Below, in pieces: positions 1-64,000 of a stretch of 64,000 bases of DNA. A program made the translations under genes and the position numbers. A model generated the notes under the pieces. That model had not been told where the DNA came from and did not search any database. It saw nothing but the letters and a program-made list of their open reading frames with translations. Every line of letters begins with the position of its first letter. Position 1 is the first letter of the stretch. Source of the stretch: Arthrobacter sp. OVS8. GTDB taxonomy: Bacteria > Actinomycetota > Actinomycetes > Actinomycetales > Micrococcaceae. The DNA lies in contig CP116670.1 of the NCBI GenBank assembly GCA_028370155.1, forward strand, positions 1,364,001 to 1,428,000, in the 5' to 3' direction.

Positions 1-1622
1 TCCAGCTGAATGGCCGTGACGAACTCGGAGGTACCGGCGACCTTGAAGTCCATGTCGCCGAAGGCATCTTCGGCGCCGAGGATATCGGTCAGGGCGGCGT
101 AGCGGGTCTGGCCGTCAACCTGGTCGGAGACCAGGCCCATGGCGATACCTGCAACAGCGGCCTTCAGCGGCACACCTGCGTTGAGCAGGGACAGCGTGGA
201 GGCGCAGACGGAACCCATCGACGTCGAACCGTTGGAGCTGAGAGCCTCAGACACCTGGCGGATGGCGTAGGGGAATTCCTCGCGGGACGGCAGCACCGGC
301 ATAATGGCGCGCTCTGCGAGGGCGCCGTGGCCGATTTCGCGGCGCTTCGGGGAACCGACGCGGCCGGTCTCGCCGGTGGAGTACGGCGGGAAGTTGTAGT
401 TGTGCATGTAGCGCTTGCGCGTCACGGGAGACAGCGAGTCGATCTGCTGTTCCATCTTGAGCATGTTCAGCGTGGTGACACCCATGATCTGGGTCTCGCC
501 GCGTTCGAAGATGGCCGAGCCGTGGACGCGGGGCAGAACCTCAACCTCGGCGGTGAGCTGGCGGATGTCCGTCAGGCCGCGGCCGTCGATGCGGATCTGG
601 TCCTTGAGGATGCGCTGGCGCACAACCTGCTTGGTGACGGAGCGGAAGGCTGCGGACAGCTCCTTCTCGCGGCCTTCGAACTGGCCGGCCAGGGAGGAGG
701 TGACCTCGTCCTTGAGTTCGTCGGACGCGGTGTCGCGCTCCTGCTTGTCGGCGATCTGGAAGACAGCGGCCAGCTTGTCGGCGGCAGCGGACTCAACAGC
801 GGCGTAGACGTCGTCCTGGTAGTCCAGGAAGACCGGGAACTCGACGGTCGGCTTGGCGGCGCGGGCTGCCAGGTCGGACTGTGCTTCGCAGAGGGCCTTG
901 ATGAACGGCTTGGCAGCCTCGAGGCCCTCGGAAACAACCTCTTCGGTCGGGGCGGTGGCGCCCTGTTCCTTGATGAGGTTCCAGGAGTTGTCGGTGGCTT
1001 CGGCCTCAACCATCATGATGGCGACGTCGTCACCTGCAACGCGGCCGGCGACGACCATGTTGAAGACGGCGTTCTCCAGCTGGGAGTGCTTCGGGAACGC
1101 AACCCACTGCGAGCCGTTCTCGTCGGCGATGAGGGCAACGCGGACGCCGCCGATCGGGCCGGAGAAGGGCAGGCCGGAGAGCTGGGTGGACATCGAGGAC
1201 GCGTTGATCGCGACGACGTCGTATAGCTCGTCCGGGTTGATGGACAGCACGGTGACGACGATCTGGACCTCGTTGCGCAGGCCCTTGACGAAGGCGGGGC
1301 GCAGCGGGCGGTCCATCAGGCGGCAGGCCAGGATGGCTTCCGTGGAGGGACGGCCTTCGCGGCGGAAGAACGAGCCCGGGATGCGGCCGGCGGCGTACAT
1401 ACGCTCTTCGACGTCGACGGTCAGCGGGAAGAAGTCGAAACCTTCACGCGGGTGCTTGCCGGCGGTGGTTGCGGACAGCAGGGCGGTCTCTTCGTCGATG
1501 TAGACCATCGCTGCGCCGGCTGCCTGCTTGGCAAGGCGGCCGGTTTCGAAGCGGATTACGCGCTTGCCGAAGCGGCCATTGTCAATGACTGCTTCCGAGA
1601 ACTGGATTTCGGGACCCTCCAT
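1..1622 (-). CDS. pnp: Polyribonucleotide nucleotidyltransferase (PNPase), 3' part outside window
   Basis: PNPase is a phosphorolytic 3'-5' exoribonuclease of the RNA degradation machinery. About 540 of roughly 740 residues are present; the C-terminal KH and S1 RNA-binding domains would lie beyond base 1. The reading frame is open to the window edge. The N-terminus ([19 protein letters not shown]) opens the first RNase PH domain, and the second RNase PH domain contains [15 protein letters not shown] and the phosphate-site run [11 protein letters not shown]. The start at 1622 is fixed by a strong ribosome site GGAGGTGA at 1629-1636, six bases before the ATG. It follows rpsO on the same strand, the usual rpsO-pnp order. 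No frame break is visible in this part. Confidence 0.97.
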
Positions 1623-1827
1623 AGAGAGTCACCTCCGTTTCATGGTTCACGGAGTCCAGCCGCATCAACCCAGCCCAGCATCTGTCTACTGGCCTGCACT
1701 GCACCCGGTCATCGATCGAGACCCACGGGCTAAGGCTTCGTTCCTTGAAGCCGTTCCCGGGGATCACTACCGAAGACCGCGAATGCGTGATGCGGTTGAT
1801 CCTCCTGTTGAGTTTTTGTTTGAAGAA

Positions 1828-1858
1828 GGCGGCCCTTTCCGTTCCGGAAGGGGCCGCC
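1828..1858 (-). terminator. Hairpin between rpsO and pnp
   Basis: A 13-bp stem with one mismatch (GGCGGCCC(C/T)TTCC type) and a five-base loop lies just after the rpsO stop on the minus strand, followed by a weak T-rich stretch TTCTTC. It is likely a terminator or attenuator between rpsO and pnp. In other bacteria this interval is also where the rpsO-pnp transcript is processed. Confidence 0.6.
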
Positions 1859-1865
1859 CCGCTGA

Positions 1866-2135
1866 CTAGCGGCGCAGGCCGAGGCGCTCGATGAGCTGAC
1901 GGTAGCGGGTGATGTCAGTGTTCTTGAGGTAGGACAGCATGCGCTTGCGACGACCAACCATGGCCAGCAGACCGCGCTGGGTGTGGTAATCGTGCTTGTG
2001 CACCTTCATGTGCTCAGTGAGATCCTTGATCCGCTGAGTCAGGACTGCAACCTGGACCTCCGGCGAACCGGTGTCGCCCTCGGACGTTGCGAAATCCTTG
2101 ATGATGGACTGCTTTACAGCGGCTTCAAGTGCCAC
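1866..2135 (-). CDS. rpsO: 30S ribosomal protein S15
   Basis: S15 is a primary 16S rRNA-binding protein of the small subunit platform. The 89-residue product has exactly the family length. It carries the conserved four-helix sequence with [15 protein letters not shown] near residue 22, the [12 protein letters not shown] segment in the middle and the [12 protein letters not shown] end. The ATG at 2135 is preceded by CTAGGAG. It lies upstream of pnp on the same strand. The frame is intact. Confidence 0.98.
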
Positions 2136-2319
2136 GATAACTCCTAGAGATGTGCCGTGAGGCCCGAATCAGTAACTCACTGCCGGGGTGCCGCGCAGGA
2201 TCTGCTCTCCAAAGAAGAGCGTTCCCGTACACAACAAGAGCCAGCCGCCACGGACTGCAGCCGGATCCAACGTTTAGTTTACCGGCACGCCGCTAATCTT
2301 GTCGAAACGGCCGGTCCCG

Positions 2320-3610
2320 CTACTGCCCGGAAGGGACCTCTGCCAGCCGTTCCCGGACGGCCGCCATGCCGCGGTACAACTCGGCGAAGGACGTGCTAAG
2401 CGGGGACAGTCCGATCCGGATGCCCTGCGGCGCCCGGAAGTCGGGAATGACATCCTGTTCCCACAGCGCTGCGGTCATCTCCCGGAAAGCCGGGTGGTCC
2501 ACCGTGATGTGGCTGCCGCGCAGCTCCGGATCCCGCGGCGTCGACAGCTCGACGCCGGCCGGGGCGAGCCAGGCGTCGTGGAGTTCGACGGCGAACGCGG
2601 TCAGCAGGCGGGACTTCTCCCGGACCGCGGCCATCCCGACCTCCTCGAGCAGGTCCAGGGTGCCGCGCATGGCCAGCATCCCGAAGATCGCCGGGGTGCC
2701 GCTGAGGAACCCGCGGATTCCGGCGGCGGCCTCATAGCCGGGCCCCATTTCGAAGGCGTCCTTGCGACCCATCCAGCCCCAGATGGGCTGCTGCAGCCCC
2801 GGCAGGTGGCGGGCGTTGACGTAGGCGAAAGCGGGCGATCCCGGTCCCCGTTGAGGTACTTGTAGGTGCAGCCGGCGGCGAAGTCGACGTCGGCGGCGTC
2901 CAGGGCGATCTCCACCGAACCGGCGGAGTGGCACAGGTCCCACACCACCAGCGCGCCGGCGTCGTGCACCGCCGCGGTGATCCCCGGCAGGTCCGCGAGG
3001 AACCCGGAGCGGTAGGCGATCTGGCTCAGGACCACGACGGCGGTGGCCGGGCCGGTGGCGGCCCGCACCTGCTCGACGGTCACGCCGGAGGCGGGTCGGC
3101 GTCGATCCAGCGCAGTGTGAGGCCCTCTTCGCGGGCGATGCCCTCGACGAGGTAGCGGTCGGTGGGGAAATTGTCCGTGTCCAGCACGATTTCGGTGCGG
3201 GCCGGGTCCGTGACGGCGGCCAGCGCGGCCCGGATCAGCTTGTAGAGCACCACGGTGGTGGAGTCGGCGATGACGGTCTGCCCGGGCGCGGCGCCGAGGA
3301 CGGCCCGGCCGAGCTGGTCACCGATCGCTTGCGGGAGTTCCAGCCATTCCTCGTCCCAGCCGCGGATCAGCCGGCCGCCCCAGCTGTCCTCGATGAAGCT
3401 GCTGATGTCCGTGACGGTGCGCTTCAGCGGGCGGCCCAGGGAGTTGCCGTCCAGGTAGGACAGCTCCGTGTCTGTGCCGATGAAGTGCTCCCGGTAGGCG
3501 CCGAGCGGGTCGGCGGCGTCCAGGTCCCGGGCGCGCTGCAGGAGTGCTGTGCTGTTGCCGGCGGTGGCCTGCGCCTCGGTTCCCGCGGTTTCCGGCTGCA
3601 GGGCGCTCAC
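2320..3610 (-). CDS. kynU: Kynureninase (two apparent one-base deletions)
   Basis: Kynureninase is the PLP enzyme that cleaves kynurenine to anthranilate and alanine. Joined across two frame breaks the product is about 430 residues, normal for the family. Landmarks in order: ELSYLDGNSLGRPLK, the PLP region VVWDLCHSAG with the lysine motif CTYKYLNG, and the C-terminal IWGWMGRKDAFEMGPGY. The frame breaks sit near 3093-3095 and in the C-run 2846-2849; in both, one extra base restores the conserved protein (ADPASGVTVEQV and YLNGGPGSPAF). The GTG start at 3610 overlaps the kynA stop by four bases, so the two are probably translationally coupled. The gene is probably intact in the organism. Confidence 0.9.
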
Positions 3611-4461
3611 TGGCCGATCTCCGTCCGGACGGCGAAAAGCTCGGGGAAGAAGGTCAGTTCCAGGGCCTTTTGCAGGAACGCGGCGCCGCTGGAGCCACCG
3701 GTCCCGGACTTCATGCCGATGGTGCGCTGCACCGTGCGCAGGTGCCGGAACCGCCAGAGCTGGAAGTTGTCCTCGAGGTCCACGAGTTCCTCGCAGGCCT
3801 CGTAGGCGCCCCAGTTGTCCGCCGCGTTTTCGTAGATGTACTTGAACACCGGGACCAGCTCCGCGCAGAATTCGTGGGCCTGGGTGACGTCCCGTTCCAG
3901 CAGGGACGCGGGAACGTCGAAGCCCTGGCGCTTGAGGTAGGCGAGGAAGTCGTCGTAGATGCTCGGGGATTCGAGGAGTTCCAGCAGCATCGCGTGGGCC
4001 TCGGGGTCGGATTCGAAGACCGGCAGCATTTTGCGGTTCTTGTTGCCGAGCAGGAATTCGACCGCGCGGTACTGGCTGGACTGGAACCCGGAGGAGTTGC
4101 CCAGGAAGCCGCGGAACTGCGAGTACTCAGTGGGGGTCAGGGTGGCCAGCACGGACCACTGCTCGGTCAGGGTCTTCTGGATGTGCTTGACCCGGGCGAT
4201 CGCCTTCAGCGCCGAGCCGAGATCGTCGGAGCGGAGCCAGGCGGCGGCGCTGCGGAGCTCGTGCAGGACCAGCTTGAGCCACAGCTCCGTGGTCTGGTGT
4301 TGGATGATGAACAGCATCTCGTCGTGGTGCTCCGGAGTGCTGACCGGCTGCTGGGCGCTCAGGAGCGTCGGCAGCTGCAGGTAGGACGCGTAGCTCATCC
4401 GGGAACTGAAGTCCCGGACGATTTCCTTGTCCAGTTCCCGCGTATTCTTCTCAATTGTCAC
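3607..4461 (-). CDS. kynA: Tryptophan 2,3-dioxygenase
   Basis: A heme enzyme that opens the tryptophan indole ring to N-formylkynurenine, the first step of the kynurenine route. The 284-residue product is uninterrupted. The family segment HDEMLFIIQHQTTELWLK carries the heme-pocket histidine and substrate residues, and RFRHLRTVQRTIGMKSGTGG near the C-terminus is also typical. The GTG at 4461 follows GGAAGG. It forms an operon with kynU. No kynurenine formamidase is visible in the window, so the middle step must be encoded elsewhere or done by another hydrolase. Confidence 0.95.
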   Translation of the reverse strand: MTIEKNTRELDKEIVRDFSSRMSYASYLQLPTLLSAQQPVSTPEHHDEMLFIIQHQTTELWLKLVLHELRSAAAWLRSDDLGSALKAIARVKHIQKTLTEQWSVLATLTPTEYSQFRGFLGNSSGFQSSQYRAVEFLLGNKNRKMLPVFESDPEAHAMLLELLESPSIYDDFLAYLKRQGFDVPASLLERDVTQAHEFCAELVPVFKYIYENAADNWGAYEACEELVDLEDNFQLWRFRHLRTVQRTIGMKSGTGGSSGAAFLQKALELTFFPELFAVRTEIGQ

Positions 4462-4610
4462 AGTCTTGCCTTCCTTGCCAAATGGCTGTGAGTCTCAGTG
4501 CCGACCGGCCGGCGAACCGCCGGAACCGCTCCGAATCATCTCGGCGGTCCTGCCCGGCGGTTGCACAGCTGTCCAGCCCAGTATTTTGCGCGGTTCTTTA
4601 GCGCAGTTTC

Positions 4611-5605
4611 TTAGCGGGCGAACAGGATGTTGTGGGCCTGGACCACGTCCAGGCGCATCTGGTCCACCAAGGCCTCAGGGCCACGGTACGCCACCATCCC
4701 CGCAGCCGGGCGACGAATTCCACCACAACTGTCTGGCCGTACAGATCGAAGTCCTCGACAGCCTCTTCCGGGCGGTCGATGACATGGGCTTCGACCTGCC
4801 TGCTGACGCCATAGAACGTGGGGTTGGAACCGACGGAGATTGCGGCGGGCCAGCGCGTTCCGGCCTGGTCCACTAGCCAGCCGGCGTAGATGCCGTCCGC
4901 CGGGATGTAGCCGCTGGCGTCGGCGGCGAGGTTGGCGGTCGGGAAGCCGAGGTCGCGGCCGCGCGCGGCGCCGTGGACCACCTCGCCGCGCATCCGGTGC
5001 GCCCTGCCCAGGACGGCGGCGGCCGTGGCGACGTCGCCCTCGCTCAGAGCCTCGCGCACCCAGGTGGAGGAGCATCGGCGGTCCGTGCCGCCGTCGTCGT
5101 GCACGTCGCCGTGCAGCGGGAAGCCTTCCGAGCCGAACTCGCTGATGACCAGCACCTCGAAGCCGAGCTTCCTGCTGAGCTCCTGCATGGTGTCCAGGTC
5201 CCCGGAGTTGCCCCGGCCGAACCGGGCGTCGTGGCCGATCACCACGTGGCTTGCCTTGAGGCTGCCGACCAGGACGTCGGCGACGAATTCTTCGGGAGTG
5301 AGGCTGGCCAGTTCGAGGGAGTACTTCATCACGAGCACGGCGTCGAGGCCCAGCTCGCCGAGCGCCACCAGCTTGTCCTCCAGGCCCATGATCAGTTCGG
5401 GGGCGGATTCGGGGCGGTGGACCTGCGCCGGATGCGGGTCGAAGGTGATGGCGACGGCCTTGGCGTGGTTCAGGCGGGCGACGCGGATGAGCTGCGAAAG
5501 CACCTGCTGGTGGCCGCGGTGGACGCCGTCGAAGTTGCCGAAGGTAACGACGGAAGGACCAAAGTCCGCCGGGACTTCGGACGGATCGTTCCAGATGTGG
5601 ACCAT
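4611..5605 (-). CDS. ribF: Bifunctional riboflavin kinase / FAD synthetase
   Basis: RibF phosphorylates riboflavin to FMN and adenylates FMN to FAD. The N-terminal adenylyltransferase half shows VVTFGNFDGVHRGHQ, ITFDPHPAQV and HDARFGRGNSGD; the kinase half shows GFPTANL and SVGSNPTFYG. A single missing base in the C-run 4698-4701 shifts the last 30 residues; correcting it gives the expected end LRGMVAYRGPEALVDQM and a stop at 4611. The ATG at 5605 follows GCGAGG; a TTG three bases upstream is less likely. The reconstructed length is about 332 residues. truB-ribF-rpsO is a common actinobacterial order, here spread out by accessory genes. Confidence 0.94.
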
Positions 5606-5840
5606 CAACCTCGCCTTTTGCTTCCTGCCATGTGCTTCTCCGGAGAAACCTGCCGGCTCCGGAACTCTCCTAGATTACCCGCAAACGTGGCAGGCCTCCG
5701 ACGGCGTTCCCGGCCCCCGGGCGGCGTCCTTTCGCGTTCAGGATGCCCGGACTACGATGCAAGGGCAACAGTCCGGCGCCGCCTGCGCCGGCGCCGGTTC
5801 CAGCGAGGCCCGCACTGACATGCGGCTGAAGGAGTACCCC

Positions 5841-6655
5841 ATGACCGAGCTCCACGACATCCTGCGGCAGATTCCGGTGGACCAGATTGCCGGCCTGCTC
5901 GGCACCGACCAGCAGACCGCTCAGGCAGCGGTGGAGGCCGCCGTGCCCACGCTGCTGGCCGGAATGCAGGTCAACGCGCAGGCCTCCGACGGCGCCGCCT
6001 CGCTGGAGTCCGCGCTCGGCCAGCACCAGGACGGCTTGTTGGAGGGCGGGGTCGATGTCGCGCAGGTGGACACCGCCGACGGTGAAAAGATCGTGAGCCA
6101 CGTCTTCGGCGGGCAGCAGGACCAGGTGGCCAGCCAGCTGGCCGGAACGTCCCAGCTCGGCGGCGTCGGCGGCGACCTGATGAAGAAGCTGCTGCCGATC
6201 CTGGCCCCGATCGTGATGTCCTACCTTGCGAACAAGGTCCTCGGCGGCCGCGGGCAGTCGGCTGAAGCGGGCGGATCAGGCGGCGCGACTGGGTCGGGTG
6301 CGCCGGGCGCACCGGGCGGCATTGATCTTGGCGGAATTCTGGGCGGGATACTGGGCGGTGCCGGCGCTGCCGGGGCGCCGGCGGGCTGAGCGATCTGCTG
6401 GGCGGGATCCTCGGCGGCGGCCAGCCGTCGTCTCAGGCAGCTGTGCAGGAAGCCGGACAGGACTCTCCGCTGGAACCGCAGGCCTTCCCGCAGGGCCAGC
6501 CCGCCGGCGATGCGCCGCGCCCCGGTGAGCTGATCGACGTCGACTTCCCCGGGAGCCAGCCGGTCGAGCGCAAAAACGAGGACGACGGGCGCGACGAATC
6601 TGGCGGACGCGGCGGGCTCGGCGGGATCCTGGGCGGCCTGTTCGGAAAGAAGTAG
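5841..6655 (+). CDS. DUF937 domain protein with glycine-rich tail
   Basis: Function unknown. Residues 1-130 match my memory of DUF937 proteins (MTELHDILRQIPVDQIAGLL, then alternating helices with a SHVFGG segment). The second half is low-complexity and glycine-rich with repeated GGILGG blocks, ending GGILGGLFGKK. The frame breaks near 6370-6385; one added base joins both parts into about 272 residues. The ATG at 5841 follows GAAGGAG. It is divergent from ribF. The family resembles YidB-type proteins, but no activity can be assigned. Confidence 0.7.
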
Positions 6656-6842
6656 GCCGCGCAGATCGGCGCGCGGGACGCAGGCCTGCGCGCCGGCGCT
6701 AGCTGATCCCTGGCGCTGGCCGCGGCCGGCGTGGCCCTGTCCCCCGGTCCCCAGTTCACCCGCTGACCGGGCTGGTAGGGTCATCCCAACCGGGCCCGAG
6801 ACCGCCGGCCGGGTCTTGGGGACAATGTTGGGGGACATCATC

Positions 6843-7263
6843 ATGGGCTACAAAACTGGCGAACCGCGCCACGCCGCTGTCTGTTTGATTCTGGCTGCGG
6901 GGGTGTCGTTGAGCGCGTGCGGCGGCGCGGCGAATGCAGCAGGGACACCGACGGGGTCCGCGCAGGCATCGTCGGAATCGCCGGTGGGCGGCTACGAAGG
7001 TTGGTGGAACGCCACACCCGCGAACGGCGACACCGCGGGCCTCCCCAGGAAACCGTGGCCGTCAGCACCCGGACACACACTGTGGTGGACGCCTTCAGCC
7101 GCAGGATCAACGACGCCGGGCGGCCCACCCAGATCACGGATGTTCCCTACACCGTTGTGCCGGACCCGGCCTGGCGGCTGACTCCGTGGTCATCATCGAC
7201 ACGGCGACAAATAAGGTGATCGAGCACTTCCGCGTCGACATCAACGGGAGCCCGATCCGCTAG
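6843..7263 (+). CDS. Small putative lipoprotein, frame-broken
   Basis: The start MGYKTGEPRHAA is followed by a hydrophobic stretch and the lipobox LSAC, so it should be exported and lipid-anchored. The rest must be read through two frame breaks (one about 6990-7010, another about 7165-7180): a middle piece ETVAVSTRTHTVVDAF and an end piece SVVIIDTATNKVIEHF, together about 140 residues. Both breaks fit a missing base. The ATG at 6843 has GGGGGAC six bases upstream; an earlier ATG at 6825 is possible. No family recognised. It is convergent with the next gene, overlapping its end by a few bases. Confidence 0.55.
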
Positions 7264-7646
7264 CGTCTGCTGGCGGCCCGATGGTTGCGCCAGTGCAGCA
7301 GCACGGCGGCCAGTATCAATGGAACGTGGATGCCAGGGAGGTTCCTCGCGAACCACTGCGGCAGATAAATGTCGGTGACAGAGCCCGTCTCGTCGCCCAG
7401 GTCCTTGGCCACGGCGGTCAGCGGGCAATGAAATCCGTTGGCGGCAAAGACCAAGGTCTCCGTCGCCACGATGCCGGCGGCCAGGCCCACTTTCCTGTCG
7501 GTGCGGCCGCGGGCACCGGCATAAAGGACGTAGACCATGCAGGCCTCGATGGTGAACCACGCAAAGGTGTGGATTGTTTTCACGATCCTGAGCAGGGCCG
7601 CACGATCAACCTCCCGCAGCCCGCGCGGAACCTTGAGTTCTGCCAT
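7260..7646 (-). CDS. Four-helix integral membrane protein of unknown function
   Basis: The 128-residue product begins MAELKVPRGLREVDR and has about four hydrophobic segments. A conserved-looking stretch NGFHCPLTAVAKDLGDETGS recalls the CPLT motif of DUF2784-type membrane proteins, but I cannot confirm that family. The ATG at 7646 was chosen over a longer in-frame extension because a TACGCT hexamer lies six bases upstream, predicting a leaderless transcript. Confidence 0.6.
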   Translation of the reverse strand: MAELKVPRGLREVDRAALLRIVKTIHTFAWFTIEACMVYVLYAGARGRTDRKVGLAAGIVATETLVFAANGFHCPLTAVAKDLGDETGSVTDIYLPQWFARNLPGIHVPLILAAVLLHWRNHRAASRR

Positions 7647-7652
7647 GCGTCC

Positions 7653-7658
7653 AGCGTA
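7653..7658 (-). promoter_or_regulatory. Predicted -10 hexamer TACGCT, leaderless start
   Basis: TACGCT reads toward the 7646 ATG with six bases between hexamer and start codon, so transcription would begin at or next to the A of the ATG. Confidence 0.5.
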
Positions 7659-7680
7659 AGCACGTTCCGCCGTCGTTCGG

Positions 7681-8337
7681 TCAGAGGCCTTCGGCCCGCC
7701 CGGACCGCTCGGCCTTGGCGGTCTGCTGCGCGAGCCAGGCGTCAAGCTGCCGGGGATGACGGAAGAGGATCGCCGGCGGCATGCCGGGGTCGGCCTGGAG
7801 TCCCCGCATCACCTGCCGTTTCCTGGTGAACGACCGGAAATGCCAGCGGATAATCGAGTCTTCGACGAAGAGCCGGGTCAGGGTTTCCTGATTGCCGTTG
7901 CAGACGGGTTCGCGGGTCAAGGCCCGCCGCAGCGATCGGCGTATCAGCCTGGCCAGCGAGAGCCAGCGCGGATAATCCAGGCCGACGACGAGCTCCGCCC
8001 GCAGCACTACAACGTCGCGCCAGACACCGTAGGCGCTGTCCAGCACCCAGCGATCCTGGGCCGCAATCCCGGCGGCGATGTCCCGCTGCTCCTCCACGGT
8101 GCGCTGCTGCCACCCGGGCAGCCAGCCAATATCATCGTCCGCCGAGAATTCAGGCAGCCCCGTGGCCTTGGCGTAGGCGCGGGCGGCGGACGACTTGCCG
8201 CTGCCGGTCACCCCGTAGAAGAGGACCCGGGAGGGTGAAACCGGGGGTATGTCCGGGGGTGAAGCCTGGGGTGTATGCGGCGGTGAAGCCCGGCGCGCGG
8301 GGGCCTTTGCACTTCTGTCACCCGCGGATGAGTTCAT
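7681..8337 (-). CDS. P-loop kinase of the FlaR / adenylate-kinase-like group
   Basis: A 218-residue protein. After a proline-rich N-terminal 35 residues comes the Walker A loop FYGVTGSGKSSAARAYA. It then follows the FlaR-type pattern: DDDIGWLPGWQQR, a WVLDSAYG segment, the hydrophobic strand ELVVGLDYPRW with the catalytic-like Asp, and an arginine-rich lid (RLIRRSLRRAL). This suggests phosphorylation of a small molecule or nucleotide; the substrate is unknown. The ATG at 8337 follows AGAGGGG. The frame is intact. Confidence 0.7.
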   Translation of the reverse strand: MNSSAGDRSAKAPARRASPPHTPQASPPDIPPVSPSRVLFYGVTGSGKSSAARAYAKATGLPEFSADDDIGWLPGWQQRTVEEQRDIAAGIAAQDRWVLDSAYGVWRDVVVLRAELVVGLDYPRWLSLARLIRRSLRRALTREPVCNGNQETLTRLFVEDSIIRWHFRSFTRKRQVMRGLQADPGMPPAILFRHPRQLDAWLAQQTAKAERSGRAEGL

Positions 8338-8451
8338 AGGTCGTCCCCTCTGGATTGGCGCCGTTGCAGCCCGGACCGCAGCGCACGTTCGGCGATACGC
8401 TAACACCTTCCGCCCGGGCCGCGGGGTGCGCCGGTGTGCGACACTGTTCCG

Positions 8452-8649
8452 ATGCCAGAGTTCACGGTCCTTGCTGGTGCCGGCCGCGCGCTGCTCGAGG
8501 CCGTACAAAAACGCTATGAGCACGTCCGGCAGCTGGTGCTGATCACCGACAACGAACCCGGACAGCGCGCCTTTTACGAGGCACTCGGCTTCACGGAAGG
8601 ATCGGATTTTCGTCCCGAACCGGTGAGGGTCTTTGCGCAGTTCCGCTAA
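8452..8649 (+). pseudogene. C-terminal remnant of a GNAT acetyltransferase
   Basis: The 65-residue frame holds only the last part of a GNAT fold: RQLVLITDNEPGQRAFYEALGF is the acetyl-CoA-side helix and final strands. The N-terminal substrate and CoA-loop part is missing, and the sequence upstream belongs to the divergent kinase gene. This is probably a decayed gene rather than a sequencing effect, because no N-terminal half is visible in any frame nearby. Confidence 0.6.
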
Positions 8650-8662
8650 TTGCGCAGTTGCC

Positions 8663-10444
8663 TTACTTGCTCAACTCCCTCAAATGCGCGCTGGCGTCAG
8701 ACTTCAGCCCCACCCGTGCAGACAAGTTGCCACGGGAGGTCTTCCGGAAATGACTGGTCGAGGGGCACCAGCCAGCCTGATCGTCCATTTCCGCCACAGG
8801 CCATTCGTGCCGGGCAATGAATTCGTGCCAGTCCGGGAACGGGTCAGGAGGCAGGTCCGGCTCGGGGCCTTCGTCTTTGAGCGGGCCGGGGTCCTGGGGA
8901 ATGCTTCGGTTCGGTCCGTCATCTATGCGGAGAATGTGGCCCGGCCAGAGGGGTGGTTCCCAGTCCTGGTGTTCGCTGGGATAGTGCCGTCCTGACGGTG
9001 AAATCCACCCCGGCGGATGGTCCTTGCTGGCGCCGGTGGGTGTCCAGGCGGAGGTGTGTTTGAGGCGGTGGTGTTTGCGGCAGGGCTGGCCGAGATTGGA
9101 GATCCCGGTGGTGCCTCCGTCGGCCCAGGCCAGCAGGTGGTCTGCCTCGTTGTCGAGGGAGGGGTTGTTGCAGCCCGGGAAGGGACATTTTCCGTCCCGG
9201 AGCCGGAGCCATTGCCGCAGGGGCCTCGGGATGCGGTAGCTGGTCCGGCCGATTTCCAGCGGCGCCCCGTCCTGCGGGTCTATCAGAACCCGGTGGAACG
9301 AGTCGGCGCCGTCGGCGATCAGGCGTCTGGCCATGGACGGCGGGATCGGCCCGTACCCGTCTAGCATCGCCGGTTCATCCGTGAGGCCCAGGAGGGACAT
9401 CACCGGGACGGTGACCAGGACCTGCGCCCTCGGCGACGGCACACCCCGCCCAGGCACCCGCCCGCTCCGGCGTCGCCGCCGCCGGGCAGTCCGCCCGCGA
9501 ACCCGCCCGCTCCGCTGCCGCCGTCGCTGGCCGCCGCTGGGCCTGCGATTCCGTCGGAAGTCCCGGCCTCGGCCCTCCCGCCAGCGGTGCCGCCGTCGTC
9601 GAGTCCGCCGGTGAGCAGCCAGGTCGTGGCGATGTCGGCGCGGAGCTGGGTCAGGGTCCGGGCTCGGCCGGACCCTGCAGGGCCCGGGCGGACGCGGTGG
9701 TCCGTTCCCAGATCCCGGCTGCCGTGTCGGCCGGGAGGTAGGCGTTGAGCCAGGCCATGCCGTCCCGGTCCGGGACGAACTCGACTCTCCGGTCCGCGGC
9801 ACACTTCGTATGGCGTTTCTCGATGCTTACCGGGTGGTGGCGTTCCCGCCACACCCGTGCCTTGGCCCGGAACCGGCCCGGCACCAGGTCCCCGGCCGGA
9901 CACCCCGGGCCGGATCCGGGGCATCGGGGTCCAGGAAATGCGCCTCCAGCCCGGCCGCCCCGGCCGGATCAAGACTCGAGGTTTCATCCACGACGATCCG
10001 GGCGTGCTGCCACGAAATCGCCCCGGCCTGCAAGGCCCCCAGGGTCAGCGGCAGCGCCGTCGTCAATACGTGAGCGTCGGACAGGAGGGCGGAGGCAGAA
10101 CGTTCGCTGACCGTGAGTACACACGCGACCTCGGCCACCACCGCCATCTCCCGGGCAGTACATTCCTGTGGCGACGCCACCGGCGGAGCCAACGCCCGGG
10201 ATGCCTTCGCGTACTCCGCGGCCAGCCGCACCTTCAACGCCGCAGCCCGGGCCTCCAGCCGCCCGACCTCCGCGAACCCGTCCAGACAGGCATCCGCCAC
10301 ATCCCGCAACCGATCAGCCCCCGGCTGATCCTCGACATCCACACCCACGCCAGCAAGAGCAGCCAACGCAGCAGCAGACGTGGCAACGGCCTCCGCTGCC
10401 TCCCTGAGTTCAACACTCAACGCCGTCCTGTTGTCCACACTCAA
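8663..10444 (-). CDS. DUF222 / HNH endonuclease domain protein (three frame breaks)
   Basis: This belongs to the actinobacterial DUF222-HNH family (13E12-repeat type), often present in many copies per genome. The N-terminal helical DUF222 region runs from VDNRTALSVELREAAEAV; the C-terminal HNH nuclease motif is CPFPGCNNPSLDNEADHL followed by a downstream CRKHHRLKH. Frame breaks near 9900-9930, 9650-9665 and 9440-9470 split the middle; the pieces join in order, giving roughly 595 residues. The start is uncertain: TTG at 10444 or GTG at 10438, after GGGATG. The role is unknown; members are often called putative nucleases of mobile or selfish character. Confidence 0.75.
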
Positions 10445-10589
10445 ATCATCCCGCGAGGCTACGACAATTTTCACCGATCGGGCCGTCACTCGATCTCAGG
10501 CAGGCAGCATCCCGCGAAGACAGGCGCCGCGCCCGGCCCGCGGGGACACACTTCGGCCGGCCCGCGCAGTGCCGTGGGAAACTGAGGGG

Positions 10590-11179
10590 ATGGACAGCCC
10601 TGTTGCCCCGACCTCCAGCCCGGCACTCCCCACAAGGAGCGGCCCGACGACTCGCAGCCAGGCGCCGCACCAACCCACGAGCTTCCCTTCGAGCTGCGCC
10701 GTCCCCTCGGACCCCGCGATCCCGGTGACGCGTGGGTTGAAGGCGACCGCGGCCGGTTCTGGGGGCGCTTCGGCTCGGCGGGACTCCTGGTCCACGACCC
10801 CGCCAAGGGCATCCTGCTGCAGCACCGCGCTCTGTGGAGCGATCAGGGCGGAACGTGGGGTCTCCCCGGCGGAGCCCTCCATCAGGGCGAAGAAGCAGTC
10901 CACGGCGCCCTGCGCGAGGCAAAGGAAGAAGCTGCCGTACCGCCGGAGAGCGTCCGGGTGCTGTTCACGTCGGTTTTCGACGTCGGCTACTGGACCTACA
11001 CGACCGTTGCTGTGGACGTTGTGGAGCCGTTCGAACCGGAGATCAGCGACCCGGAAAGCCTGGAGCTGCAGTGGGTTCCGGTCGAGCTTGTCGGCGACAA
11101 GGAGCTGCATCCGGGCTTCGGCGCGGCGTGGCCGGGCCTGCGCCGCAGACTCTTGGTACTCGAAGCCGGACCGGACTGA
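10590..11179 (+). CDS. Nudix hydrolase
   Basis: Nudix enzymes hydrolyse nucleoside diphosphate derivatives. The box is visible as GGALHQGEEAVHGALREAKEEAAV: it keeps G-x5-E and REAKEE but has Ala in place of the usual Gly before the last hydrophobic residue. One missing base in the run near 10633 separates the start MDSPVAPTSSPALP from the rest (HKERPDDSQPG onward); corrected length is about 197 residues. It is divergent from the HNH gene and followed by a VOC protein. Substrate unknown. Confidence 0.8.
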
Positions 11180-11243
11180 GCCCGCGACACCGGCCCGCGC
11201 AGCAGTAGCGATCAGCAGTATTCCGCTCAGGAACAGTTCGTCC

Positions 11244-11249
11244 TAGGGT
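11244..11249 (+). promoter_or_regulatory. Predicted -10 hexamer TAGGGT, leaderless start
   Basis: TAGGGT lies six bases before the ATG at 11256, matching the TANNNT leaderless pattern seen at other genes in the window. Confidence 0.5.
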
Positions 11250-11255
11250 GCGGGT

Positions 11256-11683
11256 ATGACTACCGAAAATCACACCCCGCCTCCTGTCCGGCAGCTGCGC
11301 CTCGTCGTCGAGACGGAGGACTACGACGCCGCCTTGGCCTTTTACCGTGACGTTCTGGGACTCGTGGAACGTGAGACGGTCCCCAGCGAGGGCGAAGCAC
11401 GCATCACGATCCTGGACGCGGGCCGCGCCACCTGGAACTCTCCAACCCGGAGCAGGTCAAATACATCGACCAGGTGGAAGCCGACGGTCAGCCGAGCGCC
11501 AGAATCCGGGTGGCCTTCGAGGTTGACGACGCGGAAGCGGCCACGCGGGACCTCGTGGAGGCCGGCGGCACCCTCATCGCGGAGCCGCGGGAAACACCGT
11601 GGCGCTCCATGAACTCACGGCTGAACGGCCCGGCAGGGCTCCAAATCACGCTGTTCCAGGAACTGGACCGGCCCGCGGGCTAG
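11256..11683 (+). CDS. VOC / glyoxalase-family protein
   Basis: A single vicinal-oxygen-chelate domain of about 142 residues: VRQLRLVVETEDYDAALAFY and DVLGLVERE at the start, VAFEVDDAEAATRDLVEAGG in the middle and PAGLQITLFQ at the end. One missing C near 11431 breaks the frame (corrected ILDAGRATLELSNPEQVKYI). Members include glyoxalases, dioxygenases and drug-binding resistance proteins; nothing here tells which. Confidence 0.8.
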
Positions 11684-11700
11684 GTCGCGGACTAAAGCGT

Positions 11701-12230
11701 TCAGGCCCGCTTCGGTGCCGGACGGCGGCGGTACAGCCAGATCAGGCCCAGGACCGGCAGCAGCAGCGGGATGAATGCGTAACCGCGGCCAAACAGGGAC
11801 CAGACGGTTTCATGCGGGAAGTTGACCGAGTCGAACACGCTGAGCGCCCCGACCACCAGCACGCCCACCAGTTCCACGAGCACTGCCACGACGGAGACTT
11901 TGAACCAGGTGCGGCCGGACTTCGCGAGGGACACGGTCGCCACGAGGTAGACGACGGCGGCGAACGCCGACAGCAGGTAGGCCAACGGGGCCTCGGAGAA
12001 CTTGGTGAGGATCTGGTACCCCGCCCGGGCGGTCGCCGAGATCGCGAAGACGGCGTAGACGGCAATCAGCAAACGGCCGGGACCGGTGTTACGGGTATCC
12101 CGCGCCACCGGCGCACCGCCGCCGAAGCGTCACCGGCCGAGGCGGAGCCGGCGGCTGGCGGGACAGCGCCCGGCGTCGTACCGATGTCCTCGAGCGAAGG
12201 TTTCGCCGTCACGTTCTTTGCCTCTTCCAT
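11701..12230 (-). CDS. Integral membrane protein, downstream of truB
   Basis: About 176 residues when read from the ATG at 12230 (MEEAKNVTAKPSLEDIG) through one frame break near 12115 into the part beginning VARDTRNTGPGRLLIAVYAV. The second part has four hydrophobic helices and ends YRRRPAPKRA. No family is recognised. It starts one base after the preceding gene's stop, so it is the last gene of a truB operon. Confidence 0.65.
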
Positions 12231-12231
12231 G

Positions 12232-12585
12232 TCAGTACCAAATCTGATTCATTCGGGCCGCCATCACCAGTGCGGTGACGCCGACGGCAGCCAGCACGAA
12301 GTTGCTCCAGCGGGTGCGTTCCAGGATGGCCCAGTAGACCGCCGCGACCGGCAGCAGGAGGGCCGTCAGCAGGTAACCCCAGAACTCCCACGGCTCCCCC
12401 GCGATCGGCTCGCCGGCTGCGACCCGGACGATCGAGCCGACCAGGTACACCAGCAGGGACAGTTCGACGGCGGCCACCGAGAGGATCGTTGTGTCGTTCG
12501 GCGCCTTTTTGAGGATGCCGGCGGTCAGGCAGATGACTGTGGAGACCAGCCCGACCACCATGATGATGTAGAAATACGCGTCCAC
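12232..12585 (-). CDS. Small integral membrane protein
   Basis: A 117-residue protein with four predicted membrane helices (for example YIIMVVGLVSTVICLTAGIL and LLTALLLPVAAVYWAIL). The GTG start overlaps the truB stop (TAGTG), which suggests translational coupling. Small membrane genes after truB are common in Arthrobacter relatives from memory; function unknown. Confidence 0.7.
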   Translation of the reverse strand: MDAYFYIIMVVGLVSTVICLTAGILKKAPNDTTILSVAAVELSLLVYLVGSIVRVAAGEPIAGEPWEFWGYLLTALLLPVAAVYWAILERTRWSNFVLAAVGVTALVMAARMNQIWY

Positions 12586-13553
12586 TACTGCCCGGCCTGC
12601 TGTTCCGCCGTCGGCGGCTGCGGGGCCCGCTTCTCATTGTCCGGCGCGAAGACCAGCACCGGCTTGGCGTAGCTGCCGGCGTCGGCCAGCAGCGCTACCA
12701 GCGTCCCGTCCGGCGCGAAGCCTGCTGCCGGCTTCTCCGGCGTGGCTGCGGCGGGCGTCCCGGCGGCCGCCCCCGCGGCAATCCTGCGGCCGAAGGAAAT
12801 CTCTGTGGTTTCCTCCTCGGTGAGTTCGCGGTTGGGCATCAGCGCCCGGGCGGCGAGCGACATTTCAAGCACGTCCAGCTCTTCGGCGAGCTGTTCAAGG
12901 GTGTGGGCCTGGTCCAGCGTGTAGGGGCCCACCTGGGTCCGGCGTAGCGCCGTCAGGTGACCGCCGACGCCGAGCGCCTCGCCCAGGTCGCGGGCCAGCG
13001 CCCGGATGTACGTGCCGGAGGAGCACTCCACTGTGACATCCACATCGAGGACATCCACGTCCAGTGCCTCGCCGCCGCGCGCCGGACGGACCCCGTGGAC
13101 CTCGAAGCGGTGGATGGTGACGGGACGTGCGGCCAGCTTGACCTCTTCGCCCGAGCGGACCCGCGCGTAGGCGCGTTCCCCGTTGACCTTGATGGCGCTG
13201 ACGCTGCTGGGAACCTGTTCGATTTCCCCGGTCAAAGCGGCGACGCCGGCCCGGACCGCTTCCTCGGTGACCGAGGCGGCGCTGCGGGTGGCGGTGACCT
13301 CACCCTCGGCGTCGTCGGTGACGGTTGATTCGCCCAGCCGGATGGTGGCGGTATAGGTCTTGGCGGTGCCCACGATATAGGTGAGCAGCCGGGTGGCCTT
13401 GTTGATACCGACCACCAGGACGCCCGTGGCCATGGGATCCAGCGTTCCGGCGTGGCCCACCTTTCGGGTACCGGCGATCCGCCGCATCCGTCCAACCACA
13501 TCGTGGCTGGTCCAGCCTTGCGGCTTGTCCACTATTACCAGTCCAGAAAGCAC
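12585..13553 (-). CDS. truB: tRNA pseudouridine(55) synthase
   Basis: TruB converts U55 of the tRNA T-arm to pseudouridine. The catalytic motif GHAGTLDPMATGVL is present about 40 residues in, with the N-terminal SGLVIVDKPQGWTSHDVV and the internal CSSGTYIRALARDLG. The 322-residue length is slightly long for the family because of an Ala/Pro-rich tail. The GTG at 13553 follows GGGGA, and a TATACT hexamer lies just upstream at 13561-13566. The frame is intact. Confidence 0.96.
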   Translation of the reverse strand: MLSGLVIVDKPQGWTSHDVVGRMRRIAGTRKVGHAGTLDPMATGVLVVGINKATRLLTYIVGTAKTYTATIRLGESTVTDDAEGEVTATRSAASVTEEAVRAGVAALTGEIEQVPSSVSAIKVNGERAYARVRSGEEVKLAARPVTIHRFEVHGVRPARGGEALDVDVLDVDVTVECSSGTYIRALARDLGEALGVGGHLTALRRTQVGPYTLDQAHTLEQLAEELDVLEMSLAARALMPNRELTEEETTEISFGRRIAAGAAAGTPAAATPEKPAAGFAPDGTLVALLADAGSYAKPVLVFAPDNEKRAPQPPTAEQQAGQ

Positions 13554-13610
13554 GCTCCCCAGTATATCTGCGCCGGGGCCGCCCCCGGCGCGGGAGCTGC
13601 AGGCGACGGT

Positions 13611-13616
13611 TAGGAT
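13611..13616 (+). promoter_or_regulatory. Predicted -10 hexamer TAGGAT
   Basis: TAGGAT is seven bases before the ATG at 13624 and overlaps the earlier ATG at 13615. It therefore favours 13624 as a leaderless start of the aminotransferase. Confidence 0.5.
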
Positions 13617-13623
13617 GGCAGAC

Positions 13624-14779
13624 ATGCCCGAGCTAGCCGCCCACGTCCGCGATGTTCCCATCAACCAGATCCGCGAGATCACCGAGGCCGCCTGGGGAAC
13701 TCCCGGCGCGATCATCCTGAGCATCGGGGAACCGGGGTTCGCCGTGCCCCGCCATGTCCTCGACGCCGGGATGGCCTGCCTGGACCGCGACGAAACCAAT
13801 TACACCCCCAACGCCGGCATCCCGGCCCTGCGCGAGGCGTTCGCGGCCAGGTTCCGCGAGCACAACGCGACGCCGGTCGGGGCGGACCGGGTGTACGTCG
13901 TCGACGGCGCCCAGCAGGGCCTGCATTTCGCGATGAGCCTGCTGCTCTCCCCGGCGATGAGATCCTGATCCCCAATCCCGGCTACCCCACGTTCGCGATG
14001 ACCAGCAGCCTGCTGCACGCCGTCCCCGTCCGGTACCCGCTGTACCCCGACCACGATTTCCAGCCCCGGATCGCGGATATCGAGGAGCTCATCACACCGC
14101 GGACCAAGGTGCTGATCCTCAACTCGCCGTCGAACCCGCTGGGCGCCGTCCTGGGCGAGGAGCTGACCCGCAGCCTCGTGGAACTGGCCGTCCGCCATGA
14201 CCTGTGGATCATCTCCGACGAATGCTACGAGGCGTTCACCTACGACGTACCGCATGTGAGCCCGGCACGCTTCGACAGCGACCTCCCCGGCGAAGCCCGC
14301 GTGTTCACTTCGCTCACGCTCTCCAAAACCTACGGTCTCACCGGGCTGCGTATCGGCGCCCTGATCTGCCCGCCCGGCCTGGAGCAGCAAATGAACAACG
14401 TGATGGAGGCGATCGTGTCCTGCGTGGCCTCCCCTCGCAGTACGCGGCGCTTGCCGCTTTGACAGGCCCGCAGGACTACGTCAGCCACGCCCACGCGCAC
14501 TACCGGGCCAACCGGGACGCCGCCTCGGCGGTGCTGGAAGCCAGGGGGATCCCGTTCCTCACCGCGCAGGGGGCCTTCTACCTCTGGGCCGATGTGTCCC
14601 ATGTCAGCGGCGGGGATGTGCGCTCCTGGGTCCGGCGCTTCCTGGCCGATTCCGGGGTGTCCTTTGCCCCCGGCACCGCGTTCGGCTCGATCGGCGAGGG
14701 CTGGATCCGGATTGCGCTGTGTGGCAGCCAGGCTGAACTGGTGGAAGGCCTCGGCCGGCTCCCGGCCCGGCTGGGCTGA
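13624..14779 (+). CDS. Class I/II PLP-dependent aminotransferase
   Basis: A fold-type I aminotransferase of about 385 residues. Visible motifs: the N-terminal SIGEPGFAVP, the tyrosine/aspartate region IISDECYEAF and the PLP lysine motif SLTLSKTYGLTGLRIG; the C-terminal arginine is in WIRIALCGS. Two frame breaks (near 13957 and 14432) each need one extra base (SPGDEILIPNPGYPTF; ASPSQYAALAAL). It resembles aspartate or aromatic aminotransferases; the substrate cannot be fixed from sequence. It is divergent from truB with only 70 bases between starts. Confidence 0.88.
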
Positions 14780-14930
14780 GGGCCGCGCCGAGGGTCCCTG
14801 TCCCCTACCGCCGGGGGCGGTCAGCGCCTACCCTGAGCGCAACGCACGCTTTCCGCGCGCGTCCCCGGACGTCCGTCCCGGGTTGGTGGTTCCGTGCCTG
14901 GTGTATCCGGGCCCGCTCAGGGAGGTTCAC

Positions 14931-15140
14931 ATGTGGTGGCAGGACTTATTATGGGGCATCTGGAACGGGCTCACGGCGTGGATTGTGCTGATCGTCCATG
15001 TCTTCGGGCAATGGAGCGAGTTTCCGTTCTACAACTCGGCCCGTGCCGGAAACTGGTACGACTTCGGCTTCCTGCTGGGGGTCGGCTCGCCGTTCCTGGG
15101 CGGCCTGGGCGCCCAGGGTGCGCGGAGCAGGCGCCGCTGA
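14931..15140 (+). CDS. Small membrane protein (69 residues)
   Basis: MWWQDLLWGIWNGLTAW opens a tryptophan-rich hydrophobic helix, followed by a polar loop (FPFYNSARAGNWYDFGF) and a second weaker helix rich in glycine. An AGGGAGG ribosome site sits six bases before the ATG. No known family. The clean ribosome site and membrane-like composition support a real gene. Confidence 0.6.
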   Translation: MWWQDLLWGIWNGLTAWIVLIVHVFGQWSEFPFYNSARAGNWYDFGFLLGVGSPFLGGLGAQGARSRRR

Positions 15141-15146
15141 AGCCGG

Positions 15147-15494
15147 TCACAGCATGATTTCTTCCTCCGGCGCCAGGTGCGCGGCGGGCGCCTGCGTGAA
15201 GGACATGGTGACGATGAAGTGGCCCTCGGAGCAGTTCTGCGCGATGATCGCCCCCGCCTCACCGGCCAGCTTCACACCGAATTGAAGTTCCAGGCGCTCG
15301 GCGCCAACTTCCTTGAGGACCTCCGCCGCCGCGTTGGCCGCCGGCCGTATGGCGGAGAGCGCATCTTCCAGCCGCCGCCCGGCGTCCGTAATTCCCTGCT
15401 CGTTCCGCGCCGGCCGTTCGACGCCGAAGCTGTTGTCCGCGACCTCCACCAGGACGGTCCCGGAGCCCACTTCGTAGCGCACTATTTCGGTCAT
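15147..15494 (-). CDS. Trypsin-co-occurring domain 1 (CU044_2847-type) protein
   Basis: A 115-residue protein matching from memory the Trypco1 / CU044_2847 family: an N-terminal beta segment (YEVGSGTVLVEVAD), a helix DAGRRLEDALSAIRPAAN and the hallmark end LELQFGVKLAGEAGAIIA with GHFIVTMSF. In other actinobacteria this domain is found beside trypsin-like proteases or in suspected conflict/effector modules. No protease gene is adjacent here; its neighbour on the same strand is a thioredoxin. The ATG at 15494 is in a clean context. Confidence 0.65.
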   Translation of the reverse strand: MTEIVRYEVGSGTVLVEVADNSFGVERPARNEQGITDAGRRLEDALSAIRPAANAAAEVLKEVGAERLELQFGVKLAGEAGAIIAQNCSEGHFIVTMSFTQAPAAHLAPEEEIML

Positions 15495-15522
15495 TGCTTC
15501 CTCCGTCTCGCCATTGGTCCCG

Positions 15523-15960
15523 TCACGGACGGCCTGCCGCCAACGCCCCGTCGAGCCATTGGCGCAGGGCCGCGGCGGGAGGCGCGCCCGCCTGGCGGGC
15601 AACTACTTGGCCGTCCCTGATCAGCAGGATGGTCGGGATCGCCTGGATGTCGAAGCGCTGCGAGAGCGCCGGTGACGTGTCGACGTCGACCTTGACGAGC
15701 TTGACCTGGCCGGCGCGCTCCTGGGCCAGCTTGTCCAGCACCGGGCTGACCATGCGGCAGGGACCGCACCAGGCAGCCCAGAAGTCGATCAGCGCCGGCG
15801 TCGACGACTGCTCGGCGATAACAGCAAAGTCGGCGTCGCCGGCCGCGACGATCCAGGGCAGGTCCTTCCGGCAGTTGCCGCAGCGCGGGTGACCGGCAGC
15901 CGACGCCGGAATCCGGTTGGTCTTCCCGCAGTGGGGGCACTTGATCAAGCTGGAGCCCAC
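15523..15960 (-). CDS. trxC: Thioredoxin with N-terminal zinc ribbon (TrxC/thioredoxin-2 type)
   Basis: A cytosolic disulfide reductase. The N-terminal zinc ribbon is CPHCGKTN followed by CGNCRKDLPW; the thioredoxin domain has the active site FWAAWCGPCRM and the cis-proline segment IQAIPTILL. Length is about 145 residues from the GTG at 15960. This arrangement matches E. coli thioredoxin 2, which takes part in oxidative stress response. The start is uncertain; TTG 15948 is the alternative. It lies upstream of the Trypco1 gene on the same strand with a 28-base gap. Confidence 0.88.
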   Translation of the reverse strand: MGSSLIKCPHCGKTNRIPASAAGHPRCGNCRKDLPWIVAAGDADFAVIAEQSSTPALIDFWAAWCGPCRMVSPVLDKLAQERAGQVKLVKVDVDTSPALSQRFDIQAIPTILLIRDGQVVARQAGAPPAAALRQWLDGALAAGRP

Positions 15961-16055
15961 GGCCCGCCGCCTTCCCGAGTCCCCGCAGTCATGGTTCCAT
16001 GGGACTCCCCGGCGCGGAGAGGGCATAGAGTCCAAAGACCCCGGGGCCGGCCGCC

Positions 16056-16540
16056 TCAGTACTCGATGCGGTCCGGATTCTCGCGCCATGCCTGGAAAGG
16101 AAGGTCCGACGCCGGGACGGCCGCCTGGCGGACCGGCATGAGTTCCGGCCGGGTTCCGTCGAAGTACTCATAGAACAGCGCGTCGTCGAACCCGGCGGCG
16201 GCGGCCGTGTGGCGGTCCGCGGCAAAGTAGACCAGGTCCACCCGTGCCCACAGGGCCGCGGCGAGACACAGCGGACACGGTTCACAACTGGCGTAGAGCA
16301 CGGCGCCGCTGAGATCGAAGTTGGCGGCGGCGGCCGCGGCCGCGCGGATGGCCACCACTTCGGCGTGGGCGGTGGGATCGCTGTCCAGGGTCACCCGGTT
16401 GACGCCCGTATGGACCCGCCCGTCGGCCGTCACCACCAGCGCCCCGAACGGTCCGCCGCCGTCGGCCGCGCTCCCGGCGGCGAGCCGGATGGCCTGATCC
16501 AGGAATCGGTTGATGTCAGGGGCCGGGGTGGTGTCAGCAT
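16056..16540 (-). CDS. Nucleoside/guanine deaminase (CDA zinc fold)
   Basis: A zinc-dependent deaminase of about 161 residues. Catalytic motifs: TAHAEVVAI (His and Glu) and SCEPCPLCLAA (two zinc cysteines). The end ELMPVRQAAVPASDLPFQAW recalls guanine deaminase/TadA-like nucleoside deaminases. One missing C near 16515 separates the first residues MLTPPRP from DINRFLDQAIRLAAG. The start at 16540 is supported by a TATGAT hexamer six bases upstream. Likely purine or cytosine-type base deamination in salvage; the exact substrate is uncertain. Confidence 0.85.
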
Positions 16541-16546
16541 GGTCCG

Positions 16547-16552
16547 ATCATA
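16547..16552 (-). promoter_or_regulatory. Predicted -10 hexamer TATGAT, leaderless start
   Basis: TATGAT lies six bases before the deaminase ATG at 16540, predicting a leaderless mRNA. Confidence 0.5.
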
Positions 16553-16728
16553 GCCAGAACCACCGCCTGCCGCGGAGGATCCGGGTGCACCGGGAAGTCA
16601 TCGACTTTGCGGCTCCCGCGGCCTAGTATCCGCTGTAAGGGCCGCCTCGAAGAATCCCAGCGGCCACTCCACCGGTCTCAATGGTCTCAGTCGTCTGGAT
16701 ACTTCATCACGCGCCTCGGGAGCCAACC

Positions 16729-17879
16729 ATGGGAAAGAGATTGTCACTGTTAGCCACGGCCGCCACGGCCGCCGTGTTCCTCTGGACCGGGACAGTTGCC
16801 GGCGCTGCCACCGGCGCAGCCCCCGGCACAAGCGCAGGCAGGGACACCTCCGGGACCACCGAAGCGAAGGCTCCGGTGGTGCTCACCGACAAGCTGGTGG
16901 GCCCGCTGCATGTCACTGCCGGCCGCCACGGTTCCGTGACGGTGAGCGAGTCCTTCGCCGGCCGGCTGACCCGCGTCGACGCGAAGGGCACTCGGCACGT
17001 CCTCTACGAAACCCCTGACTGGAGCGTTGCGGGTAATGCCCGCCAGGATGGCGAGACGTATTTCCTGGAGAGCAAGGGCGCCGGCCCCAACCCTGCGGCG
17101 CTGGCCGGCCACGTCCGCATCATCGGCGAAGACGGGAAGCAGCGGACTCTTGGCGATTTCGCCACGCTGGAAACGGAAGAGAACGCCGACGGCGAAACGC
17201 GGTACGGCTACCGCGACCTGCCGGATGGCTGCGCGGCGAAACTGCCCCCACGATGCCCGAAACCTACGAGGGAGAAATTGATTCGCACCCCTACGCCATG
17301 GCGCTCACCGACGAGACCATCTACGTCGCTGACGCCGGCGCGAACAGTGTGGTCTCCGTTGACACCAGCAGCGGCGAAACCGAGACCGTCGCGGTCCTGC
17401 CGCCGCGGCCGTATGTAATCACCAAGGACGTCGCGGCCGCCAACGGCCTGCCCGACTGCGTGGTGGGATCGACCTACGAGTTCGAGGCCGTCCCGACCGA
17501 CGTCGCCGTGGGGCGTGACGGCTGGATATACGTGACCTCGCTCCCGGGCGGCCCGGAAGACCCGAGGCTCGGCGCCCGTGGGGCGATCTTCAAGGTGGAC
17601 CCGGACGGCGACGACGTGGAGCTGGTGGCCGATGACATCCTGACGCCCACCGGACTGGCGCTGGCCGACAACGGCGACATGTATGTTGCCTCGCTCTTCG
17701 GCGACGGCGTCCTCAAGATCGATCCGGACTCAGGCGAACAGACCGTGGTGCTGGCCGCCGTCTTCACGGCCGACGTCGATCTCCGCGGGGACACCCTGTA
17801 CGCCACGGTCAACGCGCTGCCCGGACCCACCGGTCCGCCCGACGGCAGGGTGGTGTACCTGGAGCTCGACGACGACTGA
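16729..17879 (+). CDS. Secreted ScyD/ScyE-family beta-propeller protein
   Basis: About 383 residues. An N-terminal signal peptide (MGKRLSLLATAATAAVFLW, then AGAATGAAPG) indicates export. The body has propeller-type repeats such as YAMALTDETIYVADAGANSV, PTDVAVGRDGWIYVTSL and PTGLALADNGDMYVASLFGD, resembling NHL/ScyD-ScyE proteins. The cyanobacterial namesakes belong to scytonemin clusters, but actinobacterial members are of unknown function. One missing base near 17248 splits the gene. The ATG follows CGGGAG. It is divergent from the deaminase. Confidence 0.78.
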
Positions 17880-17918
17880 CCCGGCAGGACTGTCCCCCAC
17901 CGAAAACCCGACAAAAAT

Positions 17919-17945
17919 GGCCGGTCCCCTGCGGGGCCCATTTCC
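17919..17945. terminator. Hairpin between convergent ScyD-like gene and rbfA
   Basis: An imperfect stem (AAATGGCCGGTCCCC against GGGGCCCATTT) with a three-base loop lies between the two convergent stops. It has A-rich sequence on its left and T-rich on its right, fitting a bidirectional terminator. Confidence 0.5.
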
Positions 17946-17987
17946 GTACAGAAACTCACTTGTTTCAGTGACTGCGTCGTTGCTGGA

Positions 17988-18497
17988 CTACTTGTTGCTG
18001 TCCTCGTCGACGTCGTCTTCGTCGATGAGGTCCAGGTCCTCTTCGTCGAAGTCGTCCTCGTCGAGCTCCACGTCCTGCGGAGTATCGCTCTTGTAGGGGT
18101 CCGCGTCGCCGGCGTGCTTTGCGCTGGCAGCGAGTGCGGCCACCTCGGCGTCGCGCTTCTTCGCGGCCCGGAGCAGTTCCTCCAGGTTCGAGGCGTTGAC
18201 CGGGATCTGGTCCGCCACGAACTCCAGGGTCGGGGTCAGCCGGACGGTGATGTTCCGGCCGACTTCCTGACGCAGCACGCCCTTGGCCTTCTCAAGCCCC
18301 TTGGCGGCCTCGGCCTGGACCAACTGGTCGCCGAACACCGTGTAGTAGACGGTGGCATGCTGAAGATCGTTGGTCACCCTTGCATCGGTAACAGTGACGC
18401 CCTCAAGCCGAGGATCCTTGACCCTCCGGCCCAGCGCCTCAGCAACAACAACCTTAATCCGCTGCGCCAACTTGGCAGCCCGTGCGGGATCAGCCAT
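17988..18497 (-). CDS. rbfA: 30S ribosome-binding factor A
   Basis: RbfA assists 16S rRNA 5'-end maturation. The 169-residue product shows RAAKLAQRIKVVVAEALGRR at the start, DPRLEGVTVTDARVTNDLQH and the KH-like LRQEVGRNITVRLTPTLEF. It has a long acidic tail (DVELDEDDFDEEDLDLIDED), typical of actinobacterial RbfA. The ATG at 18497 follows TTAGGAG. It lies downstream of infB, the standard nusA-infB-rbfA order, but separated by 287 bases. Confidence 0.95.
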   Translation of the reverse strand: MADPARAAKLAQRIKVVVAEALGRRVKDPRLEGVTVTDARVTNDLQHATVYYTVFGDQLVQAEAAKGLEKAKGVLRQEVGRNITVRLTPTLEFVADQIPVNASNLEELLRAAKKRDAEVAALAASAKHAGDADPYKSDTPQDVELDEDDFDEEDLDLIDEDDVDEDSNK

Positions 18498-18598
18498 TTC
18501 CACTCCTAAAAATTTGGATGTACGACGGCGCGTTAACGGCTCACGTACACACGTTTGGGTTTGTTGCCACGCGCCTAAAGCGAGTCTATGACGGACTC

Positions 18599-18758
18599 CC
18601 GTTGGATTCTTCCGGCGGCTCTTTGGAGCCGTGGAGGGCCCGGAGTGGCATCGGGCCTGCCGGAGCTGGGTGGCCGACGTCGTAAGACGTTGGCCACCCA
18701 GCGTAGGGCGGGGCCCCTCTACGGCGGAAAAGTGGGGGCCGCCGGAAGAATCCAACGG
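18599..18758. repeat. 160-bp nested palindrome between infB and rbfA
   Basis: A perfect 21-bp inverted repeat forms the ends (18599-18619 and 18738-18758; arm CCGTTGGATTCTTCCGGCGGC). Inside is an imperfect second pair (about 18628-18641 with 18709-18725). At the centre is a near-perfect 16-bp hairpin (18666-18701: CTGGGTGGCC ... GGCCACCCAG with an inner ACGTC/GACGT pair) closed by GTAA on the plus strand. It fills most of the infB-rbfA gap. It could be a structured RNA, a processing or attenuation element, or a small palindromic mobile element. Confidence 0.8.
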
Positions 18759-18784
18759 CCCCGCACCTCTAACGCTAGGACACT

Positions 18785-21677
18785 TTAGACGCGCGGCTTT
18801 TCGCGCATCTCGAAGGTCTCGATGATGTCACCTTCGGTGATGTCGTTGAACGAACCAAGACCAATACCACACTCGAAGTCCGTGCGGACCTCGGTGGCGT
18901 CGTCCTTGAAGCGCTTGAGCGTCTCAACGGTGAGGTTGTCACCGATGATCTTGCCGTCGCGGCTGATGCGGGCCTTGGCGTTGCGTCGGATAACACCCGA
19001 GCGCACGATCGAGCCTGCAATGTTGCCGAACTTGGAGGAACGGAACACTTCGCGGACCTCGGCGGTGCCAAGCTGGTGCTCTTCGTACTCCGGCTTAAGC
19101 ATGCCCTTGAGGGCTGCCTCAATGTCATCAATTGCTGCGTAGATGACGGAGTAGAAGCGCATGTCCACGCCTTCGCGGTCTGCCAGTTCGGCAACACGCT
19201 CGGCGGGCTTGACGTTGAAGCCGATGATTACGGCGCTGTCGACCGTCGCCAGGTTGACGTCGTTCTGCGTGATCGCACCGACACCGCGGTGGATAACGCG
19301 GAGCTGGACACCCTCGCCGACATCGATCTTGAGCAGCGCGTCTTCGAGGGCTTCCACGGCACCGGACACGTCACCCTTGAGGATGAGGTTGAGGGTGTCG
19401 ATCTTGCCATCGGCGACGGCCTGGTCGAAGTCTTCCAGGCTGATGCGCTTGCGGCGCTTGGCCAGGGCGGCGTTGCGGTCCGCAGCTTCACGCTTCTCGG
19501 CGATCTGGCGGGCGGTGCGCTCGTCAGCGGTCACGAAGAAGGTGTCGCCGGCACGCGGGACGTTGGACAGACCCAGTACCTGAACGGGGCGGGACGGACC
19601 CGCCTGGGTGAGGGCGCTGCCGTCGTCGTCGAACATCGCACGGACGCGGCCGTGGGCCGTGCCTGCCACGATGGTGTCGCCGACGTTCAGGGTGCCGGAC
19701 TGAACCAGGACGGTAGCAACCGCACCGCGGCCCTTGTCCAGGTTGGCTTCAATCGCGATACCGCGGGCGTCCTTGTTCGGGTTGGCGCGCATGTCCAGGG
19801 CTGCGTCTGCGGTGAGCAGAACGGCCTCGAGCAGCTCGTCGATGTGCAGGTTCTGGCGGGCAGAGACCTCCACGAACATGGTGTCGCCACCGTACTCTTC
19901 CGGGACCAGTCCGTACTCGGTCAGCTGGCCGCGGACCTTCTCCGGGTTGGCGCCTTCCTTGTCGATCTTGTTCACGGCCACGACGATCGGCACGTTGGCC
20001 GCCTGGGCGTGGTTAAGGGCTTCAATGGTCTGCGGCATTACGCCGTCGTCCGCTGCAACCACCAGGATGGCGATGTCGGTGACCTTCGCACCACGGGCAC
20101 GCATGGCGGTGAACGCCTCGTGGCCCGGAGTATCGATGAAGGTGATCTTGCGATCGGTACCCTCGTGAGCGTGTGTGACCTGGTATGCACCGATGTGCTG
20201 CGTGATGCCGCCGTGCTCGCCCGCCATAACGTCGGACTTGCGGATGGCATCGAGCAGGCGGGTCTTACCGTGGTCGACGTGACCCATGACGGTGACAACC
20301 GGAGGACGTGCCTCAAGTTCCTCGTCGCCTTCTGCTTCGAGTTCGGCTTCGAAGTCGATGTCGAAGCCGGACAGGAGCTCGCGCTCCTCATCCTCCGGGG
20401 ACACGACCTGGAGCTTGTAGCCAAGCTCCTCACCGAGCAGGGCGAAGGTCTCTTCATCCAGCGACTGCGTGGCCGTAGCCATTTCGCCGAGGTGGAAGAG
20501 CACGGTCACCAGTGCGGCGGGGTTCGCCTCGATCTTGTCGGCAAAGTCCGTGATGGACGAGCCACGGCGAAGCCGGACTACGGTGTTGCCGTCGCCGCGG
20601 GGTACGCTCACGCCACCCAGCGACGGAGCACTCATCTGCTCGAGTTCCTGACGCTTGGCACGCTTCGACTTGCGCTGCTTGCCACGGCCTGCGCCGCCCT
20701 TGCCGAAAGCACCCTGGGTGCCACCGCGACCGCGGCCACCCTTGCCGAAGCCGCCGCCGGCCGGAGCGCCGCCACCGGCGCCCGGAGCACCGGTACCTGG
20801 AGCGCCACCCGGACGGCCCGGACCACGTGCGCCGCCGCCGGGACGACCTGCACCAGCCGGTGCGGGACGTTCGGTGCGGTTAGGCATCATGCCGGGAGTC
20901 GGACGGTTTCCGCCGGCTCCTGCCGGACGGCCAGCGCCGGGAGCGCCTGCCGGACGGGGAGCGCCCGGGCGTGCACCCGGAGCGCCGCCGGTGCGGGGAG
21001 CACCCGGACGGGGACCGCCAGCGCCTGCTGCGGGACGGGGGCCGCCGGGGCGTTCGCCCTCGGTGCGGCTTCCGCCCGGACGCGGCATGCCCTGGGAAGG
21101 AGCGAACGGGTTGTTGCCCGGACGCGAGGGACGATCGTTGTCGCCGCCGCGGCCGCGGGCATGCCCTGGGACGTGGCGAACGGGTTGTTGCCGGGACGGG
21201 GACCGCCCGGGCGGGGTGCCGAGCCCTGGCGTGCCGGAGCAGCCGGGGTTTCAGCCTTGGGAGCCGGACGTGCGCCGGGCTTGATGCCCGTCGACGGCGC
21301 GGCCGGAGCCTGCGCAGCCGGAGCCTGGGCAGCGGGGGCTGCCGGTGCGGCGGGAGCCGCCGGGGCGGCACTGGGTGCCGGAGCAGCTGCTGCCGGAGCC
21401 GGAGCTTCAGTCTTGGTTTCCGCAACCTTCGGGGCGGCGCGGGCGCCGGACGGGTTGCCGAGGGGCTGGCGGGTGCCTTGGGGGCGGACGCGGGCGCTTC
21501 GGACTTCGAAGCCGCTGCTGCGTCGGGGTATGCGTTGCGGAGTTTCCTCACAACGGGGGCCTCAATGGTGGAAGAGGCGGAGCGAACGAATTCGCCCAGT
21601 TCCTGCAGTTTGGTTACTGCATCTTTGGAAGTAATACCGAGCTCTTTAGCAAGCTCATGTACGCGGACCTTGGCCAC
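18785..21677 (-). CDS. infB: Translation initiation factor IF-2
   Basis: IF-2 is the GTPase that places initiator tRNA on the ribosome. Reconstructed length is about 964 residues. The N-terminal module begins [19 protein letters not shown], followed by a long Ala/Pro/Gly/Arg-rich linker with repeats such as GNNPFA and SQGMP. The G domain shows [37 protein letters not shown] and [14 protein letters not shown], and the C2 domain lies at the end. Two one-base deletions in the linker (runs at 21462-21465 and 21157-21159) are the only breaks. The start has a CAGGAG-type ribosome site. Essential gene, so the breaks are almost certainly artefacts. Confidence 0.96.
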
Positions 21678-21829
21678 ATTTCTCCTGTCTCGGTCCGCAC
21701 CGAGCCAGGCACGAACCGTCTACTTCTTACTGCGGACCTCCGCCGCGAGTGCAGCTGAAAGGCCCATTGCAGAGCGCAACAAAGTTGTCATCGTTGCGCA
21801 CTCATCGCTGGGAACTCATCGGGTTTCCA

Positions 21830-22170
21830 TCAGTTTTCTGACCCGCTTTCAGGTTGGACGGTTGTTGCTGCGGCCACCGGGGTGTCCGCGGCTTGCGTGC
21901 CTGCCAGGATCCGGCGTTCGACGTCGGCCGTTCCGGCGGCGCCGTTGAGGGCGCGACCGAACGCTCGACGTTTGACCGCCAGTGCCAGGCACTTTTCGCT
22001 GGGGTGCAGCCATGCACCCCGGCCAGCCATCCGGCGTCGTTCATCCACCACGACGGCGGATGAACCGCTGCCGTCGGCGACGAGCCGGAGTAGCTCCGAC
22101 CGCGGACCTTTTTCCGGCATCCGATGCAGGTACGCTGCGGCTGATTCTCGAGGTGTTGCACATGTGCCAC
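21830..22170 (-). CDS. ylxR: YlxR (DUF448) RNA-binding protein
   Basis: A small nucleic-acid-binding protein of the nusA-infB operon. The motif RTCIGCRKK-(G)PRSELLRLV is the YlxR signature, followed by the GRGAWLHPS segment. One missing base after the lysine run near 22110 breaks the frame; corrected length is about 114 residues with a variable C-terminal tail. GTG at 22170 is the likely start. YlxR has been proposed to act with RNase P or in transcription; here only its operon position supports a role. Confidence 0.88.
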
Positions 22171-22434
22171 TTACGAGTATCTTCCTGCCAGTACATATCT
22201 GCCGGCCCCGGGCTTCCGGAGCTTGCCTGGCCAAGGGTTGCGGACAACACCTTCGCCGGACAGAACCCGGACGCGTTGAGGACACGCGGATACCGGCCGT
22301 TAGGCGCGGTCATGTCTATTCTAGCCCCTCAGGCGCCCGGCCCCCGAACTTGCGGGGACGCGGACGCTGACGGGCGGGCCTGAAATTGCGGCCCTTGTGC
22401 CGGTCCCCGCATGCGGGTACCGAATTATCTGGAG

Positions 22435-23413
22435 CTATTTGTCGCGGCCGGTTGCGGCGTCGGACACGATGTCGATCCGCCAGCCGGTGAGCTTGGCGGC
22501 GAGACGGGCGTTCTGGCCTTCCTTGCCGATCGCAAGCGAGAGCTGGTAGTCCGGGACCACCACGCGCGCGGAGCGCGTTGCCTCGTCCGTGATGGTGACC
22601 GAATTCACCCGCGACGGGGACAGCGCGCTGGCGATGAACGTCGCCGGATCATCGCTGTAGTCGACAATGTCGATTTTCTCGTCGTTGAGTTCGTTCATGA
22701 CCGCGCGGACACGGGAGCCCATTTCGCCGATGCAGGCGCCCTTGGCGTTAATGCCGGGGTTGTTGGCCTTGACGGCCATCTTGGTGCGGTGTCCGGCCTC
22801 ACGGGCCAAGGCGACGATCTCCACGGAGCGGTCCGCGATTTCCGGAACTTCCATTTCGAAGAGCTTCCGCACAAGACCCGGGTGGGACCGGGACAGTGTG
22901 ATGGACGGGCCCTTGGTGCCGCGGTGCACATCGATCACGAACGCGCGGAGGCGGTTTCCGTGGGTGTACTTCTCCCCGGGACCTGCTCGGGCGGCGGCAG
23001 CAGTGCCTCCACCGTGCCCAGGTTGACCTGGATCATGTGCGGGTTGTTGCCCTGCTGGATGGTGCCGGCCACCAACTCGCCCTCGCGGCCCTTGAACTGG
23101 CCCAGCACGTTGTCGTCCTCGGCGTCGCGCAGGCGCTGCAGGATGATCTGCCGCGCGGTGCTGGCGGCAATGCGGCCGAAGCCGGCGGGGTGTCTTCGAA
23201 TTCGCCCACCGGGGCGCCGTCGTCGTCGATCTCGGTGGCCCAGATGGTCACGTGCCCGCTCTTGCGGTCCAGCTCGGCCCGGGCCTTCTCGAAGGCTCCC
23301 GGCGTCTTGTGGTAGGCCACCAGCAGTGCCTGCTCGATGGTCGGAATCAGGAGATCCAGCGGGATTTCACGCTCACGCTCCAGGAGTCTCAGTGCGCTCA
23401 TGTCAATATCCAT
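22435..23413 (-). CDS. nusA: Transcription termination/antitermination protein NusA
   Basis: About 327 residues once two frame breaks are repaired. The N-terminal RNA-polymerase-binding domain ([19 protein letters not shown]) is followed by S1 ([19 protein letters not shown]) and the two KH domains ([40 protein letters not shown]). The breaks lie in G/C runs at 23187-23190 and 22974-22977, and one inserted base at each restores the family sequence. The ATG at 23413 overlaps the rimP stop (TAATG). Confidence 0.95.
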
Positions 23414-24029
23414 TAGGCCTCCTCAGAAGGTCCGTTGTCTGCGTTCTTCAGGCCGGCCTCTTCGAGGTGGCTGAACTCTATCTCGACTTTTCCACTGCGG
23501 ATCCTGTCGAAAGGAAGCTTGATGGGCTCGCCCTGCTTGGCTTTCATGCCCTTCTTCACGGTGATCTCCGGAACCAGCGTGACGCCGTCGTCGTCGACGG
23601 TCTGGACCCGGCCGGTGACGTTCTCGCCCTGCAGGACGTTAACCTTGACCATCCGGCCGCGGGCACGGTGCCAGTGCCGTTCTTCGGTCAGGGGCGGCCG
23701 ACACCGGGCGAAGAGACTTCAAGCTCGTACGGGCGTGAGTCGGTGCTGGGATCGTTGTCCAGGGTGTCTGAGAGGGTCTTGGAGATCTCCGCGATGACGT
23801 CGAGACCGACGCCGCCGGTCTCCTCCTGGGGCAGGTCCACCACTACGTGGACTACCCGGTTGGCCCCGGCGACATGAATGGAAACGTCCTCCAGATACAG
23901 CCGGTTTGCGAGAACTTCGGGCTCCAGGAGGGCATGCAACCGCTCGGCCTCGAAGTTGTGAGCGGGTGCGGCTTCAGCCTTACCCGTTCCGGTCCGGTCT
24001 GTTGAAGTCGTGGCTTCTGCGTTGGTCAT
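23413..24029 (-). CDS. rimP: Ribosome maturation factor RimP
   Basis: RimP acts in 30S subunit assembly. It is about 206 residues: an N-terminal alpha/beta domain (RLHALLEPEVLANRLYLEDV, VVHVVVDLPQEE, YELEVSSPGVGRPL) and a C-terminal SH3-like domain (MVKVNVLQGENVTGRVQTV). One missing base in the run 23691-23694 separates them. First gene of the rimP-nusA-ylxR-infB-rbfA operon. The extended N-terminus MTNAEATTSTDRTGTGK is typical of actinobacteria. Confidence 0.93.
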
Positions 24030-24125
24030 GATGCCGGCCGCCTCCCGTTAGATGATGTTGTGTGTACTAGCCTAGCCATTTTCCAGGCGCCGTGGTGCAC
24101 CGAGTTCCCGGCTGGCATGCCAACC

Positions 24126-25309
24126 ATGACAAAATGGTCTGTTGTGAAAGACGACACCAGGGAAAAGCGGCGGCGGGAGCTCATTCCCCGCGTCGCGCTC
24201 CTGGCCTGCCTTGCCCTGGTGGTGGTCAGCCTGGGCATGGCGCTGCGTCCGGGAGCCCGCCGGAGCCTGCCGAACCGCCGTTTTCCGAACAGGCGAGGTC
24301 CGCCGCGCTGGCTGACACCCTGCGGTTGCGGGCTGCCGGTGAACAGCTCGGCCGCTCCGCCGCGGGCGACGAAAAAGCCGCTGTGGCAGGGACTGTGAGT
24401 TTGCTGACAAGCCAGGCCCGGGCCCTCCTGGTGCCGGGCCAAAGCGCCCCGGCCTCCCTTCCGGCGCCGCGCTCCTCGTCCGCCGCTGCGTCCGCTGCTG
24501 CGTCCGCTTCCCCGTCCACGTCTCCCACCGCTTCCCCCACCGCTTCCCCGGCTGACGCTCCCCGCCTGCTACCGCCGCCGCGCTGGCGACGGAACTGGCT
24601 GCCAGCGCCTCGCAGCGGTTCGCCGACGCTGCCGAGTCCGACGGCGGCATGGCCAGGCTGCTGGCCGCCGTCGGGACCGCCCAGCTGCTTCAGGCGTCAT
24701 CGCTCGCCGCGGCCGCAGGGGCACCGGCCCCTGCGAGCCCCGACCCCGCTGCCGGGGTCCCGGAAATCGATGGCCTGTCCGGCGCGTGCCCGGGCGCCAC
24801 GGGGTCGCCGTCGTCGTCCCCGGCGGGTGCTTCGGCTGACCAGGACTCCGCCGCCGCTACGCTCGCCGGCGCGCTGGCGGCCACCGTGCGGACCGAGCTG
24901 GAAGCCGTGTACGGCTACCAGGTGGCCCTGACCCGGATGGACGGCGCTCCGGCTGCCTCGGCGTCGCGGCAGCTCACCAGGCACGAGGCCCTCGCCACCG
25001 ACGCTGAAGACCTGAGCAGGGGCATTGCGCCCCGGTGCCGCCCCGGGAGGCCGGGTACACGCTGACGCCAGAGCTCCTCGCCTCCCCGCCGCGGGCCTCG
25101 GAGGCTTGGAGGCCTCGGCATTGACCGTCTACGGCGACCTGGTGGCCCTCAGCGAGGGCCAGACCCGTCAGTGGGCAATCTCCGGCCTGGTGGGCGCGGC
25201 CCGCCGATCTGCCCTCTGGGGCGCGGAGACCGGCGCCCTTCCAGGCCTGGCGGCAGACCCGCAAGAGTTCCCGGAACTGCCCGCTCCGTCGCCCACTCCC
25301 AGCCCCTAG
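24126..25309 (+). CDS. DUF4439-type ferritin-like membrane-anchored protein (frame-broken)
   Basis: About 395 residues after repair of at least three breaks (near 24255, 24575 and 25035). It begins with a charged stretch and one membrane helix (IPRVALLACLALVVVSLGMA), then an Ala/Ser/Pro-rich linker containing SPSTSPTASPTASP. The C-terminal helical part (LAATVRTELEAVYGYQVALT ... LTVYGDLVALSEGQTRQW) fits DUF4439, a ferritin-like fold of unknown role. Start: ATG 24126 or GTG 24144. It is divergent from rimP. Confidence 0.6.
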
Positions 25310-25402
25310 CCTGCTGGTTTTCCCTCACCGGGGAAGCCGGGGCTTACTTTGCTTAGCCTCCTCATGCTGGCCAGCCGCGGGCTCCGGTGCTTTGCTGTAG
25401 TC

Positions 25403-26134
25403 ATGGACAGCCAAGCCGCCCCCATCCAGCATGAGAACGAACCCCACCACAACGACATCGCGCACCGGCTCAACTGGCTGCGGGCGGGCGTGCTGGGAGC
25501 CAATGACGGCATCGTCTCGGTCGCCGCCATCGTGGTGGGCGTCGCCGGTGTGACCACTGATTCCGGGCCGATCCTCGTCGCCGGCGCGGCCGGCGTCGTG
25601 GGCGGTTCCATCTCGATGGCCCTGGGCGAGTACGTCTCCGTGAGCAGCCAGAAGGACAGCCAGAAGGCCCTGATCGAAAAGGAACGCCGGGAACTGGCCG
25701 AACAGCCCGAGGAGGAGCTTGAGGAACTCGCCGCGATCTACCAGGGCAAGGGCCTCAGCGCCGATACGGCCCGCACCGTGGCCAAGGAACTCACCGCCCA
25801 CGATGCCCTCGGCGCCCACCTTTCCGCGGAGCTGCACATCGACGAGACGGACATTGTCAGCCCGTGGCATGCCGCATTCGCCTCCGCCGCGGCGTTCCTC
25901 ATCGGCGCGATCCTGCCCATGCTGGCCATCCTGCTGCCGCCGGAGAACATCCGCGTTCCGCTGACGTTTGTGGCTGTGCTGGTCGCCCTGGCCCTGACCG
26001 GAGCCATCGGCGCCTGGATCGGCGGCGGTTCCAAGACGAAGGCGGCCGTCCGCGTGGTGATCGGCGGCGCCGCGGCGCTCATCGCGACCTTCCTGATCGG
26101 CAGCTGGCTCGGCGCCAGCGGCATCACCGTCTGA
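25403..26134 (+). CDS. VIT/CCC1-family Fe2+/Mn2+ transporter
   Basis: A 243-residue membrane protein. The N-terminal helix LRAGVLGANDGIVSVAAIVV and the glycine-rich second helix with SISMALGEYVSVSSQKDSQK are the VIT family hallmarks, with a cytosolic acidic helix pair (EKERRELAEQPEEELEELAA) that binds metals in characterised members. Three C-terminal helices complete the five-helix fold. It likely exports iron or manganese from the cytoplasm. The frame is intact. Confidence 0.88.
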   Translation: MDSQAAPIQHENEPHHNDIAHRLNWLRAGVLGANDGIVSVAAIVVGVAGVTTDSGPILVAGAAGVVGGSISMALGEYVSVSSQKDSQKALIEKERRELAEQPEEELEELAAIYQGKGLSADTARTVAKELTAHDALGAHLSAELHIDETDIVSPWHAAFASAAAFLIGAILPMLAILLPPENIRVPLTFVAVLVALALTGAIGAWIGGGSKTKAAVRVVIGGAAALIATFLIGSWLGASGITV

Positions 26135-26148
26135 CGCGCGCCAGCCAC

Positions 26149-26154
26149 TACGCT
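26149..26154 (+). promoter_or_regulatory. Predicted -10 hexamer TACGCT, leaderless start
   Basis: TACGCT is seven bases before the ATG at 26162, matching the TANNNT pattern of leaderless genes. Confidence 0.5.
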
Positions 26155-26161
26155 GGATCCG

Positions 26162-27291
26162 ATGAACCAGCCTGCAGACATCCCCATTCCGCCCGACCTT
26201 GGCCGCCGCTACGGCGGCAGCTCCGCCGGCCGCGACTGGCTGTCCTCGCTGCCCCGGCTGGTCGGGCGCTGCCTGGAGCAGTGGCAGCTGGAGCTGGACC
26301 TCGCGCCCGGCGCACTGCCGTGGAACGGCCACGGGGCCATCGTGGTTCCGGTGCGGCGCCGCGCCGACACCGCAGGGGAAGGAACCTCAAGTAACGCCGC
26401 CGGCGTTACAGCCGCCGTGCTGAAAGTCGCCTATCCGCACGACGAAGCCCTCGTGGAACCCCATGCCCTGGCCCTCTGGAACGGGCACGGCGCGGTCCCG
26501 CTTCTGGCCCACGACGCCGATGCGGGTGCACTGCTGCTGGAACGCCTGGCCGCCGACCGTTCCCTCCAGGACGTGCCCGTGGACGAGGCCGTTCCGGTCT
26601 GGGGCGCTCTGGTCCGCCGGCTGAGCCTCGTCCCGGACGGGCGGCCTGAATGGCGGGAGTTCAGCCACGTCGCGGCCCGCGCCGAGCAGTGGAGTGACGA
26701 GCTGCCGGAGAGCTGGGAACGGCTGGGTCGGCCCTTCCCGCGCTGGCTGCTGGAAGCCGCGCTGGAGGTCTGCCAGACCCGCGGCGCCGTCGGCCGCCGC
26801 TCCGGAAAGGATGTGCTGGTCCACACCGATCTGCACTATTTGAATATCCTTGCCCGGCCCGGCCGCGGCCGGAATATGCCGGCCCGGCCCGGCACGAACC
26901 AACCCGACGGCGGCCATGACCACACCGACGGCTGGGCCGCCATCGATCCGCAGCCCATGATCGGTGAGGCAGAGTTCGCAGTGGCGCCCTTGCTGTGGAA
27001 CCGGATCGGTGAGCTGTCCCGGGCGGATCCGGAACGGGGCCTGCGGGAGCGCTGCCGGGACTTCAGCATGGCCGCAGGACTCGACGCCGAGGTGGCCCGG
27101 GAGTGGGCTCTGGCCCGCGAAGTGGAAAACGCCCTCTGGTACGCCGCGAAGCCACGCCACGAGGGCGACCTTGCCCGGTCGCTCTGGGTGGCCAGCACCC
27201 TCGCCGGCCGGACCCTTCCGGAGCTTCCCGCGCCGCACGAACTGCCGGTCCCCGGAGAAGCGGCCGCCAGCCGCCGGCTAGCTACGGTTAG
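26162..27291 (+). CDS. Aminoglycoside/hydroxyurea phosphotransferase (APH(6)-like)
   Basis: A protein-kinase-fold small-molecule kinase of about 375 residues. The Brenner motif VLVHTDLHYLNILARPG and the metal-binding WAAIDPQPMIGEAEFAVAPLLWN match the APH(6)/hydroxyurea kinase family (streptomycin 6-kinase group). A low-complexity insert (MPARPGTNQPDGGHDH) separates the two. As sequenced, the frame runs on to 27379 into the convergent gene; a single missing base near the end would place the stop at 27289-27291, next to the neighbour's stop. Chromosomal members often have unknown substrates, so resistance is not implied. Confidence 0.78.
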
Positions 27292-28712
27292 CTGCTGCGC
27301 GTGCGGACCGCCGCCAGGGCGTTCCGGACGGCCTCGACGGCGACTGCCACATCGGCGTCGTCCGTGCTCCAGTTGCTGACCGAGATCCGCAGGATGTCGC
27401 GGTCCTGCCAGCGCGAACCGGACATCCAGACCCTGCCATCGGCGATAATCCGGGCGGTCACCGCGCGGGTCGTGGCGTCGTCGCCGAAGGCCAGTGAAAC
27501 CTGGGTGTAGTCCACGTCGTTGAGCACCTCGACGCCGTCCAGCGCGGACAGCCGCTCCGCCAGTTGCCGGGCGTGCAGCACCAGCCCGCGGACCTGGGCG
27601 ACGACGCCGTCCCGGCCCAGTGACTTCAGCGCGGCCCAGACCGGCACCCCGCGGGCGCGGCGGGACAGCTCCGGCACGGACTCGAAGGGTCCGCCGCGCC
27701 GTCCGCGTCCTGGATCAGGTAGCTGGTGTGCACGCCCATGGCCGCGCGCAGGGCCGGGCATCCCGCACCACCGCGATCCCGCAGTCATAGGGCACGTTGA
27801 GGGTCTTGTGCGCGTCGGTGCCCCACGAATCGGCCCCCTGCATCCCGGCGGTCAGTGCGGCGAGCTCCGGGACGGCCGCGGCCCAGAGCCCGAACGCGCC
27901 GTCCACGTGGACCCAGGCGCCGCGTGCCTTCGCGACGGCGATTGCCTCCAGGAACGGATCAAAGGCCCCGGAGTGCAGGTTGCCGGCCTGCAGGCAGACC
28001 AGCAGCGGGGCCGGGCCGGATCCGGCGGCTGACGCCTGCTCAACGGCGCTGCCCAGGGCCCGGTCCAGCTCCCACGGGTCGATGCGGCCCTGCCGGTCGA
28101 CGGGGACCACCGTGGGCGGCCCAGCCCCAGATACCGCAGGCCGAGGTCGATGGTGTCGTGCCGTTCCTGGCCCACGAAGCAGCGGATCCGGGGACCGCCG
28201 GCGAGGCCGTCGACGTCGAGGTCCCACCCGGCGTCGGCCATCAGGCGCCACCGGGCCGCTGCCAGTCCGGTGAAGTTCGCCATGGTGGCGCCGGTGGCGA
28301 ACCCGACGTCGGCCTCTTCGGGGAGCCCCAGCAGCTCCAGCAGCCAGGCGCCGGCGGCTTCCTCGATTGCCGCCGTCGCGGGTGTGGCGAAACGCAGTCC
28401 GGTGTTCTGGTCCCACGCACTGACCAGCCAGTCCGCGGCCAGCGCGGCCGGCAGGGTGCCGCCGATGACCCAGCCGAAGAACCGTCCGGAGGGCATGGCC
28501 ATGAGCCCTGGTTCGGCCTTCGCGGCGAGATAGTCCACCACCTCCGCCGCCGGCATTCCGCCGCCGGGCAGCGGACCTCCGAAGGCGGACGCGAGGTCCG
28601 CCGCGGTCACCCGCGGGCCGACGTGCCGTGTTTCCTGGCTCTCCAGCCACCGGCGCGCGTGCCGGGCAGCGGACTCCAGGGCGTCGCTGTAACGTTCTTC
28701 GGGTGCTGACAT
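27288..28712 (-). CDS. PLP-dependent aromatic-amino-acid-decarboxylase-like enzyme
   Basis: A group II decarboxylase of about 475 residues. N-terminal SGRFFGWVIGGTLPAALAA and GFATGATMANFTGLAAAR lead to the PLP lysine motif DSWGTDAHKTLNVPYDCG. The C-terminal domain includes VDYTQVSLAFGDD and DILRISVSNWSTD. Three breaks (about 28110, 27755 and 27690) fit missing bases. The family covers tryptophan, tyrosine, DOPA and related amino acids; the substrate cannot be told. The ATG at 28712 has TAGCAT six bases upstream. Confidence 0.85.
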
Positions 28713-28718
28713 AGCTGC

Positions 28719-28724
28719 ATGCTA
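28719..28724 (-). promoter_or_regulatory. Predicted -10 hexamer TAGCAT, leaderless start
   Basis: TAGCAT stands six bases before the decarboxylase ATG at 28712, predicting a leaderless transcript. Confidence 0.5.
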
Positions 28725-28753
28725 CGCCCGCGGCCAAGGGGACGGGGAGGGTG

Positions 28754-29548
28754 TCAGGCGAAGTTGTCGTACCAGATGTCGGAGCCGAGCTTGACGATCA
28801 GCGCCGCCACCACGGCGAGGAACACGATGCGGATGAACTTGTTGCCCTGCGTCACGGCCGTCCGGGCGCCAAGGTAACCGCCTGCCATGTTCGCAACGCC
28901 AAGGACCAGCCCAAGACCCCACAGCACGGCACCGTGCGGCACGAAGAACAGCAGGGCCCCTGCGTTCGTGGCCATGTTCACGATCTTCGCCTTGGCACTG
29001 GCCTCGAGGAAGGCATAGCCCATGGCCGAGACCAGCGCGATGACCAGGAATGACCCGGTGCCGGGGCCGATCAGTCCGTCATAGAAGCCGATCACACCGC
29101 CGATCAGGCACGCCAGCACATAGTGCCGGTGGCCGTTGTGCCGCAGCTTGGTCAGCTCCCCCACGTTGGGCCGGAACGCGGTGAACAGCGCGACGGCGAC
29201 CAGCGCCACCACGATGATGGGTTTGAACACGCTGGCCGGGAGGTTGGCCGCGAGCACGGCCCCGCCGAAGCTCCCGACCATGGCAATGACGGCCATGGGC
29301 AGCGCTGTTCGCAGATCCGGCCGCACCCGGCCGTAGTACGTGGCGGCGCTGGTCGTGGTGCCGAAAATCGACCCCATCTTGTTCGTCGCCAGCGCCTGCA
29401 CCGGGCTGATGCCCGGCACCAGCAGCATCGCCGGGAGCTGGATCAGTCCGCCGCCGCCGACGACGGCATCGACCCAGCCCGCGGCAAAGCCGGCGACCAC
29501 GATCAGGATGAGGGTGCTGAGCTCGATCGATTCGAGTCCGGAAACCAC
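28754..29548 (-). CDS. TauE/SafE-family anion exporter
   Basis: A 264-residue membrane protein with about eight helices. The family motif is present twice in diverged form: AGWVDAVVGGGGLIQLPAML in the first half and IGFYDGLIGPGTGSFLVIAL in the second. TauE/SafE proteins export sulfite, sulfonates or organic anions; no sulfur genes lie nearby to narrow it. GTG start at 29548. It lies just downstream of proS with 15 bases between, possibly co-transcribed. Confidence 0.88.
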   Translation of the reverse strand: MVSGLESIELSTLILIVVAGFAAGWVDAVVGGGGLIQLPAMLLVPGISPVQALATNKMGSIFGTTTSAATYYGRVRPDLRTALPMAVIAMVGSFGGAVLAANLPASVFKPIIVVALVAVALFTAFRPNVGELTKLRHNGHRHYVLACLIGGVIGFYDGLIGPGTGSFLVIALVSAMGYAFLEASAKAKIVNMATNAGALLFFVPHGAVLWGLGLVLGVANMAGGYLGARTAVTQGNKFIRIVFLAVVAALIVKLGSDIWYDNFA

Positions 29549-29563
29549 GCCTGGAAGTGCGGG

Positions 29564-31374
29564 TTAGTGGTTGCGGACGGCGTCGACCACATAGTCGACA
29601 GCCTTCTCAACGGCGATGTTTTCGGCGTTGCCGCTGCGGCGGTCCTTGATCTCGACCACGCCGTCCACCAGGCCGCGCCCGACGGCGAGGATGGTCGGCA
29701 CGCCGACCAGCTCGGCATCGCCGAACTTGACACCCGGGGACACCTTGGGACGGTCGTCGTAGATCACATCGAGGCCGGCGGCTTCAAGCTCGAGGGCCAG
29801 CTTCTCCGCGGCGGCGAAGATTTCCTCGCCGCGGCCCACGGCCACAACATGGACATCGGCCGGCGCGACGGCGCGGGGCCAGACGAGGCCCTTGTCGTCG
29901 TGGTTGGATTCGGCCAGGGCCGCGACGGCGCGGGTGACGCCGACGCCGTAGGACCCCATGGTCACCACAACCTGCTTGCCGTTCTGGTCCAGGACTTTCA
30001 GTTCCAGGGCTTCGGCGTACTTTCGGCCGAGCTGGAAGATGTGGCCCATTTCGATGCCGCGGGCGGTTTCCAGCGGGCCGGAGCCGTCCGGGGCTTCGTC
30101 ACCGGCGCGCACCTCGGTGCACTCGATGACGCCGTCCCAGCCGAAGTCGCGTCCTGCGACCAGGCCGAAGACGTGCTTGCCGGCCTCGTTGGCGCCGGTG
30201 ACCCACGCGGTGCCGCTGACCACCCGGGGATCCACCAGGTAGAGCAGCTTGGCGGCCCCTTCGGTTCCGAGCAGCGGAGCGTCGAGGGACAGGCCCGGTC
30301 CGAGGTAGCCCTTGACGATGAGGGCTGCTTCTTGAGATCTTCCTCGCCGGCGGCTTCGAGGGTGATCTCACCGGCGATCGGCAGGAAGGAGCCGATGTTC
30401 GCTTCCACACGCTTGAGGTCCACGCCGCGGTCGCCCGGAACGCCGATGACGACGATCTGGCGTTCGCCGGTGGGCAGCGTGACGGCGAGAACGACGTTCT
30501 TGAGCGTGTCAGCGGCAGTCCAGGCGCCGCCGTCGGCCTCTGCCCGGGGCACCAGGACGTTGGCGGCATCCACGAGCGTCTCGATGGTGGGGGTATCCGG
30601 GGTGTCCCGGACCTCGGCGGCCGGAGCGTTGCTGAAGTCGATGTCCGCGGGGACCACGGTGGTGACGGCCTCGACGTTGGCCGCGTACCCGCCGGCGGAG
30701 CGCACGAAGGTGTCCTCGCCGATCTCGGTGGGGTGCAGGAATTCCTCGCTCTTGGACCCGCCCATGGCACCGGCGGTGGCGGACACCGGAACAACCTCGA
30801 GGCCCAGGCGCTCGAAGATCTTCAGGTAGGCGCCGCGGTGCGCCTCGTAGCTGGCGTCCAGGCCGGCGTCGTCGACGTCGAAGGAGTAGGAGTCCTTCAT
30901 GATGAATTCGCGGCCGCGCAGCAGGCCCGCCCGGGGACGTGCCTCGTCGCGGTACTTGTTCTGGATCTGGTAGATGCTCAGCGGCAGGTCCTTGTACGAG
31001 GAGTACAGGTCCTTGACCAGCAGGGTGAACATTTCCTCGTGCGTGGGCGCCAGCAGGTAGTCGTTGCCCTTGCGGTCCTTGAGCCGGAAGATGCCCTCGC
31101 CGTACTCGGTCCAGCGGTTGGTGGCCTCGTAGGGTTCCTTGGGCAGCAGGGCCGGGAAGTGGACTTCCTGCGCGCCGATGGCGGACATTTCCTCGCGGAT
31201 GACCGTCTCCACCTTGCGCAGCACGCTCAGCCCCAGCGGAAGCCAGGTGTAGATGCCCGGGGCGGCGCGGCGGATGTACCCGGCGCGGACCAGGAGCCGG
31301 TGGCTGGCCACTTCGGCGTCGGCGGGATCTTCACGCAGGGTGCGCAGGAACAGCTTGGAGAGTCGAAGGACCAC
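29564..31374 (-). CDS. proS: Prolyl-tRNA synthetase
   Basis: Class II synthetase charging tRNA-Pro, about 604 residues. Motif 1 lies in the opening ([20 protein letters not shown]). Motif 2 is [20 protein letters not shown]. The editing (INS) domain occupies the middle with [17 protein letters not shown]. Motif 3 is [17 protein letters not shown], followed by the anticodon-binding domain. One missing base near 30328 breaks the frame just before VKGYLGPGL. The GTG at 31374 (VVLRLSKLF) matches the family start; a longer in-frame extension upstream has no family similarity. Confidence 0.95.
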
Positions 31375-31482
31375 TGGGTATCTATCCGTTTCTGGGAAGG
31401 TGCGGGGCAACAGTAAAACCGGGCAACCGGGCAACCGGCACAAGAGTCTAGGTACTAATCTACCGTCAGCCCGGACGCAGAA

Positions 31483-31548
31483 GAGCCACGCCATAACTGA
31501 CGGAAGCCCTGGCCGTCTCCGGCTGGTCATCCTGTCATGGCGTGGCTC
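31483..31548. terminator. 12-bp inverted repeat in the proS-GNAT gap
   Basis: Arms GAGCCACGCCAT and ATGGCGTGGCTC match perfectly across a 42-base spacer. The 359-base gap 31375-31733 otherwise shows no convincing gene. The element lies between the end of the GNAT gene and the proS start, so a terminator for the GNAT transcript or an upstream proS element are both possible. Confidence 0.4.
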
Positions 31549-31733
31549 CGCGGCCCCAGCACCGCCAAAGTCTTGGCTGTGAGTTCCGTTGTGTTGCCCT
31601 CCAGGGCGTCTGCACCCCGGCTGTTACTCCCGGGGAAACACGTGCCCAAGCGACACGGCTAGCTCGAACCTATGTGACGCGGGGCACGAAAACAAGAGTC
31701 CGCATCCAGATATTTTTCCGTGTGGAGCCGAGG

Positions 31734-32619
31734 TCAGAAAAGTACGGTGGCGAACGTGCCTACCTGGTGGAAGCCCACCCGGTCGTAAGTCGCTCTCGCC
31801 CGGGTGTTGAAGTTGTTCACGTAGAGACTGGTAACCGGTGCCCGGGTTTGGGCCAGGACCACGACGGCGGCCATGTATCCGGCGCTGAGGCCCTGGCCGC
31901 GGAGGGAGGGGTTCATCCACACGCCCTGGACCTGCGTCACCTCCGGGGTGACCGCGCCAAGTTCCGCTTTGAAGACCACCTCGCCGGCGGCGTCGAGGTG
32001 GACCAGGGAGTGCCCTTCACGGATGAGGCCCTTGACCCGGCGGCTGTAGTACTCCCGGCCGCCCAGGTAGGGGGAATAGCCCACTTCCTCTTCGAACATC
32101 GCCGCGCACGCGGGCAGGATTTTGTCGAAGTCCGCCAGCTGGCCAAAGCCCAGCTGCGGATTCGGCGCCACGGCGGGGGCCCGGTAATCGTCAGCAGCGG
32201 CTGGTCCTCGCGGATCTCGTGGGCCGTCTGGCCGAACTGTTCCAGCCCCTCGTACAGGGCAAGCACCGAGTCGGCAGGACCGAAGATGGAGGCGTACCGG
32301 CGGCCTGAGCGGTGCGCGGCGAGTGAAACCGCGCCGGCAAGCTCCGGGTCCAGCTGTACCGGCACCAGGTTGGCGCCGCCCAGCAGGCTCCGAGGAGGGT
32401 GCCGCCGTCGAACACGCCTAGGATGCTGGCGCCGCCGGCGGTGGGAGCCGCCGAACCGGCGGACTCCAGATGGGACAGGATAAAGACATTGGCGACGGCG
32501 TCCTGCCGCGCCAGGTCCCGCAGCTGGGAAGTGTCCGATCCCCCCAGGGTCCGGACGGCGACGCCGGTTCCGGCGCCGTCCTTACGAGACGCTAACCACG
32601 GGGCTACCCTTGACAGCAT
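31734..32619 (-). CDS. DUF4081/GNAT-family N-acetyltransferase
   Basis: About 295 residues. The N-terminal DUF4081-like part ([36 protein letters not shown]) is followed by a GNAT domain with [20 protein letters not shown], the CoA loop [20 protein letters not shown] and the [19 protein letters not shown] end. Breaks near 32385 and in the C-run about 32175-32180 need one base each. The likely ATG at 32619 lies inside the end of ispG. As sequenced, a deletion in ispG makes a false fusion of the two genes. Substrate unknown. Confidence 0.82.
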
Positions 32620-33746
32620 CTTCGCCATCGGCCTCCCCATCTCTTCAGCGATACGCATGGCCTCTTCGATCAGTGTCTCAACAATCTGGCTTTCGGGGAC
32701 AGTCTTGATGACCTCGCCCTTCACAAAGATCTGGCCCTTGCCGTTGCCCGACGCGACGCCCAGATCGGCTTCGCGGGCTTCGCCCGGCCCGTTCACGACG
32801 CAGCCCATCACGGCAACGCGCAGCGGGATCTCCATGCCCTCCAGCCCGGCCGTGACCTGCTCGGCGAGCGTGTACACGTCCACCTGGGCGCGGCCGCAGG
32901 ACGGGCAGGAGACGATCTCGAGCTTGCGCGGGCGCAGGTTGAGCGACTGCAGGATCTGGTTTCCGACCTTGATTTCCTCCACCGGCGGCGCGGAGAGGGA
33001 CACGCGGATGGTGTCACCGATGCCGCGGGAGAGCAGCGCACCGAAGGCCGTGGCCGACTTGATGGTGCCCTGGAACGCGGGACCGGCCTCCGTGACGCCG
33101 AGGTGCAGCGGCCAGTCGCCCTGTTCGGCGAGCATCTCGTAGGCGGCGACCATGATGACGGGGTCGTTGTGCTTGACCGAGATCTTGAAGTCGTTGAAGC
33201 CGTGCTCTTCGAACAGCGAGGCTTCCCAGACGGCGGATTCCACGAGGGCTTCCGGGGTGGCCTTGCCGTACTTCTTGAGGATGCCGGGCTCCAGCGATCC
33301 GGCATTGATGCCGATCCGGATCGAGGTGCCGTGGTCCTTCGCCGCGCGTGCGATTTCCTTGACCTGGTCATCGAACTTGCGGATGTTGCCGGGGTTCACC
33401 CGGACGGCGGCACAGCCTGCCTCGATGGCGGCAAAGACGTACTTCGGCTGGAAGTGGATGTCCGCGATCACCGGGATCTGGGACTTCTTGGCGATGATCG
33501 GCAGCGCCTCGGCGTCGTCCGCGGACGGGCAGGCGACGCGCACGATGTCGCAGCCGGACGCCGTGAGCTCGGCGATCTGCTGCAGGGTGGCGTTGATGTC
33601 CGTTGTGGGTGTGGTGGTCATCGACTGCACGCTGATGGGCGAGTCGGAACCGACGCCCACCGAGCCCACCTTGATCTGGCGGGTCTTGCGGCGCGGCGCA
33701 AGGACGGGGGCGGTGCTGCAGGCATTCCCAGGCTGACCGAGGTCAC
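32582..33746 (-). CDS. ispG: 4-hydroxy-3-methylbut-2-en-1-yl diphosphate synthase (flavodoxin)
   Basis: A [4Fe-4S] enzyme of the MEP isoprenoid pathway. The TIM barrel starts with [20 protein letters not shown], and the cluster cysteines are in [11 protein letters not shown] and [11 protein letters not shown]. About 388 residues once two missing bases are added: one near 33707 (giving [11 protein letters not shown]) and one in the C-run 32635-32638 (giving the end [12 protein letters not shown] and a stop at 32582). GTG start at 33746 after GGAG. It lies in an ispG-protease-dxr neighbourhood with another MEP gene. Confidence 0.95.
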
Positions 33747-33798
33747 ATGGACTCCTTGTATCGAAGTAGGTGTATCGAAGTAGGTCTGGCGGGGTTGG

Positions 33799-34092
33799 TC
33801 AGGCGGCGTGCCCGGCCAGGAGGCCGGTCACGGGTGCCCAGACCATGGTGCGGGTACCGGAGATGGCACCGGCGGAGGCGAAGGGATCCTGCTTCAGGAC
33901 CTCGTTCAGGGCCCGCTCGTCGGCGGCCTTGAAGATGAGCAGGGCACCGGCGCCGTCGCCGTAGGGGCCGCTGGCGAGCAGCGTCCCCTCCTGGGCAAGT
34001 CCTGCGGTCCATTCGCGGTGCGCGGGGCGGGTGGCGTCGCGGGCTTCGGAGGATTCGGCGTCGTAGACGTACTCAACAGCAAAAACAGTCAT
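33799..34092 (-). CDS. YciI-like protein
   Basis: A 97-residue single-domain protein: FAVEYVYDAESSEARDATRP, HREWTAGLAQEGTLLASGPY and LIFKAADERALNEVLKQDPF match YciI-like (ferredoxin-like dimeric barrel) proteins. The central RPAHREWTAGL contains the His conserved in the family. Role unknown; some members act in dechlorination or as small-molecule binders. The start is supported by TAGTGT six bases upstream. Confidence 0.85.
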   Translation of the reverse strand: MTVFAVEYVYDAESSEARDATRPAHREWTAGLAQEGTLLASGPYGDGAGALLIFKAADERALNEVLKQDPFASAGAISGTRTMVWAPVTGLLAGHAA

Positions 34093-34098
34093 ACGGAT

Positions 34099-34104
34099 AC
34101 ACTA
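34099..34104 (-). promoter_or_regulatory. Predicted -10 hexamer TAGTGT, leaderless start
   Basis: TAGTGT is six bases before the YciI-like ATG at 34092. Confidence 0.5.
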
Positions 34105-34144
34105 TCGCCCCGCCGGGCAGGTACCCATCCGGGCGCCCGCCGCG

Positions 34145-34654
34145 TCAGCCCAGGAAGAGCACTTTGGCCAGGGCTGCGACACCGGCGGCCCACAGGAGGG
34201 AGGTGAGGGTGCCGATGATGAACCGCTCCGCGGCAACCGGCGTCTCCTTCAGCTCGGCAAAGCGGCCCAGGCCCTTGATGGCAACCACGTAGGCGATGGC
34301 GACCGGTTCACCGGCGAGGATGGCGAGGCAGACCGCCAGCCGCTCCAGCACACCGATAATCGCGCCGCCACGCAGGATCCGGACGCTGCTGACCGAGACG
34401 GTCGCGGAGCCAGCCGCCACAGCCGCGGGGCCGGCGTCGGAAGTACCGGTGCCGGTGCCGGAAGTAGCCGCGACGGAAGCGCCGGCGGTCGACGGGTCAA
34501 CGGTGACATCCGCCGCGGGGTCATTGGCCGGGTCCGTGGCGCCGGCGTCGGCCCTGTCGTCGATGGTGCGGGCGAGCCGGAAGACCAGTGCGGTTACGGG
34601 CCAGCCGGCGAAGCCGGCAGTGAGCAGGGTCAGCGTGATCCAGAGCGCGTCCAC
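34145..34654 (-). CDS. Membrane protein paired with the SatD-like gene
   Basis: 169 residues: an N-terminal helix (LWITLTLLTAGFAGWPVTAL), a low-complexity Ala/Thr/Asp linker, then two to three hydrophobic segments (GAIIGVLERLAVCLAILAGE, AYVVAIKGLGRFAEL, IGTLTSLLWAAGVAALAKVL). The GTG start overlaps the end of the SatD-like gene by 25 bases, indicating tight coupling. Function unknown; in other bacteria SatD genes are commonly followed by a membrane partner. Confidence 0.65.
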   Translation of the reverse strand: MDALWITLTLLTAGFAGWPVTALVFRLARTIDDRADAGATDPANDPAADVTVDPSTAGASVAATSGTGTGTSDAGPAAVAAGSATVSVSSVRILRGGAIIGVLERLAVCLAILAGEPVAIAYVVAIKGLGRFAELKETPVAAERFIIGTLTSLLWAAGVAALAKVLFLG

Positions 34655-35417
34655 CGGTCTCCTTCTGTACTGTCCCGGGGGCGGGAATCCGGGTGCCGGG
34701 CCACGCCCGTGTCCCGGGCCTGGCCCGCAGGCGGCTCACCGGCGTCGCCGGTGCCGGTGATTGCTTCATGGGCGAAGGACAGCAGCATTTCCGCCGCCGG
34801 CCTCGCGGCCCATTCTTCCTGCCAGCCGGAGCGCAGCAGCGCACGGCTCACCGATTGTTCGGTAATTCCCAGTTCCCGGGCAGCGATTTTCTGCGTGCCG
34901 TGCGTGCCGGAGTGGCCGTGCTGCACCGAGCGCAGCACATCCACGACCTTCCATTGGGCGGCAGTCCGGTCCTGGACGAGCCGCCCGATCAGCCGCAGCA
35001 CCGCCTCGGCATTGGCGCAGGCGCGGGCGCCGGCAGATCCTGCGGGCGACGGAGCGGCCGCTCCCGGCGCAGTCCTCCGGAGACAACAGCCAGCGGCACA
35101 TGCGCTGATCCGGACTTGGCGTTCTCGACAGCGACCCGCGCCGCCACGAAGGCCGGCCCGGAGCCTTCCCTCGGGCTGGCAGGCAGCGGCAGGTCCACCG
35201 CACCCACCCCGATGCCCACGTACCAGCGTCCGCTTCTCAGGGCGTGCAAGGCAATGTCGACGACTTCGTCCGGACGCTCCACGACCCCCTGGACTTCGTC
35301 GCCCACCGAACGCTCGAAGCGCCCGGCCGTGGACTGCCCGGCCAACTCCGCCAGGAGGCCCGGAACACGGTCCACGTCGGCGCTGCTGCCGCGCTGGTCA
35401 ATGGTCATCACGTACAT
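34630..35417 (-). CDS. SatD-family protein
   Basis: About 262 residues. The N-terminal domain (MYVMTIDQRGSSADVDRVPG, RFERSVGDEVQGVVERPDEV, RSGRWYVGIGVGAVDLPLP) is SatD-like. The C-terminal part carries a helix-turn-helix (QKIAARELGITEQSVSRAL). One frame break lies near 35010-35045. SatD proteins accompany SatP in some streptococci and otherwise have no proven activity; the HTH suggests DNA binding. A TAGGGT hexamer sits just before the ATG and an inverted repeat lies further upstream. Confidence 0.72.
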
Positions 35418-35423
35418 AACCCC

Positions 35424-35429
35424 ACCCTA
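35424..35429 (-). promoter_or_regulatory. Predicted -10 hexamer TAGGGT before the SatD-like gene
   Basis: TAGGGT stands six bases before the ATG at 35417. It sits at the edge of an unusually A/T-rich stretch (35440-35500). Confidence 0.45.
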
Positions 35430-35445
35430 AAGGGCTGATCTTAGA

Positions 35446-35469
35446 TAATCAATCACTTTCAACTGATTA
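35446..35469. promoter_or_regulatory. TAATCA-N12-TGATTA inverted repeat upstream of SatD-like gene
   Basis: Perfect six-base arms in A/T-rich DNA about 20-45 bases upstream of the predicted -10 element, that is around the -35 position. It could be an operator for the SatD-like protein itself, which carries an HTH. Confidence 0.35.
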
Positions 35470-35584
35470 CTAAAAATAAGCCAAAATAGGCTGAGATTGG
35501 TAAATCACTGCCTTCCGGTTCTCCCGGAGGGGCCTGCGCTGCTGACACTGGCGACCGCCCGGGGCGCCTGCGCTCCGGCGGCCG

Positions 35585-35660
35585 TCCGGGGGCACTTTGA
35601 CACAAACACGCCGGGCGGCGTCCTCCATTTGACGGCGGACCACAGCAAAGTGCCCCCGGA
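35585..35660. repeat. Intergenic paired-arm repeat, copy 1
   Basis: Perfect 15-bp arms TCCGGGGGCACTTTG and its complement enclose 46 bases. The same arms with one mismatch flank a same-sized loop at 54953-55028. It lies between the divergent-to-convergent SatD region and the end of the site-2 protease gene; it may end transcription of the protease. Confidence 0.75.
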
Positions 35661-35690
35661 CCGCAGGGAATACCCGCCGAAGCCGCGGGG

Positions 35691-37021
35691 TCAGCCAAAG
35701 AGGTTGACGGGCTTGACGATGTCCGCGTAGATCAGCAGGGCGCCCATGCCCATCAGCAGCACCGCCACCACGTAGGTCACCGGAAGCAGCTTGGCGATAT
35801 CGAAGGCGCCGGGGTCCGGGCGGCCGAAGAGCTTGGCGATCCTGCGGCGGGCCCCTTCGTACAGCGCGCCGGCCACGTGGCCGCCGTCGAGCGGCAGCAG
35901 CGGAATGAGGTTGAAGACGGCCAGGGCGAAGTTGAGGCCGGCCAGGAGCCCCACCAGGGTTGCCACCCGGGACTGCATGGGAACCTGCTCCATCGCGGCG
36001 ACCTCGCCGGCCACCCGCCCCACACCCACCACGCTGATGGGCCCGTTGGGGTCGCGCGGCTCCTCGCTGAAGGCTGCCTGCGCCACGCCGGCCACCCGGG
36101 TCGGCAGGTTCAGGACGACGCCGGTGATCTGCTTGATGTTCTCCCCTGCCATCGGCAGGACCGTCGACGCCGGCTGCGGCACCAGGGCGGTCTGCGCGCC
36201 GATGCCCAGGAAGCCGACGTCCTGGTACTGGAGGGTGCCGTCGTCGTTCTTGGCCTGGCGTCCGTCGACGCCCACCACGGGACGCGCGGACAGGACCGGC
36301 GTGACAGTGGTGGTGACCGGGACGCCGTCGCGCTCCACGGTGATGCTGACCTGTTTGTCCGCGGACGCGCGGATCCAGCCGGTGAGTTCTTCCCAGCTGG
36401 TCACGGCCTTGCCGTCGAAGGAGGTGATGACGTCGTTGGGCAACAGGCCCGCGGCGGCGGCGGGCGTGAGCTTGCACTCGGCGGAGTCCGGGTCCACGGT
36501 TTCGCCGGCGGCGACCTGGCATTTGGAAACGTCGGCGATGGTGGTGGTCTGGGTGGCGATGCCGAAGCCCATGAGCAGCACCGCAGTCAGCGCGAGTCCG
36601 ATCAGCATGTTCATGGCCGGCCCCCGAGCATCACAACGATCTTTTTCCAGACCGGCAGCTTGTAGAAGACGCGGTTGCCGTCGGCGGGGCCGACTTCCTC
36701 GTGGGCCAGCGAGCGGGCGTCCGAGGCCAGGGACTGGAACATGCCGGTGCTGGAGGGGCGCACCGTGCCGTCGTCCTTGTTCGGCGGGTACATACCGATC
36801 ATGGAGACGAAGCCGCCCAGCGGAATGGCCTTGAAACCGTATTCGGTCTCGCCCTTCTTGCGGGACCAGAGCGTAGGCCCGAAGCCGATCATGTATTTGG
36901 TGACCCGGACCTTGAAGAGCTTCGCCGGCACCAGGTGGCCCACCTCGTGGAGGGCAATGGACACGGCGATGCCGATCGCCACAAAGACGACACCGAGGAT
37001 AAAGAGGAGGACGGGGCTCAT
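35691..37021 (-). CDS. rip1: Site-2 intramembrane metalloprotease (RseP/Rip1 type)
   Basis: A membrane-embedded zinc protease of about 444 residues that cleaves anti-sigma factors and other membrane proteins. The zinc motif SIALHEVGHLVPAK is in the first helix, a PDZ domain follows (GLLPNDVITSFDGKAVTSWE), and the third zinc ligand is in NLIPLLPLDGGHVAGALYEG. One missing base in the run 36621-36625 breaks the frame at GG-(P)AMNMLIG. It lies directly downstream of dxr with 33 bases between. Gene name by similarity to M. tuberculosis Rip1. Confidence 0.9.
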
Positions 37022-37054
37022 GCTTGAATCTGCTGCTTCCTAAAAACTGGCAAA

Positions 37055-38238
37055 CTAGACGCTTCTGACGGCTAAACGTTCGTGGGTGCGGGAGCGTGCC
37101 CATCTTTCAGCATCCAGCACGGACTCCACCGTCAGCCCGGAAGATCCTGTGTGTTCGCTGAGGACTGCTTCGATGGTATCGACGATGTCGGTGAACCGGA
37201 TCCGGCGGCATGGAACGCCATAACGGCTTCCTCGTTCGCGGCGTTGAAGACAGCCGGGAAGGTGCTCCCCTGCCGGGCGGCGTCCTTCGCCAGTCCGACG
37301 GCGGGGAACGCCCCGGTGTCCAGCGGCTCGAACGTCCAGCTGGTGGCCTCGGTCCAGTCGCACGGCCGGGCCGAGCCGGGGACACGGTCCGGCCAGCCGA
37401 GGCCCAGTGCGATCGGCAGGCGCATGTCCGGCGGCGAGGCCTGGGCAATCGTGGAGCCGTCGATGAACTGGACCATCGAGTGGACCACGGACTGCGGGTG
37501 GACCACGACGTCGATCCGGTCCAGCGGGATGTCGAAGAGCAGGTGCGCCTCAATCACCTCCAGGCCCTTGTTGACCAGGCTGGCGGAATTGGTGGTGACC
37601 ATCAGCCCCATGTCCCAGGTGGGGTGGGCCAGGGCATCCTGCGGGGAGACATCGTGCAGCTCCTCGCGGGTCATGCCGCGGAAGGGACCGCCGGACGCCG
37701 TGAGGATAAGCCGGTCCACCTCGGCCGCCGAACCGGAGCGCAGGCACTGGGCGATGGCCGAGTGTTCCGAGTCGACCGGGACGATCTGGCCTTCGCGGGC
37801 CGCAGCCTTGACCAGCGCGCCGCCGACAATCAGGGACTCCTTGTTGGCCAGAGCCAGGGTGGCGCCGGATTTGAGCGCTGCCAGGGTGGGCGCAAGGCCG
37901 ATCGATCCGGTGATGCCGTTGAGCACCACGTCGGCTTCAATCTCCGCGATCCGGGTGGAGGCGTCCGGCCCGGTGATGATCTCGGGACGGTAGCCGGTCA
38001 CCCCGGCCGCGCCGGCGGCGTCGTCGATCAGTGCTTTGAGGGCGTCCGCGTCACCGGACGCTACGCCGACGGCCCGGGCCCGCGTGTGGACGGCCTGCCG
38101 GGCCAGGAGGTCGAGGTTGCCGCCGCCCGCGCTGAGCGCCACGACCTCGAAGAGGTGCGGGGCGCCGTCGACGACGTCAATCGCCTGCGTGCCGATGGAA
38201 CCGGTGGACCCGAGGAGGACGATCTTGCGCGGCTGCAT
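37055..38238 (-). CDS. dxr: 1-deoxy-D-xylulose 5-phosphate reductoisomerase
   Basis: The second MEP-pathway enzyme. The NADPH-binding start [20 protein letters not shown] and the active-site segments [26 protein letters not shown] and TASGGPFRG are all present, with the [16 protein letters not shown] core. About 394 residues after adding one base near 37205-37210, which gives the proper end [19 protein letters not shown]. It lies upstream of the protease gene; with ispG this gives two MEP steps in the region. Confidence 0.95.
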
Positions 38239-38281
38239 GATTCAAGTATCCCGCACGCGTCCGGTGCCCGGGTTTGCCCGT

Positions 38282-38338
38282 CGAGTTGGCATGTCGCGGC
38301 AGTGTCGGGGCGGGACACCGCCGCGACGTGCCAACTCG
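38282..38338. repeat. 19-bp intergenic hairpin upstream of dxr
   Basis: Arms CGAGTTGGCATGTCGCGGC and its complement (one mismatch) enclose an inner GTGTC/GACAC pair. It lies in the 145-base gap between the divergent dxr and lipase-factor genes. With promoters on both sides a terminator is unlikely; it looks like a dispersed palindromic element or a double operator. Confidence 0.7.
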
Positions 38339-38370
38339 GCGCCCGACGTTGACGCCGCGGACCTCTGGCG

Positions 38371-38376
38371 TAACGT
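38371..38376 (+). promoter_or_regulatory. Predicted -10 hexamer TAACGT, leaderless start
   Basis: TAACGT lies seven bases before GTG 38384 and decides that start over the GTG at 38375, which overlaps the hexamer. Confidence 0.45.
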
Positions 38377-38383
38377 GGGATTT

Positions 38384-39884
38384 GTGGAGTGGACCGCCTG
38401 GTTCGACGCGCCGGAGTACGAGTTCGCCCGGCAGGTGCTCCAGCGTGGCGTCGCCGCCGTGTTCCTGATCGCCTTCCTGTCCTCGCATAACCAATTCCCG
38501 GCCCTTCTCGGCGAGCGCGGGCTGTTGCCGGTTCCGGATTTCGTGGCCCGCTCCGGCCGCCTGCGCCGGCCCACCCTGTTCAGCTGGCGGTACTCGGACC
38601 GGCTGTTGCGCGCCGTCTGCCGGGCCGGAATGGCGATTGCCGCCACGCTTGTCCTGGGCCTGCCGCAGCTTGGCCCGCCGTGGGTTCCCATGCTGGCGTT
38701 CCTGGCGCTGTGGCTGCTGTACATGTCGATCGTCAATGTGGGGCAAACCTTCTATGGCTTCGGCTGGGAGATGCTGTTGCTGGAGGCCGGGTTCATTGTG
38801 GCCTTCCTCGGCTCCGACCAGACTCCCCGCCGCGGACCATCCTGATCCTGCTGGCCTGGCTGGTGTTCCGCCTCGAGTTTGGCGCGGGCATGATCAAGAT
38901 CCGCGGCGGCCGGGAGTGGCGTGACCTGACGGCCCTGTACTACCACCACGAGACCCAGCCGATGCCCGGGCCGCTCAGCCGGCAGGCGCATCTGCTGCCC
39001 AGGACGTGGCACCGGCTGGAGGTCCTCGGCAACCATTTCGCCCAGTTGGTGGTGCCGTTTTCCTCTTTGCCCCGCAGCCGCTGGCCAGCGTGGCCGCGGG
39101 GATCGTCATTCTCACGCAGCTCTGGCTGGTGGCGAGCGGGAACTTCGCCTGGCTTAACTGGATGGCGATCCTGCTCGCCTTCGCCGCGGTCAGCGACCCG
39201 GTGGCGCACGCCCTGGTCCCGGCCATCCCGCTGGACTGGCATGCTGCGGCCGGAGGGACCGAGGCGGGAGCCGCGGCCGGCGCTGCGGGCCCGGCGGCGG
39301 CGGGCAGCCAGGCGCCGGTCGCGTGGCTCGTGGTGGTCCTGGTGGCCACCGTGTTCCTCGTAGTGCTCAGCTACCGGCCGGTCGAGAACCTGTTCTCCCA
39401 CTACCAGCTGATGAACGCCAGTTTCAACCGCTGGCAGCTCGGGAACACCTATGGGGCTTTCGGCACGGTGACCAAGCAGCGGATCGAAATCGCGGTGGAA
39501 GGGACCCTCTCAGCGGAGCCCGACGACACCGCGGACTGGCGGGAATACGGCTTCCGCGGCAAGCCCGGTGACGTCCGCCGCATCCCGCGCCAGTGGGCGC
39601 CCTATCACCTGCGCCTCGACTGGCTGATGTGGTTCCTGCCGCTGCGCACCGTGCACGAGGAGTGGTTCTACGCCTTCCTGGCCAGGCTCCTGGAGGCCGA
39701 CCGCCCCACACTGCGCCTGTTGCGGCATGACCCGTTCGACGGCGCCCGGCCCCGCTGGGTGCGTGCCCGCAGCTACCTCTACCGCTTCGCCACCCGGGCG
39801 GAGCTCCGCGCCACGGGGCAGCGCTGGATCCGAATTCCGCTGCACGAGTCCATCCCGCCGCTGTCCCTGCCGCCGGAGGACTGA
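38384..39884 (+). CDS. Lipase-maturation-factor-like (LMF1/DUF1222) membrane protein
   Basis: About 500 residues with some eight hydrophobic segments. Family-like features are YMSIVNVGQTFYGFGWEMLL, FRLEFGAGMIKIRGGREWRD, ALYYHHETQPMPGPLS and the C-terminal YGAFGTVTKQRIEIAVEGTL, WAPYHLRLDWLMWFLPL. Two frame breaks (near 38825 and 39055) fit missing bases. Vertebrate LMF1 matures lipases in the ER; bacterial members have no proven role but carry the same HTTM-like fold. It stands alone between dxr and tctA. Confidence 0.78.
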
Positions 39885-39909
39885 GCCGCCGGAGCATTGA
39901 GGCCCGTTG

Positions 39910-39955
39910 GACACAGATGGCCGGAGCGGTGGTCACCGTTCCGGCCATCTGTGTC
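39910..39955. terminator. 20-bp inverted repeat between convergent genes
   Basis: Arms GACACAGATGGCCGGAGCGG and its complement (one G-T type mismatch) around a six-base loop stand midway between the lipase-factor stop and the tctA stop. The position fits a bidirectional terminator, though no long T-run follows. Confidence 0.6.
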
Positions 39956-39976
39956 GCATCAGCGGTGCACCTGTCC

Positions 39977-41509
39977 CTAGACGGACAACTCGTCTTTCAC
40001 CGGTACGGCCTCCAGCGAGGCCTGCCGGCGGCGAAGCCACCACGAGCCCACGAAGATCAGGGCCATGGAGACATACACGATCACCGCGAACGGCGAGGAG
40101 AACAGCGCCGCGGGATCGTTCTGCGACAGCTGGAGCGAGCGCCGCAGCTGCACCTCGAACATCGGCCCGAGGATCATCGCCACCACCATGGGCGCCACGG
40201 GATAGCCGTAGCGGCGCATGAAGTAGCCCAGGATGCCCACCACCAGCAGGATCCCGACGTCGGCCGCCGCGAAGTTCACCGAGAACGCGCCCAGTGCCGC
40301 GAAGACCAGGATGCCCGCGTACAGGTAGGGCCGCGGGATCTGCAGGATTTTCACCCACAGGCCCACAAGCGGCAGGTTCAGCACCAGCAGCATCAGGTTG
40401 CCGACGTACAGCGAGGCGATCAGGGTCCACACCAACGCGCCCTGGTTTTCGAAGAGCAGGGGCCCGGGCTGGATCTGGTAGCGCTGGAACGCCGTCAGCA
40501 TCATGGCCGCCGTCGCCGTCGTCGGGATGCCGAGCGTCAGCAGCGGGACCAGGACACCGGCGGCCGCGGCGTTGTTCGCCGCTTCCGGACCGGCCACACC
40601 CTCGATGGCACCCTTGCCGAACTGTGCCTTGTTCCGGCCCTTGGCCAGTTTCCGCTCGGCGGCGTAGGACAGGAACGTGGAGACGTCCGCGCCGCCGGCC
40701 GGCACCGTGCCGATCGGGAACCCGATGAAGGTGCCCCGGAGCCACGGCTTCCAGGACCGCTTCCAGTCCTCCTTGGACAGCCAGGCGTTCTTGCCCTTGC
40801 TGACCGGGATGACCTCGACCGGCCCGTGCCGCAGCTTCGAGGCCACGTACAGGGCCTCCCCGAGGGCGAAGAGCCCCACCGCCACCAGGACCATGTCGAT
40901 GCCGTCCACCAGGGTGGGGTTATCGAAGGTGAAGCGCTGCTGCGCGGTGCTGTCATCGATGCCGATCATCCCGATGAACAGCCCCAGGGCCAGCGACGCG
41001 AGGCCGCGCAGCACGGAGGCGCCCAGCAGCGCACCGACGGTGAGGAATGCCACCACCATAAGCGCCACATAGTCCACGGGTCCCAGGCCGACGGCCAGCT
41101 CCGCGACCACCGGCGCCAGGAAGGACAGCAGCACCGTCGCGATGGTGCCGGCAACGAACGAGCCGATCGCCGCCGTCGCCAGTGCCGCGGCGCCCCGGCC
41201 CGCCTTGGCCATCTTGTTGCCCTCGAGCGCGGTGACGATCGAGGACGACTCGCCCGGTGTGTTGAGCAGGATGGAGGTGGTGGAGCCGCCGTACATGCCG
41301 CCGTAGTAGATGCCGGCGAACACGATGAGGGCGGCCGCGGGATCCAGCGCGTAGGTGATGGGCATCAGCAGCGCGACGGTCATCGCCGGACCGATGCCGG
41401 GCAGCACGCCGACGGCGGTGCCGACGAAGACGCCGCCCAGGGCGTACAGCAGGTAGACCGGCTGCAGCGCCGTCGAGAAGCCCTCAAGGAGCATCATGAA
41501 GCTATCCAT
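39977..41509 (-). CDS. tctA: Tripartite tricarboxylate transporter, large membrane subunit
   Basis: A 510-residue, about 12-helix permease of the TctABC family, moving citrate or other carboxylates with a periplasmic-type binding protein. Signature segments: [56 protein letters not shown] and [21 protein letters not shown] 41509 overlaps the tctB stop. As sequenced it appears fused to tctB because of one missing base in the C-run 41522-41525; this fusion is not real. Confidence 0.93.
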
Positions 41510-42021
41510 TGAAGAACGGCACCCCTCAAGCAGTGGGCCCGGCGGCAGGGATACGCCCAGCAGCCCGCCGAAGACGTACTGGAGGACGAGCGCCAGCACC
41601 ACGGAAATAATGACCGCCTTCCAGAGCGGCTTGGCCTCAAGCGACCAGGCCGCCCCGCTGAACAGCACGGCGGCGGCGACGGGCCAGCCCGCCGGTTCGA
41701 TCAGGAAGATGTGGAGCACCACGAAGCCCACGAGTTTCGCGAGGGCCACCCAGTCGGTTTTGGCGGTGACGTCAAGGTCTTCGCTTTCCTCGGCCTGGCC
41801 CACCTTGCCGCGGAACACCTGGGCGACGATTCCCGTGCCCACGAGCACCAGCATGCTGCACACGATGTACGGGAAGGCCCGCGGGCCGATGCCGGTCTCC
41901 GACGGCGGGATCGGGATGGATCCCGCCGTCAGGAGGCCCGCCACGCCCACGCTGACGAACACCAGGGCGAAGAGGATCTCCCCGTGGGCCGCCTGGCGGG
42001 GGTGCTGACTTGGACGGACAT
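41502..42021 (-). CDS. tctB: Tripartite tricarboxylate transporter, small membrane subunit
   Basis: About 173 residues with four helices. Starts [14 protein letters not shown], then (after one missing base near 41982) [17 protein letters not shown] and [20 protein letters not shown]. The C-terminus [20 protein letters not shown] ends [14 protein letters not shown] after adding one base in 41522-41525. The ATG at 42021 sits three bases after the tctC stop. Small TctB subunits are poorly conserved, so assignment rests on position plus the PxxxF(P/G) pattern. Confidence 0.88.
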
Positions 42022-42023
42022 TG

Positions 42024-43051
42024 TTACTTGACCAGGCCGATCTCGGTCAGCGTGGTCTTGACCTTGGCGATGTCCTCCGTGAGGAAGGTCTTGAACTCGT
42101 CGCCGGCGAGGAAGGCGTCGTCCCAGTTGTTCTTGGCCAGGGTGGCCTTCCAGGCTTCGGTGCCGTGCAGCTTGGTGACTACCTCGGTCAGCTTCGCCTT
42201 TTGCGCGTCATCGATGGACCCGGGTGCCACCACGCCGCGCCAGTTGGTCAGCACGACGTCGACTCCCTGGTCTTTCAGGGGCTTGACGCCCGGCAGGGCC
42301 GGCGCCTCGGACGTGCCGGAAACAGCGAGGGCCCGCACCTTGCCGGCCTTGACCTGCTCGGCGTACTCCCCACGCCGGAGATGCCGGCCTGCACCTTGTT
42401 GCCGAGCAGCGCGGCGATCGATTCGCCGCCGCCCGAGTAGCCGATGTAGTTCAGTTTGTCGGATTCAACGCCCTGGGACTTGAGGATCTGGCCGGCCAGG
42501 ATGTGGTCCGCTCCGCCGGCTGAGCCGCCGGTGATCGACACGCCCTTACCGTTGGCCTTGATGTCATCCACGAGGTCCTTGACGGACTGGTACTTGGACG
42601 ACGCCGGGACCACCAGGACCAGCGGCTCCTCGGTCAGGCGCGCGATGGGCGTGGTGTCCTCCAGCCGGGTCTGGGCGGCGTTGGTTTCCACGGCGCCCAC
42701 CATCACGTAGCCCATCACCATGAGGGTGTTGGCGTCCTTCTCGGTGGCCAGCTTGGCGAGGCCGTTCGTCCCGCCACCGCCGCCGATATTGCTGACCTGG
42801 GCGGAGGTGACCAGTTTGTTGGACTGCAGGTCCTGCTGCATGGCACGGCCGGTCTGGTCCCAGCCGCCGCCCGGGTTGGCCGGAACGATGATGCTCAGCT
42901 TCTTGATCTGGTCCGCGGCAGCGTCCTGGCCGGACGCGCCGCTTGCGCCGCCTGCACAGGCTGACAGGGCGAGGACGACGCCGGCCGCCCCGGCCACGAG
43001 GGCGGCCCGGCGGGTGAGGTTGGGCCGGGTGAAATTGGAGTGGGAGGTCAT
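42024..43051 (-). CDS. tctC: Tripartite tricarboxylate transporter substrate-binding lipoprotein
   Basis: About 342 residues. A twin-arginine-like start ([20 protein letters not shown]) leads to a lipobox LSAC, so it is exported and anchored outside the membrane. The Bug/TctC fold follows: [55 protein letters not shown]. One missing base near 42372 breaks the frame at GISGVG-EYAEQV. The ATG at 43051 follows GGAGAAACC. First gene of tctCBA; divergent from the sensor kinase. Confidence 0.92.
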
Positions 43052-43069
43052 GGTTTCTCCTAGTAGAAA

Positions 43070-43085
43070 TGTGATGCACGTCATC
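43070..43085. promoter_or_regulatory. Partial Crp/GlxR-like site in the tctC-dpiB gap
   Basis: TGTGATGCACGTCATC matches eight of the ten defined positions of TGTGA-N6-TCACA. It is 18 bases upstream of the tctC ATG. Confidence 0.4.
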
Positions 43086-43218
43086 GGAATCACTTCCCAG
43101 AGACTAGGAGCGGCCCGGGGCCGGGGCCAGAATTTGGCCATAGAGGTAGTAGTGGTCATATTGGTCACGGCCTGGAGCCCTGGTTTTGGGCCGAGAGGCG
43201 GCGGCCGGATGGGAAACT

Positions 43219-43234
43219 TGTGACATGGTTCACA
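43219..43234. promoter_or_regulatory. Perfect Crp/GlxR-type palindrome over the sensor-kinase start
   Basis: TGTGACATGGTTCACA is a perfect TGTGA-N6-TCACA site. Its spacer contains the ATG (43225) of the sensor kinase gene. A protein bound here would block rather than activate the kinase transcript, or the site serves tctC from about 170 bases away. Confidence 0.6.
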
Positions 43235-44804
43235 GGATTCCCTTACGCTTCCAGCTGGTGGCGCTGCAGCTCGGCATTGTGCTGGCCGTCCTGACGGCAG
43301 TGGGGGCCGTGACCATCCGGATGCAGGAACAGCAACTCCGGGACGCGTATCAGGGCCGCCTGATCGGGGTGGCGGAAAGTGTGGCCCGGCTGCCCTCCGT
43401 GGTGGATGCCCTCGGCACGGCTCAGCCGGCGCAGACCATCCAGCCCATCGCCGAAGTCATCCGGCAGGCCTCGAATGTCACCTATGTGGTGGTGACGGAC
43501 CGCGACGGCGTCCGCCAGTCCCACCCGAACCCGGCGGAAATCGGCCGGCCCGTGTCCACCGATCCGTCGGTGCCGCTCTCCGGCGAGATCTACGTCGGCA
43601 CCCAGACAGGGACGCTGGGTGAGTCGTGGCGGGTCAAGGTTCCCATCTTTGCCCCCGACGGGACCGTGATCGGTTCGGCCTCAGTCGGCGTGCTGGAGCG
43701 TACCCTGGCCGAGGACCTCTACGAGGATCTGCCGCAGCTGTTCGGCTGGCTCCTCGGGGCGGCGCTCCTCGGGTCGCTGGGGGCGATGTACATTTCCAAA
43801 CTCGTCTGGCGGCGGATCTACAAGCTGGAGCCGGAGGACATCGCGGCCCTGCTGGAGACCCGCGACGCGATGCTCCACGGCCTGGGCGAGGGCTCGTCGC
43901 CGTCGACGCCGACGGGAAGGTGGCGCTCGTCAACGACGAAGCCCGCCGGCTGCTGGGCGTCGGCGAGGAATTCACCGGACAGCCGGCCAGCGGATGCCTG
44001 GAACCCGGGATCCTTGCGCTGCTCGCCGCCGGATCGGCCACCGAAGAACTGGTGCTCTCCGGCGAACGGATCCTGCTGGGCAAGGTAAACGACGCCACGG
44101 TGGACGGCCGGGAAGTGGGTAAAGTCCTTATTCTCCGCGACCGGACCGAACTCCACACGGTCCTCCGCGACCGCGACGGCGCCCTGGACGTGACCCAGGC
44201 GCTGCGGGCCCAGGCCCACGAATTCGCCAACAAACTGCATGTGATCTCTGGTCTCCTGGAGCTCGGCGAGCAGGCCAAGGCCGTGGAATACCTGGGCCGC
44301 AGCCACAGCGACGCCGCCTTCGTCAACCGCCCGCTGGCCGCAGGAGTCACCGACCATGACGTCCGTGCGCTGCTGATAGCCAAGTCCACGGTCTGCGCCG
44401 AGCGAGGCGTGGAAATTCTGGTGAGCCCGGATTCGGTGTGCACCCCGGACGGGACCGGCGACGTCATCACGGTCCTGGGGAACCTGATCGACAACGCGGT
44501 GGACGCCGCGGGCTACGACAGCACCGTTGCGGTCCGGCTTGAGGAAGCTGCCGACGGCGAACGCACCATCACGGTCGAGGACGACGGGCCCGGTGTCCCC
44601 GAGCCGGAGCGGGCCGCCGTCTTCGAGGCCGGCGTCACCACCAAGCAGGCCGAGGGCATCAACAGCCGGGGCTTCGGCCTGGCCCTGGTCCAGCGGGTGG
44701 CCCGGCGCCGGGGCGGCGCGGCGTCTGTGTCGCCGTCCGCGCTGGGCGGAGCCTGTTTTACGGTGGTACTCCGGACAAAAGAGGCGGAACTGCAAAGACT
44801 ATGA
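43225..44804 (+). CDS. CitA/DpiB/DcuS-type sensor histidine kinase
   Basis: About 527 residues. TM1 (FQLVALQLGIVLAVLTAVGA) and TM2 (LFGWLLGAALLGSLGAMYIS) flank an extracytoplasmic PAS-like (sCache) domain with VTYVVVTDRDGVRQSHPNP. A cytosolic PAS (VAVDADGKVALVNDEARRLL) follows one frame break near 43895. The phospho-acceptor motif is HEFANKLHVISGLLEL, and the ATPase domain has NLIDNAVDAAG and GPGVPE. Members sense citrate, malate or fumarate. Divergence from tctCBA suggests it controls that transporter. Confidence 0.9.
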
Positions 44805-45535
44805 GCTCCATTCGCACCCTCATCATTGACGATGACGTGGCAGTCGCCGGGATCCACCACGGGTTTCTGCTGGCCCGCGGCGGCTTCGACGTCGTCAGCC
44901 TGGCCCACACCGGGCAACAAGGCCTTGACCTGGCGGCGGAGCTGCGGCCGGAACTGGTCCTGCTGGACATCCACCTTCCGGACATGTCCGGCCTGGACGT
45001 GCTGCAGCAGCTCCGCGGCCGCCAGCAGCCACTGGACGTCCTGGTCATCACGGCGTCGAGGGAGCTGGACACGGTCCGCGGCGCCATGGCCGGCGGCGTA
45101 CTGCATTATCTGGTCAAGCCCTTCACGTCCCAGGCCCTGAACGAGCAGCTCGACGAGTACCTGCTTCTTCGCCGGGAACTTGCCGCGGGCGGGGCTGCCG
45201 GGCCATTGGACCAGGACAGCATCGACCGTCTCGTTGCGCCGACCCGCCGGGCCTCCGCAGCGGACCCGGTTGCCGGGCCGGCGGCCGTCCCGGTGGAAGC
45301 CCCGGCGGTGAGGTTGCCGAAGGGCCTGTCACGGCCGACGCTGGACGCCGTCATCGAGGCGCTCAAGTCAAGCCCGGAGGACGTCTCGGCTGCCGGGATG
45401 GCCCTTCAACTCGGCCTGTCGCGCGTCAGCGCACGCCGCTACCTCGAGTACCTGGTCATCCACGGCTTCGCAAGGCTCACGCCCCGCTACGGCGCTGCCG
45501 GGCGGCCCGAGAACCGGTACCTATGGAAACGCTGA
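44801..45535 (+). CDS. CitB/DpiA-type response regulator
   Basis: 244 residues: a receiver domain with LIIDDDVAVAGIH, phospho-Asp in ELVLLDIHLPDMSG and the switch Lys in YLVKPF, then a linker rich in Ala/Pro and a C-terminal helical DNA-binding part (VSAAGMALQLGLSRVSARRY). The ATG overlaps the kinase stop (ATGA). It is the partner of the preceding kinase and the likely activator of tctCBA. The frame is intact. Confidence 0.92.
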   Translation: MSSIRTLIIDDDVAVAGIHHGFLLARGGFDVVSLAHTGQQGLDLAAELRPELVLLDIHLPDMSGLDVLQQLRGRQQPLDVLVITASRELDTVRGAMAGGVLHYLVKPFTSQALNEQLDEYLLLRRELAAGGAAGPLDQDSIDRLVAPTRRASAADPVAGPAAVPVEAPAVRLPKGLSRPTLDAVIEALKSSPEDVSAAGMALQLGLSRVSARRYLEYLVIHGFARLTPRYGAAGRPENRYLWKR

Positions 45536-45602
45536 GCATGTCCGGCGTACACGAGCGGCACGGAGCATGTCCATCGTTCGCGAGCGGCACCGAGCATGTC
45601 CG
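45534..45602. repeat. 29-bp tandem repeat, about 2.3 units
   Basis: Units starting at 45534, 45563 and 45592 share GAGCATGTCC and GAGCGGCAC with a 29-base period. The first unit includes the response-regulator stop codon, so the repeat abuts the gene. No spacer sequences separate the units. Confidence 0.7.
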
Positions 45603-45667
45603 TTGGCCGTGGCGGGACACAACGCAGAGTTGGCCCGTGGGTGCACCCATTCGACGGAAACGGCCAC

Positions 45668-45854
45668 CACCGTGCACCCATCTGACGCAAATGGCCGCTA
45701 AAGGACCCGCCATAGCGGCCATTCGTGGAGAATCGACGAGGTCCACACCGTAAGACGCCTCCTGCCGAAGCCACCGTGCACCCATCTGACACAAATGGCC
45801 GCTAAAGGACCCGCCATAGCGGCCATTCGCGGTGAATCGACGAGGTCCACACCG
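45668..45854. repeat. Two 83-bp direct repeats with internal hairpin
   Basis: Copies at 45668-45750 and 45772-45854 are nearly identical (about three differences). Each holds the palindrome AATGGCCGCTA...TAGCGGCCATT. A shorter diverged start (GTGCACCCAT) recurs at 45641. Together with the preceding tandem repeat they fill the 409-base gap between convergent genes; no coding sequence is evident there. Confidence 0.85.
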
Positions 45855-45944
45855 CGGAGCCGGCGCGCAGCTCCAACACCGCGGAGCCCGCGCGGCTCCA
45901 GCCACACGCCCGGCCAGCACACCGAAGGCGGGAAACTCCCGGAG

Positions 45945-46778
45945 CTAATGCCCGGCGCGGCGGAGGGTGGATTCGGCGTGCTTGAGGATGGGCCCGTCGA
46001 TCATCTTGCCGTTGAACTGGAACACACCCGAGCCTGCCGCGGCGGCGGCGGCCAGCAGTTCCGTGGCCGCTGCGACGTCGGCTTCGGACGGCGCATAGGC
46101 CCCGCGGACCACGGCCACCTGGTTCGGGTGGATGCAGGCCTTGGAACCGAACCCTGAGGCGACGGCGTCGCGGGCTTCGACTGCGAGGCCGGCAAGATCC
46201 GGGATGTTGACGTAGACCGAATCAACGGCTTCCTTGCCGAACGCGCGCGCGGCCAGCAGCACGGTGGAGCGGGCGTGCAGCGCGACCGCACGGTAGGCGC
46301 CGTCGTCCGTCCTGCTGGACGTGCCGCCGAGCGAGGCGAGCAGATCCTCGGCGCCCCACATCAGCCCCACCACATTGGGTTCGGCCGCGATGGCGGCGGC
46401 GTTCACCACGCCCAGCGCCGTCTCGCAGAGCGCGATGACGCTGTAGCCCTCAAGCTCCTTGAGCTGGGCGGGGCTTTCGGCCTTTGCCAGCATGATGTGC
46501 CGGTAGGGGGTGTGTTTGAGGCAGTGCAGGTCCTTCTCGAACTCCTCCGTGCCGGCGGGGTTGATCCGGACGATCGTGCGGCTCGGGTCCAGTTCGGGGA
46601 CGTCCCCGGTGGCGCCGAGCTGGGCGAGGATCGCGCCGCGGGCCCGCTGCTTGTCCGCCGGCGCGACGGCGTCCTCAAGGTCCACGATCACGGCGTCGGC
46701 GCGCTCGGCGGCCTTCTGGTACCGTTCGGGGCGGTCGGCGGGGCAGAACAGCAGGGCGGGGCCCATCAGGAAACTCAT
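45945..46778 (-). CDS. CitE-like beta-hydroxyacyl-CoA lyase
   Basis: A 277-residue HpcH/CitE-family aldolase. Metal and substrate residues: VIVDLEDAVAP, the arginine in TIVRINPAGTEEF, ALCETALGVVNA and WGAEDLLASLGG. Its place after carboxylase, dehydrogenase and MaoC genes matches M. tuberculosis Rv2498c, which is reported to cleave HMG-CoA and citramalyl-CoA. Likely here: 3-hydroxy-3-methylglutaryl-CoA to acetoacetate plus acetyl-CoA in leucine breakdown. Last gene of the operon; intact. Confidence 0.88.
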   Translation of the reverse strand: MSFLMGPALLFCPADRPERYQKAAERADAVIVDLEDAVAPADKQRARGAILAQLGATGDVPELDPSRTIVRINPAGTEEFEKDLHCLKHTPYRHIMLAKAESPAQLKELEGYSVIALCETALGVVNAAAIAAEPNVVGLMWGAEDLLASLGGTSSRTDDGAYRAVALHARSTVLLAARAFGKEAVDSVYVNIPDLAGLAVEARDAVASGFGSKACIHPNQVAVVRGAYAPSEADVAAATELLAAAAAAGSGVFQFNGKMIDGPILKHAESTLRRAGH

Positions 46779-46782
46779 GGCT

Positions 46783-47331
46783 CTATTCTGCCCTTTTGTG
46801 CGCGTTGCGGGCCTCGGAATGCGCGTCCCGTGTCCACATCAGGCAGCTGCGGGTGGCGAGGGCCACCACCTTGCCGTGCTGGTTCCGGCCGGTGTGCTTC
46901 ATGGTCACGATCCCCTGGCCGGGCCGGGAGGAGGACAGCCGCTTTCCGGTCACCACGGTCTCCGTGTACAGGGTGTCGCCGTGGTACATCGGGTGCGGGA
47001 AGGACACGTCTGTGAGCCCCAGCTGCGCGATGATGGTGCCCTGGGTCAGCTGCGGGACGGACTGTCCCACCACCGTGGCCAGGGTGAACATGGAGTTCAT
47101 CAGGCGCTGGCCGAAGGGCTGCTCCGCGCTCCACGCGGCGTCAAGGTGCAGCGCCTGCGTGTTCATGGTCATGGTGGTGAAGAGGACGTTGTCCGCCTCC
47201 GTGACCGTCCGGCCCGGCCGGTGCGCGTAGACCACGTCCTCCTCGAGCTCGTCGAAGTAGAGTCCGCGCTGTTCAATGACGCGGGGTTCGATGACGCGGG
47301 GTTCAGCCGCGTGCTGGGAATCAGTTGTCAT
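46783..47331 (-). CDS. MaoC-like enoyl-CoA hydratase
   Basis: A 182-residue hot-dog fold hydratase. [20 protein letters not shown] contains the Asp of the hydratase site, followed by [20 protein letters not shown] and [15 protein letters not shown]. It is the counterpart of Rv2499c and the likely 3-methylglutaconyl-CoA (and possibly itaconyl-CoA) hydratase. The N-terminus repeats [12 protein letters not shown], a small in-frame duplication. The start overlaps scoB by four bases. Confidence 0.85.
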
Positions 47332-48089
47332 ACCGTCAATTCCTGGTCTTCCTCGAAGAGTTCGGCCCCGGTGGCCGCAGCCACGTCCTCGGCCGTCACG
47401 TTGGGGGCGAGTTCGCGCAGCACCAGCCGGGATTGTCCGCCTTCGGTCACGACGTCGATCACCGCGAGGTCCGTGATGATCCGGTCCACGCAGGCTTTGC
47501 CGGTCAGGGGCAGCGTGCACTGTTCCACGATCTTTGGCCGGCCGTTCCGGTCCACGTGCTCCATCATCACGATCACCTTCTTGGCGCCGAACACCAGGTC
47601 CATGGCGCCGCCCATGCCTTTGACCATCTTGCCGGGGATCATCCAGTTGGCCAGGTCGCCGTTCCGGGCCACTTCCATCGCCCCGAGCACCGCGACATCC
47701 ACATGCCCGCCGCGGATCATCCCGAAGGAGGCGGCGGAATCGAAGAACGCGGCCCCCTTGTTGACCGTGACAGTTTCCTTGCCGGCATTGATCAGGTCCG
47801 GATCCACCGCGTCTTCCGCCGGATACGGCCCGACGCCGAGAATCCCGTTCTCGGAGTGCAGTACCACTTCGACGCCGGCGGGGATGTAGTTGGGAATCAG
47901 CGTGGGCATGCCGATGCCCAGGTTGACGTACTGCCCGTTGTGCAGCTCCCGCGCCACCCGCGCGGCCAGTTCGTTCCGCGTCCAGCCCTTGCTCTCCACA
48001 CCGGCGGGGTGCTCGACGGCGGCGGGCCGGTATTCGTGGCGGATCGCCTCGGGACGGGGCGGCGCGCCGGGCAGGCTGTTGGATTCCAT
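47328..48089 (-). CDS. scoB: 3-oxoacid CoA-transferase subunit B
   Basis: A 253-residue beta subunit. The catalytic glutamate is in [16 protein letters not shown], with [17 protein letters not shown] before it and [17 protein letters not shown] after. With subunit A it moves CoA between succinyl-CoA and acetoacetate (or a dicarboxylate such as itaconate, by analogy with the M. tuberculosis locus). The frame is intact. Confidence 0.92.
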
Positions 48090-48092
48090 GGC

Positions 48093-48911
48093 CTAGGCTC
48101 CTGACGGGTTGGTTGCGGGGGCTGCAGTGGAGGTAGCGGCAGCTGAGCTTCCGGACGCTGCAGAGAGCGCCACCGTCCGCTTCTCGATCCGCTTCTGGAC
48201 GTCCGGCGCGAGCACAATGCGCTGCACGAAGATGCCGGGAATGTGGACGTGTTCGGGGTCCAGCTCGCCGGGCTCCACGAGCTCCTCGACCTCGGCGATG
48301 GTGATCTTTCCTGCCATGGCGCAGAGCGGGTTGAAGTTCATCGCGGTGGCGTGGAAGACGAGGTTGCCGTGGCGGTCGCCCTTCCAGGCGTGCACCAGGC
48401 CGAAGTCGGGGGTCAACGATTCCTCGAGGACGTAGTCGGCGCCGTGGAAGCTTCGCACCTCCTTCGCCGCCGAGGCGATCGCGATGGTGCCGTCGGCGTC
48501 GTACTTCTGCGGCAGGCCGCCGTCGGAGACCTGGGTGCCGACGCCGGCCGGTGTGTAGAAGGCCGGGATCCCCGCCCCGCCGGCACGCAGCTTCTCGGCC
48601 AGCGTGCCCTGCGGGGTGAGGACCACCTCGAGCTCGCCGGCGAGGTACTGCCGGGCGAACTCCTTGTTCTCCCCCACATAGGAGCTGATGGTGCGGCGGA
48701 TCCGGCCGTCCTTCAGCAGGATCCCGAGCCCCCAGTCGTCGACGCCGCAGTTGTTGCTGACGGTCTCCAGGTTCGTGGACCCGCGCTGATGCAGGGCCTC
48801 GATCAAGGCCACGGGGATGCCGCACAGACCGAACCCGCCGACGGCGAGCGAGGCGCCGTCATGGATGTCCGCCACGGCCTCGGCGGCGCTGGCAACAACT
48901 TTGTTGATCAT
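48093..48911 (-). CDS. scoA: 3-oxoacid CoA-transferase subunit A
   Basis: A 272-residue alpha subunit. The glycine-rich CoA loop AVGGFGLCGIPVALIEAL, NNCGVDDWGLGILL and TPQGTLAEKLRAGGAGIPAF are typical. A Ser/Ala-rich tail (SAASGSSAAATSTAA) is a local extension. It is three bases upstream of scoB. The pair would pass CoA to acetoacetate released by the downstream lyase. Confidence 0.92.
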   Translation of the reverse strand: MINKVVASAAEAVADIHDGASLAVGGFGLCGIPVALIEALHQRGSTNLETVSNNCGVDDWGLGILLKDGRIRRTISSYVGENKEFARQYLAGELEVVLTPQGTLAEKLRAGGAGIPAFYTPAGVGTQVSDGGLPQKYDADGTIAIASAAKEVRSFHGADYVLEESLTPDFGLVHAWKGDRHGNLVFHATAMNFNPLCAMAGKITIAEVEELVEPGELDPEHVHIPGIFVQRIVLAPDVQKRIEKRTVALSAASGSSAAATSTAAPATNPSGA

Positions 48912-48949
48912 CGTTGATCCTTCCTCGACGGTTGCGGCCAGCGGGCCGG

Positions 48950-50113
48950 TTAGAGCCCCAGTTCGCGGGCGATCAGCATCAGCTGGACCTCCGTGGTGCC
49001 CTCGCCGACTTCAAGGATCTTGGAGTCGCGGTAGTGGCGCGCCACGGTGAATTCGTTGATGAAGCCATAGCCGCCGAACACCTGGGTGGCGTCCCGCGCG
49101 TTGTCCATGGCTGCCTCGCCTGCGACCATCTTAGCGATGGCCGCCTGCGTCTTGAACGGCTTGCCGGCGAGCATCCGGGCGGCCGCGTCGTAGTAGGCCA
49201 GGCGGGCGGTGTGGGCGCGGGCTTCCATCCGGGCGATCTTGAACGCGATGGCCTGGTACTTGCCGATGTTCTGCCCAAACGCGCTGCGTTCCTTGGCGTA
49301 TTTCACCGACTGGTCCACGCAGCCCTGGGCCGCGCCGACGGCCAGCGCCGCGATCGCGATCCGGCCCTCGTCCAGGATGGAGAGGAAGTTCGCGTAGCCG
49401 CGGCCCTGCGTGCCGAGGAGGTTTGCCTCGGGGACGTGGACGTTGTCGAGGGTCAGCGGGTGCGTGTCCGAGGCGTTCCAGCCGACCTTGTTGTAGGCCT
49501 TCTCCGCCTTGAAGCCGGGCGTGTTGGTGGGCACCAGGATGGTGGAGATTTCCTTCTTGATGCTGCCGTCAGAGCGTTCCTCCTGGCCGGTCACCGCGGT
49601 GACGGTGACAAGCCGGGTGATGTCGGTGCCGGAGTTGGTGATGAACTCCTTGTTGCCGTTGATGACCCACTCCCCGCCGCCCAGTTTGGCGGTGGTTTTG
49701 GTGCCGCCGGCGTCGGAGCCGGCTTCCGGTTCGGTCAGGCCGAAGCCTGCGAGCGCCTTGCCGGAGGCCAGCAGCGGCAGCCACTCCTCTTTCTGGGCGG
49801 GGTTGCCGAAGCGGTGGATCGGCATGGCGCCGAGGGAGACGCCGGCTTCCAGGGTGATCGCGACGGACTGGTCCACGCGGCCCAGCTGTTCGAGGGCAAG
49901 GGCCAGGGCGAAGTAGTCGCCGCCCATGCCGCCGAACTCCTCCGGGAAGGGAAGGCCGAAGAGGCCCATGTCCGCCATCTGGGAGACCACCTCGTAGGGG
50001 AAGCTGTGCTCCTCGTCGTGCTTGGCGGAGACCGGAGCCACCACTTCGTCGGCGAATTCGCGGACGGTGTTGCTGAGGTCCTGGTAGTCCTCGCTGAGTT
50101 CAAAATCCGGCAT
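48950..50113 (-). CDS. Acyl-CoA dehydrogenase (isovaleryl-CoA type)
   Basis: A 387-residue FAD enzyme. AGFGLTEPEAGSDAGGTKTT binds FAD and substrate, TNTPGFKAEKAYNKVGWNAS lies mid-chain and QVFGGYGFINEFTVARHYRD at the end. Its place between the carboxylase and CoA-transferase genes, matching fadE19 (Rv2500c), argues for isovaleryl-CoA or 2-methylbutyryl-CoA oxidation. The ATG follows AAGGAGTCACA. The frame is intact. Confidence 0.92.
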   Translation of the reverse strand: MPDFELSEDYQDLSNTVREFADEVVAPVSAKHDEEHSFPYEVVSQMADMGLFGLPFPEEFGGMGGDYFALALALEQLGRVDQSVAITLEAGVSLGAMPIHRFGNPAQKEEWLPLLASGKALAGFGLTEPEAGSDAGGTKTTAKLGGGEWVINGNKEFITNSGTDITRLVTVTAVTGQEERSDGSIKKEISTILVPTNTPGFKAEKAYNKVGWNASDTHPLTLDNVHVPEANLLGTQGRGYANFLSILDEGRIAIAALAVGAAQGCVDQSVKYAKERSAFGQNIGKYQAIAFKIARMEARAHTARLAYYDAAARMLAGKPFKTQAAIAKMVAGEAAMDNARDATQVFGGYGFINEFTVARHYRDSKILEVGEGTTEVQLMLIARELGL

Positions 50114-50177
50114 TGTGACTCCTTCGTCTGTGGTGCTGTCTGTGGTGCTGTCTAGGAACGGTGGTCTGGTGTTGGAG

Positions 50178-52415
50178 CTATTCCGCCGCGCCCATGGCGA
50201 TGACGGCTTCTTCGATCGTGTCCTCGGCTTTCGAGGGTTCGGTCGAGAGAACAGCGGGGTGGATGGTGGCCAGGACCTGGTCTGCCTTGACCAGGTCGCC
50301 GGAGGCGATGCTGATGTGCACGGTCCCGTCCAGCGGTGCCGTGAGCTGGTGTTCCATCTTCATGGCCTCCACCGCCAGCAGCACCTGCCCGGCAGTGACG
50401 GCGTCCCCATTGCTGACGGAGACGGACACCACCGTGCCCGGCATCGGCGAGCGCACCGCCGGGTCCGCGGCGCCTTCCTCGCGTTCGACGGCGGCCAGCA
50501 CCCGGGCCAGCCGGGTCTCGCGGGTGAGGACCTCAAGGCGGCAGGACCAGCCCTCGTTGCCGAGGAAGAGTTCGGTGGGGACCCCGGGCGTCGGGTTGTC
50601 CGGGGTCGGCGCGACCGGTCCGGCGTAGACCGGGGCAAGGCGGTAGGCCCGGGCCGTACCGTCCAAGGTCAGCACCATCTCGTTGCGCCTGCGGAACTGT
50701 AGGGACGCCCGGCGTTGCGGGCCGTCGCCGACCGACACGGTCACTTCAGCCGAGGTTGCGCTGCCGTGAACATACACGGAGGCGACGCCGCCGCCGGGTG
50801 TTCCCAGACTGACGATTCGTGGAGCCTGAGCGCCGAGACGCCAGCCCTCCCGCCGCCGCCACAGTCCGTCAACGGCGGCCGTGTTGTGCTCCCCATGGCC
50901 AGGGCATACACAGCGCCGGCGACCAGTTCGAAGTCGTCCACACGCCGGAACGAGAACTCCGGCATCTTCCGCTCGATCAGGCCGGTGTCGAGCCGGCCGG
51001 CGCGGACGTCGGCGTCGTTGATCAGCAGGCGCAGGTATTCGACGTTGGTGTCGATACCCAGTGCGGTGTACCCGGCGAGCGCCTCGTCGAGGGTATCCAG
51101 GGCCGCGGTGCGGTCCCGGCCCCACGCGATGACCTTGGAGATCATCGGGTCATAGCTTGAGGAGATCTCCAGGCCGTCCAGCAGGGCGGAGTCCACCCGC
51201 ACGCGGCCGCGGGTTGTCTCGACCTCGTTGCGGGCCGGGGCGCCGGGCCGCTGGGCGGGGCCGGGGATCTCGTCCAGAACGAGGACACGTCCGGTGGACG
51301 GCAGGAAATTCCTCTCCGGCACCTCGGCGTAGACGCGCGCCTCCACGGAGTGTCCGGTCAGGACGACGTCGTCCTGCCGGACGGTGAGTTCCTCGCCGGC
51401 GGCGATGCGCACCTGCCATTCAACGAGGTCGACACCGGTGACCATCTCGGTGACCGGGTGTTCGACCTGCAGGCGGGTGTTCATCTCCATAAAAAGAATT
51501 CGCCCGGGGCGTTGTCCGAGACAAGGAACTCCACGGTGCCGGCGCCGGAGTAGTTGACGCTGCGCGCGGCGTTGCAGGCGGCCTCGCCCAGACGGGCCCG
51601 GATGTCCGCGCCGTCGGGCAGGGATTCCAGCAGCGGGGAGGGTGCCTCCTCGATGACCTTCTGGTGCCGGCGCTGCAGTGAGCACTCGCGCTCCCCAGAT
51701 GGATGACGTTGCCGTGGTTGTCCGCGAGGACCTGGACCTCGATGTGCCGCGGCGTGAGCACGAGCCGTTCCAGGAACAGGGTGTCGTCGCCGAACGCGCT
51801 GGCCGCGACCCGCCGGGCGGTGGCCAGGGTGGCTTCGAGGTCCTCGGGGCGCTCGACGATGTGCATGCCCTTCCCGCCGCCGCCGGCGGAGGGCTTGATC
51901 AACAGCGGGAAGCCGACGCCGGCCGCGGCCCCGATCAGCTGGGCGTCGCTCATTCCAGGTTCGGCGATGCCCGGAACCACCGGAACGCCGTAGCCGGTGA
52001 CGTGGTTCTTGGAGCGGATCTTGTCGCCCATGACGTTCAGGGATTCGACGCCGGGACCGATGAACGTGATCTCCGCCTTTTCCAGGGCCCGGGCGAAGTC
52101 GACGTTCTCGCTCAGGAAGCCGTAGCCCGGGTGCACGGCCTCGGCACCGGTCTCGCGGCAGGCCTGGATGATGGCCTCGATCTTGAGGTAGCTCTCGGAC
52201 GCCGCGGCGGGGCCGATCCGCACGGCGACGTCGGCCTCGCGCACGTGCCGGGCTCCGGCGTCGGCGTCGGAATAGACGGCCACCGAACGGATGCCCAGGG
52301 CGCGAAGGGTGCGGATCACGCGGCAGGCGATCTCGCCGCGGTTCGCGACGAGTACGGTGCCGAAGAGCGGCGTCGTGGGTGTTGAAAGAGGAGTAGTCGA
52401 CGAAGAAGTAGTCAC
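50178..52415 (-). CDS. accA1: Acyl-CoA (methylcrotonyl-CoA type) carboxylase biotin subunit
   Basis: About 747 residues: biotin carboxylase domain ([60 protein letters not shown]) and a C-terminal biotinyl domain with EAMKMEHQL, the lysine that carries biotin. Three breaks (near 51695, 51500 and 50895) need single bases. It supplies carboxybiotin to the beta subunit encoded just upstream. It resembles AccA1 (Rv2501c). GTG start at 52415, seven bases after the beta-subunit stop. Confidence 0.92.
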
Positions 52416-52422
52416 TGCTGGC

Positions 52423-54030
52423 TCACATCCGGAAAAGGCCGAAGGAGGTCTCCGGCAGCGGGGTGCGGGAGACGACGTCGAGCGCCAGTCCCAGGACGGT
52501 GCGGGTGTCCGCGGGGTCGATCACGCCGTCATCCCAGAGGCGGGCGGTGGAATAGTAGGGGCTGCCCTGGTCCTCGTACTGCTGTTTGATCGGGGCTTTG
52601 AACGCGTCCTCGTCCGCGGCGGACCATTCCTCGCCGCGGGCCTCGTACTGGTCCCGCTTCACGGTGGCGAGCACGCTGGAGGCCTGGTTCCCGCCCATCA
52701 CGGAGATCCGGGACGCCGGCCACATCCAGAGGAAGCGCGGCGAGTAGGCCCGGCCGCACATGGAGTAGTTGCCCGCGCCGAAGGACCCGCCGATCACCAC
52801 GGTCAGTTTGGGGACCCGGGCGGTGGCGACGGCGGTGACCATCTTGGCGCCGTTTTTGGCGATGCCGCCCTGCTCGTAGTCCTTGCCGACCATAAAGCCG
52901 GAGAGGTTCTGCAGGAAGATCAGCGGGATGCCGCGCTGGTCGCAGAGCTCGATGAAGTGGGCTCCCTTGAGCGAGGATTCGCTGAACAGCACGCCGTTGT
53001 TGGCCACGATCCCGACCGGGTGGCCGTGCAGCTTCGCGAAGCCGGTGACCAGGGTGGTGCCGTAGTTCTTCTTGAATTCGTGGAAGCGGCTGCCGTCCAC
53101 CAGCCGGGCGATGACCTCGCGCACGTCGTACTGCGCGTTGACGTCGGTGGGGACGGCGCCGTACAGCTCCTCCGGATCCGCCAGGGGTTCGACGACGGTG
53201 TCGATGTCCCAGGCAGGGTCGGCCGGGCGGGGCAGGGTGGAGACGATGTCGCGGACGATCTGGAGGGCATGCTCATCGTTCTCGGCCAGGTGGTCCGTGA
53301 CCCCGGAGACCTTCGAGTGCACGTCACCGCCGCCGAGTTCCTCCGCCGTGACGATCTCCCCGATCGCGGCTTTCACCAGCGGCGGGCCGCCCAGGAAGAT
53401 GGTGCCCTGGTTGCGGACGATCACGGTCTCGTCGCTCATCGCGGGGACGTAGGCGCCGCCGGCGGTGCAGGAGCCCATCACGGAGGCGATCTGCGGGATC
53501 TTCGCCGCGGACATTTTGGCCTGGTTGAAGAAGATCCGGCCGAAGTGCTCCTTGTCCGGGAAGACCTCGTCCTGCTTGGGCAGGAAGGCCCCGCCAGAGT
53601 CCACGAGGTAGATGCAGGGCAGCCGGTTTTCGAGGGCGATTTCCTGGGCCCGGAGGTGCTTCTTCACCGTCATCGGGTAATAGGTGCCGCCCTTGACCGT
53701 GGCGTCGTTGGAAATGACCAGCACCTGGCGGCCGTGGATTAGGCCGATCCCGGCGATCACACCTGCACCGGGCGAATCGTCGTTGTACATGCCGTTGGCG
53801 GCCAGCGGCGCGATCTCCAGAAACGGGCTGCCGTCATCGAGCAGCTGGTCGATGCGTTCGCGCGGCAGGAGTTTGCCTCGGGCCACATGGCGTTCCCGGG
53901 ACTTTTCCGGCCCGCCCAGGGCTGCCGTGGCGAGGCGTTCCTTCAGCTCGCGGGCCAGCCCCAGCTGGGCCTCGCGGTTCGCGGCGAAGGCGGCGCTCGT
54001 GGCGTCCACGTGGCTGGCGATTGTCTCCAT
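52423..54030 (-). CDS. accD1: Acyl-CoA (methylcrotonyl-CoA type) carboxylase beta subunit
   Basis: A 535-residue carboxyltransferase, intact. [53 protein letters not shown] and [20 protein letters not shown]-type segments (here [14 protein letters not shown]) match methylcrotonyl-CoA carboxylase rather than the propionyl-CoA enzyme. First gene of a seven-gene minus-strand operon for leucine-derived acyl-CoAs. Confidence 0.93.
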
Positions 54031-54092
54031 TGACTGCTTCCGTTCCGGGCCTTCATGCTGGGGGCCTCTGTTGCGCCCGTTCCAGCCACTTC

Positions 54093-54139
54093 GGTTAGTA
54101 CCGCATAACTGAGATTTAGGTTAGTCTCTATTAACTGTG
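54093..54139. promoter_or_regulatory. Two direct copies of a GTTA-N8-TAAC motif between accD1 and tetR
   Basis: The 21-base pattern GGTTAGT-N2-C-N3-TAACTG-N-G occurs at 54093-54113 and 54119-54139, 26 bases apart. Each copy has GTTA/TAAC dyad symmetry. The position between a TetR gene and the divergent catabolic operon is where a TetR operator is expected. The second copy also overlaps a 9/10 match to TGTGA-N6-TCACA (54136-54151). Confidence 0.65.
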
Positions 54140-54205
54140 ATGTCCAACACAGCACCCTGCGCGGCGCCGCGCGGGCGGCTGGTTCATAAGACGAGGAATG
54201 TGCCG

Positions 54206-54888
54206 GTGACCGACCCCAGCCAGACGAACCAGACCGGCGCGCCGCCCGCGGCCGTCCTGCCGCCGACGCCGTTGCCGCCCACCACCCAGCGCGGCCAGGC
54301 CAAGGAGAACCGCCGCCAGGCGCTGCTGTCCTCGGCGGCCGCCCTGTTCGCCGTCGACGGGTTCAACCGTGTGTCGCTGGAGGACCTGGGCGCCGCGGCC
54401 GGTGTCAGCGGGCCGGCGGTCTACCGGCATTTCGCGGGCAAGCAGGCCGTTCTGGGGGCGCTGCTGCTGAGTGTCAGCCAGGACCTGCTCGACGGCGGCC
54501 GGCGCGTGGTTGCCGATTCCGACGACGCCGCCGTTGCGCTGCGCCGCCTGGTCGAGTTCCACGTGGACTTCGCGCTCGACAATCCCGACGTCATCCGGGT
54601 GCAGGACCAGGACTTCAGCAACCTCGCCGACGACGACCAGGCCGAGGTCCGCACGCTGCAACGAAACTATGTGGAGGTGTGGGTCGACGTCCTGGCCGGA
54701 CTGCACACCGGCACCGAGGATGCCGAACTCCGGATGCGTGCCCACGCCACGTTCGGCCTGATCAACTCCACCCCGCACTCGGTGCGCAGCCACGGGCGGC
54801 GGATCGCGGTCAAGCGGGCCCGGCCCCTGCTGCAGAGTATGGCGCTGGCGGCCCTCATGGCCCCGGCCGCCCCGGCCTGCCCGGCTGA
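54206..54888 (+). CDS. TetR-family regulator of the leucine/acyl-CoA operon
   Basis: About 228 residues. The HTH region is RRQALLSSAAALFAVDGFNR followed by SLEDLGAAAGVSGPAVYRHF. The C-terminal ligand domain includes VEFHVDFALDNPDVIRVQDQ. The GTG at 54206 has GAGG nine bases upstream; earlier in-frame starts would overlap the operator-like repeats. As sequenced, the frame runs into a downstream repeat; one missing C near 54855 would give the stop at 54886-54888. It is the counterpart of Rv2506 by position. Confidence 0.82.
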
Positions 54889-54952
54889 GCACAGGGGCCC
54901 CGGCGTCCCCTGCTCTCTTCCGGCTCACGCCGCCCGCGGTTCACCCCCGCGG

Positions 54953-55028
54953 TCCGGGGGCACTTTGGCGCGGACACGCCGACACTCAGGGCCCCGACGT
55001 CGGACTTTGGCCGCAAAGTGCCTCCGGA
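54953..55028. repeat. Intergenic paired-arm repeat, copy 2
   Basis: Arms TCCGGGGGCACTTTG and CAAAGTGCCTCCGGA (one mismatch) with a 46-base interior, the same length as at 35585-35660. It lies between convergent tetR and bkdC. Confidence 0.75.
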
Positions 55029-55070
55029 CGGCAAATGCGCCGTCGCCAAAGTACTCCAGACACAACAAAA

Positions 55071-55104
55071 CTGCCGGCCGCCCCTGGGAAGAGACGGCCG
55101 GCAG
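55071..55104 (-). terminator. Rho-independent terminator of the bkd operon
   Basis: The perfect 10-bp stem CTGCCGGCCG/CGGCCGGCAG with a 14-base loop is followed on the minus strand by TTTTGTTGTG. It stands 18 bases after the bkdC stop. Confidence 0.85.
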
Positions 55105-55121
55105 CTCTGCGCTTGGGTCTG

Positions 55122-56535
55122 CTAGACCATGGCGAGCGCCATGCCCGGGTCGGACAGGATGGCGCCGAGGTCCTGGAGGAAGCGTGAGCCCTGCTCGCCG
55201 TCCACTAGGCGGTGGTCGAAGGACAGGCTGAGCGTCATGACCTGGCGCAGTGCCACCTCGTCCTGGTACTCCCAGGGCATCTTCCGCACGGCACCGAGGG
55301 CCAAAATCGCAGCCTCACCCGGGTTGAGGATGGGTGTGCCGGCATCGATGCCGAAGACCCCGATGTTGGTGATGGAGATGGTGCCGCCCGAAAGCTCCGC
55401 CGGTGCGGTCTTGCCGGCGCGCGCCGTGTCCGTCAGCTCGGTCAGGGCCGTGGAGATCTCCAGCAGGGACATCCGGTCGGCGTCCTTGATGTTCGGCACG
55501 GTCAGGCCGCGTGGCGTGGCGGCCGCGATGCCCAGGTTCACGTAGTTGTACTGCACGATCTCCTGCTTCGCCTCGTCCCAGCGGGTGTTGAGCGTGGGGT
55601 GGTTGCGCAGGGCGATGAGCACGGCCTTCGCCACGATGGTCAGCGGCGTGAGCTTGTAGCCGGCAAACGCACGGCTTGCCTTGAGCTTCGCCAGCAGTTC
55701 CATGGTCGGGGTGACGTCGACGGTGAGGAACTCCGTGACGTGCGGTGCGGTGAAAGCGCTGGAAACCATGGCGGCGGCAGTGAACTTCCGGACGCCCTTG
55801 ATCGGCGTCCGGGTTTCCCGCTCGCCCTGCGCCGGAGCCTGCGCGGGCACACCGGCCAGGTCGTGCGGCGCCACCGGCAGGTCTCCCCGCCGACAAAGTT
55901 GCGCACATCGTCGCGGGTGATGAGCCCGTGCTCGCCGGTACCGGTGACCGCGGCGAGGTCGACGCCGAGGTCCTTGGCCAGCTTGCGCACCGGCGGCGTG
56001 GACCGCGGGCGTTCCGCGGACCGGGGTGCGGCATGCGGTGCCTCCGCAACCACCGGCGCGGGCGCGACCGGCTCAACCGCCGGGGCGGGCGCGACCGGCT
56101 CAACCACGGGGGCAGGCGCGGCGACGGCTCCGGCCGGGGCGGCGAAGCTGCGGGCGCGGCGGGCGGCCGGCCGGAATTCTCCAGGACGGCGCCGTAGCCA
56201 ACCAGGTTCGGTTCACGCTTGGCCGGCGCGTCTGCGCTGGCACCTCCGGCAGTTCCAGAACCGGCGGCGGGACCGCCGTCGTCGCCCTCTACTTCGAAGG
56301 AAACGATCGGCTTGCCCACCTCGACGACGGTGCCCGGCTGTTCGTGCAGGACCGCGACCACACCGGCAAACGGCGAGGGCAGTTCGACGACGGCCTTGGC
56401 CGTTTCGACCTCCGCGATGATCTGGTTGAGCGCGACAGTATCCCCCACCGCGACCTTCCACGCGACGATTTCCGATTCAGTGAGACCCTCGCCGAGGTCC
56501 GGCAGCCTGAACTCCTTGATCATGGTGGCGCTCAT
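55122..56535 (-). CDS. bkdC: Branched-chain 2-oxoacid dehydrogenase E2 (dihydrolipoyl acyltransferase)
   Basis: About 471 residues. An N-terminal lipoyl domain with the lipoate lysine in VETAKAVVELPSP, an Ala/Pro linker, the peripheral-subunit-binding domain (PPVRKLAKDLGVDLAAVTGT) and the acyltransferase domain with SFDHRLVDGEQGSRFL, the catalytic His/Asp motif. Two breaks (near 56170 and 55880) need one base each. It transfers the acyl group to CoA in the Bkd complex. The start overlaps bkdB. Confidence 0.93.
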
Positions 56536-57542
56536 CCTTCCAGCCCGCTCAGGGAGTTGGGGCGGCCCAGGGCACGGTCCACGCCGTCCAGGATCCGGTC
56601 CAGACCCGGGAGGTGGTGCATTTCAAGCTTCGAATAGGGGTACGGGACATCGAAGCCGGTGACCCGGACCGGGGCAGCCTCGAGGTGGTAGAAGCAGCGT
56701 TCGGTGATGCTGGCGGCAACCTCGGCGCCGATGCCGCCGGTCTGGGAGGCCTCATGGGTGATGACCAGGCGGCCGGTCTTCCGGACCGAGGCCTCCAGGG
56801 TGGCGAAGTCCAGCGGGGCGAGCGAGCGCAGGTCGATGACTTCGATCGACACGCCCTCGTCCGCGGCGGCGAGGGCGGCGTCCTTGGCGGTCTTGACGAG
56901 CGGGCCGTAGGCCACGAGCGTCACGTCCGTGCCTTCGGTGACCACCCGGGCCTTCTCCAGGGACAGGGCGGCGCTGAGGTCAAGGGTCTCGTCCACCTCG
57001 CCCTTGTCGTGGTAGCGGCGCTTGGGCTCGAAGTACAGCACCGGATCATCCGAGGCGATGGCCTGCTGGATCATCGTGTAGGCATCCTGGGGGTTGGAGA
57101 CGCTGATGACGCGCAGCCCCGAGGTGTGGGTGAAGTAGGCCTCCGGCGACTCGGAGTGGTGTTCCGGGGAGCCGATGCCGCCGCCGAAGGGCACGCGGAT
57201 GGTGATGGGCATCTTGACCGCTCCCTGGGTGCGGTAGTGCATCTTGGCGACCTGGCTGACGATCTGGTCGAAGGCCGGGTAGATGAAGCCGTCGAACTGG
57301 ATCTCCACCACCGGGCGGTAGCCGCGGTACGCGAGTCCGACGGCGGTGCCCATGATGCCGGACTCGGCGAGCGGGGTGTCCACCACCCGGTGCTTCCCGA
57401 AGTCCTTCTGCAGGCCGTCGGTGACGCGGAAGACACCACCGAGGGCGCCGATGTCCTCGCCCATGAGGATCACCTTGGGGTCGTTCTCCAGGGACTTGCG
57501 GAGGCCCGAATTGATGGCTCGGGCAAAGGTCATCTTCGTCAT
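56532..57542 (-). CDS. bkdB: Branched-chain 2-oxoacid dehydrogenase E1 beta
   Basis: A 336-residue, intact E1 beta subunit. ILMGEDIGALGGVFRVTDGL, DTPLAESGIMGTAVGLAYRG and VPFGGGIGSPEHHSESPEAY (ThDP and interface regions) and the C-terminal VTGFDVPYPYSKLEMHHLPG are typical. It pairs with BkdA to decarboxylate 2-oxoacids of leucine, isoleucine and valine. Overlapping starts and stops with both neighbours indicate one transcript. Confidence 0.95.
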   Translation of the reverse strand: MTKMTFARAINSGLRKSLENDPKVILMGEDIGALGGVFRVTDGLQKDFGKHRVVDTPLAESGIMGTAVGLAYRGYRPVVEIQFDGFIYPAFDQIVSQVAKMHYRTQGAVKMPITIRVPFGGGIGSPEHHSESPEAYFTHTSGLRVISVSNPQDAYTMIQQAIASDDPVLYFEPKRRYHDKGEVDETLDLSAALSLEKARVVTEGTDVTLVAYGPLVKTAKDAALAAADEGVSIEVIDLRSLAPLDFATLEASVRKTGRLVITHEASQTGGIGAEVAASITERCFYHLEAAPVRVTGFDVPYPYSKLEMHHLPGLDRILDGVDRALGRPNSLSGLEG

Positions 57543-58731
57543 CAGCGTGCACCTTCTTCAGAAGCGGCTTCTGCGGGATCGCCGAAGGAAGCCAGGTAAC
57601 GGGAATAGTGGTCCTGCTGGCGCTCCAGCGTGGAATTGGGGGTGCTGTAGACGTGTTTGAAGATGTCCATCGGCTGCGGCTCGGGCATGTTGATTGTGCC
57701 TGCCCGCAGCGCCTTGGCCACGGCGTCGGCCTTGGCGGCGACGGCGGTTTCGAGGTCCTCGGTGAGCAGCCCCTTGCGTTCCAGCAGCGACTTCAGCCGG
57801 GCGATCGGGTCCTTGGCCGCCCAGTCCTCGAGCTCGTTGGCGTCACGGTAGCGGGTGGGATCATCCGCCGTCGTGTGCGGGCCCATGCGGTAGGTGACGG
57901 CCTCGATGAAAGTGGGGCCGCCGCCGTGGCGTGCACGGTCGATGGCGATGCGGGTTGCGGCCATGACGGCCAGGACATCATTGCCGTCCACCCGCATGCT
58001 GGGGATGCCGAAGCCGGCGGCGCGGTCCGCGATCTGGATGTGGGACTGCAGCCGGACCGGCTCGGAAATTGCCCAGTGGTTGTTCTGGCAGAAGAAGACC
58101 ACCGGGGACTGGAAGCTGGCGGCGAACACCAGGGCCTCGTTGACATCGCCCTCGCTGGTGGCGCCGTCGCCGAAGTAGGCCACGGCGACCGAATCGGCGC
58201 CGTCGTTCTGGATTCCCATCGCGTAGCCGGTGGCGTGCAGGGTCTGGGCGCCGATGATGATCTGCTGTGTGGCGACGTTGACCGTGTACGGATCCCAGCC
58301 GGCCAGGGCATTGCCCCGCCAGGCCTTGACGATGTCTTCCGGGTTGACCCCGCGGCAGTAGGCGACGCCGTTGTCGCGGTAGCTGGGGAAGACGAAATCG
58401 TCGTCGCGGAGGGCTCTGGCCGAGCCGATCTGGGAGGCTTCCTGGCCCAGCAGCGGCGGCCAGAGCGCGAGTTCACCCTGGCGCTGCAGCGCGGTGGCCT
58501 CGGCGTCGATCCGGCGGATGACCACCATGTCTTCGTAGAGCGCGCCGAGCTGCTCGTCGGTGACATCCTGGAGCCAGGGATCGAACTCGGGATGGCTTAC
58601 CCGTTCTCCCCGGGAGTGACGAGCTGGACAAGATCCCCGCCCGTCCGCCTGTTTGATTCTGCACTGTTCCCGGGGCCGCCGGCGGCAATGCCGCCCTTGC
58701 CCGCGTCGTCGGTAAACACAGTTGTCCGCAC
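57542..58731 (-). CDS. bkdA: Branched-chain 2-oxoacid dehydrogenase E1 alpha
   Basis: About 397 residues when the N-terminus is restored. The ThDP motif is AVAYFGDGATSEGDVNEAL, followed by FFCQNNHWAISEP, and the regulatory-loop region YRMGPHTTADDPTRYRD. A visible uninterrupted part starts at 58528, but the family normally has about 70 more residues. One missing G in the run near 58611 joins VQLVTPGGERVSHPEFDPW and gives a GTG start at 58731. First gene of bkdABC. Confidence 0.92.
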
Positions 58732-58813
58732 CTTCTGACGTCGTCTGACCGGTGCTCGCAGGACTCGTGATCCCGGTGCGCGCCGGCCGCCCGGGCGCCG
58801 TTGCCCCGGATAG

Positions 58814-58831
58814 TTGTGACCCTACTCACAA
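58814..58831. promoter_or_regulatory. Perfect Crp/GlxR-type palindrome between bkdA and lrp
   Basis: TTGTGACCCTACTCACAA has 6-bp perfect arms and matches TGTGA-N6-TCACA at all ten positions. It sits 83 bases upstream of bkdA and 84 bases upstream of the lrp ATG, in the middle of the divergent gap. Confidence 0.7.
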
Positions 58832-58914
58832 TGCCCATTGGGTACAACCACCTTCGAAGAAGTTGAGCATTCTGCACTGTCTGGCGGCTTGGCACCGTGC
58901 TAATCTTGCGCATT

Positions 58915-59388
58915 ATGCAACCCTTGGATGGCACCGACACCCGCCTGCTTTCGGCCATGGCCCGCGATCCCCGGCGGACCGTCGTGGCGCTGGCGCAGAA
59001 GCTGGGGCTGTCGCGGAATACCGTGCAGGCTAGGATGGCGCAGCTGGAGAAGAAACACGTCTTTCTGTCCTTCGAGCGCCGCATCAATCCGGCCTCGCTG
59101 GGCTACCCGCTGATGGCCTTCATCTCGGTGCACGTCCAGCAGCAGAAGCTCGGCCGGCTGGCGGCGGAACTGGCCGATATTCCGGAGATCCTGGAGGGCT
59201 ACGGCCTGACCGGCTCGGCGGACCTGCTGCTGCGGGTGGTGGCGCTCGACGCCGAGGACCTCTTTCGGATCAACGGCAAGATCCTGGCCTGCGACGGAGT
59301 GGACCGGACGGACACCGCCCTGGCCATGAGTGAGATGATCCCCTTCCGGGTTCAGCCGCTGCTGGAGCGTGGCTCCGCCGAAGGCTGA
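58915..59388 (+). CDS. bkdR: Lrp/AsnC-family regulator, likely of bkd
   Basis: A 157-residue regulator: an N-terminal HTH (TDTRLLSAMARDPRRTVVAL, KLGLSRNTVQARMAQLEKK) and a RAM/AsnC ligand domain (YGLTGSADLLLRVVALDAED). ATG 58915 (MQPLDGTDTRLL) fits the family start; a TAATCT hexamer lies eight bases upstream. Divergence from bkdABC suggests branched-chain amino acid-responsive control, as for BkdR in pseudomonads and mycobacteria. Confidence 0.88.
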   Translation: MQPLDGTDTRLLSAMARDPRRTVVALAQKLGLSRNTVQARMAQLEKKHVFLSFERRINPASLGYPLMAFISVHVQQQKLGRLAAELADIPEILEGYGLTGSADLLLRVVALDAEDLFRINGKILACDGVDRTDTALAMSEMIPFRVQPLLERGSAEG

Positions 59389-59449
59389 CGACAGCCCGGC
59401 GGCGCGGCAGCGGCGCCGCAGCGGCCACAGCCACAGGGTTCACGGCCAA

Positions 59450-59491
59450 ACGGCAGGAGCCCCCATGCGGTTGCATGGGGGCTCCTGCCGT
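59450..59491. terminator. Bidirectional terminator between lrp and actP
   Basis: A perfect 19-bp stem (ACGGCAGGAGCCCCCATGC and its complement) with a four-base loop stands between the two convergent stops, with T/A-rich bases on the minus-strand exit (TTTGG). Confidence 0.85.
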
Positions 59492-59526
59492 TGTGCCAGC
59501 CGGCGTAGATCACCGGCGGGTGGTTG

Positions 59527-61145
59527 CTAGTGGTTGGTGGCCTTTTCGGCGCCCACCCCCGTGAGGGAGCGGACTTCCATTTCGGCCTGCTTGGTGGTGT
59601 CTTCCAGCTTCTTGTCCAGGACGGTGCCCAGCCAGCCAAGGAAGAACGCGAGCGGGATGGAGACGATGCCCGGGTTGCTCAGCGGGAAGATCGCGAAGTT
59701 GGCACCCGGGATCATGGACGTCTTGGCTCCCGAGACCACCGGGGACAGGGCGATCAGGATGATCGCCGAGCCCAGGCCGCCGTACATGCTCCAGATGGCG
59801 CCCTGGGTGGTGAAGCGGCGCCAGAACAGCGAGTACAGGATGGTGGGCAGGTTGGCGGAGGCCGCCACGGCGAAGGCCAGCGCCACGAGGAAGGCCACGT
59901 TCTGCCCGTTGGCGAAGATGCCGCCGATGATGGCCAGCACACCGATCACAACGACGGTCTTCCGCGCCACCTTGACTTCGGTGTCGGGGTCGGCCTTGCC
60001 CTTGGCCAGGACGTTGGCGTAGATGTCGTGGGCGAACGAGGCCGCCGCGGTGATGGTGAGGCCGGCGACGACGGCCAGGATGGTCGCGAACGCCACCGCC
60101 GAGATGAAGCCGAGCAGCAGCGGTCCGCCGAGGTGGAACGCGAGCAGCGGGGCGGCCGAGTTGACGCCGCCCGGAGCGGCCTTGATGGTCTCAGCACCCA
60201 CCAGCGCGGCGGCACCGTAGCCGAGCACCAGCGTGAACAGGTAGAACAGGCCGATCAGCCAGATGGACCAGACCACGGACTTGCGGGCTTCCTTGGCGGT
60301 CGGGACCGTGTAGAAGCGCATCAGCACGTGCGGCAGGGCCGCGGTGCCAGGACCAGGGCCAGGCCGAGGGACAGGAAGTCGAGCTTGGAGGTCTCGGTCT
60401 TGCCGTACTGAAGGCCCGGGTTGAGGATGTTCGGGTTGCCCGCGGTTTCCACCGCGCCGCCGAGCAGGTCGGAGAGGTTGAAGCCGTAGATGGCGAGGAC
60501 CCAGAAGGTCATGACCGCGGCGCCGGCGATCAGAAGGATGGCCTTGATGATCTGGACCCAGGTGGTGCCCTTCATGCCGCCGATCAGAACGTACATGATC
60601 ATCAGGGCGCCGACGACGATGATCACCAGTGCCTGCCCGCCCCAGTCGCTGATGCCCAGCAGCAGCGAGATCAGGCTGCCCGCGCCGGCCATCTGGGCCA
60701 GGAGGTAGAAGAAGCAGACCGCGAGGGTGGAGATGGCGGCCGCGATGCGCACGGGGCGCTGCTTGAGCCGGAAGGAGAGAACATCGGCCATGGTGAACTT
60801 GCCCGTGTTGCGCAGGAGCTCGGCGACGAGCAGCAGGGCGACGAGCCAGGCGACGAGGAAGCCGATGGAGTACATAAAGCCGTCGTAGCCGTTGATGGCG
60901 ATGGCGCCGGTGATGCCCAGGAAGGACGCGGCGGACAGGTAGTCGCCGGCGATGGCGGTGCCGTTCTGCGACCCGGTGAAGGAACGGCCGGCCGCGTAGT
61001 AGTCGGCGGCGGTTTTGTTGTTGCGGCTGGCGCGGAAGACGATCACCATGGTGACCGCCACAAACAGGGCGAAGATGCCCATGTTCAGCAGGGTGGTGTC
61101 TTTGAGGGCGGCGACGTCGACCGCGGGAACCATCGTTGTTGTCAT
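59527..61145 (-). CDS. actP: Cation:acetate/monocarboxylate symporter (SSS family)
   Basis: About 540 residues with some 13 helices. SFTGSQNGTAIAGDYLSAAS and IAINGYDGFMYSIGFLVAWL belong to the first helices of ActP/MctC-like symporters, and GTAALPHVLMRFYTVPTAKE is the conserved middle. One missing base near 60340 breaks the frame just before that segment. It takes up acetate, pyruvate or propionate with Na+ or H+. Co-transcribed with the DUF485 gene before it (ATGA overlap). Confidence 0.92.
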
Positions 61146-61522
61146 TTTGCCGATCCGCTCACTGGATTGCCGTGCTTGTCGAACTCGTGGCCTTCAATTT
61201 CATTGCGGATTTCCGCTGCGATCGGGTCCAGACGCCGGTTCGAGTAGCTGACGTACCAGCCGGTGATGGCGAACGTGGTCACGAACTGAAGCAGGCCCAT
61301 GATCAGGCCGATGTTGATGTTGCCCCAAACCTTGGTGGACATGAATTCCACCGCGTAGTCGGCCAGCAGGACATAGGCGAAGTACCAGAGCAGGAATGCA
61401 ATGGCCATCGGAAAGACAAAGCTGCGGTGACGTTTGCGCAGTTCCTGGAACCGCTCCGTCGACTGGACTTCCTTGAAGTCCACGGCCGCCGTAGCGTCCG
61501 TTTCTTGGGCTTCGTGACCCAT
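61142..61522 (-). CDS. DUF485 membrane protein, partner of the acetate symporter
   Basis: 126 residues with two helices (FVFPMAIAFLLWYFAYVLLA and GLIMGLLQFVTTFAITGWYV) and a conserved RFQELRKRHRSFVFP start. The DUF485-ActP pair is common in bacteria (YjcH-ActP in E. coli); the small protein is presumed to assist the symporter. First gene of the pair. A GAGGAAC ribosome site precedes the ATG. Confidence 0.9.
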   Translation of the reverse strand: MGHEAQETDATAAVDFKEVQSTERFQELRKRHRSFVFPMAIAFLLWYFAYVLLADYAVEFMSTKVWGNINIGLIMGLLQFVTTFAITGWYVSYSNRRLDPIAAEIRNEIEGHEFDKHGNPVSGSAK

Positions 61523-61594
61523 CGTTCCTCCTCATTGAGACTGGCGAGTCCACACCGGCTTGCTCTGACCTGCTCCGAACAGCCCACGGGCCAA

Positions 61595-61610
61595 TGTGAC
61601 TGCAATCACT
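61595..61610. promoter_or_regulatory. Crp/GlxR-like site upstream of DUF485-actP
   Basis: TGTGACTGCAATCACT matches nine of ten positions of TGTGA-N6-TCACA. It is 73 bases upstream of the DUF485 start and about 150 bases from the divergent kinase start. Confidence 0.55.
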
Positions 61611-61750
61611 GTCTCGCGTGACGCAGCCAACATCCAGAACCGCCCGGCCCTGCGTCGCTCAGCGGTCCCGATGCTGCGTTTAACGGTGCCGTTCAGCAGT
61701 GCCGCAGTGCCGCCGCCGGCCGTTCTGTCCCTGCCCGGCAGGCGCCGCGA

Positions 61751-61756
61751 TACGCT
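61751..61756 (+). promoter_or_regulatory. Predicted -10 hexamer TACGCT, leaderless start
   Basis: TACGCT is six bases before ATG 61763 and supports that start for the LytS-like kinase. Confidence 0.5.
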
Positions 61757-61762
61757 GGGCCC

Positions 61763-62977
61763 ATGCCCGACTCTCCCTGTTCACCGCCGCCGCCATCGCC
61801 GTGATCGCGGCGGCGATCGCCGTCGTCGTCGCCGTTGGGCTCAAGGTGCTCCGCTCCTTCCGGGACCTTGGCACCGAGTCGGAGCGGGCCACGTACAAGA
61901 CGCTGCACGCGGCCTCGCGCGCCGGCCAGCATCTGCGGACCGGGCTCAATCCGGCCGGCGCCGCGAAGGCCAGCCGGCAGCTCCGCAGCCTGCTGGGCTG
62001 CGACGCGCTGGCGATCACCGACACGTCCGGGGTCCTCGCCTGGGACGGGGCCGGGGAGGAGCTCAAGCCGCTCCTCATGGAGCTGTCGGCAGGAGTGCTC
62101 GACGGCGGCCACACCGCCGTGATCCCGGCCGGCGAGGTGCAGGAACTGGCACAGGGCGCCGGCGCCGTCGCCACCCGTACGGACGTGGAACGCGCCGCGG
62201 TGATCGCCCCGATCAAGACCGGGACCAGGGTGGTGGGCGTGGTGGCCGCCTTCGCCCCCGCGGTGGGGGCGGCCTGGTCCGTGCCACCAGCGAGGTGGCC
62301 GACTGGGTGGCGACGCAGGTGGAACTGGCCGAACTCGACGCGTCGCGCACGCTGCTGATGGAGGCCGAGGTGCGCGCCCTCCGGGCCCAGATCAGTCCGC
62401 ACTTCATCTACAACTCCCTGAACGCGATCGCCTCCTTCATCAACACGGACCCGGTCCGGGCGCGCGAGCTGGTGGTGGAGTTCGCGGACTTCACCCGTTA
62501 TTCCTTCCGCCGGCACGGTGACTTCACCACCCTCGCCGAGGAACTGCGCTGCATCGACCGCTACCTGCTGCTGGAACGCGCCCGGTTCGGCGACCGCGTG
62601 CAAGTGAGTTTGCGGATCGCCCCCGAAGTGCTCAGCACCGTGATCCCGTTCCTGAGCCTGCAGCCCTTGGTGGAAAACGCGGTCCGGCACGGCCTCGAGG
62701 CGAAGGAGGGCCCGGCCACATCTCCATCACGGCCAACGATTCCGGTGCCTTCGCGGAGGTGACCATCGAGGACGACGGTGTGGGCATGGACCCGGAGCAG
62801 CTGCGGGCGGTCCTCGCCGGGCACGGCGAGGGCGATCACGTGGGGCTGCGCAACGTCGATGCCCGGCTGCGGCAGGTCTACGGCGACGACAACGGGCTGG
62901 TGATCGAGACCGCGCCCGGGGAGGGCACACTGATCACGATGCGCGTCCCCAAGTCGCAGCCCCGCCACGATGCCTGA
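61763..62977 (+). CDS. LytS/BtsS-type sensor histidine kinase
   Basis: About 405 residues. One N-terminal membrane helix (MPDSP-LFTAAAIAVIAAA...), a GAF-like sensing part (GCDALAITDTSGVLAWDGAG), then the His_kinase segment LRAQISPHFIYNSLNAIASF with the phospho-acceptor His, and an ATPase domain (SLQPLVENAVRHGLEAKEG, DDGVGMDPEQL). Three breaks near 61778, 62275 and 62710 need single bases. It lacks the multi-helix 5TM sensor of classic LytS. Paired with the next gene; probably senses a carboxylate for the nearby symporters. Confidence 0.87.
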
Positions 62978-63007
62978 GCCTGCGGCCGGCTGAAGTGCCT
63001 GCGGCAG

Positions 63008-63013
63008 TAGTCT
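63008..63013 (+). promoter_or_regulatory. Predicted -10 hexamer TAGTCT, leaderless start
   Basis: TAGTCT is six bases before ATG 63020, so the response regulator may have its own leaderless promoter besides read-through from the kinase gene. Confidence 0.5.
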
Positions 63014-63019
63014 TGATCC

Positions 63020-63739
63020 ATGATTAACGTCCTCGTCGCCGATGACGAGCTGCCCGCTGTGGAGGAACTGGCCTTCCTGCTCGGCCGGGACGACCGGATC
63101 GGCACCATCTACCGCGCGTCCTCCGGGACCGAGGCCCTGCGGGCCCTCGAGGCCGAGGCTGTCGACGCCGTTTTCCTGGACATCCACATGCCGGCGCTCT
63201 CAGGCCTGGACATCGCGCGCGTCATCTCGCGCAGCAGCAGGCCGCCCGCGGTGGTTTTTGTTACAGCCGATGAGGACTGCGCCCTGGAGGCCTTCGAGCT
63301 GGCCGCCGTCGACTATCTCCTGAAACCCGTCCGCGCCGAGCGGCTGGCGAAGTCGATCGGCAGGATCAGCGAACTGCTCAAGGACGGCGCCCCTCGGCCT
63401 GAGATGATCACCGTGGACCTCGGCGGCACCACCAAGATGATCCGCCGCGAGGACGTCACCTATGTCCAGGCCCAGGGCGACTACGCCAGGCTGCACACCG
63501 CGGACGCCAGCTACCTCATCCGGGTTCCGCTGGCCGACCTGGAACAGCAATGGGCCGAAGCAGGTTTTATCCGCATCCACCGGTCCTACCTCATCGCGCT
63601 GAACCACGTCAGCCACATGAAGCTCGCCGCAGCCCGTCCCAGTGTCACCGTGACGGGCGCCGAACTGCCGATCAGCCGGCGGCACCTGCCGTCCGTGCGG
63701 GAAAAGCTTGAGGCGACCCGGATCCGGCCGCAGGCATGA
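63020..63739 (+). CDS. LytR/AlgR-family response regulator
   Basis: 239 residues: a receiver domain with VLVADDELPAVEELAFLLG, phospho-Asp in AVFLDIHMPALSG and Lys in YLLKPVR, then a LytTR DNA-binding domain (VTYVQAQGDYARLHTADASY, FIRIHRSYLIALNHV, LPISRRHLPSVREKL). It follows the LytS-like kinase by 42 bases, and the next gene's ATG overlaps its stop. The frame is intact. Confidence 0.93.
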   Translation: MINVLVADDELPAVEELAFLLGRDDRIGTIYRASSGTEALRALEAEAVDAVFLDIHMPALSGLDIARVISRSSRPPAVVFVTADEDCALEAFELAAVDYLLKPVRAERLAKSIGRISELLKDGAPRPEMITVDLGGTTKMIRREDVTYVQAQGDYARLHTADASYLIRVPLADLEQQWAEAGFIRIHRSYLIALNHVSHMKLAAARPSVTVTGAELPISRRHLPSVREKLEATRIRPQA

Positions 63740-64000
63740 CCCGCGTCCGCGTCACCGCGCCCCGCAGCATGACGGCAGGCAGCGGCACGGCAGGCAGCGC
63801 AACGTCGGGCAACGGGACGGCAGTCAGCGCACTGACGGCCGCGCGGTCGGCCGCCGCGACGCGCGAGGCCGCCGAGGAATCCGACGCCGGCCAGGTGTTT
63901 GTCCGCTCGCTGATCCGTTCCCAGCTGCGGCTCGGGGTGGTGGTGGCGGCGGGGTTCCTGCTGATCCTGGTCGCGTTCCCGCTGATGCTGGGGCTGGTCC
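63736..64000 (+). CDS. Putative membrane protein, cut by the window edge
   Basis: The first 88 residues are visible: a low-complexity Ala/Ser/Gly/Thr head, then an EESDAGQVFVRSLIRSQLRL segment and the start of a hydrophobic helix (GVVVAAGFLLILVAFPLMLG). The layout (short polar helix before the first membrane segment) recalls DUF485-type symporter partners, so a second symporter pair may follow. The ATG overlaps the response-regulator stop. Confidence 0.55.
   Translation, partial: MTRVRVTAPRSMTAGSGTAGSATSGNGTAVSALTAARSAAATREAAEESDAGQVFVRSLIRSQLRLGVVVAAGFLLILVAFPLMLGLV

Follow-up and report, generated by a model that had tools for sequence, protein, structure and literature searches.

Introduction

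Rickettsia palindromic elements (RPE) are 105–146 bp long, form a long stem-loop and are specific to Rickettsia, where they occur both in intergenic regions and fused in frame to protein genes, as described in the excerpted text of a review (PMC2229807). They carry terminal inverted repeats, which are listed as 12 bp long in the table of that review (PMC2229807). In the excerpts of two further papers, template switching is described as a process that creates and homogenises inverted repeats and inverts spacers (PMC8794818; PMC8604942).

The window analysed here is a 64,000-nucleotide stretch of contig CP116670.1 of Arthrobacter sp. OVS8, and the gap between infB and rbfA in this window contains a large palindrome. 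The best explanation is that the palindrome belongs to a family of small mobile DNA palindromes (~110 bp plus arms), restricted to the genus, with a constant core, locus-specific arms and arm pairing at the DNA level. We assign this reading a probability of roughly 0.6. The family is apparently undescribed so far; no description of it was found in the literature searched, a search that covers few subscription journals.

The palindrome between infB and rbfA

Both infB and rbfA lie on the minus strand, so the operon transcript is the reverse complement of the window. All parts of the element and their sequences are therefore given in the minus-strand sense, in which element sense and operon sense are the same. 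Upstream of the palindrome is the 3' portion of infB (IF-2; 18785–21088, minus strand), with its stop at 18785–18787, and downstream is rbfA (17988–18497, minus strand), with its start at 18497. The gap is 287 nt long. The infB gene is spread over two reading frames (20880–21677 and 18785–21088, both on the minus strand). Together with an assembly completeness of 79.7%, this points to indel errors, and such errors would account too for the broken frames in most copies of the element that lie within coding sequences of this genome.

The whole palindrome spans 18599–18758 (minus strand) in the inverted-repeat and fold analysis, and it sits between infB and rbfA, where an earlier note had placed it. 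That note had described a perfect outer repeat of 21 bp, an imperfect middle pair and a 16-bp central hairpin with a four-base loop, which together fold 160 bases into one long rod-like structure. The outer repeat is present and perfect over 21 bp (18599–18619 and 18738–18758), and the middle pair is imperfect, as described. The central hairpin and its four-base loop (18682–18685) are also present, but the hairpin is 17 bp long; its arms (18665–18681 and 18686–18702) are 94% complementary, with 16 Watson-Crick pairs and one G·T pair. The folding is borne out. The region 18580–18780 folds at -136.6 kcal/mol, compared with -91.0 (sd 4.9) in 200 dinucleotide shuffles, none of which is as low (z -9.4).

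The window copy has two layers, in which a newer element (CACTTTTCCGCCGTAGAGGGGCCCC ... GGGCCCTCCACGGCTCCAAAGA) lies between older 21-bp arms. The 5' half of the older layer (18735–18762) is the local hairpin GGGGCCGTTGGATTCTTCCGGCGGCCCC, the inner part of which is the 21-bp outer 5' arm, and the 3' half (18599–18619) is an inverted copy of this arm. The newer, inner element has the 5' arm CACTTTTCCGCCGTAGAGGGGCCCC (18710–18734), followed by the 5' strand of the core, GCCCTACG (18702–18709). Next is the variable hairpin P2 (18665–18702), which is 17 bp long and has the loop TTAC in element sense. The 3' strand of the core, CTCCGGCAGGCCCGATGCCACTCC (18642–18665), and the 3' arm GGGCCCTCCACGGCTCCAAAGA (18620–18641) come after it. 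All of these parts are on the minus strand.

Core, copies and distribution

The same-genome search proposed in the earlier note first gave partial copies, which share a common core and have different arms at each place. The search with a covariance model built from 17 copies finds 8 full copies in this genome, again with one core and different arms, and a weak partial match (E 0.25) that lies opposite the rho copy, on the other strand. The family core is largely unpaired and has the form GCCCCTnCG / CTnCGnnAGGCCCGAwGCCACTCC. Its two strands flank the variable hairpin and are enclosed by an outer stem. The segment GGCCCGAwGCCACTCC is common to all 8 own-genome copies, and the rho copy reads GAAGCC. 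At infB–rbfA, GCCCCTnCG is found in 26 of the 27 other sequences aligned, and all 25 short forms carry the 17-mer AGGCCCGATGCCACTCC unchanged, with stems and flanks that vary. This constancy is based on a set collected by similarity. A motif like TCRCCTTAGGCG (TCRCCTTAGG) recurs ~10–45 nt past the 3' arm at several loci and could be a candidate for the true 3' end of the element.

At E 0.01, 60 of 61 genus genomes contain at least one match, with a range of 0 to 8 per genome. In an order-wide sample, searched with stricter filters that are able to lose weak matches, 7 of 248 genomes have a match; these are all among the 8 genus genomes drawn, and none of the 240 others matches. The exact core pattern is found in at least 116 stretches of named genomes, and those among the matches listed are from Arthrobacter (84), Pseudarthrobacter (26), Paenarthrobacter (5) and Crystallibacter (1). 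The copy set of at least 128 consists of 120 copies from the named-genome stretches and the 8 own copies. The 120 were fetched by the exact core pattern, so their core identity is by selection. The named-genome matches listed may miss loci, and the ABC-permease locus is among the 128 solely through the own copy.

The exact core pattern has no match in viral contigs, and 121 nt of the window copy have no match among phages and plasmids in distant mode. Rfam gives five matches with E 0.03 or worse, all far under their gathering scores (best 21.6 bits against a gathering score of 80).

Loci, orientation and reading frames

Clustering of the flanking DNA separates seven loci among the at least 128 copies listed. 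Three are gaps between genes: infB–rbfA (35 copies listed), grpE–dnaJ (29) and rho–prfA (26). At the other four the element lies in frame, in the tail of a JetB-like (DUF4194) gene ahead of an AAA_29 gene (15 copies listed), in cysH/cysD (13), in the linker of an E2 acyltransferase gene (9) and in an ABC permease (1, the own copy). Orientation relative to the genes is not fixed, and both orientations are seen within CysD and within the grpE–dnaJ gap. In L118, L126, L184 and L211, the grpE–dnaJ gap holds two elements in opposite orientation, ~110–120 nt apart. L003 has one more long hairpin (AGCAACGCGGGGTCACTTA...TAAGTGACCCCGCGTTGC) in its rho–prfA gap, located past the element on the downstream side of the rho copy.

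In CysD, all 9 non-own copies listed are in frame near the same N-terminus (6 versus 3 by orientation). In CysH, both copies listed are in frame. In the JetB-like tail, 9 of the 14 non-own copies listed are clearly in frame to the downstream start (2 versus 7 by orientation), the other 5 being those that are not matched by the motif of the script; the own copy is frame-broken. In well-assembled relatives, the E2 copies are in frame through the lipoyl-domain linker. Among 30 E2 loci, the script finds the short element in frame in 4, and L269 is also in frame and was missed by its downstream motif. One further locus (L258) runs out at the locus end, the own copy (L253) is frame-broken, 2 have long forms in frame, 4 have the 5' half alone and 17 are without an element.

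The own ABC permease reading frame reads through its element copy. Six of the 15 permease loci fetched are empty, and such empty sites are found in close relatives. The other nine are the own copy, 6 short forms (among them L286, which carries two changes in the core), one long form and one half form. At the one site compared, own against empty with 93% flank identity, there is no clean target duplication.

In this genome, four of the five coding-locus copies lack one C from a run and are frame-broken, and the permease copy is not. The broken frames go with the 79.7% completeness of assembly G000. A reading of the copies within coding sequences as frameshift or bypass sites, taken from the own-genome frames, was dropped, as good assemblies are in frame and the broken frames of G000 include that of infB. 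The presence of any open frame is uninformative as a test in GC-rich DNA.

In the E2 linker (L259, L260, L263–L265) and at the ABC permease N-terminus (L295), there is another in-frame repeat near GGTTGAGCCTGTCGAAACC, which encodes VEPVET or alike and occupies the same tolerant protein regions in species without the element. A second structured module, CTTCCCA-rnGC-TCGCAAGCTC-GCny-GGGnCCCTC, has a short stem that varies in step. This module is found alone in relatives and also as a third arm inside long forms (L237–L241, L250; long L018, L030, L043, L274, L281, L287).

Arms, layers and exchange

The infB–rbfA survey covers 37 genus genomes, the own genome and G001–G036. Of these, 27 carry an intact core, 3 a long form that has one additional hairpin arm, and 2 a half or deleted form. 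In one (G019) the locus is broken off at the end of its contig, and in 4 the gap measures 76 nt and holds a simple hairpin and no element. The 28-nt hairpin of these four genomes (L225–L228) corresponds to the 5' arm of most infB–rbfA elements; by eye, L226 is identical to the common relative form of this arm in 20 of 28 letters. The 5' arm thus resembles local DNA that was already in place, and the 3' arm an inverted copy of it.

Nested layers are read by eye in L016, L019, L033 and L035, with other layer combinations in L019, L033 and L035. At rho–prfA and in cysD, half-remnants of earlier elements, also read by eye, lie beside full ones.

Types of arm and hairpin were placed on a tree of 28 genomes built from 1480 columns of infB and rbfA. 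On this tree, which is partly resolved (11 of 25 inner branches starred, 9 open), arm type (three types, labelled by eye) changes at least 9 times, compared with a minimum of 2, in a count without shuffle control. The P2 type, labelled and counted in the same way, changes 9 times in two classes (minimum 1) or 16 times in six (minimum 5). The P2 sequence CTGGGTGGCCAACGTCTTACGACGTCGGCCACCCAG is identical in L016, L017, L020, L021 and L025; L027 and L036 have it almost unchanged, and the close neighbours of these differ. With the many type changes and the scattered CTGGGTGGCCAACGTCTTACGACGTCGGCCACCCAG, it is most likely that the element or parts of it are replaced or exchanged faster than the flanks.

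Base pairing in the stems

The check for covariance in relatives, also proposed in the earlier note, gives abundant paired changes. They occur in 23 of 30 pairs, as many as in none of 500 shuffles, in a test on the same 17 rows that built the covariance model. In RNA, stems change by way of G·U pairs. For the outer stem P1, the 123 copies parsed of the 128 listed (5 are unparsed) contain 2385 Watson-Crick, 24 G·U, 48 A·C and 69 other combinations. In P2, 78 of the copies listed contain 1190, 26, 41 and 46, respectively, a count that leaves out 45 out-of-register copies, 38 of them at coding loci, which are all of the coding-locus P2 hairpins. There is no bias towards G·U. Summed over P1 and P2, 50 G·U stand against 89 A·C (binomial p 0.001, with cells that are not independent). 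When distinct sequences alone are counted, the numbers are 23 G·U and 46 A·C in P1 (pairs beyond the third) and 24 and 36 in P2. Pairs 1–9 of P2 have no G·U in 78 copies despite sequence variation, with 4 A·C and 3 other mismatches. The RNase P RNA of 30 genus genomes, used as a control with pairs from an RNAalifold consensus, has 2952 Watson-Crick, 266 G·U, 16 A·C and 13 other combinations, and 78 G·U against 16 A·C in minority cells.

The scarcity of G·U relative to RNase P, the free orientation and the in-frame copies together argue that pairing is kept at the DNA level. On these sequence patterns, arm pairing looks to be maintained by template switching or hairpin recognition and not by RNA selection. 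The Watson-Crick homogenised arms expected of a template-switch hairpin are present. A structure-reading enzyme would give the same pairing pattern as template switching, and the A·C excess over G·U would be consistent with weak selection for an RNA read from the other strand. Strong covariation in stems is commonly regarded as a sign of a functional RNA, yet it can exist without the G·U tolerance of RNA. The ratio of G·U to A·C, set beside that of an RNase P control, tells the two apart.

Discussion

The palindrome could be a cis-acting structured RNA of the infB–rbfA operon (an RNase III or RNase E site, an attenuator or a stability hairpin) that tunes rbfA against infB. This would agree with the very stable fold, the strong paired changes and the kept position, with an intact core in 27 of 37 genus genomes and 3 long forms; grpE–dnaJ and rho–prfA likewise lie between neighbouring housekeeping genes. 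It is nevertheless unlikely, given stems that do not tolerate G·U (50 against 89 A·C, compared with 266 against 16 in RNase P), both orientations in one gene (CysD) and in one gap (grpE–dnaJ), and in-frame copies in unrelated genes. In addition, 4 of the 37 genomes have the 76-nt gap without the element, 2 more keep part of it, and no known Rfam family matches. The structured RNA, RNase III site or attenuator of the earlier note finds no support as what maintains the structure, and a putative side effect of the palindrome on the infB–rbfA transcript is possible. The third option of that note, a MITE-like palindromic insertion with 21-bp ends, comes nearest, in that copies are found elsewhere in the genome and in relatives; its 21-bp ends are not conserved termini, as the arms vary by locus and are here remnants of an older layer.

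A classical miniature inverted-repeat transposon or REP/BIME moved by a known transposase would also be short, palindromic, intergenic or in frame, present in several copies and accompanied by close empty sites. We consider it improbable, as the arms, which would be the terminal repeats, are unshared between loci around a constant interior, whereas such elements are built the other way round, and as the one site examined has no clean target duplication. Across 35 genomes, which include 23 of the genus, the search for an IS200/REP-type Y1 (RAYT) transposase has no hit, and it rings in 5 of 14 controls. Least probable of the readings weighed here is a host-domesticated DNA structure, in which a cruciform, or a hairpin bound by protein, would serve the chromosome or gene regulation at few fixed loci. 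The few loci, the long retention, the DNA-level pairing and the identity of AGGCCCGATGCCACTCC in 25 of 25 infB–rbfA short forms with changing stems and flanks are consistent with it. Loci that are empty in some genomes and hold a half or full form in others count against it, as do insertion inside coding-sequence linkers, the lack of an orientation rule and the range of 0 to 8 matches per genome.

The genus-restricted family of mobile palindromic DNA elements is the preferred reading. Its core consists of short unpaired segments around a variable hairpin, and its outer arms of locus-specific inverted repeats. The elements lie at a handful of favoured loci, also inside older copies of themselves, which produces layered palindromes like that of the window. 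Species would exchange them piece by piece, presumably by horizontal exchange. The arms would most likely arise, and be kept complementary, by replication template switching, in which one arm serves as the template for the other. An enzyme that reads the folded single strand, and for which the core would be the recognition site, may act as well or instead. For the host, the element would be mostly a tolerated passenger, either between neighbouring genes or translated in flexible protein regions, with a probably selfish spread. Few loci across a whole genus is little for a mobile element and counts against mobility, as do the Y1 search without a hit in 35 genomes and the lack of a clean target duplication at the permease site, and the core kept intact at infB–rbfA, together with the long forms, could point to a host function. 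More tentatively, the element may be a mobile palindrome of a new kind, recognised by its folded single-strand shape and internal core, with arms built anew at each site from flanking DNA copied back, inserting into itself and travelling between species in pieces. With so many species and so few loci, template switching as the origin of the arms is open to a direct test.

Comparison with known systems

Integron attC sites combine constant short boxes with a variable folded stem and are recognised as a structure. The Arthrobacter element is likewise made of constant short segments and a variable folded stem. It differs in that no gene cassettes were noticed; no integron integrase is over the cut-off in 31 genomes, yet none of 14 controls is over it either, and generic tyrosine recombinases are below the cut-off in all 31. 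Template-switch (quasipalindrome) hairpins share the homogenised arms and inverted spacers in the excerpts of PMC8604942 and PMC8794818. A mutational process alone, however, puts no shared core at seven unrelated loci.

REP/BIME elements with RAYT are also palindromic, dispersed and partly inside genes, as described in the excerpted text of PMC3733652. REPs are described there as high-copy, whereas the Arthrobacter element has at most 8 matches per genome, and the Y1 search has no hit in its 35 genomes. The coding palindromes of Nematomorpha mitochondria are perfect inverted repeats inside translated genes (excerpts of PMC6649704). Those excerpts mention no core common to the copies, whereas the Arthrobacter core recurs at all loci.

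Wolbachia coding palindromes, which figure in a reference title, are grouped with RPE as a near system. Like RPE as described in PMC2229807, the Arthrobacter element is found both between genes and in frame inside unrelated protein genes. Unlike RPE, which have terminal inverted repeats, it has locus-specific arms and a constant interior, lies at seven loci among the matches listed and is found in an Actinobacterium. On this comparison, the best reading is that the element is related to RPE in life style and, by its ends, is not a member of them. It seems to be the Actinobacterial equivalent of the palindromes inserted in frame in Rickettsia genes, with the design reversed, in which the interior is constant and the arms are free.
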